From: a virus
Reading direction: 5' to 3' (one strand)
Length of the DNA: 45,870 nt
Virus record (IMG/VR): IMGVR_UViG_3300030419_001603
Span: 1 to 45,870 of that record
A program made the position numbers and the translations under genes. Under the pieces are notes generated by a model, which made no database searches, was not told where the DNA came from, and was given only the letters and a program-made list of their open reading frames with translations. This document shows positions 1 through 45,870 of the stretch, piece after piece (within the stretch, counting starts at the first letter, position 1; each line of letters begins with the position of its first letter).

Positions 1-40
1 TATTAATAAAAGAATAGCAAAGTTTAAAGGAGATAGATAA
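1..40 (+). CDS. 3' end of the second amidoligase gene (continues from 45870)
   Basis: Joined to the open frame that leaves the window at 45870, these bases add 13 codons (the last two bases of the window plus base 1 make the first) and a TAA at 38-40. The joined gene is 1170 bases, 389 residues. The added tail (YININKRIAKF across the join) resembles the C-terminus of the paralogous amidoligase at 41634-43466 (EYIEKRIDKYC). The stop lies one base before the next start at 42, the tight spacing used throughout this arm. Seen directly: frame continuity and tail similarity. Inferred: that the molecule is circular or circularly permuted. Confidence 0.75.
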   Translation, partial: INKRIAKFKGDR

Positions 41-41
41 A

Positions 42-248
42 ATGGCAGGAAAATTTAAAACAGTAGTAGTAGAACTAGCAGTATATGTTCCAGAAGATAA
101 TGAACATATCTACAAAGGAGAAGAAGATTTTCTAGAGTATGTAGAAAATGAATTTTCAGAGCTAGAATATAGAGGTATATACATAGAGAGATTTATAGAC
201 TATAGCTTTATAGATGATGAGATTGATGAAATTGATGAATTTAATTAA
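42..248 (+). CDS. Hypothetical acidic protein, 68 residues
   Basis: Not recognised. ATG with a strong ribosome site (AAAGGAG at 26-32, nine bases upstream). The first half alternates hydrophobic and polar residues as in beta strands (KTVVVELAVYVPE); the second half is strongly acidic and ends in repeated Asp-Glu-Ile units. No cysteines, signal peptide or membrane segment. It directly follows the end of the second amidoligase gene, so it is probably the last gene of the amidoligase transcript, and it lies just upstream of promoter P1. A small accessory or inhibitor-like role is possible but unsupported. Confidence 0.75.
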   Translation: MAGKFKTVVVELAVYVPEDNEHIYKGEEDFLEYVENEFSELEYRGIYIERFIDYSFIDDEIDEIDEFN

Positions 249-262
249 TAAATTTAAAATAA

Positions 263-295
263 TACTTGCATCAATTATGATTAAGTTAATAAATT
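263..295 (+). promoter_or_regulatory. Promoter P1 for the recombination/replication operon
   Basis: TTGCAT (266-271), 18-base spacer, TAAATT (290-295), inside the extended shared motif TACTTGCA...TAATAAATTCAA. It fills the gap between the gene ending at 248 and the exonuclease start at 321. The same motif is seen at 38316, 38865 and, on the minus strand, at 38280 and 34232. The elements resemble sigma-70 boxes, so host RNA polymerase could read them. Confidence 0.65.
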
Positions 296-320
296 CAAAT
301 AGAGAAAATGAGGTGAAATC

Positions 321-1214
321 ATGCCGTTGAAAGGATTTAAATATCCAGATGGTGAGGTTGTATCTCTAGAAAATGTGAGTAGAGGGATGGTTGATGTAGA
401 AAGAATGGGTGTTTCGTTACCCACTCTTCTACTTTTGTCATCAGATAGAGACCCCGATAGAAAACCTTCAACAACAGAGTTAATTAGTGGTACATGTGAA
501 TCATACTTAAAGAGAGTAGATGACTACTATATCTATCCAGAGGACAATGCTTTCTCTTTAGCAGGTACTCTACATCACTTAAAACTAGAAGAATCAGCCT
601 TCATAAAAGAAAGACTAGTATCAGAGGTTACACTAGAATGTCTAGGTGTAACAGGAACAATAGACTTATACGATAAAGAGACAAAGACACTTGTAGACTA
701 CAAGTTTTCTGGTTCTTATAAAGTAGCTAAGTGTTTAGGTATGCAGTTCAAGTACTCAAAGCACCCGACAGAAGTATACAAGAGAAGTGGGAGATGGGGA
801 AAGAAAGGTACACCAAGAAGAGTAAAAGAATTCTACATAGATAAAGATACTGCAGACCTAGAAGATTGGTCATGGCAGGTAAACTTTTATAGATTCTTAC
901 TAGAGAGCTATGGATACCCTGTAGAAAAGATGTATGTACAGGCTACAGTTCGTGATGGTGGTTTGCAAATTGCTAGAGAGAGGGGATTAGATAAAAAAAT
1001 ATATATGATAGATGTTCCATTTATAAATGATGAGCATTTAAGAGATAAGTTTAGAAGTAAGAGAGATGATTTACTTAGGGCATTAGAGAGTGGTGAACTA
1101 CCAGAGGAATGCACAGATGAAGAAAAGTGGGGTGGTACTAAGTGCAAATCTCATTGTGATGTTAGAGATATATGCCCTTATAATAAACAAAGAGAGGAAA
1201 CAGATGAAAGATAG
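321..1214 (+). CDS. Cas4/RecB-like PD-(D/E)XK exonuclease with Fe-S cysteines
   Basis: Likely a DNA exonuclease for phage recombination or end processing. Visible: H86 (GTLHH), D115 (GTIDL), the D-Y-K triad at 126-128 (VDYKFS) and a QxxxY motif at 186-190 (QVNFY), in the order expected for the RecB/Cas4 nuclease family. Cys59 plus C275-x3-C279-x5-C285 match the split cysteine pattern that binds a 4Fe-4S cluster in Cas4 and AddB; C264 is extra. 297 residues is slightly longer than typical Cas4. ATG start with GAGGTG upstream. Two genes downstream of it lie an annealing protein and an SSB, so it probably supplies single strands for annealing. No cas genes are present, so a CRISPR role is unlikely. 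Confidence 0.85.
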   Translation: MPLKGFKYPDGEVVSLENVSRGMVDVERMGVSLPTLLLLSSDRDPDRKPSTTELISGTCESYLKRVDDYYIYPEDNAFSLAGTLHHLKLEESAFIKERLVSEVTLECLGVTGTIDLYDKETKTLVDYKFSGSYKVAKCLGMQFKYSKHPTEVYKRSGRWGKKGTPRRVKEFYIDKDTADLEDWSWQVNFYRFLLESYGYPVEKMYVQATVRDGGLQIARERGLDKKIYMIDVPFINDEHLRDKFRSKRDDLLRALESGELPEECTDEEKWGGTKCKSHCDVRDICPYNKQREETDER

Positions 1215-1425
1215 ATGGACAATAAAAGAAGAAAAAGATGGTACTACTTGGTGGTTAATACGAGGTGGTGCTTTCACAAATGTAATAAATAAAAACTACC
1301 CACATAGAGTATTTGACGATTACAAAGAGGCTAGTCTACGCTCTGGCAATATCAATAGACTAAGTGGTAGGGAAACTGATGTAGTAAAAGTGAGGTACAG
1401 GCGTGGAAACATGGGAAAATTATAA
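1204..1425 (+). CDS. Hypothetical protein, 73 residues
   Basis: Not recognised. The open frame extends upstream to 1090, but the ATG at 1204 is preferred: it has AGAGGA just upstream and gives the short 11-base overlap with the exonuclease gene typical here, whereas 1090 would lie deep inside that gene. The protein starts MKDRWTIKEEKDGTTWW, is basic towards its end (VRYRRG), and has no cysteines or membrane segment. It sits between the exonuclease and annealing genes and is probably a small accessory protein of that recombination set. Confidence 0.7.
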   Translation: MKDRWTIKEEKDGTTWWLIRGGAFTNVINKNYPHRVFDDYKEASLRSGNINRLSGRETDVVKVRYRRGNMGKL

Positions 1426-1627
1426 GAAACTAAATGGTAAGGTAGAAGAGCTTCACTTTAGGTTAAGTCAGCTAGAACTAGCGTTGATGAATCTAATGTT
1501 TGTAGTTGCTAACCAAGAAAAAGAACTACCTAAATTTAAGAAGAACATAGCTAAAGCTGAAGAGATGGCTAATGCTAGTGATGCATTAGGCTCACTATTG
1601 ATTAATGACGACAAGGCTGAGGCTTAA
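1403..1627 (+). CDS. Hypothetical coiled-coil protein, 74 residues
   Basis: Not recognised. GTG start at 1403 with GAGG upstream, overlapping the previous gene by 23 bases. Residues 1-35 show heptad-like leucine spacing (KKLNGKVEELHFRLSQLEL), consistent with a short coiled coil; the rest is helical and Ala/Glu rich. It lies immediately upstream of the Rad52-like gene in the same operon, so an accessory role in recombination is a guess from position only. Confidence 0.65.
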   Translation: METWENYKKLNGKVEELHFRLSQLELALMNLMFVVANQEKELPKFKKNIAKAEEMANASDALGSLLINDDKAEA

Positions 1628-1645
1628 ATAGAAAGAGAGGTGTAA

Positions 1646-2272
1646 ATGAGTGATGAGATTACATCAGTAGAAACAACTAGTGATAGTTCATTAGTCACTA
1701 GTGATGTGTTTGATACTATACGAAATCTTCATGAGAAAGTATCTATGGAAGATACTCCTAAATCTCAGGTCAAGAAAAAGTTTGGACTTGACTATGTAGA
1801 GGTTGGGTATATGAAGAAGATGGCAGATAAGTACTATCCGGGATGGTCTTGGACTATAATAAAGACAGAGACTCTAGGTAGTGAGGCGTTTATGGTACAC
1901 GGTAGATTGAGATGGTTTGAAGGTGGTATATGGAGAGAGGGAGATATGACAGCGGCTCATAGAATACAGAAGAGGAGAGGAAGTGATGAGTTCGTAGATG
2001 TAGGTAATGATATAAAGTCAGCTAATACAGATTGTATAAAGAAGGCTTTTAACATGTACTTGAACATAGCTGATGATGTATATAGAAACAGAGTAGAAGA
2101 TAACTCATTAAGTCAAGAAGATATAGAATTTCTATATGAACAAACAGAAGGCTTAAGCGAGGAATGGACAAAAAAGATATTGCTCTCAATAGAAAATAAA
2201 GAAATTGACAAGAGCGATATGAATAGAGTAATAGCAAGAATAGAACAAATAAAGGAAAAAGAAAATGAGTGA
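1646..2272 (+). CDS. Rad52-type single-strand annealing protein (Sak/DdrA-like)
   Basis: Probable recombinase that anneals complementary single strands. Residues 48-150 fit the Rad52-like fold pattern: a YVEVGYMKKMADKYYPGWSW segment, then beta-rich strands (SEAFMVHGRLRWF), then an N-D-I-K-S-A-N-T-D-C-I-K-K-A-F helix ending near a D-D-x-Y motif (about 117-147), comparable to the A-x-T-D-A-L-K-R-A helix of Rad52/Sak proteins. The acidic helical C-terminus (155-208) is variable in such proteins. Neighbours are an exonuclease upstream and an SSB downstream overlapping by 8 bases, the classic phage recombination trio. Family membership is inferred from motif shape, not a search; an Erf/RecT-type annealer is the alternative. 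Confidence 0.6.
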   Translation: MSDEITSVETTSDSSLVTSDVFDTIRNLHEKVSMEDTPKSQVKKKFGLDYVEVGYMKKMADKYYPGWSWTIIKTETLGSEAFMVHGRLRWFEGGIWREGDMTAAHRIQKRRGSDEFVDVGNDIKSANTDCIKKAFNMYLNIADDVYRNRVEDNSLSQEDIEFLYEQTEGLSEEWTKKILLSIENKEIDKSDMNRVIARIEQIKEKENE

Positions 2273-2834
2273 TATTAATTCAACACTTGATGATGTAATG
2301 GGTGGCGAATCCTATTATGACCCATCTGAAGATAAACCTAGTGTAATAATTCCAGAAGGAGATTATTATGCACATGTGAAAGACTTCACAATGAAGGAAG
2401 ATGTTGTTATACGAGGTAAACACCTAGCAGATATATACAACCTAAACTTCAAACTAGCTACTGATAATTCAGACAAAATGTTTGGAGAGCACAGTGGTTC
2501 TATGTTTGTAGGTAAGGTGGTACGCTCTAAGGGTTTCTTTAGGTTTAAGAATCCTAGTGACGACAAGCTACAACCTAATTCTGGTGGTAATAGAGAGTTC
2601 AAAGATGTATGTGAATCTCTAGGTATAAAGCCAGAAGAAAAAGAGATAGATGGAAGGACAGTATATGCTTTACCTGTATTCTCGCCATCTAACTGTGAGG
2701 GTTCACCTGCTATAGTTAAAATCAAGCATGAGAAATGGACTAATAGAGACGGAGAGGAAGTCACTTCTCCTAAAGTAACTTCTGTCTACTCATGGAGTAA
2801 TGGTAAGCGTGACTTATCTGACATGCCATTCTAA
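2265..2834 (+). CDS. ssb: Single-stranded DNA-binding protein
   Basis: Likely phage SSB. 189 residues; a beta-rich core with an opening (V-I-I-P-E-G-D-Y-Y-A-H-V) reminiscent of phage DUF669/SSB proteins, a central VGKVVRSKGFFRFKNPS stretch, and an acidic, aromatic C-terminal tip (DLSDMPF) very like the DDDIPF tail by which bacterial SSBs dock partners. It overlaps the Rad52-like gene by 8 bases and is followed with no gap by the next gene. The tail is the strongest evidence; the OB fold itself cannot be proven by eye. Confidence 0.65.
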   Translation: MSDINSTLDDVMGGESYYDPSEDKPSVIIPEGDYYAHVKDFTMKEDVVIRGKHLADIYNLNFKLATDNSDKMFGEHSGSMFVGKVVRSKGFFRFKNPSDDKLQPNSGGNREFKDVCESLGIKPEEKEIDGRTVYALPVFSPSNCEGSPAIVKIKHEKWTNRDGEEVTSPKVTSVYSWSNGKRDLSDMPF

Positions 2835-3083
2835 ATGAAAATAACGAATAGTGAGTATAACATAATCATTAGGTCTCTTAGTACTTTAATAAGTTATGGT
2901 AAAGAACTATCTTCCTACCATAAGGAAGCTGAGATACTTAAGGGTAAGCTAGAAAAAGAATATAATGAGATAGCAGAAAGAAATATTGCTGAAGGTATGA
3001 CGACAGATGAAGAGGAGCTTTACCCTAGTAGATTGAATACGGAATACGGGGGAGAACCTAGTGGAAATAAAAAAGTGGAATGA
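2835..3083 (+). CDS. Hypothetical protein, 82 residues
   Basis: Not recognised. The ATG directly abuts the SSB stop, so translation is probably coupled. Helical, with a charged stretch (about 25-60: LSSYHKEAEILKGKLEKEYN) that could form a short coiled coil; no cysteines or membrane helix. It overlaps the next gene by 23 bases. Its place in the recombination operon is the only functional hint. Confidence 0.65.
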   Translation: MKITNSEYNIIIRSLSTLISYGKELSSYHKEAEILKGKLEKEYNEIAERNIAEGMTTDEEELYPSRLNTEYGGEPSGNKKVE

Positions 3084-3276
3084 GATACAAGAGAAGTTCA
3101 CGGATACTTTTGGATGGGAGAGAGGCATAGAATTAATGCTATCTACTGCATCTAATGTTAAGAAAGGTAAAACAGTATATGAACTATCTTTATCTGAAGA
3201 AAATAATCTAATAAAGTCATTAAGAATAACATACAATAAGGAGTTAAAATGGCAAGAAAAAGAAAAACACAACTAG
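3061..3276 (+). CDS. Hypothetical protein, 71 residues
   Basis: Not recognised. GTG start with GGGGGAG upstream. Sequence WNEIQEKFTDTFGWERGIE followed by a lysine-rich helix; compact and helical. It overlaps both neighbours (23 and 28 bases), in keeping with tight operon packing. It precedes the winged-helix gene and could be a small DNA-linked accessory protein, but nothing in the sequence proves this. Confidence 0.6.
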   Translation: MEIKKWNEIQEKFTDTFGWERGIELMLSTASNVKKGKTVYELSLSEENNLIKSLRITYNKELKWQEKEKHN

Positions 3277-3449
3277 AGAAAGTAAGAGACTACCTATTTA
3301 CAGGTAAAAAACTTACAGCTAAAACTGCAGTTAGTAGATTTGGTATCTATAGACTTGCGGCAGTAGTCTTTGAACTGAGAAATAATTTCGGTATGAAGAT
3401 ATTAACTGACAATACTAAAGGGTATGCTATATATTCTTTAAGTAAGTAG
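3249..3449 (+). CDS. Winged helix-turn-helix DNA-binding protein (HTH_39-like)
   Basis: 66 residues. Residues 5-60 read as one helix-turn-helix domain: KVRDYLFTGKKLTAKTA, then the SRFGIYRLAAVVFELRN recognition helix, then a short wing ending in GYAIYSL. This layout matches the small phage helix-turn-helix family that controls or marks early operons. ATG with AAGGAG eight bases upstream. It is the last gene before a strong hairpin (3461-3493), so it closes the P1 operon and may regulate it. Confidence 0.7.
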   Translation: MARKRKTQLEKVRDYLFTGKKLTAKTAVSRFGIYRLAAVVFELRNNFGMKILTDNTKGYAIYSLSK

Positions 3450-3460
3450 TAAGTAATCGT

Positions 3461-3493
3461 AAGTGTGGGGTTAGTTATTCTAACCCCATACTT
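3461..3493 (+). terminator. Hairpin terminator-like structure after the P1 operon
   Basis: AAGTGTGGGGTTAG (3461-3474), loop TTATT, CTAACCCCATACTT (3480-3493): a 14-bp stem with one G-T pair. It begins 12 bases after the winged-helix stop codon. What follows is AU-rich rather than a clean U run, so it could attenuate or protect the message rather than fully terminate it, since genes on the same strand continue downstream. Confidence 0.55.
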
Positions 3494-3526
3494 AATATAT
3501 ATATTAGAATTTGTTTCCTATGGTTA

Positions 3527-3575
3527 GGGCGTACCTTGAGTTTTGTTTTGTTGTTTCGTTGTCTCTAAAACGCCC
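3527..3575 (+). other. Possible structured leader upstream of small genes
   Basis: GGGCGT (3527-3532) can pair with ACGCCC (3570-3575), enclosing a 37-base loop that is almost all T and G. It lies between the hairpin at 3461-3493 and the ATG at 3605. It may be a leader or processing element; a six-pair stem with a long loop is weak evidence on its own. Confidence 0.25.
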
Positions 3576-3604
3576 AAAGAATTAATAATAAAAGGATTAA
3601 TATT

Positions 3605-3715
3605 ATGCCTACTCCATTTATGTGTCACGGATGTGACTCACCAACTATGAATAAGTCTGGTATCTGTGACAGGTGCAGTAGGAAATTAGATAAAAAAAAC
3701 AAAGAAGAGGAGTAA
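3605..3715 (+). CDS. Zinc-ribbon microprotein, 36 residues
   Basis: Starts MPTPFMCHGCDSP and contains CHGC (7-10) and CDRC (21-24), one four-cysteine zinc knuckle, followed by a Lys/Glu-rich tail. ATG with AAAGGA nine to fourteen bases upstream; ends three bases before the next gene's start. Similar tiny zinc fingers are common in phage early regions; the partner is unknown. Confidence 0.6.
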   Translation: MPTPFMCHGCDSPTMNKSGICDRCSRKLDKKNKEEE

Positions 3716-3718
3716 GAA

Positions 3719-3853
3719 ATGAGATACTATTGGGAAGCATTATTTAGTTCAGAATACTTTCCCTATTGGGAATTTACTATGCTAATGATGTTATGTCTTC
3801 AGATTAGTCATATATGGAGACTACATAGAATAGAAAAAAAGATAGACGGTTAA
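3719..3853 (+). CDS. Small membrane protein, 44 residues
   Basis: Not recognised. An aromatic N-terminus is followed by a hydrophobic stretch (FTMLMMLCLQISHIW, about 19-33) that could span or lie on the inner membrane, then a basic end (RLHRIEKKIDG). GAGGAG ribosome site inside the end of the previous gene, so the two are coupled. Confidence 0.5.
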   Translation: MRYYWEALFSSEYFPYWEFTMLMMLCLQISHIWRLHRIEKKIDG

Positions 3854-3995
3854 ATAAAGATTATAAGTGGGGAGTAATAGTTACAATAATAATTAATAAA
3901 CTTAATCCCATAAGCAGAACACATAAGCGAATGGGTTTATAGATTACAGTTGTTTTTCAGATTAATATTGATAACAAAAAATTAATTGAGTTAAA

Positions 3996-4064
3996 ATGGT
4001 TGGCTACCTATATTCAATAGGAATTTTACTCTCCACTTATATAATTAAATATGAAAAAAAATAA
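3996..4064 (+). CDS. Possible membrane micropeptide, 22 residues
   Basis: ATG at 3996 opens a peptide that is nearly all hydrophobic (LYSIGILLSTYIIKY) with a Lys-Lys end, overlapping the following gene by 14 bases. A weak GAG lies upstream. It may be a real micropeptide or only a coupling leader. The rest of 3854-4050 is AT-rich with nothing else recognised. Confidence 0.3.
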   Translation: MVGYLYSIGILLSTYIIKYEKK

Positions 4065-4308
4065 TAATAAAATAACAAAGAGAACTATATCTAAAGATAT
4101 CAACACATTATCTAGATTGGTTCTAGCTAATAAGAAAGCAATAGATGTTTTAGGTGACTTCCTTTATAACTACTTAGATATGAAGGGTGAAACAGAAACA
4201 TATACTAAATTCATGGAGGAAAAAATAAATGGATTTATTCAAGAAAATAGAGAAGGGTATTCAGAAGTTCCTAGAGAGCCCGTTCAAAAAGAAAAGAAAA
4301 AGGACTAG
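4051..4308 (+). CDS. Hypothetical protein, 85 residues
   Basis: Not recognised by function. Residues 15-45 form a clear amphipathic helix (NTLSRLVLANKKAIDVLGDF) followed by NYLDMKGETETYTKFM; the C-terminus is basic (VQKEKKKD). The shape recalls small proteins found near phage replication genes. It ends 5 bases before the resolvase start, in the same operon as resolvase and helicase. Confidence 0.65.
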   Translation: MKKNNNKITKRTISKDINTLSRLVLANKKAIDVLGDFLYNYLDMKGETETYTKFMEEKINGFIQENREGYSEVPREPVQKEKKKD

Positions 4309-4313
4309 AAAAA

Positions 4314-4649
4314 GTGCCATCAAAAAACAAAGCAAGAGGAAATAGGTTTGAGCGAGAAATAGTAAACCTAGCAAAAGAATATGGTCTAGATTCTACGAGA
4401 GCATGGGGTTCAGATGGAAGGTCTTTAGGTCTAGATGCAGAAGTTGATTTAACAATAGAAGAATACACCGTACAATGTAAGGTACGGAAAAGGATAGCAG
4501 AATGGTTGAAGCCATCGGAACAAATAGAGGGATTACACCTTCAGTGCGTAAAGGAATCAAGAGGTCAAGCATACGGTATAATATTGATGACGGATTTGTT
4601 GACTATTATGAAAAAATTAAAGAATCTAGAGTCCACTATAAAACCTTAG
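4314..4649 (+). CDS. Holliday junction resolvase-like nuclease (Hjc/PD-(D/E)XK type)
   Basis: 111 residues. GTG start with AAAGGA upstream. N-terminal KARGNRFEREIVNLAKEYG carries the family Glu; then RAWGSDGRS, an acidic D at about 44 (EVDLT) and a Q-C-K-V-R strand (about 53-57): the E...D...(E/Q)xK nuclease core of Hjc-like resolvases. Probably cleaves branched DNA from replication and recombination before packaging. Length fits phage members of the family. The reading frame ends 40 bases after a run of six A residues (4611-4616), and the overlapping downstream frame lacks a good start, so a frameshifted longer product is possible. Confidence 0.7.
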   Translation: MPSKNKARGNRFEREIVNLAKEYGLDSTRAWGSDGRSLGLDAEVDLTIEEYTVQCKVRKRIAEWLKPSEQIEGLHLQCVKESRGQAYGIILMTDLLTIMKKLKNLESTIKP

Positions 4650-4909
4650 AGAAGGTAAGATTTTTAGATATACAATACTTTCTAGGGGATGATTGGATAG
4701 ACTATGGTTGCGTTCCTGCAGTTGGTACAAAAAGAGATAAGTTACCACCTTCTGTAGGCTCGAAAGTTTATAGATGTGGAAAGTGTAGGTCTGCATATCA
4801 GACTAGAACTTTAGATTCTGCAGGTAATAACCTAGGCAACACTATACTTAGGCAAGACATGTTCAACATAATACCGCTTGACATTAAGGAGTGCGGTCTC
4901 TGTGGCTAA
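4502..4909 (+). CDS. Zinc-ribbon protein, start uncertain
   Basis: The C-terminal half is convincing: D-I-Q-Y-F-L-G-D-D-W-I-D-Y-G, then C-G-K-C and a terminal C-G-L-C pair forming a zinc ribbon. The only ATG (4502) lies 148 bases inside the resolvase gene and the first 45 codons look like resolvase shadow. No ATG, GTG or TTG is found just after the resolvase stop, although an AAGGTAAG ribosome-like site sits at 4651-4658. Options: a rare start codon near 4664-4670, or a -1 shift at the A run at 4611-4616 that appends this domain to the resolvase. The true extent is therefore about 4613-4909 or 4650-4909. Confidence 0.5.
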   Translation: MVEAIGTNRGITPSVRKGIKRSSIRYNIDDGFVDYYEKIKESRVHYKTLEKVRFLDIQYFLGDDWIDYGCVPAVGTKRDKLPPSVGSKVYRCGKCRSAYQTRTLDSAGNNLGNTILRQDMFNIIPLDIKECGLCG

Positions 4910-5282
4910 ATGCCCACTGTGTTCTGGTAAGATACTTAAGAAAGATGTATCTATTAGACTTAAATCTTTGAGACTAGCTAGGTCTCCAAGGGTATTAAAG
5001 TTAATAGATGGGGTAATTTCATCCTTATCTAAGCACTGGGCTATACATGATGTAGATGTGGCAGGTTTCTTGTCAGAAATAGAGAGAATAAATGATAACA
5101 TAGTAATGGAATCTATTTATAGATTCAAAAAGAAAGGTGGTATTGAACAAGGATTCAACTTAAAGTATCTTGCTGGGATAATTAAAAACGAGAGTAAGAG
5201 ATTTAAACTTAGAGAAGAATATGAGAGAAGGTCTTTGGATAGAATACCACCTAAATTAAGGGAGACAAATGAAGAGCATTGA
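4902..5282 (+). CDS. Hypothetical protein upstream of the helicase, 126 residues
   Basis: Not recognised. A TTG at 4878 is possible, but GTG at 4902 is preferred because AAGGAG lies 10 bases upstream (4886-4891). It begins AKCPLCSGKI, a single CxxC pair without a second pair. The rest is basic and helical (KSLRLARSPRVLKLIDG; about 90-120 KNESKRFKLREEYERR). It overlaps the DnaB gene by 14 bases. A helicase loader would be expected in such a position, but no ATPase motif is present, so this is only a positional suggestion. Confidence 0.6.
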   Translation: MAKCPLCSGKILKKDVSIRLKSLRLARSPRVLKLIDGVISSLSKHWAIHDVDVAGFLSEIERINDNIVMESIYRFKKKGGIEQGFNLKYLAGIIKNESKRFKLREEYERRSLDRIPPKLRETNEEH

Positions 5283-6600
5283 ATTAGAACAGGCTTTATT
5301 AGGCTGCTTAATAACTGATAGTAATTATATAGATTCAGTTAAGCAGTACATACCAGAAGAAGACTTCTTCTATTCATCTTTCAATAAGAAAGTTTGGAAT
5401 GCAATAGACAAGTTAAATAAGAATGGAGAGAATGTAGACCTTATAACAATATGTGAAGAGGTTGGCAACAATGTAGATGGATATAGTGCAAAGTATGAGA
5501 TAACAGGGTTTCTTGACTCAGTTACTTCTCCTTCTAATGCAGTTGTTTATGCTAAGAAACTACATGCCTACTACCTAAGAAGGATATTGTATGTACAGAT
5601 AAGTGATATATCTAAAGGTATAAAGGATAGGTCAGTTCAGACAGACAACCTATTAGAAGAAGCACATACAACTATTGGAAATATAATAAAGCTACAACCA
5701 AATAGAACATTCGATATAGATTCTTTACTAGACGAGACTAAAGATTCGATACTTAACTCTACTACTCAGATACAAACTGGTATAGGAACACTTGATAGGG
5801 TTATAACTGGCATGACTAGGGGTGAGGTTACTATTATAGCAGGGAGACCCGGCAATGCTAAGACTACTGTAGCCGCAAACATAGCTAGGAACTTAGTTCA
5901 TAGAGGACTAAAGGTAGTCATGTTTAATAGGGAAATGCCTAACACTGAAATGATGAAGAAGTTTATAGCTATGGAGTCTAAGTCCTTGCAGTATAGGAAC
6001 TTAAGAAATAACATAGGCATAGACCAAGTAGAATTAAGTGATATATCTGCCACTATATCAGAGACATACAGCGATAAGCTTTTTATGTTTGATGATGTTA
6101 GAGATATAGAAGGAACATTCCGTGAGATAAAAGCTATAAATCCAGATGTAGTTATTGATGACCACATAGGATTAATAGAACACCCTACTCATGATAGGAG
6201 AGACTTGAGATTAAAGATAGGCGATGTTAGTCGTAGCTATAAATGGTTAGCTAAAGCTGAGAATATGTCTGTTATATTAGTATCACAAATGAATAGGAAT
6301 ATGGAGCATAGAAATGATAGAATACCTAGGCTATCTGACTTAGCTGAATCTGGTAACTTAGAACAGGATGCAGAGATAGTTGTATTTTCACATTATCCTT
6401 GGGTATCTAGGTATGGAGATGATGGTAACAGTGATTGTTTCTTGGAGCTTATAGTTGCTAAGAATAGATATGGCAGTACCAACTCTTGTGAGGTTGGCTA
6501 TCATGGCAATAGTTGTTTAGTTACTAATACAGAATCTGAGGCAGTAGAGTTAGCACGAGGTAGAGGAGAGAATGTAAGTGGTACACCTAAGCCTTTTTAA
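5269..6600 (+). CDS. dnaB: DnaB-like replicative helicase
   Basis: Ring helicase that unwinds DNA 5' to 3' at the replication fork. 443 residues. N-terminal DnaB domain 3-100 (EQALLGCLI...VDLITICEE); RecA-like domain from about 170 with Walker A GRPGNAKTT (192-200), Walker B VVIDD (294-298), a sensor-like VSQMNRN (338-344) and the DnaB signature LSDLAESGNLEQDAEIVVFS (355-374) followed by AKNRYG. No primase domain is fused, so host DnaG and host polymerase are presumably used. It is the last plus-strand gene before the convergent junction; its TAA overlaps the minus-strand stop. Confidence 0.95.
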   Translation: MKSIELEQALLGCLITDSNYIDSVKQYIPEEDFFYSSFNKKVWNAIDKLNKNGENVDLITICEEVGNNVDGYSAKYEITGFLDSVTSPSNAVVYAKKLHAYYLRRILYVQISDISKGIKDRSVQTDNLLEEAHTTIGNIIKLQPNRTFDIDSLLDETKDSILNSTTQIQTGIGTLDRVITGMTRGEVTIIAGRPGNAKTTVAANIARNLVHRGLKVVMFNREMPNTEMMKKFIAMESKSLQYRNLRNNIGIDQVELSDISATISETYSDKLFMFDDVRDIEGTFREIKAINPDVVIDDHIGLIEHPTHDRRDLRLKIGDVSRSYKWLAKAENMSVILVSQMNRNMEHRNDRIPRLSDLAESGNLEQDAEIVVFSHYPWVSRYGDDGNSDCFLELIVAKNRYGSTNSCEVGYHGNSCLVTNTESEAVELARGRGENVSGTPKPF

Positions 6601-8159
6601 ATAGGACTATTAGGATATGTAGGTGTTGAGAGTAATTTTATTATATTATTATAATCTCTTTCATTAAGCACATTACTTTTTATCTCTCCAAGTCTTTCTC
6701 TTACTAATGGACTCTTTATAATTGGTATTTTAGACTTATTAAGTGCATCCAATATTTTAAATAAGTCTTCAGATTTATTAGACATACTCATAGGTAATTG
6801 AATTAAATCTATTAGCTTAATATTTTCAGTAGGTATATACCCTCTAACTCTTTCTTCGAACTCAAATCTTGGGTTGGGTTCAAGAAATTTTTTATAAAGT
6901 TTTCTATTTAGAGCATCAGTTGCCTCATCAATATAGTTTTCCTTTAGAGCATCACTAAAAGTTTTTCCTCCACCTCTATACATTTGTTGTGCTTTTCTAA
7001 ATCCAGTTTCTGCAAAAGGTTGAATTTTAAAACCCTTTTTTACAAGCTCATCCCTATCCATTACAAATCTTACATCAGTGCCTACATGTTTATGAGGTCT
7101 TTCTAAAAACATAGGGTCTCTAGTAATAGAAACAGCAGGAGATTTTGGTGATTTCAACCCTTTGAGTGTATTCCATTTTTCTAAATAATCCGATACATCC
7201 CTCACCTCCCATTTTCTTTTTTTAAATGGCTTACCCGGAAATGCCTCCTCTGCTCCTTTAATTGCACCAGACTCTAGTATATCCTTAACTGACTCACCTT
7301 TTGTAAAGTGATATACTGGATTACGCAAACCAGTTTTTTCTATAAGTTCTTTACCTATAGTTTTAAGTCTTTTTAATTGAAGTAATGGAGACAGAGCTAT
7401 GTTCTCTACAAAAGGGTCTACTCCACCTATGTACTGAGGTCTAGTATCTGCACGCATACTACCAGTTTGTGCTAGTTTATCTAGTTCCTCTTGTAGTATT
7501 AACTCATCTATATTACTATGAACATCGGTAGAAGAAGGTTGAACGACTCCACCTTCTTGAAACCCCTTATGTACTTTCTTTAAATACTCTTTAGGTATAC
7601 CGCCCTCAAACCAAGTTTCTCTTCTAAATGGATTTGCTGATTTTATATTTTCTTTAAATACTTTATTAGGCACATCAAACTCTAAAAGCATCCTTTCACC
7701 CTTTTTTCCCAAGTTAGCATAGCTCAAAGCTTCTTTTTTAGATTTACTAGCCCAAGTGCCAAGTCCTTTTATGATTGAAGGGAGATATTCCCCATAAAGC
7801 CCTTCGGGGTCTACAAAAGGAGCACCACCTGTTCGATTGACTAAATAATCATCCATTTGTTTCTTCATTCTTTCTAATTGTAAATTAGGCGGAGATTTAT
7901 AACTACCTCCTTTAACCATTTGCCCTTTAACCCACTTGGGAACGCCTCTAAATAGCTTTACACCAGCACCTATAGGTAACAAACCCTCTGCGAAATCCAT
8001 AGCAAGAGCATCCGCAACACTTCTAGGACTTTCTGGTTGCTTATACATAACACCAGTTTGAGCAAACTCATCTAGTTTAGATTGTACTATTAATTCATCT
8101 ATGTTGCTATGAACATTAGTAGATGAAGGTTGGAAGTATTCATTAATACTATTAGGCAT
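6597..8159 (-). CDS. Candidate virion effector with two ADP-ribosyltransferase-like domains
   Basis: 520 residues, last gene of the late arm. Two unrelated-looking halves follow two copies of one module (residues 9-38 and 205-236; core SSTxVHSNIDELI). Domain 1 (68-197): LFRGV, GTWASKSKKEALSYA, WFEGGIPKEYLKKV, recalling the R...STS...E layout of ART folds. Domain 2 (281-455): VYHFT, SITRD (344-348), RFVMDRD, FEERVRGYIP (434-443), recalling H...E type ART/DarT-like folds. A transferred effector acting on host proteins or nucleic acids would fit, like T4 Alt, but catalysis is inferred from motif shape only. The neighbour upstream is the giant internal protein, overlapping by one base. It could instead be structural. 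Confidence 0.55.
   Translation of the reverse strand: MPNSINEYFQPSSTNVHSNIDELIVQSKLDEFAQTGVMYKQPESPRSVADALAMDFAEGLLPIGAGVKLFRGVPKWVKGQMVKGGSYKSPPNLQLERMKKQMDDYLVNRTGGAPFVDPEGLYGEYLPSIIKGLGTWASKSKKEALSYANLGKKGERMLLEFDVPNKVFKENIKSANPFRRETWFEGGIPKEYLKKVHKGFQEGGVVQPSSTDVHSNIDELILQEELDKLAQTGSMRADTRPQYIGGVDPFVENIALSPLLQLKRLKTIGKELIEKTGLRNPVYHFTKGESVKDILESGAIKGAEEAFPGKPFKKRKWEVRDVSDYLEKWNTLKGLKSPKSPAVSITRDPMFLERPHKHVGTDVRFVMDRDELVKKGFKIQPFAETGFRKAQQMYRGGGKTFSDALKENYIDEATDALNRKLYKKFLEPNPRFEFEERVRGYIPTENIKLIDLIQLPMSMSNKSEDLFKILDALNKSKIPIIKSPLVRERLGEIKSNVLNERDYNNIIKLLSTPTYPNSPI
7455..7562 (-). repeat. Duplicated IDEL module, copy 2
   Basis: Encodes residues 200-235 of the ART-like protein: F-Q-E-G-G then QPSSTDVHSNIDELILQ and a LDKLAQTG end. 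It matches copy 1 at 8046-8135 both in protein and, largely, in DNA, so the duplication looks recent or kept under constraint. It precedes the second ART-like domain. Confidence 0.8.
8046..8135 (-). repeat. Duplicated IDEL module, copy 1
   Basis: Encodes residues 9-38 (FQPSSTNVHSNIDELIVQ, then LDEFAQTG) at the N-terminus of the ART-like protein, directly before its first domain. It pairs with copy 2 at 7455-7562. Looser relatives (SIDELVQSQ, SAIDELLA) occur in the protein encoded at 13221-14438. Confidence 0.8.
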
Positions 8160-11100
8160 TATCCTAAAACCCTTTTCTTGTATCTACGCATTTTTCTTTG
8201 CATTATCTTTTTCATACTTATATCTGACATTAGTATAGGAAACTGAGGAAATGATTTATTCCAAGCACTAACTTCTTCATATGCTTTATCATAATCTTTT
8301 GGCTCTTTTGCTTTTTCTAGCATATTTAAAACTTTCTTAACTCTTAAGGCTTTAGTTCCTTTTATTCTATCGAGCTTATATCCCTTGGTTTCTATTTGTT
8401 TTGAGCCTTCACGAAGAAAAGAAGAACCTGTTAACCTAAGTAATCTAGTTGGCATCCTAGCAAATGCATCAGCTTGATATGTTGAAAAGTCTCTTTCTAG
8501 TGCAGGTATAAACTTAAACATTAGGTTGTTTAAGTCAGACACAAAGGGTGGATACGCTAAGAATTTTATTGCGTTTGAGTAAGTTCTACCTTCTTCCATA
8601 CTTGCAGATATTACATCCCCCATAAAACCAAAAGCACCTACAGCAGATAAATTTTCTACCACATCCATTAAATCTTCTGGTATCTTCTCATCTGGATTAA
8701 ATACTCTTTCCCCAGAAATCTGTTCTTTTAACCAAGCTTTAGATTTTAATGTAATAGTACCACCTGCAAACCCTGCCATACCTAGCCTTAGAATAGGCAT
8801 AAAATTACCTCTGCTTAAATCACTTATAAATAAATCTTTTAAATAGTTAGTTTGTCTTAAACCAAATCTTTTAAACTGTGTAAACATCCTTGCTCTTGGG
8901 TCATTAAATAATAATGGGTCTTCTAATATATCTTTTTGTAGCTGAGTTTTTCTAGCAAACTTAGACATAGCAGTAATATAATCCTTATCAGTTAGCCTAG
9001 ATTTATTAGGGTCTATTCCAAGTTTTTCTAATTTATTAGAAGCCCAACCTCTACTAGCTTTAATCTTACCCCTAATTCCCCTACCTTTTACTATTTTAAA
9101 CATATCATCTACTAGTACTTTTGCTGTAGATGCGGCTGTAATTTGATTAAGTTTATTTATACCTGTAAACCCACTATACTTACCTAAAGCTTCTGCAACC
9201 TTACTAGATAAACGAGTGCCTTTACTATGACCCATCATTTCTGCAAACATTGAGTAGTTAGTTACACCAGACCTCTCTATAAGCTCTCTTGTTTTCTTAT
9301 TACTTAATGAGATTAAGCCCTTAAAAAATGGAAGATAACCAGCCTCTAAAGCTGATGATATCATAGGCTGTGTTACATTTAGCAAAGGAGCCCAACCCAA
9401 TCCTATCTTTGATGCCGTTTCCCACTCCATAACTTTTTGCCATACTTCTTTAGTTCTTGGGCTATAGTTATAAGAGCTATGGTATTCTATATCTCCTTTA
9501 ACATGGTGATGTAAGGTTCTCATTATTCGGTCATCTTCTGGCTCTGCTTTATTAACTAAGGCTCTAAACTTTTCACCTTTAACTCCAAAGTTTTTAACAA
9601 AAGCAGTTCTATCTGCGGCTTTAGTTGCATACCTACTTAATAGTGTTTTTAAATTCTTTTCTAAAAGTTCTTCTGGTATCTTAAACTTCTTTGGTTTTTC
9701 TAAGTTTCCAAATGTGTTAAATAATTCTTCTGATAACCCTCTTCCAACTCTTTGATATGCTCTTAGGTATTGTAAGCTTGAACCACTTTCAACATTAGCA
9801 CTTATCAACGACCTAGTTTCTCTCTTAAACTTAGACATGGAGTTCTGTATTAAGTTGTTTAGATAATCAGCAACTTTAGGATTTTTCTTTATCCATTTGT
9901 CTGGGTCAGAAACCATGTTTAATATAAAATCATTATCAGTGTAGTTAAAATCAGATTTAATAGCCTTAGCTATTTCGCTTTTTTTATCTACAGCCTTAAG
10001 CATATCATCAAAGATTATATCTGCTAAATCTTTCTTCATCATTCCCGGCACATAGTTCTGTTGAAATCCGGGTATTTGTCCACCAGAAGCTGTAAACCTT
10101 TGAGCTATTAAAGATGTAACCGCATTTATCTCTGGCAATTTACCTTCCTTAACTAGGTCGTGTAAGTTTTTATAGTATGCATCTTCAACATCTTTATTAC
10201 TCATTCCGGGTTTTTTAAATCTAGAAAGCTGTTTTTTAGTAGGGTTGAATAAGCCTGTTTGTATTAGCCTTCCTAAATATTCCCCATTTAAGGCATCCTT
10301 ATCAACTTGGTATTGACCAACATCATTAAAATATTTTCTAACAGGTGCTTTCTGGGAACCTCTATACTTTGCTCTAGTCAACCCTTCAATTATTCCCTTA
10401 ATAGGTTTAGGAAAAAAATCTTCTTTAAACATAGAATACTTAGATTCTTGAGTAACCCACCCTTCAGTCTTTAGTTTATTTATCGCATCTCCTATTGACT
10501 GTCTTTTTAAAAGTATATTTCTATACCTATCCAACTCAACTGGTGTCATATCTTCTAAGCCAATCTTGTCTTTCTTAGGGTCTAACCCAGATAGTGTACT
10601 GCTTTTCTTTTTACTTAAAGCACTGTTTCTAAGTAATTGTTTTTTACTACTATCCATGCTTTGCGATGCTTCTAGATTTCTTAAATTCTTTATTCTAAAA
10701 GGCATTATCTTTTCAAGGGGAATTTGAGCCTCGTCTGCTAATCTATATTGTAAAGAAAAATCTGAGTCTTTAACTACCTTACTCTCTCCTGTATTATAAT
10801 TAACAAGCTTAATTTTCTTTCTACCTTCTGGGCTTATTATATTCCATTTATTTCCTTTAGAGTCTAAATATGTTTCTGTTTGCCTTCTTGCCACATCATC
10901 CAACTTACCAACAGCAACTCCAAAATCCTTAGCTAAATCTTCTTTTACTAATTCTTTTTTATACCCAGTTTTTCTACCCTCTAAGACAAAGTTTTTTAAT
11001 TTACTAGGGAAACCTATTGCCCCACCTACAGCCTTTATACCTAGCATCATACCTGCGGCATTAACATAGTCTTGAGGTTCAGGTACTTCTCCCTCTGATA

Positions 11101-11788
11101 ACGGTATTGTAGTTCCAAGAACGCCAGTTTCAGCCAAGACTCTTGACATAGTACTCCAACCCTTAGTAGTTAAATAAGCTCCAGTTCCAGCCATTGAGCC
11201 ACCTAATAACGCACCAGACATAGTATCTTTAACAACTTCTTCTGGCTTAATATCTCCGTTCTCTAATTTCTGAGTAAATGCACTTTTAAAACCCTCATAT
11301 GTGGCTAACCCTGCAGTTTGCCTACCAACATTAACGGCTGTTTTTTGAGCAATAGCCCTAGCAACATTACCTTTTACTCCATTCTTTGCTAGTTTCTTGG
11401 TTATAAATTTAGTAGCTGTAGATTTTAAAGCCGCACCTCCTATACCTCCACCAGCTAAAGTAGTTACTAAATCTACTGGCATAGCAAAGCTAAGTAAACC
11501 AGCTCCTATATCTTCTAATACTCCCGGCTCATACCCAGAAAGGTCAAATCTTTTTTGACCAGTTGACATCTCCTCAGCCATTCCTGTTATTGATTGATTG
11601 TAGGCATCTTTAACAAAGTTTGGAAGTCCGCTTAACAACTGAGATGAATCAAACTCATAAGGATTATCTAGTTGGTCTCTATACTCTGGATATTTTTTTA
11701 TTATAGCTGTGAATAGCTTATCATCATCGTAACTAGAAAGATTAGGGTTTTGATTTCTAAAAGCAGAAAGTAGTTTTTGCTTAGTCAT
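8159..11788 (-). CDS. Giant internal virion/ejection protein, 1209 residues
   Basis: Probably an internal head protein ejected with DNA. Predicted parts: N-terminal SxYDDDKLFTAIIKKYPEY segment common in such proteins, glycine/alanine-rich hydrophobic stretches at about 90-165 and 190-245 (for example LAGGGIGGAAL) that could insert in membranes, a long charged helical middle, a segment about 785-830 with a KIGLGWAPLLNVTQP motif resembling large polyvalent phage proteins, another Gly-rich hydrophobic stretch near 995-1010 (GMAGFAGGTITL), and a very basic C-terminus (RKMRRYKKRVLG). No lysozyme or transglycosylase motif was recognised. It lies between other likely internal proteins and the ART-like gene. 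A tape-measure role is less likely given composition. Confidence 0.65.
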   Translation of the reverse strand: MTKQKLLSAFRNQNPNLSSYDDDKLFTAIIKKYPEYRDQLDNPYEFDSSQLLSGLPNFVKDAYNQSITGMAEEMSTGQKRFDLSGYEPGVLEDIGAGLLSFAMPVDLVTTLAGGGIGGAALKSTATKFITKKLAKNGVKGNVARAIAQKTAVNVGRQTAGLATYEGFKSAFTQKLENGDIKPEEVVKDTMSGALLGGSMAGTGAYLTTKGWSTMSRVLAETGVLGTTIPLSEGEVPEPQDYVNAAGMMLGIKAVGGAIGFPSKLKNFVLEGRKTGYKKELVKEDLAKDFGVAVGKLDDVARRQTETYLDSKGNKWNIISPEGRKKIKLVNYNTGESKVVKDSDFSLQYRLADEAQIPLEKIMPFRIKNLRNLEASQSMDSSKKQLLRNSALSKKKSSTLSGLDPKKDKIGLEDMTPVELDRYRNILLKRQSIGDAINKLKTEGWVTQESKYSMFKEDFFPKPIKGIIEGLTRAKYRGSQKAPVRKYFNDVGQYQVDKDALNGEYLGRLIQTGLFNPTKKQLSRFKKPGMSNKDVEDAYYKNLHDLVKEGKLPEINAVTSLIAQRFTASGGQIPGFQQNYVPGMMKKDLADIIFDDMLKAVDKKSEIAKAIKSDFNYTDNDFILNMVSDPDKWIKKNPKVADYLNNLIQNSMSKFKRETRSLISANVESGSSLQYLRAYQRVGRGLSEELFNTFGNLEKPKKFKIPEELLEKNLKTLLSRYATKAADRTAFVKNFGVKGEKFRALVNKAEPEDDRIMRTLHHHVKGDIEYHSSYNYSPRTKEVWQKVMEWETASKIGLGWAPLLNVTQPMISSALEAGYLPFFKGLISLSNKKTRELIERSGVTNYSMFAEMMGHSKGTRLSSKVAEALGKYSGFTGINKLNQITAASTAKVLVDDMFKIVKGRGIRGKIKASRGWASNKLEKLGIDPNKSRLTDKDYITAMSKFARKTQLQKDILEDPLLFNDPRARMFTQFKRFGLRQTNYLKDLFISDLSRGNFMPILRLGMAGFAGGTITLKSKAWLKEQISGERVFNPDEKIPEDLMDVVENLSAVGAFGFMGDVISASMEEGRTYSNAIKFLAYPPFVSDLNNLMFKFIPALERDFSTYQADAFARMPTRLLRLTGSSFLREGSKQIETKGYKLDRIKGTKALRVKKVLNMLEKAKEPKDYDKAYEEVSAWNKSFPQFPILMSDISMKKIMQRKMRRYKKRVLG

Positions 11789-11789
11789 A

Positions 11790-13193
11790 CTATCCTTCTA
11801 CTGGTAAGAAAGAGTTTCTCATTTTCTTTTTTCCGGGTCTTCTTTCTGTTCTAATAAGCCTATCTAAACTGAAATCATCCCATTTAAATGAGAATATACT
11901 ATCTAAAAGAGAATAGTACTCATCCTTGTTTTTACCTGCCATTTTATTAAAAATCTTTCTAATTCTAGGGTCTATGATTTCTTTAGTATCTGGATTGTAT
12001 ACATTAGTTAAGCCCTTTATTAGCTCATTAATTTGTTTTTCAAGTTTTATTTTTCGTTTTTCTGGGAGATTAGCACCAGCTAATGCAGATTTAGGGTCTC
12101 CTTTTCCTAATTTTATTGTCCTGTCTAAAGCTTTTTTTATTTTAGTAGCCTCACCCCTAGGCGTGTTAGACGCTATAATTGACTCTACTGGTATAGCGGC
12201 AATCGGTGGTCTGTTAAGAAAGCTATCTGGGTCGTATTCATAGCCTGCTCCATAAGCTTTTGATAACGCTTCCATTCTGGGGTCATCAGAATCATCCCCT
12301 ATACCTGCTGGCTTATCCATTCCACCTAGTTCTTTTGCTAAATTTGTATCATCCTCACTATCTATAGGAACACCAGCTCTACTTAAAAGACCTTCTATAG
12401 CAGGGGAAGATATATCTTGACCCTGAGCTCCGTAGTTTTTAACCATGGAATCATAAGCTGGTTTTATTACAGATTTTATAAATTCATTCTGGGCTGATAC
12501 ATCTGTGCTTAAAAGTGCTTGTTTAACTAATTCAGATAAGTCTGACATATCTTGCTTATACATTACTTGCATTTCAGGACTCATAGCACCTAAGTACTTT
12601 TGAGATATGGAATTTTGAAGCATAAAATCCCCACTATTTCTAACCAGTTGCCTCATAGAATCTGAGCTATCATACTGAAAGTCTGGATTCATAGAAGATA
12701 GTAGGTTCCCAAGGTTGTCAGTGTCCTCATCTTGTTTATTTAAAATAGCCTCATCTTGTTTTAATTTTGTATCATAAAGACTATAAGTAGCAGGGTCTAT
12801 ATCTGATTTATCTAACCAACCCCTAGCCAATTCTATTCCAACTCTAGTTCCTTGGTTTTTTTCGTTATATATAAGACTATCCCACTCTTGCTTAAACTCT
12901 ATCTCTTCTTCCTGCTCTATTTGCCTTTCATATATATCTTTTTCTCTTAATTCCTTTCTTCTAGCCATTGCAATTTCTTCATCTTGAAGTTCTTCAGCCT
13001 CAAATTGTTGTCTTTTTTGCAATTCAAGCCTAGCATCAGCACGCTGTTCATCTCTTTTCATTCTTTGGTACTCAGGACTTGAATATTTATCAAACATATC
13101 AGTCAAGCTTCTCAAAAAAGCATCTTGAGCGTTTTCTGGTTCTTGCAATACCACTTGTCTATTTGTAGGTAGTAGCCTTATTCTTTGAGCCAT
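11790..13193 (-). CDS. Internal virion protein with long coiled coil, 467 residues
   Basis: No enzyme motif. Residues 45-105 are a continuous charged helix (RMKRDEQRADARLELQKRQQ and on), the rest helical with an acidic centre (near 275-300, GDDSDDP) and a basic C-terminal tail (TERRPGKKKMRNSF). ATG with GGAGATTATAAA upstream in the 27-base gap. It is one base from the giant protein gene. Probably part of the ejection set or an internal scaffold-like component; unique function unknown. Confidence 0.6.
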   Translation of the reverse strand: MAQRIRLLPTNRQVVLQEPENAQDAFLRSLTDMFDKYSSPEYQRMKRDEQRADARLELQKRQQFEAEELQDEEIAMARRKELREKDIYERQIEQEEEIEFKQEWDSLIYNEKNQGTRVGIELARGWLDKSDIDPATYSLYDTKLKQDEAILNKQDEDTDNLGNLLSSMNPDFQYDSSDSMRQLVRNSGDFMLQNSISQKYLGAMSPEMQVMYKQDMSDLSELVKQALLSTDVSAQNEFIKSVIKPAYDSMVKNYGAQGQDISSPAIEGLLSRAGVPIDSEDDTNLAKELGGMDKPAGIGDDSDDPRMEALSKAYGAGYEYDPDSFLNRPPIAAIPVESIIASNTPRGEATKIKKALDRTIKLGKGDPKSALAGANLPEKRKIKLEKQINELIKGLTNVYNPDTKEIIDPRIRKIFNKMAGKNKDEYYSLLDSIFSFKWDDFSLDRLIRTERRPGKKKMRNSFLPVEG

Positions 13194-13220
13194 TTTATAA
13201 TCTCCTTAAATTTATTACTT

Positions 13221-14438
13221 TTACGGGAATGTTCCAGCTGTTCCTGAGTAGTCATCTGCAACTCCGCCAGACCGAGTTCCTGCGTAGTCTAAAGCTTGAT
13301 AACCAGATTCATCATCAGAGCCACCTAAGTCAGCATCATTGACTAACACCCAAACACTTCCATTCCATTCATATGTTTGACCATCAGAGCCTTTTTGCCG
13401 TTGACCTATTGTGTCTCCACCAGTTTCACTTCCTTGAGGTGGCTGACTTGGAGCACCAACTGAACCAAGACCTATTTCAGCAGTCTGCACACCACTTCTA
13501 TATTCTTGAGTTCCACCTAAGCCTTCTAGTCTGTTTAATTCAGCTAATGCTGCTTGTATATAGGATTCCCTGTCTCCTCTTATGTCTTCAAACATTCTTC
13601 TTTGAGTATCCTTTATACCGCTTACATAGCTTGCTTGAGCTCCTCTTCTTGCTTTACTTAGCTCTCTGCCACCAGCCCCAGAGCCAGCAAAACCTACGCC
13701 CATAGCTCTAGTTGCCTCACCGGCTCGACCTACAGCAGATGTTCCACTTCTTCCTAAGTCACCCATTTGCCCCATGTATCCAGCCACTGTTGAAGCTTCT
13801 CTTGAAGGGTCATACTTAAAAGCTTTTTCAAATGCTTCTTTCTGAGCACCAACTGGCATTACACCAGCCATTGAATACAGCTCCTCTAGTGTTGGTAGAT
13901 TGCTTTCAGAACCTGCAAATGAAACAGTTCCGCCATCTTGGAATCTAGGTTTATGCATCTTCCAACCTTGAGCTCTTCCTTTTGCAATCTCATCTAAAAT
14001 CTTTAACGCATCTTCTGTTGTATATTCACCAGCTTCATCTAAGACATCTAATAAATTTCTTTGATATTTTGAAAAGTCGTAAGGGCTATTAGGAGCTTGA
14101 GATTGAACTAGTTCATCTATTGAATCTAGCTTCTCTAAAGCATTCCATAGTGGGTCAACAACGCCTATTGAATATTCCACTTCACCGCCCTCTTTCATCA
14201 TAGAAGATTCTCTAGCTTTCTCCATACTTGCTTGGTTATTTAGAGTATTAATAGCAAGTAACTCATCTATTGCAGAATGACCATGCTCTCCTTCAGGAAC
14301 AAGACCTCCGCCATATCCTAGTCTATCTACATTGTTTATCATATCCATCATAGGTTTACCTAATTTATCTACAGCTTCTTTCCTAACTACATACTCTCCA
14401 CTTTGAGCCATTATAGGCATATTGTCTAACTGGGGCAC
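13221..14438 (-). CDS. Virion-associated protein with repeated GG and IDEL motifs, 405 residues
   Basis: Opens MPIMAQSGEYVVRKEAVDKL, a motif like the PGEyVl-K-av segment common in tail and virion-associated phage proteins. It then carries SAIDELLA (about 56) and SIDELVQSQ (about 108), MKEGGEVEY and RFQDGGTVSFAG, short motifs shared with its neighbours. The middle (175-310) is Gly/Ala-rich with basic helices; the C-terminus is acidic, Gly-rich and low-complexity with a YEWNGSVWVLV strand. It overlaps the next gene upstream by one base. A role in virion assembly or ejection is inferred from location and shared motifs. Confidence 0.55.
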   Translation of the reverse strand: MPQLDNMPIMAQSGEYVVRKEAVDKLGKPMMDMINNVDRLGYGGGLVPEGEHGHSAIDELLAINTLNNQASMEKARESSMMKEGGEVEYSIGVVDPLWNALEKLDSIDELVQSQAPNSPYDFSKYQRNLLDVLDEAGEYTTEDALKILDEIAKGRAQGWKMHKPRFQDGGTVSFAGSESNLPTLEELYSMAGVMPVGAQKEAFEKAFKYDPSREASTVAGYMGQMGDLGRSGTSAVGRAGEATRAMGVGFAGSGAGGRELSKARRGAQASYVSGIKDTQRRMFEDIRGDRESYIQAALAELNRLEGLGGTQEYRSGVQTAEIGLGSVGAPSQPPQGSETGGDTIGQRQKGSDGQTYEWNGSVWVLVNDADLGGSDDESGYQALDYAGTRSGGVADDYSGTAGTFP

Positions 14439-15985
14439 TATACTATCCTCCTTGCAAAAGGCATCACATCTAAAAGACCTCCGCCTTTATATTTCTTTAT
14501 CATTCCACCCTCTTGGAACCCTAAAAGACCACGAAGACCCCTTTTCCTAGGTCTTAAATACTGCTCCACCATTTCAAAAGGAATAGAATCTTGAGGTGCT
14601 GTAACCATTGTTCTCCTAGCATCAAGTTGAGCCGCTTGCCTATCTAAGCTAGGAAGTTGTCCATGCTTTTTTTCACCAGTATAATATCTTAGACCATGAC
14701 CTTCACCAACTTCACTTGCAGGAACAGACATTACAAGCTTTAATAAGTCTGGGTCATCGTATGAATATTCTACAGGAGAAGAACCTCTTATTTTTTTACT
14801 CTTAATACCTCCGCCTTCTTGATACTTCTCCAATCTTCCATATTCAAACCCTCTATCATTACTTTCATCCTTAATTGGAATAGAAAATCCTTTGTCATTA
14901 CTTTCATCTTTAAATGGAATAGCAAATCCTTTGTCATTTGAATACCCAGCTTTTTTTAGCTTATCAAATAATAGATTTTTAGTGTCTCCTTTTTCTCTCA
15001 TACGGTCTGACATTTGTTGATAGAGTAACATTTGTAATGCATCTCTAGGTTCTAGTTCCCCAGAAAGAACAGCTCCTTGCAAATCCTGCTTTATTGGGTC
15101 TTTAAAATTTCTTGTCCAAAAATCTATCATAGGTTTTTTAGCCAACGCTTGTTGTAAGCTATCACTATCAACTTCACCGCCTCCTTGATAATTGATTAAT
15201 GGCTGAGAAGATGTAAAAGGGTCTTCACCCAATGAAGCCATGAAATCACTAAAACCTGCATCCCAAGGAGAATCACCTTGAGTGAGTCCTGTTGATTGAC
15301 CTATTTGAGGAGTTGGCATTTCTGGTTGATATTGTTCAAACTGACTAGCAGAAGGTAAATTTAATAAAGGAGAGCTGGGCATACTTAAACCTTTACTAAT
15401 TCCACCTAGGTCTATACCTGCTATTGAATCTGGTAAATCAAACTTCATAGATGACGGAACAATGTCTCCTAAATCTCCACTTACTCCAAATTTTTCTGCA
15501 AATTTTCCAGCTAATGATTTGCCTAAGGATTCTGGGTCTAGGTACTTATCCGATATTAAACTACCTACATTACCAGCACTTCCTTTTAAATAATCCATAA
15601 AGCTTTTATCTCCAGCTTTATTAATTCTTTCTAGCTCATCAAAATCTTCCCCAAATAAACCAGTTTTAGATTTTTTTATGTCTCCAGCATCGTATTTTTT
15701 ACCAGCATATGAGCCACCTATAGCAGTTCCCAATCCTTCGCCTATTAAGCTACCAGCAGTTCCTTGACCAAAAGCTGTTCCTAAAGCTTTTCCAGCCCAC
15801 TTACCAATAGTGCCAAGCCCCTTACTCCAAAGACCTCTTTTCTTTTGCTCTTTCTCAACTCTTCTAGCCTCTTCTTCAAAATCTTTTTGTGCTTGGGTAA
15901 CATCTCTTTGTAATCCCATGCCATAAAGCGATTGTGATATACCGGGTATGTATCCACCTGACTGATATCTATATTTATATCTCAT
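14438..15985 (-). CDS. Gly-rich internal virion protein, 515 residues
   Basis: No enzyme motif recognised. Residues 55-95 are Gly/Ala-rich (GKWAGKALGTAFGQGTAG) and could interact with membrane. The aromatic-Q-x-GG motif appears at the start (YQSGGYIPG), about 267 (YQGGGEVDS), about 388 (YQEGGGIKS) and near the C-terminus (FQEGGMIKKYKGGG). A short tandem repeat (SNDKGFAIPFKDE, then SNDKGFSIPIKDE, then SNDRGFEYG) lies at about 348-382. Shared motifs tie it to the genes at 13221 and 6597. Probably an internal or ejected protein; possibly cleaved at the GG sites, which is speculation. Confidence 0.55.
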   Translation of the reverse strand: MRYKYRYQSGGYIPGISQSLYGMGLQRDVTQAQKDFEEEARRVEKEQKKRGLWSKGLGTIGKWAGKALGTAFGQGTAGSLIGEGLGTAIGGSYAGKKYDAGDIKKSKTGLFGEDFDELERINKAGDKSFMDYLKGSAGNVGSLISDKYLDPESLGKSLAGKFAEKFGVSGDLGDIVPSSMKFDLPDSIAGIDLGGISKGLSMPSSPLLNLPSASQFEQYQPEMPTPQIGQSTGLTQGDSPWDAGFSDFMASLGEDPFTSSQPLINYQGGGEVDSDSLQQALAKKPMIDFWTRNFKDPIKQDLQGAVLSGELEPRDALQMLLYQQMSDRMREKGDTKNLLFDKLKKAGYSNDKGFAIPFKDESNDKGFSIPIKDESNDRGFEYGRLEKYQEGGGIKSKKIRGSSPVEYSYDDPDLLKLVMSVPASEVGEGHGLRYYTGEKKHGQLPSLDRQAAQLDARRTMVTAPQDSIPFEMVEQYLRPRKRGLRGLLGFQEGGMIKKYKGGGLLDVMPFARRIV

Positions 15986-15993
15986 AATAAATC

Positions 15994-16695
15994 CTATTGT
16001 ATTTTAATTTCTGTCTTCCAAACTGATGTCGCATACCAGTCTATATTCCCTGACGGGTCAGCACTTGCTTGTACTGTTAAAGCTACTTTATCTTTAGGCT
16101 CAACTGTCGGAGAATTGTCAAAATCAGACCTATTTATCACTATACATGTATCACTTGCAAGTGTAGTAGTATAGGCAAAACTAGCAACAGTGTCTACTGT
16201 TGTATCTCCATCGTCTTGTTTATTAACTCTAAAGTTTAAATCAGCACTTGTGTCTGATAGCGTTTCAGGTCTAAGTAAAATCTTTTCACAAGTCATTTTA
16301 TATGGTGTTAAATACGCTGTATTAGCAATATTCATATTAGCATCACCTCTTCCAGTAAACCAAGCAAAATAAGTTTCTGCTGTTCCAATATCACCAGTAA
16401 TATTATGTGTAAAAATTCGATAATCTATAAAGTTATTTGTATACTCTAACCTTTTTGCTTTTAACTTATCTTCTACTAGCTGACTACCATTATTGGAAAA
16501 GTTTGCTTTCCATAAAACACCTTTAAATTTTTTATATAACGCTAATGGTTTATTAGATTCTCTAGCATACACCTGTTCACCATCATCCATGTTTCTTAAT
16601 GAAGGAGCGTGGCTTAATGTGCTTTTGACATCTCCAGAAGAAGTGCTCTGCTCCTTGCTATTAATAATTAATCTACTTACTCTATCAAAACTCAT
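15994..16695 (-). CDS. Structural protein, likely tail-associated, 233 residues
   Basis: Beta-rich, Ser/Thr/Asp-rich sequence without cysteine-based or enzyme motifs; the C-terminal half (VPYK... LRPETLSD onward, about 130-233) looks like a beta-sandwich, as in receptor-binding or decoration domains. It overlaps the 820-residue tail gene by one base and is followed by the internal protein block. A tail tip or accessory role is inferred from position. Confidence 0.5.
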   Translation of the reverse strand: MSFDRVSRLIINSKEQSTSSGDVKSTLSHAPSLRNMDDGEQVYARESNKPLALYKKFKGVLWKANFSNNGSQLVEDKLKAKRLEYTNNFIDYRIFTHNITGDIGTAETYFAWFTGRGDANMNIANTAYLTPYKMTCEKILLRPETLSDTSADLNFRVNKQDDGDTTVDTVASFAYTTTLASDTCIVINRSDFDNSPTVEPKDKVALTVQASADPSGNIDWYATSVWKTEIKIQ

Positions 16696-19157
16696 TAGGC
16701 AACCCTAGCATTTTTAATTATCCTATACTCAATCGCTATATCATTTATCTGTATACCATTGGTACTCCCAGATACATTACTTGGATTAGCTATTTTAAAA
16801 GCTATACTTTGGCATGTTATAACCGCCCCTCCGTGCACTCTTAATTTTGTCCAACTACTAGCCGCTGAAAAGTTTCCAGTCATTTGACTAAAACTATTAC
16901 TCCCATCAGTAGCGTAATAGATTGGCTGTGATTGAATATTATCACTTTTATATGTTACCCAAACCGAATATATAGCTTTTTTAACAGCAGGTTGACCAAA
17001 GTCAATATCTTTTGTTTGGATAACCCAGTCTCCAGTGCCACTACTTTTCAATGTATCTGGTGTAAATTTCTTTATAGAAACAGTTCCGCTTCCCCCATCT
17101 TCCGCAACTATAAGGTCTCCATTATAATCTATTGCGAAATTACTTAATCTTTTTTGGTCTGTAGCTAGCCCACTTATCGTAGACCAAGACCTTGACTTAA
17201 TATCAAAAACATAAGCATCTCCAGTAGAAGATGCACTTCCATCCTCATTCTTCAAAACAATTATTTGCTTAGTTCTTTTTTCATATCCAACTATAGATGT
17301 GTTGTTTATAAACGAAGACCAAGTGCTGTCATCAATCTTATTATCTATAAGATTACTTACTGATTGCCCGTCATAAATATAGCAACCATTTTCATTTATC
17401 CAAGTTACTCCAAAATCAGTTCTGAATACAGCACCGGGATTCTTAACCCCATTGTGCTTGACATCTGTTTCTAGAAACCAATTAGTATCAGATGGTGATG
17501 AGACATTTATAACTTGCATTGAGTTTTGCTTAAACGCTAATAACCTATCAGCATAAGACTCCAACTTAACATAGTCTGCCGCATCCCCTTTTACTACATC
17601 AATAAAATTAAATGTTGGGAATGTGTCAAACCTGTTTGGCATAGAGTACATTATCCTATCCCCGAATATAGTTGCTTGGACACTACCTTCTCTCTTTACT
17701 TTAACATTAGCTACAAAAGCTCTTCTGTTTGTAACTACAGCAGTTTTCCAAGCTTCACCATTAGCACTTATAGTTATAGAAGGAACTGTTGGTGGAAATC
17801 CATTTATGGTTTCATATGTGTCAAGAACTGGATTTAAAGATTCAACGCTAGCAGTTGTAAAAATAGAATTTGTTGTGCCGCTTGTATGAGACCAAGATTC
17901 ATAGTCAGAGTCAAGTGAGGCTCTTGCACCTTCTGCAAGGCTAATATCTGAAAGAAGTGACCAAGGGCTACTATCTGAACCACTAGGTCTATAATAAACT
18001 CTTGCACCAGAAATTCTTCCACTATAAGGTTTTTTTGCTTTGACGGTATAAGAAACTTTTTGACCAGATGTTACAGTAAAAGTATTATTACTTGAAGGAA
18101 CATAAAGTAAAGACTCTTGGGTGTCGTCATAAACAAAACTAATTGCTATTTGGTACACATCAGCTACCCATGTAGAATTTTCATCATCTGACATGCTAAT
18201 GTTAATATCAAAACCCTCTCCAGCCTCCGGACTTCCAGAGCCAACTTCTCCATCCGTAGGCTTATCAAGCCCATTAAATGTTTCTATATACCCAAAATGA
18301 TTATCGGCATAGTCTAAACCTTGGAAGTGGTCTCTTTTAACTAAGCCATACCACTTAATTCTTAATGCGTTATCAAAGTTTGCATCCGAAGCTCTTATAT
18401 TACCATCAGCAACATAGTAAGCCATCTTAGAATCGCTTGACAGTGTTACATTAGTAGTTGCATTTTCATCATTATAGGTTAATGTCATTTTAGGATTAGC
18501 CTCTGGGCTAGAATCTGTATCATTCCATTTATCACTAGTGCCTGAATATATATCAACCGTTCCAGTATTTGAGTCGGCTAAAGCAATAAGATTTTCACCT
18601 ATTGTTCTTTTTGAAATAGTACCAGAGTCTATACCGGCACTTGCCGCTCCATAGTTATAAGCTACGCTTCCAGATGATAAAGGATTTGGCTGTATGTTTA
18701 TAGAACCATTGGAATTGGTGAATGTAACAACAAAAGAAGATGTTCTAAGGTTTACAACATTAGTAGAGTCGTCAGCAATCTGGATAGAAATAATATCTCC
18801 AGCAGAGAAATTATCATCAAGGTCGCTTTCTATAGTGCCACTTGCATCTGATATTGCAAAATTTTGACCACTATTATTTAAAATCAGCCTTCTGCTAGAA
18901 CTAAATGAAACAACAGCAGTCTCGGCAATTCTATAATCAGCCTGAAATGATATTAAACCGTGCCCAGATACAACTTCGCTTGTTATGTCTTGTGCTGTTC
19001 CGTGAGATGATAAGCTTCCAGAAGATTTAATAATACCCTGCTTAGATAAACTTACATTCTGAGCAGTAGACAACTCATTTGTGTTGATATCTCTTGGGTC
19101 TCTAAGACTATTTATACCACCAGAAAAATCATTTATATTGTATAAATCTTTAGGCAT
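16695..19157 (-). CDS. Large tail/nozzle-type structural protein, 820 residues
   Basis: Residues 5-45 (NINDFSGGINSLRDPRD, then NELSTAQNVSLSKQGIIKSSG) match the DFSGGlN...A-N...G.l..r-G opening typical of phage tail tubular, nozzle or stabilisation proteins. The remainder is beta-rich with immunoglobulin-like segments (about 340-400 with SFVYDDTQESLLYVPSS and VYYRPSG) and propeller-like repeats (about 520-720, with DRLLAFKQNSMQVI and WINENGCYIYDGQ). No transmembrane part. It lies between the endolysin and a small structural gene. Best read as a tail tube/nozzle protein of a short tail. Confidence 0.65.
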   Translation of the reverse strand: MPKDLYNINDFSGGINSLRDPRDINTNELSTAQNVSLSKQGIIKSSGSLSSHGTAQDITSEVVSGHGLISFQADYRIAETAVVSFSSSRRLILNNSGQNFAISDASGTIESDLDDNFSAGDIISIQIADDSTNVVNLRTSSFVVTFTNSNGSINIQPNPLSSGSVAYNYGAASAGIDSGTISKRTIGENLIALADSNTGTVDIYSGTSDKWNDTDSSPEANPKMTLTYNDENATTNVTLSSDSKMAYYVADGNIRASDANFDNALRIKWYGLVKRDHFQGLDYADNHFGYIETFNGLDKPTDGEVGSGSPEAGEGFDINISMSDDENSTWVADVYQIAISFVYDDTQESLLYVPSSNNTFTVTSGQKVSYTVKAKKPYSGRISGARVYYRPSGSDSSPWSLLSDISLAEGARASLDSDYESWSHTSGTTNSIFTTASVESLNPVLDTYETINGFPPTVPSITISANGEAWKTAVVTNRRAFVANVKVKREGSVQATIFGDRIMYSMPNRFDTFPTFNFIDVVKGDAADYVKLESYADRLLAFKQNSMQVINVSSPSDTNWFLETDVKHNGVKNPGAVFRTDFGVTWINENGCYIYDGQSVSNLIDNKIDDSTWSSFINNTSIVGYEKRTKQIIVLKNEDGSASSTGDAYVFDIKSRSWSTISGLATDQKRLSNFAIDYNGDLIVAEDGGSGTVSIKKFTPDTLKSSGTGDWVIQTKDIDFGQPAVKKAIYSVWVTYKSDNIQSQPIYYATDGSNSFSQMTGNFSAASSWTKLRVHGGAVITCQSIAFKIANPSNVSGSTNGIQINDIAIEYRIIKNARVA

Positions 19158-19537
19158 TAATCAAGTATCTCCACATGAACCAAGTCATCAAACCCATTAT
19201 CTTTAACATCTCCATCGCTATCCCAGTCTCCTCCCCACCTTACTTTTAAACCAAGCTTGTGAGCTATGCCACGAATCATTCCACCCATGTAGTGAAACCC
19301 GTCTCTGTTTTTCCAGTCTATAGGATAAGGGGCTAAGTCCACAGCCTTTCCGTCCATGTGCTTAGAATATTTTACCTTCGTAGCCCCTTTAGCCAATAGC
19401 TCCTTCTGTCTTTCTTCGCTACGCAATCCTTCTATTATGGTGACATCCATTATTTTTATAAGCTCATTAAGAACATTAACAAGCCTTGTGTCTACACCCT
19501 TAAGGCGTTCTTTACTTCTTTTTCCGAATCTTGGCAT
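19157..19537 (-). CDS. M15-family peptidoglycan endopeptidase (endolysin)
   Basis: Cleaves peptide cross-bridges of peptidoglycan (L-Ala-D-Glu or D,D type) to release progeny. 126 residues, a single VanY-like catalytic domain: RSEERQKELLAKGATKVKYS leads into SKHMDGKAVDL, where H60 and D67 are zinc ligands, and DLVHVEI gives H121 and catalytic E123. The basic N-terminus (MPRFGKRSKERLKG) may bind the wall or membrane. No signal peptide, so it needs the upstream holin-like proteins. It overlaps the small basic gene by 26 bases. Confidence 0.9.
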   Translation of the reverse strand: MPRFGKRSKERLKGVDTRLVNVLNELIKIMDVTIIEGLRSEERQKELLAKGATKVKYSKHMDGKAVDLAPYPIDWKNRDGFHYMGGMIRGIAHKLGLKVRWGGDWDSDGDVKDNGFDDLVHVEILD

Positions 19538-19604
19538 TTTTTCTACCTTTCTTTTTCTTGGGTCTTCCTACTTTAGAACCGTATGTTCCTTTACCTTTAG
19601 GCAT
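19512..19604 (-). CDS. Small very basic protein, 30 residues
   Basis: MPKGKGTYGSKVGRPKKKKG followed by more Lys/Arg: over 40 percent basic. It starts on an ATG that overlaps the stop of the preceding gene (TAATG at 19602-19606) and overlaps the endolysin start. Similar MPKGKGTYG peptides accompany other phage structural or lysis genes. It may bind DNA, RNA or anionic membrane; unknown. Confidence 0.6.
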   Translation of the reverse strand: MPKGKGTYGSKVGRPKKKKGRKNAKIRKKK

Positions 19605-19780
19605 TACAAGCCTAACCTTTTCAAAAGAACACCTTTGATTATTTTCCAAAGAGCTTCAAGTATAGCCTTTTCTGTTTTTTCACTTATGATAGGAATATCA
19701 ACAGCTTTATTAATTTCATCAATAATCTCATCTTTAGTTTTGTCAGATAATAACTCATCTGCTACCATTTTCATTAACAT
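19604..19780 (-). CDS. Hypothetical small protein in lysis block, 58 residues
   Basis: Acidic N-terminal half (DELLSDKTKDEIIDEINKAV) and amphipathic C-terminal helix (AILEALWKIIKGVLLKRLGL) that could lie on the membrane. Start and stop are both coupled through TAATG overlaps with its neighbours. A regulator or helper of holin action is possible by position only. Confidence 0.65.
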   Translation of the reverse strand: MLMKMVADELLSDKTKDEIIDEINKAVDIPIISEKTEKAILEALWKIIKGVLLKRLGL

Positions 19781-20010
19781 TATATTAACCTCATTATTAT
19801 ATTTACAATTATTGGAAAGCTAACCACTGCTACAGTACCCATTACTTGCATTTTTGCAAGGGCAGTCTCATGGTCTGCTACCTTTCCATTTAGCTTTTCT
19901 AAATGTTTTTCAACTCTTGCCAGTATATTGAATATTGTTCTCTGCCTTTCGTCAAATTTGACCATCATTGCATATAAATCTTTGTTTCTGTAATCGTTAT
20001 GTTCTGGCAT
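19780..20010 (-). CDS. XhlA-like membrane protein, putative holin component
   Basis: 76 residues: a charged helix with coiled-coil character (FDERQRTIFNILARVEKHLE, then KVADHETALAKM) followed by one C-terminal transmembrane helix (VMGTVAVVSFPIIVNIIMRLI, about 56-76). This is the XhlA/hemolysin layout. It lies upstream of the endolysin in the lysis block. Holin activity is inferred from topology and location. Confidence 0.55.
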   Translation of the reverse strand: MPEHNDYRNKDLYAMMVKFDERQRTIFNILARVEKHLEKLNGKVADHETALAKMQVMGTVAVVSFPIIVNIIMRLI

Positions 20011-20015
20011 TAGTA

Positions 20016-20300
20016 CTACTCTTTATTTCTAATTCTATCTAATTCTTTTTCTAAATAATCAATTCTTTGATTTTGTTTAATATCAGCTGGTATCTCTGCA
20101 TTTTGATTTGCTTTAGCATCTTCCTCCATTCTACCAATATGTTCTTCATTGATACTTACTTGGTATTCCAAAAAAGATATTCTTGAATTGAGTTCCCCAT
20201 ATCCCCAAACCATAGCACCAATTAATGCTATTGCCTGAAATAACATTGGCAATGATATATTAAGACTGCTTGAATCTGATATGGGTTTAATGTTTGCCAT
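20016..20300 (-). CDS. One-helix coiled-coil membrane protein, 94 residues
   Basis: Transmembrane helix at about 17-34 (PMLFQAIALIGAMVWGY) followed by a long coiled coil (LNSRISFLEYQVSINEEHIG and on). It is a paralogue of the protein encoded at 20604-20927: the stretches LNIS-L...A-IALIGAMVWGY...SRISFLE and LNIKFL...ILAIGALVYGY...TRIATLE align. Overlaps the upstream gene by 14 bases. Possibly a holin, spanin-like or membrane scaffold part of lysis. Confidence 0.55.
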   Translation of the reverse strand: MANIKPISDSSSLNISLPMLFQAIALIGAMVWGYGELNSRISFLEYQVSINEEHIGRMEEDAKANQNAEIPADIKQNQRIDYLEKELDRIRNKE

Positions 20301-20604
20301 TTACTCTGCTTAAAGAACCTTCTATTCTTGAAACTTGATTATCTAAGTCGTTTATTTCTTTCGTTATAGCGTCAAATTTTCTATCTAATTTGTCATCACT
20401 AGAGTTCCACCTGCTAATAAGTTTTATAATCATTCCTTCCATGTTCTCTAAAGTTTCACTTTGACCTTTGTTTTCTACTTTTAAATTCTCTAGTGTTTCC
20501 TGTTGCTGTGCTGACTTATTAGAAAGTGAGACTACTAAATAAACAAACATAGCTCCGACTACGCCTATCATCCCAGCCTCTCCATATACAGCCATAAAAT
20601 CCAT
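20287..20604 (-). CDS. Holin-like one-helix membrane protein, 105 residues
   Basis: N-terminal transmembrane helix at about 10-28 (AGMIGVVGAMFVYLVVSL) then a charged coiled coil to the end (LDRKFDAITKEINDLDNQVS). The layout is like BhlA/UviB-type holin-like proteins. One-base overlap with the upstream gene, 14 bases with the downstream. Its membrane region is unlike those of its two neighbours, so it is not an obvious paralogue. Confidence 0.55.
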   Translation of the reverse strand: MDFMAVYGEAGMIGVVGAMFVYLVVSLSNKSAQQQETLENLKVENKGQSETLENMEGMIIKLISRWNSSDDKLDRKFDAITKEINDLDNQVSRIEGSLSRVNGKH

Positions 20605-20927
20605 TATCTTTTCTTCCTTTTCTTACCCCAGCTTAATGGGTTTATGTTAAATTCTTTTTCATAAAAAGCTACTTTTTCCGCCAACTCGGCTCTCTCAACC
20701 CTTTCTTCCACGATGTGTTTATCAAGTAAACTCCCAATCTGTTCATTAGCCTCAAGCATTTTGCTTTCAAGAGTTGCAATTCGTGTTTCAACCTTCCAGT
20801 ATCCATAGACTAATGCACCAATCGCAAGAATAACATTTGCAAGAAATTTAATATTAAGGGAGATAACTGCGTTATCATCAACAATAGTGCCTCTATAGCT
20901 TCTAGCAGTTTTTGGCTTTTCACTCAT
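20604..20927 (-). CDS. One-helix coiled-coil membrane protein, 107 residues
   Basis: Transmembrane helix at about 27-44 (FLANVILAIGALVYGYW), then coiled coil (VETRIATLESKMLEANEQIG), then a basic end (WGKKRKKR). Paralogue of the protein at 20016-20300. Probably anchored with the coiled coil on one face of the inner membrane. Overlaps the lipoprotein gene by four bases. Confidence 0.55.
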   Translation of the reverse strand: MSEKPKTARSYRGTIVDDNAVISLNIKFLANVILAIGALVYGYWKVETRIATLESKMLEANEQIGSLLDKHIVEERVERAELAEKVAFYEKEFNINPLSWGKKRKKR

Positions 20928-21178
20928 TTAATCCTTACTTCTTCCCATTCGTTATGTAATAAGCAATAGTTCTCCCCATTGTAAATATTTGCATACCAAT
21001 GTTTTGTACTATCTTGTGCCATAATTTCAATAAACACTGTATTTTTAGTTGTGTCTGCTGAGGTTAATTCAAAATTACCTACAGACCACCCAGAACTACA
21101 GTTAGTGTTTACAAATATAATGAACAGGGATACCATAGCTGGTGCTAACTTCTTCATATACAACAATAAAATCTCCAT
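20924..21178 (-). CDS. Putative lipoprotein of the lysis block
   Basis: Carries a lipoprotein signal: K-K, hydrophobic core (PAMVSLFIIF) and a lipobox-like VNTNC before SSGW. The mature part is short, beta-rich and polar. The first ATG (21178) has no ribosome site; a TTG at 21166 with GGAG six bases upstream, or the ATG at 21157 (MKKLAPAMVSLF), are better starts. An outer-membrane spanin partner or a superinfection-exclusion lipoprotein would fit the place and the signal; neither is shown. Implies a diderm host. Confidence 0.6.
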   Translation of the reverse strand: MEILLLYMKKLAPAMVSLFIIFVNTNCSSGWSVGNFELTSADTTKNTVFIEIMAQDSTKHWYANIYNGENYCLLHNEWEEVRIK

Positions 21179-21190
21179 TTTTTAATACTT

Positions 21191-21592
21191 TTATTTCTTG
21201 AACCATTTTAATCTCCTTAGCTTGGATGTAATCCATTGCTTAATTCTTTCAAGCAAACCAATCTTTTCTGGTTTCCTTGTTATTATCTTAAAGCCACTTT
21301 CTTCTTCAACATGTTTTATGCCCTGTTTACCACTCTTTATATAAGTAACTTTAGGTTTACTCACTATTTTCTCCTTCTTACTTTCCTCCACTATATCAAA
21401 CTTATTATAGCGATTTTTAAGAGAATCAATTTTAGTCTTAGCTCTTCTTGATTCACTTGAGCTCATATCCCTAAAAAGAATCTTAGGAATAATAGCTGAC
21501 TTTACTGACTCAGTTATGCTTATCTCAGGCTTAACTACAATATTCTTTCTTTTAAGCCTTGATGTTCTTCTTACCCTCTGTAAGCTATGCAT
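21191..21592 (-). CDS. Hypothetical basic protein, 133 residues
   Basis: Not recognised. Strongly basic ends (LQRVRRTSRLKRKN; ITSKLRRLKWFKK) with a helical lysine-rich middle; no cysteines. It overlaps the upstream structural gene by 22 bases. The C-terminal amphipathic WITSKLRRLKW helix could bind membrane. It links the tail genes to the lysis block; role unknown. Confidence 0.6.
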   Translation of the reverse strand: MHSLQRVRRTSRLKRKNIVVKPEISITESVKSAIIPKILFRDMSSSESRRAKTKIDSLKNRYNKFDIVEESKKEKIVSKPKVTYIKSGKQGIKHVEEESGFKIITRKPEKIGLLERIKQWITSKLRRLKWFKK

Positions 21593-21882
21593 GTTGCAGT
21601 AGAGTCTGTATGATTTATAATACCGCTAAAATTGCCATAAAGTATTTCACCCGGTATCATGTAAAACCAACTTGATATACCGTCTCCAATATTAGAAGTT
21701 ACTTTCAGTTTTAAATACTCAACAGCCGCATCACCACCACCTTTACCAAGTGCCTGAATTGCTATCCAAGAACCAGTATCCGGAGTGGATGTGTTGGTAT
21801 CATGCTCGGCTATTACATCAAAACCGTTTTGCCCTATTAGCAAATTTGAAGCTTCCTTTTGTGTGTATTTATATAGTGACAT
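21571..21882 (-). CDS. Small beta-rich structural protein, 103 residues
   Basis: Sequence pattern of short phage decoration or tail-tip proteins: LLIGQNGFDVIAEHDT, GSWIAIQALGKGGG, then GEILYGNFSGIINHTDSTATCIAYRG. Similar GxwxaIqal segments recur in small virion proteins near tail fibres. It sits three genes after the tail fibre. Probably a virion accessory protein. Confidence 0.5.
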   Translation of the reverse strand: MSLYKYTQKEASNLLIGQNGFDVIAEHDTNTSTPDTGSWIAIQALGKGGGDAAVEYLKLKVTSNIGDGISSWFYMIPGEILYGNFSGIINHTDSTATCIAYRG

Positions 21883-21885
21883 AAC

Positions 21886-22335
21886 CTATACCTTTATATG
21901 TTTTGATATCTCATTATTCTTAAAAATCATCGGTACTATCCTAGACATTAGTTCAGCTTTTGTTTCTGAATTAGAATAACTTATACCTCTCTTGTCATAA
22001 AAATCTTTTATCTCTGCTTTAGTATTAGAATCTGTTGGGTAGTCTGACTGAGAAGTTGCTACCCCATTAACTAAATGATGACTGCCAATCTCTAATCTAC
22101 CGTGCCCATCACCATGTTTTTTTGCACATTCTGATACATAATACTCCTCAATAGTTTTAAAACTATTACTTCTCTTAACAACATCTCCATCTACATCTAC
22201 AAAATATGCGTAGGACGAAGGATAAGTCAAGGTTTCCGTAGAACCATCTGAATAAGTCTTTATTCGAGTCGCACCCGGAGTAGAATTTCTATGAATCCTA
22301 ATCCTGTGACCCTGACTGCACCTTCTTATAATCAT
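21886..22335 (-). CDS. Structural-region protein with HeH/SAP-like C-terminus, 149 residues
   Basis: The N-terminal part is basic and beta-like (RRCSQGHRIRIHRNSTPGAT). Residues 105-140 (TKAEIKDFYDKRGISYSNSE, then KAELMSRI) match the helix-extended-helix (HeH/LEM-SAP) pattern often found at the ends of phage structural proteins, possibly for DNA contact. Located downstream of the tail fibre. Confidence 0.55.
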   Translation of the reverse strand: MIIRRCSQGHRIRIHRNSTPGATRIKTYSDGSTETLTYPSSYAYFVDVDGDVVKRSNSFKTIEEYYVSECAKKHGDGHGRLEIGSHHLVNGVATSQSDYPTDSNTKAEIKDFYDKRGISYSNSETKAELMSRIVPMIFKNNEISKHIKV

Positions 22336-22340
22336 TACTT

Positions 22341-22559
22341 CTATTCTTCTTCTTCAGTATTTAATGATTTTTTAAGCATATTAATAAATGCTTCCTTTCC
22401 AACTCTTAATTGGTCAGCCATAAACTGATTTGTGTTTTGCTTATTCTGTAAATCATTAATATGACTTACCATTAGTTTTTCATCATCAGTCATATCTTCG
22501 ATAACATATTCTTTACCTTCAAGATTTAAGACCGGCTTTTCTTTTTCTTTTTTAGCCAT
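22341..22559 (-). CDS. Small acidic protein downstream of tail fibre, 72 residues
   Basis: Helical; contains LEGKEYVIEDMTDDEKLMVS, then HINDLQNKQNTNQFMADQL and an acidic end. This resembles the short DUF6447-type proteins of marine phages, which sit beside tail fibre genes; that assignment is from memory. It may help fibre folding or attachment. Confidence 0.5.
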   Translation of the reverse strand: MAKKEKEKPVLNLEGKEYVIEDMTDDEKLMVSHINDLQNKQNTNQFMADQLRVGKEAFINMLKKSLNTEEEE

Positions 22560-22578
22560 TATTCACTCCTTGTGTTAG

Positions 22579-22863
22579 TTAAAGTTTTTTAAAATCTTCT
22601 ATTGCCTTTGCCAGTTCATCACTCTCTGCTTTAGCCCTTGCCATTTCAGCATCATAACTAGCTTTTTCATACTCCAATTCTTTTAGGCTTATTTCTCGTT
22701 TTGAATCAGATAATGCCTCGCCAGTTTCACTGTCAAATTGTTTTCTAGACAAAACAACATGAGCTTCTTTAATAACCACATCATCTTTATCTTTTTCTTC
22801 GGGAACCTTTTCAAATGCAACTTTACTTGCAGATTTTAGTGTACTGTAATTAGACCACTTCAT
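22579..22863 (-). CDS. Hypothetical coiled-coil protein, 94 residues
   Basis: Not recognised. Short beta segment (EAHVVLSRKQFDSETGEAL) then a long helix (KELEYEKASYDAEMARAKAE) to the end. It abuts the tail fibre gene, so it may be a fibre accessory or chaperone-like partner. Confidence 0.55.
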   Translation of the reverse strand: MKWSNYSTLKSASKVAFEKVPEEKDKDDVVIKEAHVVLSRKQFDSETGEALSDSKREISLKELEYEKASYDAEMARAKAESDELAKAIEDFKKL

Positions 22864-25800
22864 TTATTTATCCTTTAGTTGTTTTTCTAAATCTTCAACT
22901 TTTGAAGATAATTCTTGTATAGCTTTTACCATAGGTGCTATCATTTTGGAATATGCTATATGCTGTTGAGTTGTTTCTTTATCTATATCTATAATATCAT
23001 TATTAGAATCAAAGCCAATAGACTTCAAAACCTCTCCAACATCTTGGGCTAAAAACCCAACTCTCAATTTAGATTTTTCTTCATCTTCCAATACTCTTGG
23101 CTGTTTTCCGTTTTTGTACCAGTTCATATTTTCTTTTAATGAATCATCATAATCAACTGGGTTTCTTTTATTATATTTTTTTGGTTTTAGTTGATTAATA
23201 AAATCTAAACCTAATCCAACATCTTCAATATTTTCTTTAATTCTTTCATCAGATGTTTGAACAGTAGCACTTCCAGCATAAAGGGTTGCACCAGTGTCAT
23301 CAGCCGCATAAAGTCTTGTAGTTGTATCATTTCCTATAACTGCATAATTATCACCAACCCCATCAGTATCCTTCCCTATTACTATTTGGTTATTTCCCCC
23401 AGCCGCACTAGGATTTGTATATGCACCTATAAGAGTATTATTGCTACCACCAGCTAAATTGTTTACACCATCATGCCCTGCATTACTTCCTATACAAGTG
23501 TTGTATGTACCAGTACTGATGTCTTGACCAGCTAAAGAACCCACCCCTGTATTATGACCTTCATCTTCAGCAGGTTCCATTGATTGTAACGCCATTCTTC
23601 CAAATGCTGTGTTATGATTTCCATCTACATTAGTAGATAGTGCTTGATAACCGAATGCAGTATTATATGCCCCCGTAGTACAACCTAACATTGACTGATA
23701 ACCCACAGCAACATTCTGTGTTCCAGTTGTGAGTGCCTGTAATGATGAATGACCTATTCCTACTGTATTATCTGCACCAGAAGCTAAATCACCCTGCATA
23801 GCTGTATATCCAATAGCAACTACACCATCTGCAGTTGCACTTGTATTATTAACTGCTCCATGCCCAATCGCTACACATCCAGATTGTTCAGCACCAGCAC
23901 CTTTCAAAGTTTCCTCACCAATAGCAATATTGTATGAAGCTGACGAAGCATTTATATCAGCCATTGCTTGATAGCCAATCGCAACATTACTTGCACCTGA
24001 CTGTAATGTACTCATGGCTTTATAGCCAATCGCAGTATTTTTTGCACCATCTGTGAGGGCATTAAGAGCCATGTATCCTACAGCTATTATATTATCTACA
24101 TCTACATCCCCAGTTTCACAAGCCTTTGTTCCAATTACAACGCAATTATCAGCATCTGTTGATGTTTTTAAACTATTCATTCCAATCGCTACATTTTTTC
24201 TACCCGTCGTAATACTTGTAGCTGAATCATATCCGACTGCAACATTGTCATCTCCACCTCCACCATTACCAGTAATATCTGTTAAGGCTCTGTAACCGAC
24301 AGCAGTGTTATTTGCCGCTGCCGCAATAGTACCAGTTCCCATCGCAAGTTCACCAATCGCTACATTGTAATCAGCACCTACATCTGAACCCCCATCATTA
24401 AAAGCACTCTTACCAAAAATTGTATTATTTGAATTTCCATCATTATTAGATAGTGAAACCCTTGAATTATCATCAATAACCATTCTTGTCGTTCCAGCAG
24501 TTTGAAAAACTAAATCATCAGCAATAGCACCTATTCTTGCATTATACCAGTTGGTGCTACTATTATCCATAAATGATACATACGCTCCAGAATCTGTACT
24601 TTCTGCTGTTAGAGCAACATCTTCACTTCCTTTTATATGAACCTTTGCACCATCTGAAGAATTTTGACCAATGGCAATTCGACCATCAGACTGAATCCTC
24701 AGCCTTTCAGTAGCGGTTTCACTTGCTCCTGTACTAAATATTAAATCAGTTGCATTATTATCTGCCGCAAATGTATCAGTAGCTAAAGCATGAATTGACG
24801 CTCCCGGTAATATTGCATCTGTTCCACTTCCTTCTAAATGTGCTACAAAATTAATCCTACCTAAAACATCATTAGCCACCACAGTTGTTTCTGCTGTGGA
24901 TAATGTTAAAACTGCACCTGTGGTAGTCAATCCATGTTGAATTTCAAACGAAGAAGAAGGGTTTCCTGTTCCAATCCCACAATTTCCACTTCGAGCTGTA
25001 AACAAAACATTACTAGCACTGTCATTCATAAAGAAATTATCCGTAAAACCGTACCCTAAATGAAACTTGTAATCCACCCCACCAGTATTATCTAGCCTAA
25101 TATATTCAGTTTTACCAGATGCCGCTTGAGCAATATGTAAAGATGCCGCTGGGTCTAATGAAGTTCCAATCCCAACATTACCAGTAGAATCAATTCTCAT
25201 TCTTTCTGTTAATGCACCACTAGTTACCTCAGTACTGAATGCTAAATAGGCTGAGTCATTTGCTCCATCATTAATAGCTGATATGGTTGCAAGTTGCCCA
25301 TCAACTGCCCTATTACCAAATGAAAGCTCACCCAATACCCCACTTGTTGATGATGTGTATTGCTCAAAGTACATTGTAGGTGCATTTCCAGAAGGGGGTG
25401 AGATGTGCAAAAACCCTGTTGGGTCTTGTTCACCAATCCCAACCTTTCCTGACTGCATTGTCATTGTAGGTGTTGATGTTCCAGCCTTCATTGTATAAAA
25501 GTTTATCTCTCCATCTTCCTCACCATCTGTAATGTCAGTTGATTGTGCAGATATGTAAGCATATAATATTTCTTCTGGCGTACCAGCATCATTCATACTT
25601 CTAAAATCTATTTGACCTATGCTATCATCATCTGCTGGGGAACTTGTATTTCTAAGCATTTGAATAGAAACAGGGTTTGCACCACCTTGTACATTTTCAA
25701 TTTTTAGAACTGGCTTACTTGCTGAAGTAGATTCTATGTGCAATAAAGTGTCGGGAGTTTCTGTACCAATTCCGACATTCCCAGATGAATTAATTATCAT

Positions 25801-26409
25801 CTTATCAGCATTGCCTATCTTAAAAGCGATAGGCTGACCACTTGCCGCATTCATAATTGTTTTACCAGCATTATTCTGAGCTAAACAGAAAGTTCCTGTT
25901 GCATTTAAATCTACATGGCTGAATCCAGCCATATCTGAATAGCCTATATAACCAACATGAGCCCTTCCAATCTCTGCACTTACATCTGTATCTGGAGCAA
26001 TCGAAAGCAATTCATTTGGGCTACTTGTTAATATACCAACCTTACCATCATCTTGTGCTTGAACAAAAAAAGCGTGAGTATTATCATCTGATTCAACTCT
26101 AAAATCAACATCTCCAGAACCTTCATTAATTATAACTTCACTTTGAGTTCCATTTTGTTTCATAGAAACAAGGTGAACATTGTCACCATAAAAATCTATA
26201 ACACCATCAGAACTTTCATATATATATGTTGTTCCTCCCCCATCAAGATAAAACTTATCAGTTGCCCCAATAGCAAGATTGCCATTTACTATTTCATCGT
26301 AATTACCAGAGCCATCACCATTTACAGTTAGGTCACCATCAATCGTAATGTCTCCAGATATAGTTCCACCAGAAGATATTGCATTTGCTGTTGTTGTAAT
26401 AAAAGCCAT
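22864..26409 (-). CDS. Tail fibre/spike with self-cleaving S74 chaperone, 1181 residues
   Basis: Probable receptor-binding fibre. An N-terminal virion-binding part (GTISGDITIDGDLTVNGDG) leads to a region with five variants of a GNVGIGTxxP...LHI repeat (to about 510). About 660-1030 holds around 15 repeats of a NTAIGYxAL type, as in the YadA/trimeric adhesin head, which folds into a beta roll. The end, about 1050-1181, is a Peptidase S74 intramolecular chaperone: TSDERIKENIEDVG, then KPKKYN and LRVGFLAQDV. The Ser of TSDERIK is the expected cleavage nucleophile, so a C-terminal fragment of about 130 residues is released after trimer assembly. Confidence 0.85.
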   Translation of the reverse strand: MAFITTTANAISSGGTISGDITIDGDLTVNGDGSGNYDEIVNGNLAIGATDKFYLDGGGTTYIYESSDGVIDFYGDNVHLVSMKQNGTQSEVIINEGSGDVDFRVESDDNTHAFFVQAQDDGKVGILTSSPNELLSIAPDTDVSAEIGRAHVGYIGYSDMAGFSHVDLNATGTFCLAQNNAGKTIMNAASGQPIAFKIGNADKMIINSSGNVGIGTETPDTLLHIESTSASKPVLKIENVQGGANPVSIQMLRNTSSPADDDSIGQIDFRSMNDAGTPEEILYAYISAQSTDITDGEEDGEINFYTMKAGTSTPTMTMQSGKVGIGEQDPTGFLHISPPSGNAPTMYFEQYTSSTSGVLGELSFGNRAVDGQLATISAINDGANDSAYLAFSTEVTSGALTERMRIDSTGNVGIGTSLDPAASLHIAQAASGKTEYIRLDNTGGVDYKFHLGYGFTDNFFMNDSASNVLFTARSGNCGIGTGNPSSSFEIQHGLTTTGAVLTLSTAETTVVANDVLGRINFVAHLEGSGTDAILPGASIHALATDTFAADNNATDLIFSTGASETATERLRIQSDGRIAIGQNSSDGAKVHIKGSEDVALTAESTDSGAYVSFMDNSSTNWYNARIGAIADDLVFQTAGTTRMVIDDNSRVSLSNNDGNSNNTIFGKSAFNDGGSDVGADYNVAIGELAMGTGTIAAAANNTAVGYRALTDITGNGGGGDDNVAVGYDSATSITTGRKNVAIGMNSLKTSTDADNCVVIGTKACETGDVDVDNIIAVGYMALNALTDGAKNTAIGYKAMSTLQSGASNVAIGYQAMADINASSASYNIAIGEETLKGAGAEQSGCVAIGHGAVNNTSATADGVVAIGYTAMQGDLASGADNTVGIGHSSLQALTTGTQNVAVGYQSMLGCTTGAYNTAFGYQALSTNVDGNHNTAFGRMALQSMEPAEDEGHNTGVGSLAGQDISTGTYNTCIGSNAGHDGVNNLAGGSNNTLIGAYTNPSAAGGNNQIVIGKDTDGVGDNYAVIGNDTTTRLYAADDTGATLYAGSATVQTSDERIKENIEDVGLGLDFINQLKPKKYNKRNPVDYDDSLKENMNWYKNGKQPRVLEDEEKSKLRVGFLAQDVGEVLKSIGFDSNNDIIDIDKETTQQHIAYSKMIAPMVKAIQELSSKVEDLEKQLKDK

Positions 26410-26418
26410 ATATCCCCC

Positions 26419-26754
26419 TTAAGCTAGAATAACTCTAACTGAAGCGTCAGAACTACCTTTTCTTTCCATTATTAAATATAATGTATTGCCTAAACCGTGA
26501 GGAACTTTTAAAGTATATATAGTATCTCCACCTTTTAGGTATAAATCATTAGATGTATTTATATCGGAATCTGTTCCTGTTGTGTTAAAAGTAAAATAAA
26601 AATCATTGTCAGACATTAAATGAACTTGGTGATATCCAGTAACATTAACTGCAACTCCATCTGAATCTGCCGTTACAACACTCTGGACTTGCCAGTCTCC
26701 AGCTGACTCAACAGCTAAAGATTCATGTGCTCTAAATTTTTGTACATCCGCCAT
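26419..26754 (-). CDS. Small structural protein before the tail fibre, 111 residues
   Basis: Beta-rich: AVNVTGYHQVHLMSDNDFYF, then KGGDTIYTLKVPHGLGNTLY and a VRVILA end. Similar small beta-sandwich proteins precede fibre genes in related phages and may form an adaptor or decoration. Preceded by a 62-base gap in which nothing clear was seen. Confidence 0.5.
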   Translation of the reverse strand: MADVQKFRAHESLAVESAGDWQVQSVVTADSDGVAVNVTGYHQVHLMSDNDFYFTFNTTGTDSDINTSNDLYLKGGDTIYTLKVPHGLGNTLYLIMERKGSSDASVRVILA

Positions 26755-26816
26755 AGTATTCTCCTATTGTATATCCCAGCTTGCGAGGCGAGAATGCTTC
26801 CTTATCTGAGATTAAT

Positions 26817-27248
26817 TTAAACTAAATTTGGTACTTTGACAACACGGCTACCGCCAGTCTTGTCTTTCTTTCTTACGCCATATCTTTGTATAGCTTCTTT
26901 AAAATTTCTTTCATGCTTATTAGATAAAGACATATAAGACTGTGTTCCTTCTGCATTACCAGAAGCTCCAGCTTTGTCCATGTATAAACATTTCTTTACA
27001 TAATCTACAACAGCATTATGTAATGCATTATCTATATCCAAGCTACTTGTTATTGATGAAACACTATTAGGTTCAGCATAGTAATGTATAAGTATGCCAT
27101 CTGTAACAGCTTCAGAAATAGCTTTCCATTGTTTTCTAGAGCTAGTTCTTCCATCTCCGCTAGAATCTACCCTTGTTATTAAGGCTAGTTTATCTCCTTC
27201 TATAAAGTACATTGCTTGGTTTTCTGGGTATTTTATATTACTTGCCAT
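26817..27248 (-). CDS. Head-tail connector-type protein, 143 residues
   Basis: Position after the capsid and adaptor genes and a helical C-terminal half (DIDNALHNAVVDYVKKCLYM, then a basic AIQRYGVRKKDKTGGSR) suggest a head-completion or neck protein. The N-terminal half is beta-like (MYFIEGDKLALITRVDSSGD). No enzyme motif; assignment from position and shape. Confidence 0.5.
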   Translation of the reverse strand: MASNIKYPENQAMYFIEGDKLALITRVDSSGDGRTSSRKQWKAISEAVTDGILIHYYAEPNSVSSITSSLDIDNALHNAVVDYVKKCLYMDKAGASGNAEGTQSYMSLSNKHERNFKEAIQRYGVRKKDKTGGSRVVKVPNLV

Positions 27249-27250
27249 AA

Positions 27251-27601
27251 TTAATCCGGTGCGTTTAAGTTAGATTCACTTGCTATGTCTGCTAATAATA
27301 AATCTTTATCTACCAATCTTGGTATCTGTATATAGTCTCCCTCGTTATCCATCAAGTAAACTCTTGAAACTTGATTTGCCTCTATAGCATTTCCACTAGA
27401 ATCAGTTGCCCCATCTGCTAAGTTATAATACATTCTGTCAGCAACTGTTGTTATTTTAGCATGAACAACCTTTACCTTGTGAGTTCCTATCTCTACCAAA
27501 GCATCATTTATTAAATTTAATATATAATTTTCAGGAGCGTTTGGGAAAACCAAACGAACTCTACTTACTAATTCTTTTACGCTTATTGAATGAACTGCCA
27601 T
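27251..27601 (-). CDS. Head-tail adaptor-like protein, 116 residues
   Basis: Opens SVKELVSRVRLVFPNAPENY, then ILNLINDALVEIGTHKVKVV, helices typical of gp6/adaptor-like proteins that sit under the portal; then beta strands with a YYNLAD segment and VSRVYLMD. One-base overlap with the coiled-coil gene upstream. Probable neck protein. Confidence 0.5.
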   Translation of the reverse strand: MAVHSISVKELVSRVRLVFPNAPENYILNLINDALVEIGTHKVKVVHAKITTVADRMYYNLADGATDSSGNAIEANQVSRVYLMDNEGDYIQIPRLVDKDLLLADIASESNLNAPD

Positions 27602-29253
27602 TATTGTAACGCTTGTATCCCTTTATCGTAGTCAGCTTGCAATTTTGTTTGTTGTTTTTCATACCAAGAATATTGTGCTGAATCAACTGACAACCTAACG
27701 CTTACTTCGTTTGCATACCCTTGTGAAATTTCCACCTTATTTCTTATTTCACTAGCATAACCCTGAGCCGCATTTATATAACCGCTGACAATTTGACTAT
27801 ATCCACCAACTTGTGCTATCCTAGCATTTACTTCACCTGCATATGCAGAAACTTCCTCAGCTCCAGCCCTAGCCTCTGACAGAAAAGCATTCCCGGCAGA
27901 TATTCTAGCCTGAGATTCTTCTCTTTTTGCCCTAGCTTGAGCCAACCTTGCGGTTGCTTCATTAGAGTGGGCTTGTGCTATCGCAATCTTAGATTGAATT
28001 TCAGCTACATAACCTTGAGCCGCACTTATATATCCTTGTGCTACATTAACTTGAGCAGATACATGACTTGCTCTAGCAGATACTTCACCAGCATATCCCT
28101 GTGCTTCAGCTAAAGAAGTTTGAGCTTCTTGAATATAACTAGCACCTGCATTTGCGTAGCCTTGAGCTGTTCCTAAGTAACCTTGAGCAACCTCAACATC
28201 GTCATTATCTACTTCTGCATTTGCTAGGTCAACTTCTGGATTTATTAAATCAAATTCACCATTAGCTAACGCAACTGCAGTATTAACCCTTCCTAAGGCT
28301 GTAGTAATAGCCGCAACCGCTGTATCTACATTACTATCAACATTTGTAGCCGCCTCTGCTAACTCTGAAACAGCACTGTCAACTTGTGTATTTATTAAGT
28401 CTGCCACTGCTGAACATTCATCAACTTCAGTCTTAATAGCTGTTAAAGCGGTATTAACAGCGGTTTCAGAATCTGCTTCTCCTAAGTCCAATATTGCATC
28501 AGATTTATCAAACTCTAAATTTGCTAATTGTACTGCTGTGTTTATTCTTCCAGCCGCAGTAGACATCGCAGATAAAGCTGTATCTACGCTAGAGTCTACT
28601 TGAGTCTCAGCTTCTCCGAGCTGAGTTACTGCACTATCAACTTGAGTGTTAATCAAATCGCAAATAGCCTGAGTCTCATCTAATTCTGTATTAATAGCCG
28701 TTAAGGCAGTAGTTATATCAGCATTAGAAGATTTACTTCCTAAAAGATTTTGCAATGATTTTATTGCACCATATAAAGGAACTAAATACTCAGCTTCATC
28801 TGGGAATTTAGTAATTGAACTATCTCCATATGCAACTGAAGGATAAGCTAATACATGTACATGAGCATTGTTTGAATTACTAGGTGAAGGTATTACGCTT
28901 AATAAATTATTTACTATATAATAAACTGGGTCTGTGGCTGAAGCCGCATTCATATCACTTGAGTCACTAGCTCTTCCACTCATGTTTGAAGGTATCTGCC
29001 TACATGGTTGGTTAATTGTTCCATCATCTCTGGTAACTGAGAATATCTCAGAACCACCTATTGTATAATTTGTACTACTACTATCTAAATCATTTGATGT
29101 TGTATATAAAAGTTTTTTAGCTCTAGGAAGAGAATTTAAAACTTCCTTTGCCCCATCTGTAAGAAATTGAGTTAACTCGGTTTGGGTTGGAGCACTGCTA
29201 CCATCTATAGATAAGCTTGTTAATGCTTCTACCTGTGCTTCAAATGTAGCCAT
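27601..29253 (-). CDS. Structural protein with adaptor-like head and long coiled-coil tail, 550 residues
   Basis: Residues 1-165 resemble head-tail adaptor proteins (TQTELTQFLTDGAKEVLNSL ... PDEAEYLVPLYGAIKSLQNL). Residues about 175-335 contain two tandem copies of a unit of roughly 80 residues sharing DLINTQVDSAV and RINTAVQLAN/RVNTAVALAN. Residues 350-520 are Ala-rich heptad-like repeats of an AQGYxxEVxAR type, strongly coiled-coil. Cysteine-poor. Probably a neck or fibre-like virion protein that extends outward. Confidence 0.65.
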   Translation of the reverse strand: MATFEAQVEALTSLSIDGSSAPTQTELTQFLTDGAKEVLNSLPRAKKLLYTTSNDLDSSSTNYTIGGSEIFSVTRDDGTINQPCRQIPSNMSGRASDSSDMNAASATDPVYYIVNNLLSVIPSPSNSNNAHVHVLAYPSVAYGDSSITKFPDEAEYLVPLYGAIKSLQNLLGSKSSNADITTALTAINTELDETQAICDLINTQVDSAVTQLGEAETQVDSSVDTALSAMSTAAGRINTAVQLANLEFDKSDAILDLGEADSETAVNTALTAIKTEVDECSAVADLINTQVDSAVSELAEAATNVDSNVDTAVAAITTALGRVNTAVALANGEFDLINPEVDLANAEVDNDDVEVAQGYLGTAQGYANAGASYIQEAQTSLAEAQGYAGEVSARASHVSAQVNVAQGYISAAQGYVAEIQSKIAIAQAHSNEATARLAQARAKREESQARISAGNAFLSEARAGAEEVSAYAGEVNARIAQVGGYSQIVSGYINAAQGYASEIRNKVEISQGYANEVSVRLSVDSAQYSWYEKQQTKLQADYDKGIQALQ

Positions 29254-29498
29254 TAATTAATCCTCGCTTGCTTAATTCTTTCTTTCCAAATTTTATTTTG
29301 TCTCTCGCTCTTTTCTTTTTTAACTGTAGCAATATGCTCATCCATATTCTTTACTGAAAATTCAACATCGCTTCTCTTTCCAGACTCACTCATCATAAAT
29401 AGATTTGTAGTATATAGAGCTTCAGATGCTTTATTCCCACAGCTTCTGCAGTAGAACCATCTTTCAGGGTTTGGATTTTTACAATGTACACAGTTCAT
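29253..29498 (-). CDS. Zinc-ribbon protein, 81 residues
   Basis: N-terminal zinc ribbon CVHC (3-6) and CRSC (17-20), as in rubredoxin-like zinc-ribbon domains, then a helical basic C-terminus. It lies between the post-capsid gene with its hairpin and the adaptor/coiled-coil gene. Unusual for a virion block; it might be a regulator of late expression or a small assembly factor. Confidence 0.65.
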   Translation of the reverse strand: MNCVHCKNPNPERWFYCRSCGNKASEALYTTNLFMMSESGKRSDVEFSVKNMDEHIATVKKEKSERQNKIWKERIKQARIN

Positions 29499-29516
29499 AA
29501 TATTCCTTTTAGATTC

Positions 29517-29543
29517 GGGGGTTACCTTTTATTGATAACCCCC
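29517..29543 (-). terminator. Hairpin downstream of the capsid genes
   Basis: GGGGGTTA (29517-29524) pairs with TAACCCCC (29536-29543), loop of 11 bases. On the minus strand it follows the gene ending at 29580. Flanking bases are not a clear U run, so partial termination, which would set capsid genes above tail genes, or RNA processing is likely. Confidence 0.55.
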
Positions 29544-29579
29544 ACAGTTCTAATTACTGCTAAACTCTATGTGTTAAGT

Positions 29580-30008
29580 TTATGATGTGTGAATACCAGC
29601 ATTAATACTACTCATTGCCTCAGCTAACCACTCACCGTTCCAAGCAAGTATATTAACATAATCACCACGCTGTGCTGTTGTGTCTAATATAATGTTTGAA
29701 ATTTGAGTACCTGCAGTTGATGCAGCGGCATCGCCACCAGCATCTTTGTGTACCATGCTAATAATAGCACTTCCAGCCGCTATGGTAATATCAGCAGTTG
29801 GAGTTTCTTCCCATACAATAAATTTGTAATGGACTCCATCTACCAAAGTAGTAGGTAATGTGATTGAAAAAGCTCCACCTGAAGATTCGACAGCAAAAAC
29901 TTTGCCACTATCTGCAGATACTAGAGTTCTTGCAACCCCAATTTCTTCTACTTTCTTTAAGTATCCGTTAGTCTTTCCACTATTTTCATTTAGATAATCA
30001 CTTCTCAT
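29580..30008 (-). CDS. Putative head decoration/fibre protein, 142 residues
   Basis: Located directly after the major capsid gene (2-base gap). Beta-rich and Gly/Ala/Ser-rich: VFAVESSGGAFSITLPTTL, then YKFIVWEETPTADITIAAGS and GDYVNILAWNGEWLAEA. Such segments are typical of small head-fibre or decoration proteins. No cysteines. A short helical N-terminus may bind the capsid. Confidence 0.6.
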   Translation of the reverse strand: MRSDYLNENSGKTNGYLKKVEEIGVARTLVSADSGKVFAVESSGGAFSITLPTTLVDGVHYKFIVWEETPTADITIAAGSAIISMVHKDAGGDAAASTAGTQISNIILDTTAQRGDYVNILAWNGEWLAEAMSSINAGIHTS

Positions 30009-30010
30009 CG

Positions 30011-31342
30011 TTAAACTCCTTCTAAGTTAAGTAGGAAATGAGTTTCTGGAAGAGAAACTTCTAAACCAGCCTCAGTAAGAATCATATCCTTACGAAGGTC
30101 TTCATCAGCAGATTGTACATTTGTCTGTACTTGAGTGTCACGATTAACACCGTTACCAACTAGAGGACGGTAAGCAACATGGTCTAGGTCAACCATCATT
30201 AAGAAACCAGATGAAAAACCTCTGAATAGAGGTTCTTTAACCATATTCATTGTTCCATGAATAGTTTCTACAGATAATACTTTATGACCAAACCTGCCTT
30301 CCTTCTGGTCTACATTGTACCTCATAGCACTATTTGAATAGCCTAAAGATGCATCAATGAATAAACCATCACCAAGTTTGTTAAAGAATGTTAATACTGG
30401 TAAACTAGCAAGTGCTAATTTACTATCGCTTCCACCACGAGCAGGGTCATATACAACTTCAAAATCCGAAAGGATTCTATCGTATGTTAGTTCTGCCGCA
30501 GTTGAGCTACGAAAGTATGGAGCACCAGAACTGTAAGACAACGCAGAGTCATCTACTACAGATGTTCCATTTTTAATAACATGACCAGCTATACCTTCTG
30601 TGTACTGAATACCTCCAGTACTTGCACGCTGACCAAAGAGCATAGCACGCTCAATATCTACTTTATGTTCACGCAGTTTAAGATTCCAGATTCTTTGAAA
30701 CTCATCTGAATATCCACGATAGCGAGTTGCTCTAGCAGTGTTTGACATTTCACAAGCTGTTTTAAAGATTTGGGTGTAACCATAATCATTATCAAGCTCT
30801 TCTGACCAAACATCTGGAGCACCAGTGCCTTCAGCATATGATGTACCAATTACTTGACACTTTGCATTATCAGCACCTGTTTCAGCTCCATCAATAGCAG
30901 ATATAGTTTTACCTGTAAAGGTTGATGTAGAACCAGCGTCAACTGGTGCAGACTCAACTCTTACTATGATTGTCTCAGGTGAGTTATTTTCTGAATAACC
31001 GACAGCAAAGACCATACCCTTTACCAGCCAATCAACTGACGCACCGCCAGATGTGTCAACTGTGTAGCTTAGAGTAGAGCCAGCCGCAGGAATCGAATGG
31101 GAGCCAGATAGTAAAAACGCTCTGTCTGTCATTGAAACCTTCGTCCTGTCTTCTAAAAATCGGAATTGTGGGTCGTCTGTAGGAACTTTAGCTACCTTTG
31201 AAAGATACACGAAAAATGGTGATTCTTCTGGAGCCAACTCCGCCACACGGTCTGAGAAGTTAAATAACCTACGAGTATGATAGCCAGAAGCGGCTGAACC
31301 CGGGTCACCAACATTCACAATTCCTTGATTGTAAGTTGCCAT
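30011..31342 (-). CDS. Major capsid protein
   Basis: 443 residues in the standard position after the scaffold. N-terminal region with RLFNFSDRVAELAPEESPFF and FRFLEDRTKVSM, long E-loop-like beta segment, then helices rich in capsid-like features (RYRGYSDEFQRIWNLKLREH, AMLFGQRAS), and a C-terminal LTEAGLEVSLPETH typical of HK97-fold capsid proteins of P22/SU10-like podoviruses. No protease is encoded and no cleavage site was seen. Strong ribosome site (AAGGAG) 6 bases upstream. Confidence 0.85.
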   Translation of the reverse strand: MATYNQGIVNVGDPGSAASGYHTRRLFNFSDRVAELAPEESPFFVYLSKVAKVPTDDPQFRFLEDRTKVSMTDRAFLLSGSHSIPAAGSTLSYTVDTSGGASVDWLVKGMVFAVGYSENNSPETIIVRVESAPVDAGSTSTFTGKTISAIDGAETGADNAKCQVIGTSYAEGTGAPDVWSEELDNDYGYTQIFKTACEMSNTARATRYRGYSDEFQRIWNLKLREHKVDIERAMLFGQRASTGGIQYTEGIAGHVIKNGTSVVDDSALSYSSGAPYFRSSTAAELTYDRILSDFEVVYDPARGGSDSKLALASLPVLTFFNKLGDGLFIDASLGYSNSAMRYNVDQKEGRFGHKVLSVETIHGTMNMVKEPLFRGFSSGFLMMVDLDHVAYRPLVGNGVNRDTQVQTNVQSADEDLRKDMILTEAGLEVSLPETHFLLNLEGV

Positions 31343-31357
31343 TTAGGACTCCTTGAT

Positions 31358-32113
31358 TTAAATTTGAGTATTTCTTGATGAACTCATAACACCTTTCCAA
31401 ACATCTTCTAGCTCACTAGGTTGCTCAGGTGCAGAACCTTGAACCACTCCAGCCGTAGTTGGAATATTCTTGGTCTTCTGAACAGCCTCTAAGTTTGGCG
31501 AAACCTTTTCTTCTCCACCTTTAAATTTTCTATACACATCAACTAACATATCCAAGGGAAGTTCTTCTCTTGGTGTAGTCGCAAACTGTATAAAATCATC
31601 TGCCATACTAGGGTCTGACATGCCATGCTTTGTAGCTAGGTCTTGTTTTAAGTTGTTAATAGCCATCTGTTGCTGAAACCCAGCCATCTGTTCTTGAACA
31701 GCTTGCTGTGCAACAGCCTTTTCTTGTGTTACCCTCATTTCATATGAGGGAGAACCGGGCTTGTAATAAGCTTCCCAAGGGTCAAAAGAATCTTCTGTCA
31801 CTTGATTTGCTTCTTCTTTACTAGCCGCATTGCCACTCAAGGTGTTTCTCATAGCATCAACAACATCTGGTCTTTCTTGCAACACCTTTCCTAGTTGTTC
31901 ATACTTACGAAGTTCTTCAACTTCTTTATTAAGCCTTTCATACTCAGCATTTTTCTTATCATACATTGATTGAAACTTTTTAGAATCATCAACGACCTGT
32001 TCTTGCTGTGGTTCTTGTGCTTCCGCACTAACCTGTTCTGGCTCAACAACTGTTTCCAAAACTTCGCCTTCTACTCCTTCTATTGTAGCATCTTCGTGCA
32101 TAGTGTTTTCCAT
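31358..32113 (-). CDS. Scaffolding protein
   Basis: 251 residues, acidic N-terminus (VEGEVLETVVEPEQ...), a central coiled coil (about 45-75, YDKKNAEYERLNKEVEELRK) and a Gln-rich helical stretch (about 135-155), ending in a basic-helical segment. It lies between portal and capsid, the normal scaffold site, and shows the highly charged low-complexity helical composition of scaffolds. Confidence 0.8.
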   Translation of the reverse strand: MENTMHEDATIEGVEGEVLETVVEPEQVSAEAQEPQQEQVVDDSKKFQSMYDKKNAEYERLNKEVEELRKYEQLGKVLQERPDVVDAMRNTLSGNAASKEEANQVTEDSFDPWEAYYKPGSPSYEMRVTQEKAVAQQAVQEQMAGFQQQMAINNLKQDLATKHGMSDPSMADDFIQFATTPREELPLDMLVDVYRKFKGGEEKVSPNLEAVQKTKNIPTTAGVVQGSAPEQPSELEDVWKGVMSSSRNTQI

Positions 32114-32114
32114 T

Positions 32115-32207
32115 TTATTCTCCGATTTCTTTTAGTTTAGCATCACCTTTTTTAAAGATGTCTATAAAAGCAGAACCGGGAAATGTTCCCACTACTTCTA
32201 TTTTCAC
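32115..32207 (-). CDS. Microprotein between portal and scaffold, 30 residues
   Basis: GTG at 32207-32205 shares a base with the portal stop codon (TAG TG), and the TAA is one base before the scaffold ATG, so it exactly fills the gap. Sequence starts MKIEVVGTFPGSAFIDIF and ends in charged helix. Its SD is supplied by the portal end. Either a real small protein or a translational coupler. Confidence 0.5.
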   Translation of the reverse strand: MKIEVVGTFPGSAFIDIFKKGDAKLKEIGE

Positions 32208-34177
32208 TAGCTTACAGCTTGGGTTTCTGAGTCAACAACTCTTTTTAAATTATCAATTTGAACCTTGGTTTTAAACTTGGTATCGCTTTGAATTTCATTG
32301 AGCCTAGATTTAAACTTCTCAGTTTCAGCCCTTTTCCTAGAGTTTAGAGTTTCACGCTCTGCTGTCTGGAGGTCTCCACTAAGTTTTTTAACCTGCTCTT
32401 CAAGTTGTTTAACATACGATTGCATCTGTGCCATCTTACCTTTTCGCTGTAAGACACCTTCTTTGTCAAAGATTTCTGATTTCTTCAAAACCTCGACATC
32501 GTCTACCAGATTCATTTTATACGCTTCAAGGTACATATTGTATTCAGCTACCCTATTTGAAGGTAATGTCGAACCGGATATAATTCTCACATCATAATGC
32601 CCAACGGTGATGTCGTTTGTAATGGCATTAATTTCTTGACTTTTATCATCGTACATATTATTAACAGTAAATTCTGTAATATCGTTATTAGGTTGTACAA
32701 CTCTAAATGTCTTTGCGTAAGTATAGTGACTTCTAGATAGATTATATAAACTCTTACCTAGTCTAGTCAAACTTCCTTCGATATCTCTTAACTTTGATTT
32801 ACCACGAGTCTCACCCATTTCGGCTAACATCGCAGTACCACGAACTGTTTCAGGAGCCGCTTCTTTAAAGCCCTGCATTAGTTCTGGGATACCGAAACTT
32901 AAATCTATGTAATGTTCTATTCTGCTCATTAAGTTATAAAACTCTCCAGAAAGTGATTGTGGGGCAGGGAAATGCGGTGCACCAAACTCAGGATTATAAG
33001 GTATTACAGCATTAGGTCTAGCCCAATCTTGTTCCAACTGCCCCAAATCATCCACACTACCTTCAGGAACCATTAACTTTAGTCCTGCTGAAGCCTGTGC
33101 GTGGGAGAGAGTGAGAGAGAATAGCTTGTTCAAAAGTCTTTGAGAGTCTTTAACTTTTGCTATATCAGACTTTGGGTAAGGAGTTCCTGTCCATATGTTC
33201 GGAACTGGTATTACCGGATATATGTCTGTATTTAATATTTGCTCATACAACAGAAGGTCTCCTGCTGTAGCTGAGACTTTAATTCTTGTCTGAGTAACTT
33301 CAACTATTTCTACCATTTCTGCCTGTATTAATAGTTTAGCTTCTTCAGATGCTACAAAGTCTTCATACTTTTCAACATCAAGTATAATTTCAGAACCATC
33401 TTGTTTATTAAAAATTCTATAAAATGGAACCTTTACTTTAGTAAATCTTTCTAATATCCTATACTTATTGACCCTATTATATTCAGACTCATATGTTGAA
33501 TCTGGTGTAAAAGAACGAGAAGAATTTTTTCTTCCAGAGCTAGGGTAATCCTCTTCATCATAATAGCTTTCCAATTCTTCTATATATGACTCTACTTGAG
33601 GATACATATTTACTAATTGGTCTTCGGTTAATATAGTTGATAGTATAATCCCAGAAGCATCATCTGCATATCTGTGCCTAGATGCTGGGTCTACATAAAC
33701 ACGAAACGGGTCAATGTATGTATACTTTACTTCACCTCTTCCGTAATCAGCTTCTGGGTCTATATAAGCATAGAAGTACCCCATTCCTGCGGTAGCATAA
33801 TCATGCACTGCTTGCTTAAATTGAGTATCTCCATCTGATATATCCCATATGTATTCAAGCACTGTTCTCCAAACATTAGATATTCTACTGTCTGAATCTT
33901 CTCTACCAACAGCACTAAACTTTGGTGAGCGTGAAGTAAGTAATGATTTTAATTTTTCGATTGCCGCATATACACGGTCTATAACAAAGTCACCTTGCCC
34001 AACAGCCCTTAAGGCGTCAGACTCTTCTTGTGAATAATGATTACCTAGAAAAAAGTCAATAGAGTCTCTAGCTTCTCCATCCCATTCTGACCTAGCATCC
34101 CTCCACATTCTCCAAAGCTGTCTATTAACTTCGGAGTGTTTGACTTCGTTCTTTTCTAACTCTCTTATACTAGAAAT
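32207..34177 (-). CDS. Portal protein, probable non-AUG start
   Basis: Forms the DNA gateway at the head vertex. P22-like portal features: SIDFFLGNHYSQEESDALRA, GDFVIDRVYAAIEKLKSLLT, KFSAVGREDSDSR, TYIDPFRVYVDP, and a long helical C-terminal coiled coil. An ATG exists at 34108, but an in-frame extension upstream (RELEKNEVKHSEVNRQLWR) reads like the usual portal N-terminus and continues to ATT at 34177, which has AAGGTAGGTG just upstream and lies about 20 bases from the start predicted for promoter P4. The ATG at 34108 has poor spacing to its GGAG. So start at 34177 is favoured; 34108 is the conservative alternative. Confidence 0.85.
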   Translation of the reverse strand: MSSIRELEKNEVKHSEVNRQLWRMWRDARSEWDGEARDSIDFFLGNHYSQEESDALRAVGQGDFVIDRVYAAIEKLKSLLTSRSPKFSAVGREDSDSRISNVWRTVLEYIWDISDGDTQFKQAVHDYATAGMGYFYAYIDPEADYGRGEVKYTYIDPFRVYVDPASRHRYADDASGIILSTILTEDQLVNMYPQVESYIEELESYYDEEDYPSSGRKNSSRSFTPDSTYESEYNRVNKYRILERFTKVKVPFYRIFNKQDGSEIILDVEKYEDFVASEEAKLLIQAEMVEIVEVTQTRIKVSATAGDLLLYEQILNTDIYPVIPVPNIWTGTPYPKSDIAKVKDSQRLLNKLFSLTLSHAQASAGLKLMVPEGSVDDLGQLEQDWARPNAVIPYNPEFGAPHFPAPQSLSGEFYNLMSRIEHYIDLSFGIPELMQGFKEAAPETVRGTAMLAEMGETRGKSKLRDIEGSLTRLGKSLYNLSRSHYTYAKTFRVVQPNNDITEFTVNNMYDDKSQEINAITNDITVGHYDVRIISGSTLPSNRVAEYNMYLEAYKMNLVDDVEVLKKSEIFDKEGVLQRKGKMAQMQSYVKQLEEQVKKLSGDLQTAERETLNSRKRAETEKFKSRLNEIQSDTKFKTKVQIDNLKRVVDSETQAVS

Positions 34178-34202
34178 GCGTACACCTACCTTTTTAGTTT
34201 AA

Positions 34203-34232
34203 AATATAATAAATAAGATACTATTAATGCAA
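34203..34232 (-). promoter_or_regulatory. Promoter P4 before the portal/capsid genes
   Basis: Minus strand: TTGCAT (34232-34227), 18-base spacer, TATATT (34208-34203), with the full TACTTGCA motif at 34235-34228. It lies between the terL stop and the portal. Matches P1, P2, P3 and P5. Start would be near 34197, giving a leader of about 20 bases. Confidence 0.65.
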
Positions 34233-34240
34233 GTACTTTT

Positions 34241-35818
34241 TTATACTTTTTGCCCTGTTACCCAAGATATAACTCTTTTAGTTTTCTCTTTAACAGGTCT
34301 TATAGCTTTGTTTTCTATAAACTCTATAGCATCAAACCTTTTACTAACAGGTGGTCTTGCCTTATTAACAGCATACCATAGACCATCAAGAACATCATCA
34401 TTCCTTCCTTTTGGAAATTGAAACATCTCATCTACCAAATGAGTATGTCTTCTCTTTATAAACATTTTACCACGATTAACTAAAGGTGCTAGTAAAGACT
34501 CAAGCCTATCTTCTTTCTTAATACCAGAAGGAGGTCTTACTCCTAGTGCTATACCCGGAGCAACTTTTCTTTCACTTCCAGACATTTTATTAACAGCGTC
34601 TTTTATTATTCCTTGAGCACCAACATGTTCTACATTTACACGCTTAACAGGAGAATATTCCCTTGCATATTCAAGTATTTGCTCTGGCATATCATATAAG
34701 GGCATATGTTCTCTCATATAGTCAATAACATATATATTTCTATTACTATCTATACCTATCACCATTATTACTTGAAAGTCACTGGATTCATTAGCTTCAT
34801 AAGCTAAGTCAACCCCAATATATATATTTACAGGTATAGCGTCCTTGGAATTTACAATATAAGCAAACCCATCTCTACTCTCAAACTCATGGTCATAATA
34901 CTCTAATCTTTCTGTTTTAAACTTAGCATTTTCTAAATCTCTAGCTTCATTAAGATATTCTTGTGCAAACTTATGAGTTAATCCTACATCTTCAAATCTT
35001 TTTCTTATATCATCTAACTTATCTTTACTAAAGTAACTACCCCATAAAACATTACCCTCAGAGTCTATGGCTTTGTGGTATATAACATCCCAAGCATATT
35101 TTCTTTTATCCCTAATTGCTTCTAAGTAGCCATCATATATACTCTGTAAAAAAGAATCATAGTGTACAATAGTTCCTATTAACCATATAGAACCCTCGTT
35201 TTCAGCAGAGTTTTCAAGTGCAGGTTCTACAGTAGACATAACCCATTCTTTTATCTCTCTTCTTCTATCTGGAGTTTTTGTATTTAATTCAGATTCAAAG
35301 TCATCTAGTATTATTTTTGTATATCTTAAACCAAGTTGTGACCTACCACGAAGCCTTTGTGATGTACCCTTGGCTATTACCCTGTCTCCCTTACTAGTTG
35401 TGAACTCTTTTTCTGTCCATTTTGTTCCACGAATATCACCAAAATAATAATTTAAAGCAGGGTTTACTTCTATATGGTTTTGTATATATTTTATATGGTC
35501 AATAGCCTGAGATTGTTCTTCTGCTACCCAAGCTATAAATTCTTTTTTACCCTCGGGATTAAAGTATAGATGGTATAATAGTGCTGTTTTTGCAAGTGTT
35601 GATTTACTATGCCCACGAGGAAGTATAATACAATTTCTTTTTTTAGTGTTATCTAGAAGAAGGTCATTTAATTCATAGTGATATGCGGCAGGAGTAGACT
35701 TCATAAAGTCTTCTGGGAGAAATAGCTGACCAAAAGCTATTATATCTCTCCTAGCTAACTCTAGGACACGCTCTTTCTCAGATACATTGTTTTTATTTAT
35801 GTTCGGAGCTTTAGACAT
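34241..35818 (-). CDS. terL: Terminase large subunit
   Basis: DNA-packaging motor, ATPase plus nuclease. Counting from the open frame's TTG at 35833, Walker A is PRGHSKST (72-79), Walker B IILDDFE (174-180) and a coupling-type IGT (219-221) follows. The RNase H-like nuclease has D342 (YIGVDLAYE), E402 (VEHVGAQG) and D479/D480 (GRNDDVLDGLWYA). ATG at 35818 is preferred to the TTG at 35833; neither has a strong ribosome site. It overlaps the cyclotransferase-like gene by about 22 bases and lies three genes downstream of terS. Confidence 0.93.
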   Translation of the reverse strand: MSKAPNINKNNVSEKERVLELARRDIIAFGQLFLPEDFMKSTPAAYHYELNDLLLDNTKKRNCIILPRGHSKSTLAKTALLYHLYFNPEGKKEFIAWVAEEQSQAIDHIKYIQNHIEVNPALNYYFGDIRGTKWTEKEFTTSKGDRVIAKGTSQRLRGRSQLGLRYTKIILDDFESELNTKTPDRRREIKEWVMSTVEPALENSAENEGSIWLIGTIVHYDSFLQSIYDGYLEAIRDKRKYAWDVIYHKAIDSEGNVLWGSYFSKDKLDDIRKRFEDVGLTHKFAQEYLNEARDLENAKFKTERLEYYDHEFESRDGFAYIVNSKDAIPVNIYIGVDLAYEANESSDFQVIMVIGIDSNRNIYVIDYMREHMPLYDMPEQILEYAREYSPVKRVNVEHVGAQGIIKDAVNKMSGSERKVAPGIALGVRPPSGIKKEDRLESLLAPLVNRGKMFIKRRHTHLVDEMFQFPKGRNDDVLDGLWYAVNKARPPVSKRFDAIEFIENKAIRPVKEKTKRVISWVTGQKV

Positions 35819-36171
35819 TCTTCTGACATCCAATCTTTCTTAGGAACCATTTCAAATACACCACTACTTTGCATTAACGCAGAACCTATAGTATACATCC
35901 AAGCCTCTACTTCTTCATCATTATTGTATGCATTTACCATTCTTCTCTCATAAAGACCAGAAGATATACCTTCGTACCTATCATAACTTTCCAAATCATA
36001 ATCGTCAATATCCATTACCTCTACAATCAAGTCAGTTTGCTCCATATCTGGTAATGCCGCAGGAAATCTCCTGTGACCCGGAAACACTAATGAGTAGCCA
36101 TCAACTTTCCAAGTATCTCGCTTACCATCCCTAAGCGTTCCATATACTGCCAGCTTATTCGTTCTCATCAA
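35797..36171 (-). CDS. Gamma-glutamylcyclotransferase-like protein (AIG2/GGCT family)
   Basis: 124 residues. VYGTLRDG (9-16) is the family signature that binds the gamma-glutamyl substrate; GYSLVFPG and RFPAALP follow; LESYDRYEGIS places E67 at the catalytic Glu of GGCT-type enzymes; WMYTIG closes the fold. Known members release 5-oxoproline from gamma-glutamyl peptides or amines; BtrG uses this to remove a protecting gamma-glutamyl group. It lies between packaging genes, but its chemistry matches the amidoligase cassette (41634-45870): one can join and the other unmake gamma-glutamyl bonds. That link is inference. Confidence 0.8.
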   Translation of the reverse strand: MMRTNKLAVYGTLRDGKRDTWKVDGYSLVFPGHRRFPAALPDMEQTDLIVEVMDIDDYDLESYDRYEGISSGLYERRMVNAYNNDEEVEAWMYTIGSALMQSSGVFEMVPKKDWMSEECLKLRT

Positions 36172-36367
36172 AATCTTCTCTAAAATGCCAATACTCTTCT
36201 AGGTTCTTTATATAACCATTATCGGCATACGGAGAATTTACTTGATTTTCATAGAATAGTTCATATACTTCAGTAGCTATGCTTTCTCTTGATATTTCAT
36301 CATCAATACCAATATTTTCACCATCAGCATGCTCTAGAACTTCAACAACTATTTCGTATAAATTCAT
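36155..36367 (-). CDS. Hypothetical acidic protein, 70 residues
   Basis: Not recognised. Very acidic and aromatic (IVVEVLEHADGENIGIDDE ... EEYWHFREDFDENE), helical at the N-terminus. It overlaps the cyclotransferase-like gene by 17 bases and shares one base with terS. A DNA-mimic or inhibitor role is conceivable from acidity alone. Confidence 0.65.
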   Translation of the reverse strand: MNLYEIVVEVLEHADGENIGIDDEISRESIATEVYELFYENQVNSPYADNGYIKNLEEYWHFREDFDENE

Positions 36368-37131
36368 CAGCTTTCTATTTCCCTTTTAGCACTTGCTAGT
36401 TTCTTTGTGTTATTACCACCTATAGCCTCGAGTTGCTCAGGAGAAAACCCCTGAAATAAAGTTACAGACTCTGACTTCTTTTCTGTGTCTCTCATACCAG
36501 CAATAGCAACTAATTCTTTTAATAAAGAAACCTTATCACTATCTCTAGATGTAGTAGACTCAATTATATCTTTCATTTTTTCAAGTATATAAAGAGGCGT
36601 TATCTCAGCCTCATTCATAACCTTTTCTATTTCTTCTCTAATCAAACCTTGTATCCTTTTTGTACTCATTAATAAATTAGATTCACGCTTTGCATACTCT
36701 TTACTTCTTGCAGGATATGCCTTCATGAATGCATCAAGAACCTCATCCCCCTTAGCTACATACTTAGCAAATAAAAATTCTTTTCTTGTAGGTTTTTCCC
36801 TTTGCTTTACTGTCTGATAAGGCGTTTTATCATGAGCCCCAAACGAGTATATATTCTTTCGCATGTCGCCCTCCATGCTAGCACTTCCTCTTCTACAAAC
36901 AAATGAACCAATAACCGTTCTGATATAGCTATTATAAATATTCCCGACTCCATTTTTCATCTCTCCTCTTTTAAGAACTTGACATATTTGACCATCATCG
37001 CACAATACCCAATCACCTTCATTACCTTTTCTCCAATCAGTTATTATAGGAGTATTGGGCATATACTTATTAAACTCTTCTTCGTTATCAAAGAGTATAT
37101 GTTCTTTTTTACTTATAGTTCTAGTTTTCAC
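36367..37131 (-). CDS. terS: Terminase small subunit-like protein
   Basis: 254 residues. The central part about 112-205 fits TerS: PTRKEFLFAKYVAKGDEVLD, then AFMKAYPARSKEYAKRESNL and IRGLIREEIEKV..., a helix-turn-helix with the usual A-Y-P core that recognises the packaging site. It has an unusual N-terminal domain (about 35-100, DWVLCDDGQICQVLKRGE) that looks like a small beta fold of unknown job. Two genes before terL, with cyclotransferase and acidic genes between. Confidence 0.75.
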   Translation of the reverse strand: MKTRTISKKEHILFDNEEEFNKYMPNTPIITDWRKGNEGDWVLCDDGQICQVLKRGEMKNGVGNIYNSYIRTVIGSFVCRRGSASMEGDMRKNIYSFGAHDKTPYQTVKQREKPTRKEFLFAKYVAKGDEVLDAFMKAYPARSKEYAKRESNLLMSTKRIQGLIREEIEKVMNEAEITPLYILEKMKDIIESTTSRDSDKVSLLKELVAIAGMRDTEKKSESVTLFQGFSPEQLEAIGGNNTKKLASAKREIES

Positions 37132-37889
37132 TTGTAATCTAAAACCTTTCCATCTACTGTACTAACACCATTAACTATCTGATGTACTGTAACATTAAAG
37201 TTTCCATTCTTATGAAAGTCTACAATAGCAAAAGCATGTTGCCAATTATGCTGTCTATTACCTAACCATTCATTAGCCTCAGCTCTCATATCTTTCAAAC
37301 AGCCTATTGACCACGCTGACTTAACTCCGTCAATGTGTGTAATAGAGCTTTGCTGAATATCATGATGATGACCATACATAACATTACCACCGAGCCTAAG
37401 GAGATGATTACGAGTGTGGTTAACTCCTGCAAAATGATGACCGTGATAGAAATTAATCTTACCAATCTTGAGCATTTTACCGATTCTATGATACTTGTAT
37501 CCACGCTCTTTAAGACGCAACGCATTTTTGACGAGCATTGTTTCAGCCAAGTATGGATTTTCTTCAACAAACCTATTAAGCCAGTCTTCATGATTACCCT
37601 CACAGAAATGACGCTCTTTAGTTTTAGCTTTATCTAAAGAAGCATCTATTATATCCATCCCTTTATTAACAGCTTCTATCTCTTTATGTACAAATGGTAG
37701 CTGATATTCAAGAGGTGGTCTCTTTTTCTTTTTCCATTGCCAGTGGGATACTGACTCCCACTCCCCTGTATCACCCAAATCTACATATATCTGCGGCTTT
37801 ACAAGTTCAATAGCTTTACATAAAACCTTAATAGCTTTCTTATCCTCATAAGGAAAGTGCTTGTCAGGGGTAACTATTGCTCTTTTCAC
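37128..37889 (-). CDS. Calcineurin-like metallophosphoesterase
   Basis: 253 residues. Metal-binding motifs in order: DKH (9-11), GD (39-40, VDLGDTGEW), GNHE (98-101), HGHH (149-152) and GHHHD (173-177). These define the two-metal MPE core that hydrolyses phosphoesters in nucleotides, nucleic acids or proteins. Start is GTG overlapping the stop of the gene upstream (GTGA). It overlaps terS by four bases. Similar MPE genes lie near terminases in other phages; substrate unknown. Confidence 0.85.
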   Translation of the reverse strand: MKRAIVTPDKHFPYEDKKAIKVLCKAIELVKPQIYVDLGDTGEWESVSHWQWKKKKRPPLEYQLPFVHKEIEAVNKGMDIIDASLDKAKTKERHFCEGNHEDWLNRFVEENPYLAETMLVKNALRLKERGYKYHRIGKMLKIGKINFYHGHHFAGVNHTRNHLLRLGGNVMYGHHHDIQQSSITHIDGVKSAWSIGCLKDMRAEANEWLGNRQHNWQHAFAIVDFHKNGNFNVTVHQIVNGVSTVDGKVLDYK

Positions 37890-37996
37890 TTAATTACCCC
37901 TTTAAGCACCTTTACTAGACAAATTACAATCAAGGCTTCCATAAAGTAAATTACTTGTCCGTGAATCATTGTTAATACAGCAATTAATATATTCAT
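37886..37996 (-). CDS. Small membrane protein, 36 residues
   Basis: MNILIAVLTMIHGQVIYFME then ALIVICLVKVLKGVIK: two short hydrophobic segments or one long helix. AGGAG ribosome site seven bases upstream; its TGA overlaps the GTG start of the phosphoesterase. Unrecognised; probably a micro-membrane protein. Confidence 0.55.
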   Translation of the reverse strand: MNILIAVLTMIHGQVIYFMEALIVICLVKVLKGVIK

Positions 37997-38004
37997 AAAT
38001 TCTC

Positions 38005-38238
38005 CTATGTCTTTCTTGTTAGCATAGCTGACTTCTTTACTTTCTCATCAGCTATTCCCGGAATAACCACATATTCAAAATAATCGCATCCTTTCTCAAC
38101 CACACAGGGTTTACCACTCAATTTAGAATCAAGTGATACAAAAAGTTTATTATGCTTACGATTGAAAACACATCCTACGCATTTACCTGCATTCCAATTA
38201 GCACAATGTTGTCTAGCAATGTTTAATATCTTGGTCAT
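38005..38238 (-). CDS. Cysteine-rich small protein, first gene of the late arm
   Basis: 77 residues with C12, C20, C23, C45 and C51 (HCANWNAGKCVGC, then KPCVVEKGCDYFEY). The A-R-Q-H-C-A-N-W-x-x-G-K-C opening recurs in small phage proteins and suggests zinc or iron-sulfur binding. It begins about 6 bases from the start predicted for promoter P5, so its message would be nearly leaderless. Role unknown; a late-operon regulator is possible. Confidence 0.6.
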   Translation of the reverse strand: MTKILNIARQHCANWNAGKCVGCVFNRKHNKLFVSLDSKLSGKPCVVEKGCDYFEYVVIPGIADEKVKKSAMLTRKT

Positions 38239-38250
38239 ATTCTCGTAACT

Positions 38251-38280
38251 AATTTATAAACATAAACATATATGTCGCAA
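38251..38280 (-). promoter_or_regulatory. Promoter P5 for the late arm
   Basis: Minus strand TTGCGA (38280-38275), 18-base spacer, TAAATT (38256-38251), with the extended TACTTGCG. It faces away from P2 in the same divergent gap and would drive the late genes from 38238 downward. Confidence 0.65.
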
Positions 38281-38315
38281 GTATTATTTTATTTTATCTT
38301 TTTTTTATAAAGTAC

Positions 38316-38344
38316 TTGCATTATTTGTTTTTTATTAGTAAATT
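38316..38344 (+). promoter_or_regulatory. Promoter P2 for the early arm
   Basis: TTGCAT (38316-38321), 17-base spacer, TAAATT (38339-38344), in the extended TACTTGCA...TAGTAAATTGAA motif. It lies 33 bases from P5, back to back. The predicted start coincides with GGCTTTAAGCC (38350-38360), a short inverted repeat, and with the 9-base tandem repeat at 38366-38383. Confidence 0.7.
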
Positions 38345-38365
38345 GAATGGGCTTTAAGCCGAAAG

Positions 38366-38383
38366 TTACTTAGTTTACTTAGT
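38366..38383 (+). repeat. Tandem 9-base direct repeat in the P2 leader
   Basis: TTACTTAGT occurs twice head to tail (38366-38374 and 38375-38383) just downstream of the predicted P2 start, next to the inverted repeat GGCTT-T-AAGCC. This is where an operator or mRNA-binding site could lie. Confidence 0.55.
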
Positions 38384-38435
38384 AAAAGAAAGAAATATAT
38401 TACTAACGTAATATAAAAAGAAAGAAAAGATATGA

Positions 38436-38747
38436 ATGGCAAAGGAGATAAGGATAGAACATCAGATATTAGAAGGTATCAAGACAACTATGAAAAGATT
38501 TTTGGTAGCAACCTTGATAATACTACAACAGGAAGACCTAGATATAAACAAGATGTTCCAAGACGCAAAGTGGGAACAGGTAGAAAATACAACTAGTCAA
38601 GGATATGAGGTAGAGAAGGTCACTATGGTGGCAGGAGTTCGTGGAAATGAAGCAGAACATGAGATATTAGACTTTTTATATTATAGGGTAAGAACTAATA
38701 AGCCTCAAATTCCCTCAAAATTAGCTGAAAAGCTAAACATTCGATAG
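38436..38747 (+). CDS. Hypothetical protein, 103 residues
   Basis: Not recognised. N-terminal helix with a mildly hydrophobic stretch (FLVATLIILQQED), then KWEQVENTTSQGYEVEKVTM and EHEILDFLYYRVRTN. First gene behind P2. The ribosome site is weak (GAAAAGATATG), unlike most neighbours. May act at an early stage of infection. Confidence 0.65.
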   Translation: MAKEIRIEHQILEGIKTTMKRFLVATLIILQQEDLDINKMFQDAKWEQVENTTSQGYEVEKVTMVAGVRGNEAEHEILDFLYYRVRTNKPQIPSKLAEKLNIR

Positions 38748-38864
38748 TATACTCGTTATTTCTACTTTGAAGCCGTTAAACAGCAAAATATCGCCAAATA
38801 AAACTATTCTAGCCTACTAAACACCCTTACCTCAAATATAATTTACAATATATTTTAAAAATAC

Positions 38865-38894
38865 TTGTTTTAATACCTTAATCACTAGTAAATT
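38865..38894 (+). promoter_or_regulatory. Promoter P3
   Basis: TTGTTT (38865-38870), 18-base spacer, TAAATT (38889-38894), in the extended TACTTGTT...TAGTAAATTCAA motif. It would drive the zinc-finger gene at 38918, 24 bases downstream. 38748-38861 holds nothing else clear. Confidence 0.6.
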
Positions 38895-38917
38895 CAATTA
38901 ACAAAAAGGTTGAGAAA

Positions 38918-39088
38918 ATGGAATGTTGGCATTGTAATGAAGATTTAATATGGGGTGGAGACTTAGATGATGACCGAGAAGACGGAACAGAGTTAATAGT
39001 AACTAATTTGTCTTGCTCTAACGATGAATGCGACACTGTATACAATATCTACCACACATATAACAAAGAAAAAGAGGGAAAGAAGTGA
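38918..39088 (+). CDS. Zinc-finger protein, 56 residues
   Basis: MECWHCNEDLIWGGD at the N-terminus and TNLSCSNDECDTV later: paired C-x2-C (C3, C6) and C-x4-C (C33, C38) positions. The ECWHC-LIWGGD-TNLSC layout is a recurring phage zinc-finger family. Overlaps the next start (GTGA). Probably an early host- or DNA-interaction protein. Confidence 0.65.
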   Translation: MECWHCNEDLIWGGDLDDDREDGTELIVTNLSCSNDECDTVYNIYHTYNKEKEGKK

Positions 39089-39318
39089 AAACAAGATTTG
39101 ATAAAGCTTTAGCTAATGCTTACGATGGAGAGAATAGCCACGATAATATCAACAAAGCTATAGAAATAGCACGAAATCTAAAAATAATAGATATATTAGA
39201 GCCATCTAGTAAAACTATAGGCGAAATAGCAGAAATACTTTCTAGACTAAAAAGTGCAGATAAGCTAGAAATAATAGATTTACAGGATTTTACAGGTAAT
39301 ATAAACACCTATTCTTAA
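39085..39318 (+). CDS. Hypothetical protein, 77 residues
   Basis: Not recognised. GTG start overlapping the previous TGA. Helical: NINKAIEIARNLKIIDILEP, then IGEIAEILSRLKSADKLEII. No cysteines. Last gene before the large non-coding region. Confidence 0.6.
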   Translation: MKTRFDKALANAYDGENSHDNINKAIEIARNLKIIDILEPSSKTIGEIAEILSRLKSADKLEIIDLQDFTGNINTYS

Positions 39319-39372
39319 AAAATAGCCAAATAATGTGTGTCAGCCTTTCTTGCGCTTATGCCCCCCCGTCCT

Positions 39373-39405
39373 TTCCCGTTCGAAATTTCGAATTCCCGTT
39401 CGAAA
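39373..39405 (+). repeat. TTCGAA repeat cluster
   Basis: TTCCCGTTCGAAA occurs twice (39373-39385 and 39393-39405). Between and over them is the perfect 14-base palindrome TTCGAAATTTCGAA (39379-39392). Three TTCGAA sites occur in 26 bases. Directly upstream of the five larger palindromes, suggesting one regulatory locus. Confidence 0.7.
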
Positions 39406-39413
39406 AGTGGAAT

Positions 39414-39586
39414 TGAGATTGAGTCTCATTAGCATTTGAATATCCCTCTTGAGATTGCGTCTCATTAACAATAGACACCATATATTCTTATTGATACTAA
39501 GTCTCATTAGCAACAAGATTCCCATATGCCTTAATGAGATTAGGTCTCATTATCAATAACACTATCCTTATTGAGATTAAGTCTCA
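39414..39586 (+). repeat. Five spaced palindromic iterons
   Basis: Five copies of a 15-base near-palindrome, core TGAGATTnnGTCTCA, start at 39414, 39450, 39492, 39535 and 39572 (the third is degenerate: TGATACTAAGTCTCA). Four of the five are followed by TTAnCA. Spacing is 36, 42, 43 and 37 bases, close to 3.5 or 4 helical turns. The pattern suits protein-binding iterons or operators. Each could also form a small hairpin. Confidence 0.8.
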
Positions 39587-39940
39587 ATAAATTCCGAAAA
39601 AACATATACCTCTATTTGGCTCATATTTGCCGAATATGGCGAGATTATTCAAAACGGGCATAACCCTACCCTAAAAAGCTAAGTCCAACAATATTAGCAC
39701 TTACGGGAATCACGCCTAAAATAATCGCTACACCTCGTCGAAATTAGAGGCCATTTATCATAGTATTTATACATATATTATACTCGTTTTCTCCATAAAC
39801 TCCTCTCTAAACTCCCTCAGTAAAATAATTTAAAATAGTTCTAGGTTTTTAATTTATACCTTATTATATTCATATACCGTATATTTATTATATGGTGATT
39901 TTTGACAATTAGACAAACAACCCAAAAAAAGAGGTATATT

Positions 39941-40297
39941 ATGAAACTAACATGGAAAGCGTTTTTAAAACTTCATCTAATCGCATGGAAAGAAAACGGA
40001 AAAAAATCTGGTTTATCTTTTGAGGCTCACCAAACTCAACATAGAGAATCATTAATTAAGCAAGGTTTTGAAATTCCAAAATCTGGTCAGTCTAGTAATA
40101 GAGCTAAAGACTATCTAGAGCATATAAACTCTATGAGTAATCCTAGAAGTGATATCAAAGAGTTTAAGGCTGAACTAGAGAATATGTTATATAGCTATGA
40201 AATACTTACTAATAACTATAAAGAGACTTTAATTAGTCTTGGTAAGGAATTCGGATATAGTTACGGGAAACTTAGTCTAAACTGGGCTAAGAAGTAA
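39941..40297 (+). CDS. Hypothetical basic protein, 118 residues
   Basis: Not recognised. The frame extends back to 39902, but ATG 39941 has GAGGT upstream. Basic N-terminal helix (MKLTWKAFLKLHLIAWKENG), then FEAHQTQHRESLIKQGFEIP and helical C-terminal half. Located just downstream of the palindromic repeats, so an origin- or operator-binding role is possible but unproven. Confidence 0.6.
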   Translation: MKLTWKAFLKLHLIAWKENGKKSGLSFEAHQTQHRESLIKQGFEIPKSGQSSNRAKDYLEHINSMSNPRSDIKEFKAELENMLYSYEILTNNYKETLISLGKEFGYSYGKLSLNWAKK

Positions 40298-40387
40298 ATC
40301 ATAGAGAAAAGATAAATAGGATAGTGTTAATTAATCATAGGTTGCTGGTTACTTTGGTTAATTAGATTAAATCAGTATGAGGGTCAA

Positions 40388-40418
40388 TAGAGGGGTATTA
40401 ATAGAAAATGCCCCTCTA
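40388..40418 (+). terminator. Hairpin between small early genes
   Basis: TAGAGGGGTATT (40388-40399), 7-base loop, AATGCCCCTCTA (40407-40418): 12-bp stem with one G-T pair. It follows the gene ending at 40297 by 90 bases. Not followed by a U run. Same GGGG/CCCC style as the hairpins at 3461 and 29517. Confidence 0.5.
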
Positions 40419-40427
40419 GAAAATAAA

Positions 40428-40455
40428 TTGTCTAATAAAAATTTTACATTATATT
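40428..40455 (+). promoter_or_regulatory. Possible promoter before the 40486 gene
   Basis: TTGTCT (40428-40433), 16-base spacer, TATATT (40450-40455), 30 bases before ATG 40486 and just after the hairpin. It lacks the TACTTGCA extension seen in P1-P5, so it may be a weaker or differently timed promoter. Confidence 0.35.
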
Positions 40456-40485
40456 TAATAACTAACTAAGGAGAAACAATAAAAT

Positions 40486-40923
40486 ATGATTTTAACTAGG
40501 GAGAAATTTACACCCCTAGAACATAGAGAGGATTTAGAAAAAGTTTTTATATTTATAGATAAGTTAGATAATAAGTATAAAATAGAAATAAAAAACTCTA
40601 ATATAAATGATATAATAGAGGTTAGAACTTATAGAGAGGTCTGGTCTTGTATACAGATATTATACAGAACATTTATAAAGAATAATAAAGTCATGATTAT
40701 TAGAGAGAACGGAATTTCTACTAAATTGACCTATGGACTAGGACTAAACACTATCTTAAAAAAGATAGAGGATACAGAAATTAGAGAGAGGTCTATTAAA
40801 AGAATGGCAAATACTCGTAGAAGAATGGTAGTAGATAACAAGTACAATTCTAAGACCAAGAAAGTAGACATGAGGGTATTTGATAGAAAGAGATACGCCT
40901 CTAGTAGTAGTAGAGGTATATAG
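40486..40923 (+). CDS. Hypothetical basic protein, 145 residues
   Basis: Not recognised. AAGGAG ribosome site 10 bases upstream. N-terminal half alternates strands and helices (KVFIFIDKLDNKYKIEIKNS); the C-terminal third is highly basic (RERSIKRMANTRRRMVVDNK) and ends in a Ser-rich tail, so nucleic-acid binding is plausible. It stands alone between the non-coding region and the tRNA-like element. Confidence 0.6.
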   Translation: MILTREKFTPLEHREDLEKVFIFIDKLDNKYKIEIKNSNINDIIEVRTYREVWSCIQILYRTFIKNNKVMIIRENGISTKLTYGLGLNTILKKIEDTEIRERSIKRMANTRRRMVVDNKYNSKTKKVDMRVFDRKRYASSSSRGI

Positions 40924-41090
40924 AAGAAATTACTAGAGATAGTAGCAACCCATTAAAGAGAGGTAATATAGATGAAAGGGTAATAGAACATATCACGAAT
41001 AGTAAATATAATAAGTAGAGACTATGGTTTCTACAGAGTTTCCCCTCTTAGTATTTCATAATAGAAATCAGAGGTTGGAGATTCTAAATA

Positions 41091-41134
41091 GCCTAGTATG
41101 GTATATATAGAGAGTTCGAGTCTCTCTCTAGGCT
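41091..41134 (+). ncRNA. tRNA-like acceptor/T-arm half structure
   Basis: GCCTAG (41091-41096) can pair with CTAGGC (41128-41133). Between them a perfect T arm: GAGAG (41110-41114), TTCGAGT loop (41115-41121), CTCTC (41122-41126). The TTC-G/A loop and G-C closing pair are canonical for tRNA positions 54-60. D and anticodon arms are absent; only about 13 bases replace them. A tRNA remnant, a tRNA mimic or an attachment-like tRNA 3' end is possible. The rest of 40924-41156 holds no gene. Confidence 0.35.
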
Positions 41135-41156
41135 CTAATAGATAAGGAGGTAGTAG

Positions 41157-41297
41157 ATGCCTAAAGGTAAGAGAAAAAAACAGTTCTCTAATTATAGTAC
41201 CTATAAGTTAGTAGATGGTACTAAGTTTAGAGCTAGAAATCTAGAAGATGCTAAAATCTATGCAGATAAAGTAGAGAGTAAGCTAGTAGATGTCTAA
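41157..41297 (+). CDS. Small basic protein, 46 residues
   Basis: MPKGKRKKQFSNYSTYKLVD, then GTKFRARNLEDAKIYADKVE. AAGGAGG ribosome site six bases upstream. The basic N-terminus is followed by a helical, mixed-charge half. Overlaps the next gene by eight bases. Unrecognised. Confidence 0.6.
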   Translation: MPKGKRKKQFSNYSTYKLVDGTKFRARNLEDAKIYADKVESKLVDV

Positions 41298-41421
41298 GCT
41301 AGAGAACATAGTAATAGATATAGTAGAGTATGCTCTAGAAGTAGTAGAGGGATTCGAACACCACCTATTTCTAGTAGCATACTTCTATATAATAATCGTA
41401 GTATTAAAAACATATCTATAA
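41290..41421 (+). CDS. Small membrane protein, 43 residues
   Basis: N-terminal acidic helix (IVIDIVEYALEVVEGFEHH) then a transmembrane segment (LFLVAYFYIIIVVLKTYL). Start overlaps the previous stop. Contains two CTAG sites in a stretch unusually rich in this tetramer. Unrecognised. Confidence 0.55.
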   Translation: MSKLENIVIDIVEYALEVVEGFEHHLFLVAYFYIIIVVLKTYL

Positions 41422-41503
41422 GGAGAATAGTAGTAGTTAAAGTATTGATAGAAGTATGTCAATAAGAGATAAGTTAAGTAATAACAGTTAATTAGGAGAC
41501 AGT

Positions 41504-41650
41504 ATGAAAGAGATAATTCATCATCTACTTGGCTCTTGTGGAGAAGGTCATGTTAGTCTATTGACCATTTTCTCTAGTGGTATTGTTTATCTATATAAAG
41601 ATTATATAGTACAAGCAATAAAGGAGATAAGAGATGTTCTATTCAAATGA
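41504..41650 (+). CDS. Small membrane-associated protein, 48 residues
   Basis: MKEIIHHLLGSCGEGHVSLL then a hydrophobic segment (TIFSSGIVYLYKDYIVQ). Ribosome site GGAG eight bases upstream. Overlaps the first amidoligase start by 17 bases, so it is probably co-translated with it; it might anchor or supply a substrate to that enzyme, an idea only. Confidence 0.55.
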   Translation: MKEIIHHLLGSCGEGHVSLLTIFSSGIVYLYKDYIVQAIKEIRDVLFK

Positions 41651-43466
41651 AGCTCTATTAATTAATACTAGATATGCAAGGTTCACTAATTATAAATCCT
41701 TTAGAGGAATTAATATTAGAACATTACATAGTAATAGACAAAGTAAGGCTATAGATAGTGAGTTGTTTAGAGATGTAAATAGTAGAATGGTTAGAATAGT
41801 AGATGTATTAAAAGACAATTCAGCTAATAAAGACAATAGATTAGTAGTTCTAGTAAGATTAATTAATGAGCTAGATAGGTCATATTCTAAATACTTAGTA
41901 TGTAGACCAACCGACCTAATATATTGTAGTAGAGAGTTGCATACAGTAGAATATGCACATAGTGTAGCATATGGAGGATTCTTAATAAACTATTACAAAA
42001 GTGCATCAGTAGAAAAACATTCAGTTATAACTGAGCCCGACCACTATAAAGGGTTTCATGGAATAACAAAATCAATTCGTCATATTCTACCACTATATAA
42101 GAAGTTACTAGATGGAACATTTGTAGATAAGTTTGATTGTAGAATAAAAGATAATAATAGATTCTATCTAAATAAATTTATTAGAAGAGCTATTAAAAAG
42201 TGTATTACATTCGAAGAGCATAATCCTGTAATCTATGAAAGTTGTTACTCTTGTAATAATATAGGTGGAATTTATAGGCGTAAGCAGTTTGAAGATGTAG
42301 TAGAACACTATTGCGATTGGTGTTATAGTAGTACACAAATACCATGTGATATATGTCTAGATAGCTTTCCTGTAATGGATTTAGTAGAAGCTAGAACTAT
42401 GGGTTCTATAGCAGATTTATACCTATCTAATGATATCTATAAAAGTTGTGAACCATGTATTAATTCATTCTTTAGGTCTTGTGATAGATGTAAGGAAGTA
42501 AAATATATAGACCTAGAGAAAATTAGAGGGTTATCTACTTCAAGTGAAAAGAGAAGATATAGAGATAGATGGCTGAGAGATAGAGATAGTAAACTTACAA
42601 GAGTAAATCATTCTAGTCTATGTTATAGTTGTACAAATATGAGACTTACAGGCATACTAGGTACTCCATATAGATTTAGAAGTTTACCAGATAAGTTCGC
42701 AGGTAAGAGTGAGTTTAATAGATTTGTTGGTATAGAAAGCGAGGTTATAACAGAATACTGTAGTGTAGATGACTATGTAGATAATGCTGAAATACCTAAA
42801 CACTTTGAAGCTATAGAAGATGGTTCTCTAAATGAAAATGGTGTAGAATTTAGAACTACTAGACCAATAATAGGAGAACAGGTAGATAACGCTCTAATGT
42901 CATTAGAGTATACTAATGTTAATGAATGGAATGAGGTAGATGAGAGTTGTGGAGTACATATACATATGAACGCTATAGACTTTGGATTTAAAGAGATAAA
43001 ATCAGTTCTATTAATAATGTCTAGAATACAAGACTTAATATATGAAAGCATACCAGAAGGTAGAAGAAGTACTCAGTATGCTAAGCCTATAACTATGAGT
43101 ACTAAAGACATAGCCAATATAGACAATTTACCTACTCTATTAAATAGCTACTATGGTATGGAGAATAGTTATATAGATGATAGTAAGTACAATACGGCTA
43201 GATATATAGGTACTAATATACACGCTAGGCTCTATCATGGTTCAATAGAATTTAGATATCATGAAGGTAGCGTAAACTCTAAGCCTATAAAAGATTGGAT
43301 ACTATTCCTTAATAGAATAATGTCTAAATCTAAAAAATTAAGTAGAGACAATAGTCTTTACAATAAGATAATTTCTAATAAGACTCAATCTATTGATATA
43401 CTTAGAGATGTAACAGGTACAAATGGTGTTGAGTATATAGAAAAACGAATAGATAAATATTGTTAA
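41634..43466 (+). CDS. Zinc-ribbon amidoligase (COOH-NH2 ligase), paralogue 1
   Basis: 610 residues. N-terminal region 1-200 unassigned; 204-333 holds six CxxC pairs (204, 227, 238, 272, 283, 330), enough for three zinc fingers; 360-600 is the ligase: VGIESE (365-370), EDGSLNENGVEFRT (395-408), CGVHIHM (439-445), and HGSIEFRYHEG (535-545) with RYIGTNIHARL just before. These match the Amidoligase_2 signatures GxExE, DGS...E and CGxHvH, whose residues bind ATP, metal and the acyl group in a glutamine-synthetase-like fold. It would join an amine to a carboxyl (an amide or gamma-glutamyl bond); substrate unknown. AAGGAG ribosome site. The long zinc-finger insert before the ligase is unusual. Confidence 0.85.
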   Translation: MFYSNEALLINTRYARFTNYKSFRGINIRTLHSNRQSKAIDSELFRDVNSRMVRIVDVLKDNSANKDNRLVVLVRLINELDRSYSKYLVCRPTDLIYCSRELHTVEYAHSVAYGGFLINYYKSASVEKHSVITEPDHYKGFHGITKSIRHILPLYKKLLDGTFVDKFDCRIKDNNRFYLNKFIRRAIKKCITFEEHNPVIYESCYSCNNIGGIYRRKQFEDVVEHYCDWCYSSTQIPCDICLDSFPVMDLVEARTMGSIADLYLSNDIYKSCEPCINSFFRSCDRCKEVKYIDLEKIRGLSTSSEKRRYRDRWLRDRDSKLTRVNHSSLCYSCTNMRLTGILGTPYRFRSLPDKFAGKSEFNRFVGIESEVITEYCSVDDYVDNAEIPKHFEAIEDGSLNENGVEFRTTRPIIGEQVDNALMSLEYTNVNEWNEVDESCGVHIHMNAIDFGFKEIKSVLLIMSRIQDLIYESIPEGRRSTQYAKPITMSTKDIANIDNLPTLLNSYYGMENSYIDDSKYNTARYIGTNIHARLYHGSIEFRYHEGSVNSKPIKDWILFLNRIMSKSKKLSRDNSLYNKIISNKTQSIDILRDVTGTNGVEYIEKRIDKYC

Positions 43467-43490
43467 TAACAGAAAATAAAGGAGAGAACA

Positions 43491-44444
43491 ATGTGTGGAA
43501 TATTCGGTTTCGCTAAGACTAGCGAAAAGCAGAATGACAATCAGCTAGAAATCCTTAAGAGATTACTAACTGAGCTTACAGACGAATCTTCTATAAGAGG
43601 TACTGATAGTACGGGATTTTCTATAATAAATCCCAAAGCTAGATATACATATAAGACTCTTATGGATTCATCTGAGTTAGTGGATAGTAAAGATTGGTCT
43701 ATCATACTTGATAAAGTAGATAGAAAAACTACTATCGCTATGGGGCATGTTAGACTAGCAACAACAGGAGATGTAAAACTAGAGAACGCTCACCCTTTTA
43801 ATATAGGTGATGTTACAGGTGTACATAATGGTATAATACATAACTACAATTATGTAGCTAGTTCTATGGGTAAGCCATCTCCAGATGTAGACTCCCAAGT
43901 TCTATTTCAATCACTTAATAGAAATGAGATGAGTAAAGCCTTCGAAGATATAAATGGAGACTTTGCTATTACTTGGGTAAAAGATAGTAATAAGAAAGTA
44001 CACCTAGCTAGAGAGAGTGGCAGACCTATGGTAGTATCGTATTGGAAGAAGGCTAGAGTTCTATTCTGGGCTTCTACTAGAAGCATTATGGAAGAGGCTA
44101 TGATTAGAGCAGGTTTGAGACTACCAATAAGTAATGTACCAGAGGATTATATATTTACATATGATACTGATAGCTTTGATGGTAGAACTAATCATGAATC
44201 TGTAGGGTTTGAGACTATTAGCCAAGATGACTACTTATATACCTCGTACTATAATTGGGGAGCTACTAAGTATTACCCTTCTCCAGCTACTAAGTTTCTA
44301 AATAGTAATACGGGTAGAACTTTAAAGTGCGACTATTGTTATGAGTATGTACCACAGGCTGAAGTATGGTTAGATGGATATAATAGAAATGTGTGCCTTG
44401 ATTGTGAATATATAGAAGGAGTTAATACTTGTGATAAAAAATAA
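43491..44444 (+). CDS. Class II glutamine amidotransferase with C-terminal zinc ribbon
   Basis: Releases ammonia from glutamine. 317 residues. Cys2 (MCGIFGF) is the Ntn nucleophile; RGTDSTG (36-42), GHVRLATTG (85-93), NAHPF (99-103) and HNG (112-114) form the glutamine site of GFAT/asparagine-synthetase-type GATase_6 domains. No sugar isomerase or synthetase domain follows; instead, residues 280-305 hold CDYC and CLDC, a zinc ribbon like those on the two flanking amidoligases. It presumably feeds ammonia to them or directly transfers it. AAGGAG ribosome site. Overlaps the next gene by 14 bases. Confidence 0.9.
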   Translation: MCGIFGFAKTSEKQNDNQLEILKRLLTELTDESSIRGTDSTGFSIINPKARYTYKTLMDSSELVDSKDWSIILDKVDRKTTIAMGHVRLATTGDVKLENAHPFNIGDVTGVHNGIIHNYNYVASSMGKPSPDVDSQVLFQSLNRNEMSKAFEDINGDFAITWVKDSNKKVHLARESGRPMVVSYWKKARVLFWASTRSIMEEAMIRAGLRLPISNVPEDYIFTYDTDSFDGRTNHESVGFETISQDDYLYTSYYNWGATKYYPSPATKFLNSNTGRTLKCDYCYEYVPQAEVWLDGYNRNVCLDCEYIEGVNTCDKK

Positions 44445-44739
44445 GAAAGTTATACTAGTAGGTTTTCCAGACCCTGTAAAACTTAAATCAAAGAAGTATG
44501 TAATTGAGAAGCTATATGAAAAAGCTAGAAAGAATCCTTTTCTAGTTAATAGCTCCTACAAGGAATACTTAGAGTTCTTAATAGAACAAATGGAGACATT
44601 AAGTAATGAGAATATTGATATAGATATAGAATCAAAAGATGTAGAGTCTAAGATATACGATACACTTAAGAAACTTAATTGGTTAAAGGTAATAAACGCA
44701 TTTATAGTGGGAGTTATCACTACAAACATAGGAGTCTAG
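44431..44739 (+). CDS. Hypothetical protein between amidotransferase and second amidoligase, 102 residues
   Basis: Not recognised. GTG start overlapping the amidotransferase. Basic N-terminal half (VILVGFPDPVKLKSKKYVIE), acidic-helical middle (NENIDIDIESKDVESK), and a hydrophobic C-terminus (VINAFIVGVITTNIGV) that could enter the membrane. Position inside the cassette, one base before the second ligase, suggests a partner, possibly an anchor or substrate. Confidence 0.65.
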   Translation: MIKNKKVILVGFPDPVKLKSKKYVIEKLYEKARKNPFLVNSSYKEYLEFLIEQMETLSNENIDIDIESKDVESKIYDTLKKLNWLKVINAFIVGVITTNIGV

Positions 44740-44740
44740 T

Positions 44741-45870
44741 ATGAGTCAAGATAAGAAAAATACTTTTACTTGTGTAGAGTGCCAAGAGAAATACAATCAT
44801 GATAGTGTTATATCTATGGAAGTAGATGTAGATGGGCTTTGGTGTGAGGATTGCTATTATGAAGTTTATTGTAGTTGTGATGCTTGTGGAGAAAATGTAT
44901 TAGTTGAAGAATCTCATAGTGCATGGGATGCCTACTATTGCTATGATTGTTTCAATGAATCATATGTCTATTGTGAATCTTGTGGAGAAACTGAGCATAG
45001 AGACGATGCTTCATATGGCAATGATGGGTATTATTGTCAAAACTGTTATGGAGGAGAACAGATATTAATAAGTAGATTAGAAAACTTAAAACTACCTATT
45101 TCTTCTAGATTAACAGAAGAGAAAGACTACAGTAGTGACTTCCCTGTTAATAGAATGGTTGGTATAGAAGTAGAGTGCCTAATCCCAGATGAAGATGGTA
45201 TAGATACGCCAGATTATTGGACTACATGTAGTGATGGCTCAATAAATACATCAGATTTTGAAGGGTTCTCTGGAGTAGAGATGGTATCATACCCTGCAAA
45301 TTCTGTAAAACTATTAGATAGTATAGTACATTTAATGGATTGGAAAGATAAATACAACGCAATAGTTAATAGAAGTTGTGGACTACATGTACACTTTAAC
45401 TCTCTAGATATGACTCCAAGAGAAGTCGCTCATGTAGGCATAGTATATAAATTCTTTCAAGGAATGCTTAAAGATATGATGCCTAATTCTAGACAGGATT
45501 CTAATTGGTGCAAAGATTTTGAATTAGATAATAACTCATTGAGAAATGTAGAGACAGAGGATTCATTAATAGACTTGTACTATAATGTAATGATGGACTC
45601 TGTTCCTTCTACAGAAAAATACAATGATGCTAGATATTGTGCTTTAAACATTCACTCTAGATACTATCATGGTAGCTTAGAGTTTAGACTACATTCAGGC
45701 ACTATAAATCAATGGAAAATAGTGAATTGGATATCTATATTAAATATTATAATAAACAAAGGAATAGAGATATCTAAATATAAAGATGATAAGTTCAAAG
45801 AGTACATCTCATCATCTTATCTTGAACATATTGTACCTACATTTGGAGAGGACTTAAGTTCCTATATTAA
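44741..45870 (+). CDS. Zinc-ribbon amidoligase, paralogue 2 (runs off the window, continues at 1-40)
   Basis: 376 residues visible, 389 when joined to 1-40. Six CxxC pairs in residues 11-102 (CVEC, CEDC, CDAC, CYDC, CESC, CQNC) give about three zinc fingers; then the ligase: VGIEVE (140-145), SDGSINTSD (164-172), CGLHVHF (213-219) and HGSLEFRLHSG (310-320). Corresponding motifs in paralogue 1 have the same order. It lacks that protein's long N-terminal region. Both ligases flank the amidotransferase in one operon, so they may act on different substrates or in two steps. Start ATG two bases after the previous stop. Confidence 0.85.
   Translation, partial: MSQDKKNTFTCVECQEKYNHDSVISMEVDVDGLWCEDCYYEVYCSCDACGENVLVEESHSAWDAYYCYDCFNESYVYCESCGETEHRDDASYGNDGYYCQNCYGGEQILISRLENLKLPISSRLTEEKDYSSDFPVNRMVGIEVECLIPDEDGIDTPDYWTTCSDGSINTSDFEGFSGVEMVSYPANSVKLLDSIVHLMDWKDKYNAIVNRSCGLHVHFNSLDMTPREVAHVGIVYKFFQGMLKDMMPNSRQDSNWCKDFELDNNSLRNVETEDSLIDLYYNVMMDSVPSTEKYNDARYCALNIHSRYYHGSLEFRLHSGTINQWKIVNWISILNIIINKGIEISKYKDDKFKEYISSSYLEHIVPTFGEDLSSYI

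Follow-up and report, generated by a model that had tools for sequence, protein, structure and literature searches.

We describe an array of five Fur-type boxes, four full and one partial, in a marine phage DNA of 45,870 nucleotides (IMG/VR virus record IMGVR_UViG_3300030419_001603, positions 1 to 45,870; the whole stretch is here termed the window), and favour, with moderate confidence, the reading that these boxes are bound by Fur of the host (or by a very close Fur-family protein), and not by a phage protein, as an iron-responsive switch in the control region of a rightward operon. Computation established the box itself, the Fur-type nature of its architecture and specificity, its conservation and its position in one particular interval, and the class-I CRP sites in that interval of sister phages. 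We infer that Fur binds here and that a promoter responds; for the direction of the effect, likewise inferred, repression by iron-loaded Fur is our default guess. By this mechanism, iron-loaded Fur dimers, probably two overlapping on each box, would coat some 170 bp upstream of the promoter of the rightward, presumed early, operon, and expression of that operon would be made dependent on the iron state of the host.

The repeat unit and its non-coding interval

An earlier note on this DNA had reported five palindromes at 39414-39586, regularly spaced on defined helical faces and lying in the only large gene-free region of the window. The five palindromes do exist: TGAGATTnnGTCTCA occurs exactly at 39414, 39450, 39535 and 39572, and the third copy, at 39492, is TGATACTAAGTCTCA, with two mismatches to that sequence. 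Their reported spacings of 36, 42, 43 and 37 were reproduced, and the window holds no further copies of TGAGATTnnGTCTCA beyond these five; at two mismatches or fewer, 8 occurrences were observed against about 2 in shuffled sequences, a count of 8 being reached by no shuffle. The core repeat that had been described is present as part of a longer conserved unit, which extends 6 bp further to the right to form a 21-bp box. In pooled phage copies this full box reads TGMKAnTGAGnCTCAnTMKCA (21 bp) with conserved A/T flanks, and conservation at positions 17, 18, 20 and 21 stays strong among copies picked on the 15-bp core alone. Regular placement on the helix was not borne out: 118 spacings of related arrays gave no significant 10-11 bp periodicity (p 0.10-0.22), and the irregular spacing of the boxes indicates that helical phasing is not a defining feature. 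Nor is the region the only large one free of genes, since 40924-41633 (710 bases) and 3450-4050 (601 bases) are also devoid of ORFs of at least 60 aa, both of them containing small ORFs.

Pooled copies of the box have dyads at positions 8, 11 and 14, as expected for a Fur box made of overlapping 7-1-7 units with a 6-bp offset. The phage sequence is accordingly an inverted repeat of about 19-21 bp in which such heptamer pairs can be read, and a published Fur-DNA geometry has two Fur dimers seated on 7-1-7 repeats with a 6-nt offset (PMC7536154). Symmetry of the box profile (r) is 0.87 about position 8, 0.80 about position 11 and only 0.35 about position 14, which indicates that the left 7-1-7 unit is the stronger in the window's family. 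E. coli Fur boxes (GATAATGATAATCATTATC; 9-1-9 and 7-1-7 offset-by-6 geometry) resemble the phage box in their 19-21 bp dyad with hexamer-like periodicity, in the overlapping 7-1-7 units offset by 6 bp, in the A/T flanks, and in being recovered by the phage matrix described below. The phage box differs from them in its conserved GWC centre, where the E. coli box has TAA, in matching only 10-13 of the 19 letters of the E. coli consensus, and in its occurrence as 3-6 boxes across 150-250 bp.

Features of the interval and its neighbours are collected in Table 1. The same interval in relatives contains box arrays, class-I CRP promoters, or both. Its right half in the window differs from that of relatives and offers weak promoter candidates only; a sigma70 promoter scan of this region returned candidates in no excess over shuffles and no evident promoter. 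Almost every relative has a different gene in first place after the array. Within the early operon, 41634-45868 holds a glutamine-amidotransferase-like gene flanked by two amidoligase-like genes. A search for DNA similarity between the array region and named phages found none.

Table 1. Features of the box array and adjoining DNA (window coordinates)
Feature	Coordinates	Strand	Remarks
Conserved small gene	39085-39318	+	Left edge marker of the interval in relatives
Non-coding control region	39319-39940	+	Between small gene 39085-39318 and variable gene 39941-40297
Block AAAAAATAGCC...TGTGTGTCAGCC...CCCCCCC	39320-39370	+	Some 50 bases with a C tract at the end; similar across all relatives viewed, with and without boxes
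Two tandem TTCCCGTTCGAAA... repeats	39373-39412		Fast-changing short-repeat zone in relatives
Fur-type box 1, TGAGATTGAGTCTCATTAGCA	39414-39434	+	Matrix score 32.5; 0 mismatches
Fur-type box 2, TGAGATTGCGTCTCATTAACA	39450-39470	+	Matrix score 25.8; 2 mismatches
Fur-type box 3, TGATACTAAGTCTCATTAGCA	39492-39512	+	Matrix score 31.5; 1 mismatch
Fur-type box 4, TGAGATTAGGTCTCATTATCA	39535-39555	+	Matrix score 25.3; 2 mismatches
Partial box 5, left 7-1-7 unit TGAGATTAAGTCTCA only	39572-39586	+	Score 8.7; right half degenerate
Weak sigma70-like candidate TTATCA-18-TATACT	39755-39784	+	Downstream of boxes
First gene after array, 118 aa	39941-40297	+	No homologue in relatives examined; variable accessory slot

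Conservation and spread of the arrays among phages

A terminase search yielded 80 related viral loci. Many of the relatives that reach the interval after the homologue of gene 39085-39318 have box arrays in the same position, in copy numbers of 3-6 that turn over, and other family members have one box or none. The repeats are thus conserved in related phages, and the lack of conservation that the earlier note had allowed for did not materialise. Four family records of 42-45 kb (G004, G007, G009, G011), which may lack their ends, contain no box anywhere, and the array is therefore dispensable. Those array-bearing relatives that were viewed have a promoter-like stretch after their last box, which places the boxes upstream of, and not over, this apparent promoter, unlike a classical Fur operator.

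Exact CRP sites (TGTGAN6TCACA) number 8 in 934 kb of related loci and 7 of these 8 fall inside this interval, the independent count being slightly lower because L012 and L013 are near-identical. Six of the sites have their centre 24 bp before TTGACT, a -35 box, which is the class-I distance. L012, L014, L017, L011 and L054 have, after the homologue of gene 39085-39318, a CRP box spaced from a -35 hexamer by the class-I distance, and the last two loci carry a CRP site and the boxes together. (L005 and L013 are one contig of 63,940 bases with two different terminase genes of the family, and may be a chimeric assembly.) Occurrence of CRP sites here suggests that the interval is the control region of the rightward operon, taking inputs from host regulators; it looks like a host-regulated control region.

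Arrays are also carried by at least six further phage groups in which no proteins shared with the window's family were detected, and between array-bearing groups no common proteins were found at E 1e-5, in comparisons of short stretches. The TTGMKANTGAGWCTCANTMKCAA pattern retrieved 72 stretches from viral contigs and 0 in a reversed control, and 53 of the 59 box clusters of newly found loci lie outside ORFs of at least 90 aa by a crude ORF test. Such similar rows of boxes in unrelated viruses suggest that phages tap or trap host iron control.

Fur-box arrays of enterobacterial type were found in the injection-stop region of phage T5 (a stretch matched by 547 records); many T5-like phages have them in non-coding DNA, and so does Phapecoctavirus, which is unrelated. 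In T5 the Fur-box-like array (L139:557-726; phage T5 9549-9718) lies inside the annotated injection stop signal, and a longer array occupies L230:928-1560 in the T5-like Salmonella phage NR01. A cluster of canonical Fur-type boxes (L228:1476-1590, L229:1505-1590) lies in a 1.2-kb non-coding stretch of Phapecoctavirus, right after which a CDS of 342 bases is annotated in phAPEC8. These arrays resemble that of the window as Fur-type boxes in non-coding phage DNA, and differ in belonging to other phages, in using the E. coli/Salmonella box dialect, and in having no early promoter identified nearby. That the dialect differs between enterobacterial and marine phages is what binding by host Fur would predict. 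Our literature search found no report of the T5-like or Phapecoctavirus arrays as Fur sites.

Specificity of the box and its probable binder

A matrix derived solely from the box copies of the window and of its terminase relatives served as an independent check and was scanned over six 20-kb pieces of E. coli MG1655 containing nine promoters known to be regulated by Fur. It placed a site among the top three per 20 kb for 6 of the 9 (fepA-fes, fepD-entS, fepB-entC, fhuE, exbB and fiu), and all three top matches in the fep-ent region were Fur promoter sites; the sites of cirA, fecI and fecA were not in the top three. By comparison, 300 matrices with permuted half-site columns recovered a mean of 0.59 promoters, and 1 of the 300 reached 6. 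The box and proven E. coli Fur sites thus have sequence specificity in common. Assigning a host through named relatives was rejected, with terminase identity below 30% and capsid identity below 28%.

A paired-box scan over 257 Gb of bacterial genomes gave nine chromosomal matches, in Poribacteria, Verrucomicrobia, Planctomycetota and one cyanobacterial bin, and single boxes in those genomes outnumber a reversed control by 26 to 1. Bacteria carrying the box have it upstream of iron and peroxide genes, namely feoB, a gene for a BFD-like ferredoxin with an AraC-type regulator, and ahpC. Other chromosomal boxes lie by DUF4856, multicopper-oxidase-like, porin-like and uncharacterised genes, several without a known iron role. 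At two Poribacteria sites (L130:7548-7664 and L135:5825-5941), four boxes recur at intervals of exactly 32 bp, with a row of DUF368-like, NAD kinase and recN genes downstream.

The Fur family (PF01475) was represented in 0 of 26 array-bearing or related phage records, a result that argues against a phage-encoded Fur regulon and points to host Fur, not a neighbouring phage protein, as most likely the binder. A multi-operator switch by the early genes, one of two proposals in the earlier note, is close to the reading that we prefer insofar as the array is a multi-site one for protein binding; the neighbouring phage proteins that it named for binding tests are less likely binders. The idea of operators for a phage-encoded repressor or activator, made from a nearby gene, is improbable. 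The array does adjoin early genes, with conserved small neighbours at 39085-39318 and 38436-38747 and a wHTH protein at 3249-3449 as candidates, but the same box recurs in phage groups without detected shared proteins and at iron genes of bacterial chromosomes, and the downstream gene 39941-40297, which had been put forward as a binder, is not conserved, having no homologue in the relatives examined even though the array is conserved.

Competing explanations and significance

The main rival to an iron-responsive switch, possible though rather unlikely, is that the array serves as a decoy for Fur. Multiplying phage genomes would bring hundreds of arrays, titrate host Fur, and thereby derepress iron uptake or alter Fe-regulated physiology, with no control of a phage promoter needed. 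Such a decoy would suit the several boxes per genome with their loose, unphased spacing, the fast turnover of box copy number, and the differing places of non-coding boxes (beside terminase-small genes, downstream of genes, and in the T5 injection-stop region); against it, the window's family keeps one syntenic box position, directly upstream of a promoter region (CRP class-I in sisters), and some phages have a single box only. Counting against the switch, in turn, are the scan of the window that gave no evident promoter, the placement of the boxes upstream of the apparent promoter in relatives, the cirA, fecI and fecA sites that fell outside the top three, the arrays of T5 and Phapecoctavirus, which have no obvious promoter role, and those members of the phage family that do without boxes. 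The two explanations are not mutually exclusive.

The other proposal of the earlier note, an iteron-type replication origin, was not supported and is very improbable. Iteron origins, for example lambda ori and plasmid iterons, resemble the array in having tandem short palindromic repeats near replication genes; the window further offers an A/T-rich stretch to the right of its repeats, a DnaB helicase with no initiator recognised among the neighbours, and a cumulative GC-skew minimum near 39.9 kb (at 39878). Around that minimum the curve hardly changes between 38.2 and 39.9 kb, and the coding strand switches at the same place, which explains the signal equally well; GC skew was set aside as origin evidence on account of this confounding. 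Differing from iteron origins, the array is dispensable in the family, as the four box-less relatives attest, is irregularly spaced, and is of a box type common to the promoters of iron and peroxide genes in chromosomes. Least probable of all is a site recognised for packaging (pac) or by the small terminase: several phage groups do have their boxes 85-320 bp from a terminase-small-like gene, but the array of the window's family is 2.3 kb from terS, and one box is common to groups without detected shared proteins and is also found in chromosomes at iron genes.

Previously known Fur sites of phages belong to cargo genes, as in the iron-regulated promoter of a cargo gene of Stx1 phages (PMC10042803) and the Fur-regulated sit operon of lambdoid phages (PMC6969025). 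The array of the window is like these in placing host Fur sites, here predicted, on phage DNA; in those phages the site is at a cargo-gene promoter, whereas the window has its array in the control region of a presumed early operon, with no iron cargo detected. A literature search covering few subscription papers found no report of multi-box Fur arrays in phage control regions, and nothing relevant on a link between T5 and Fur or on the letter string of the box.

We suggest, tentatively and with less confidence than for the switch itself, that arrays of host-type Fur boxes were acquired again and again by unrelated virulent phages, as a dedicated device that couples their development to host iron control and acts as an iron-sensing switch or as a Fur sponge; in T5-like phages, the array at the injection-stop region might also play some part in two-step DNA transfer. 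Marine bacteria are limited by iron, and iron-uptake receptors are the entry route of many phages. If this suggestion is true, recurrent arrays of sites for a host iron regulator would tie infection to iron status, T5 with E. coli K-12 would offer a ready test, and an unannotated class of repeats would become a readable signal that may help to predict hosts.
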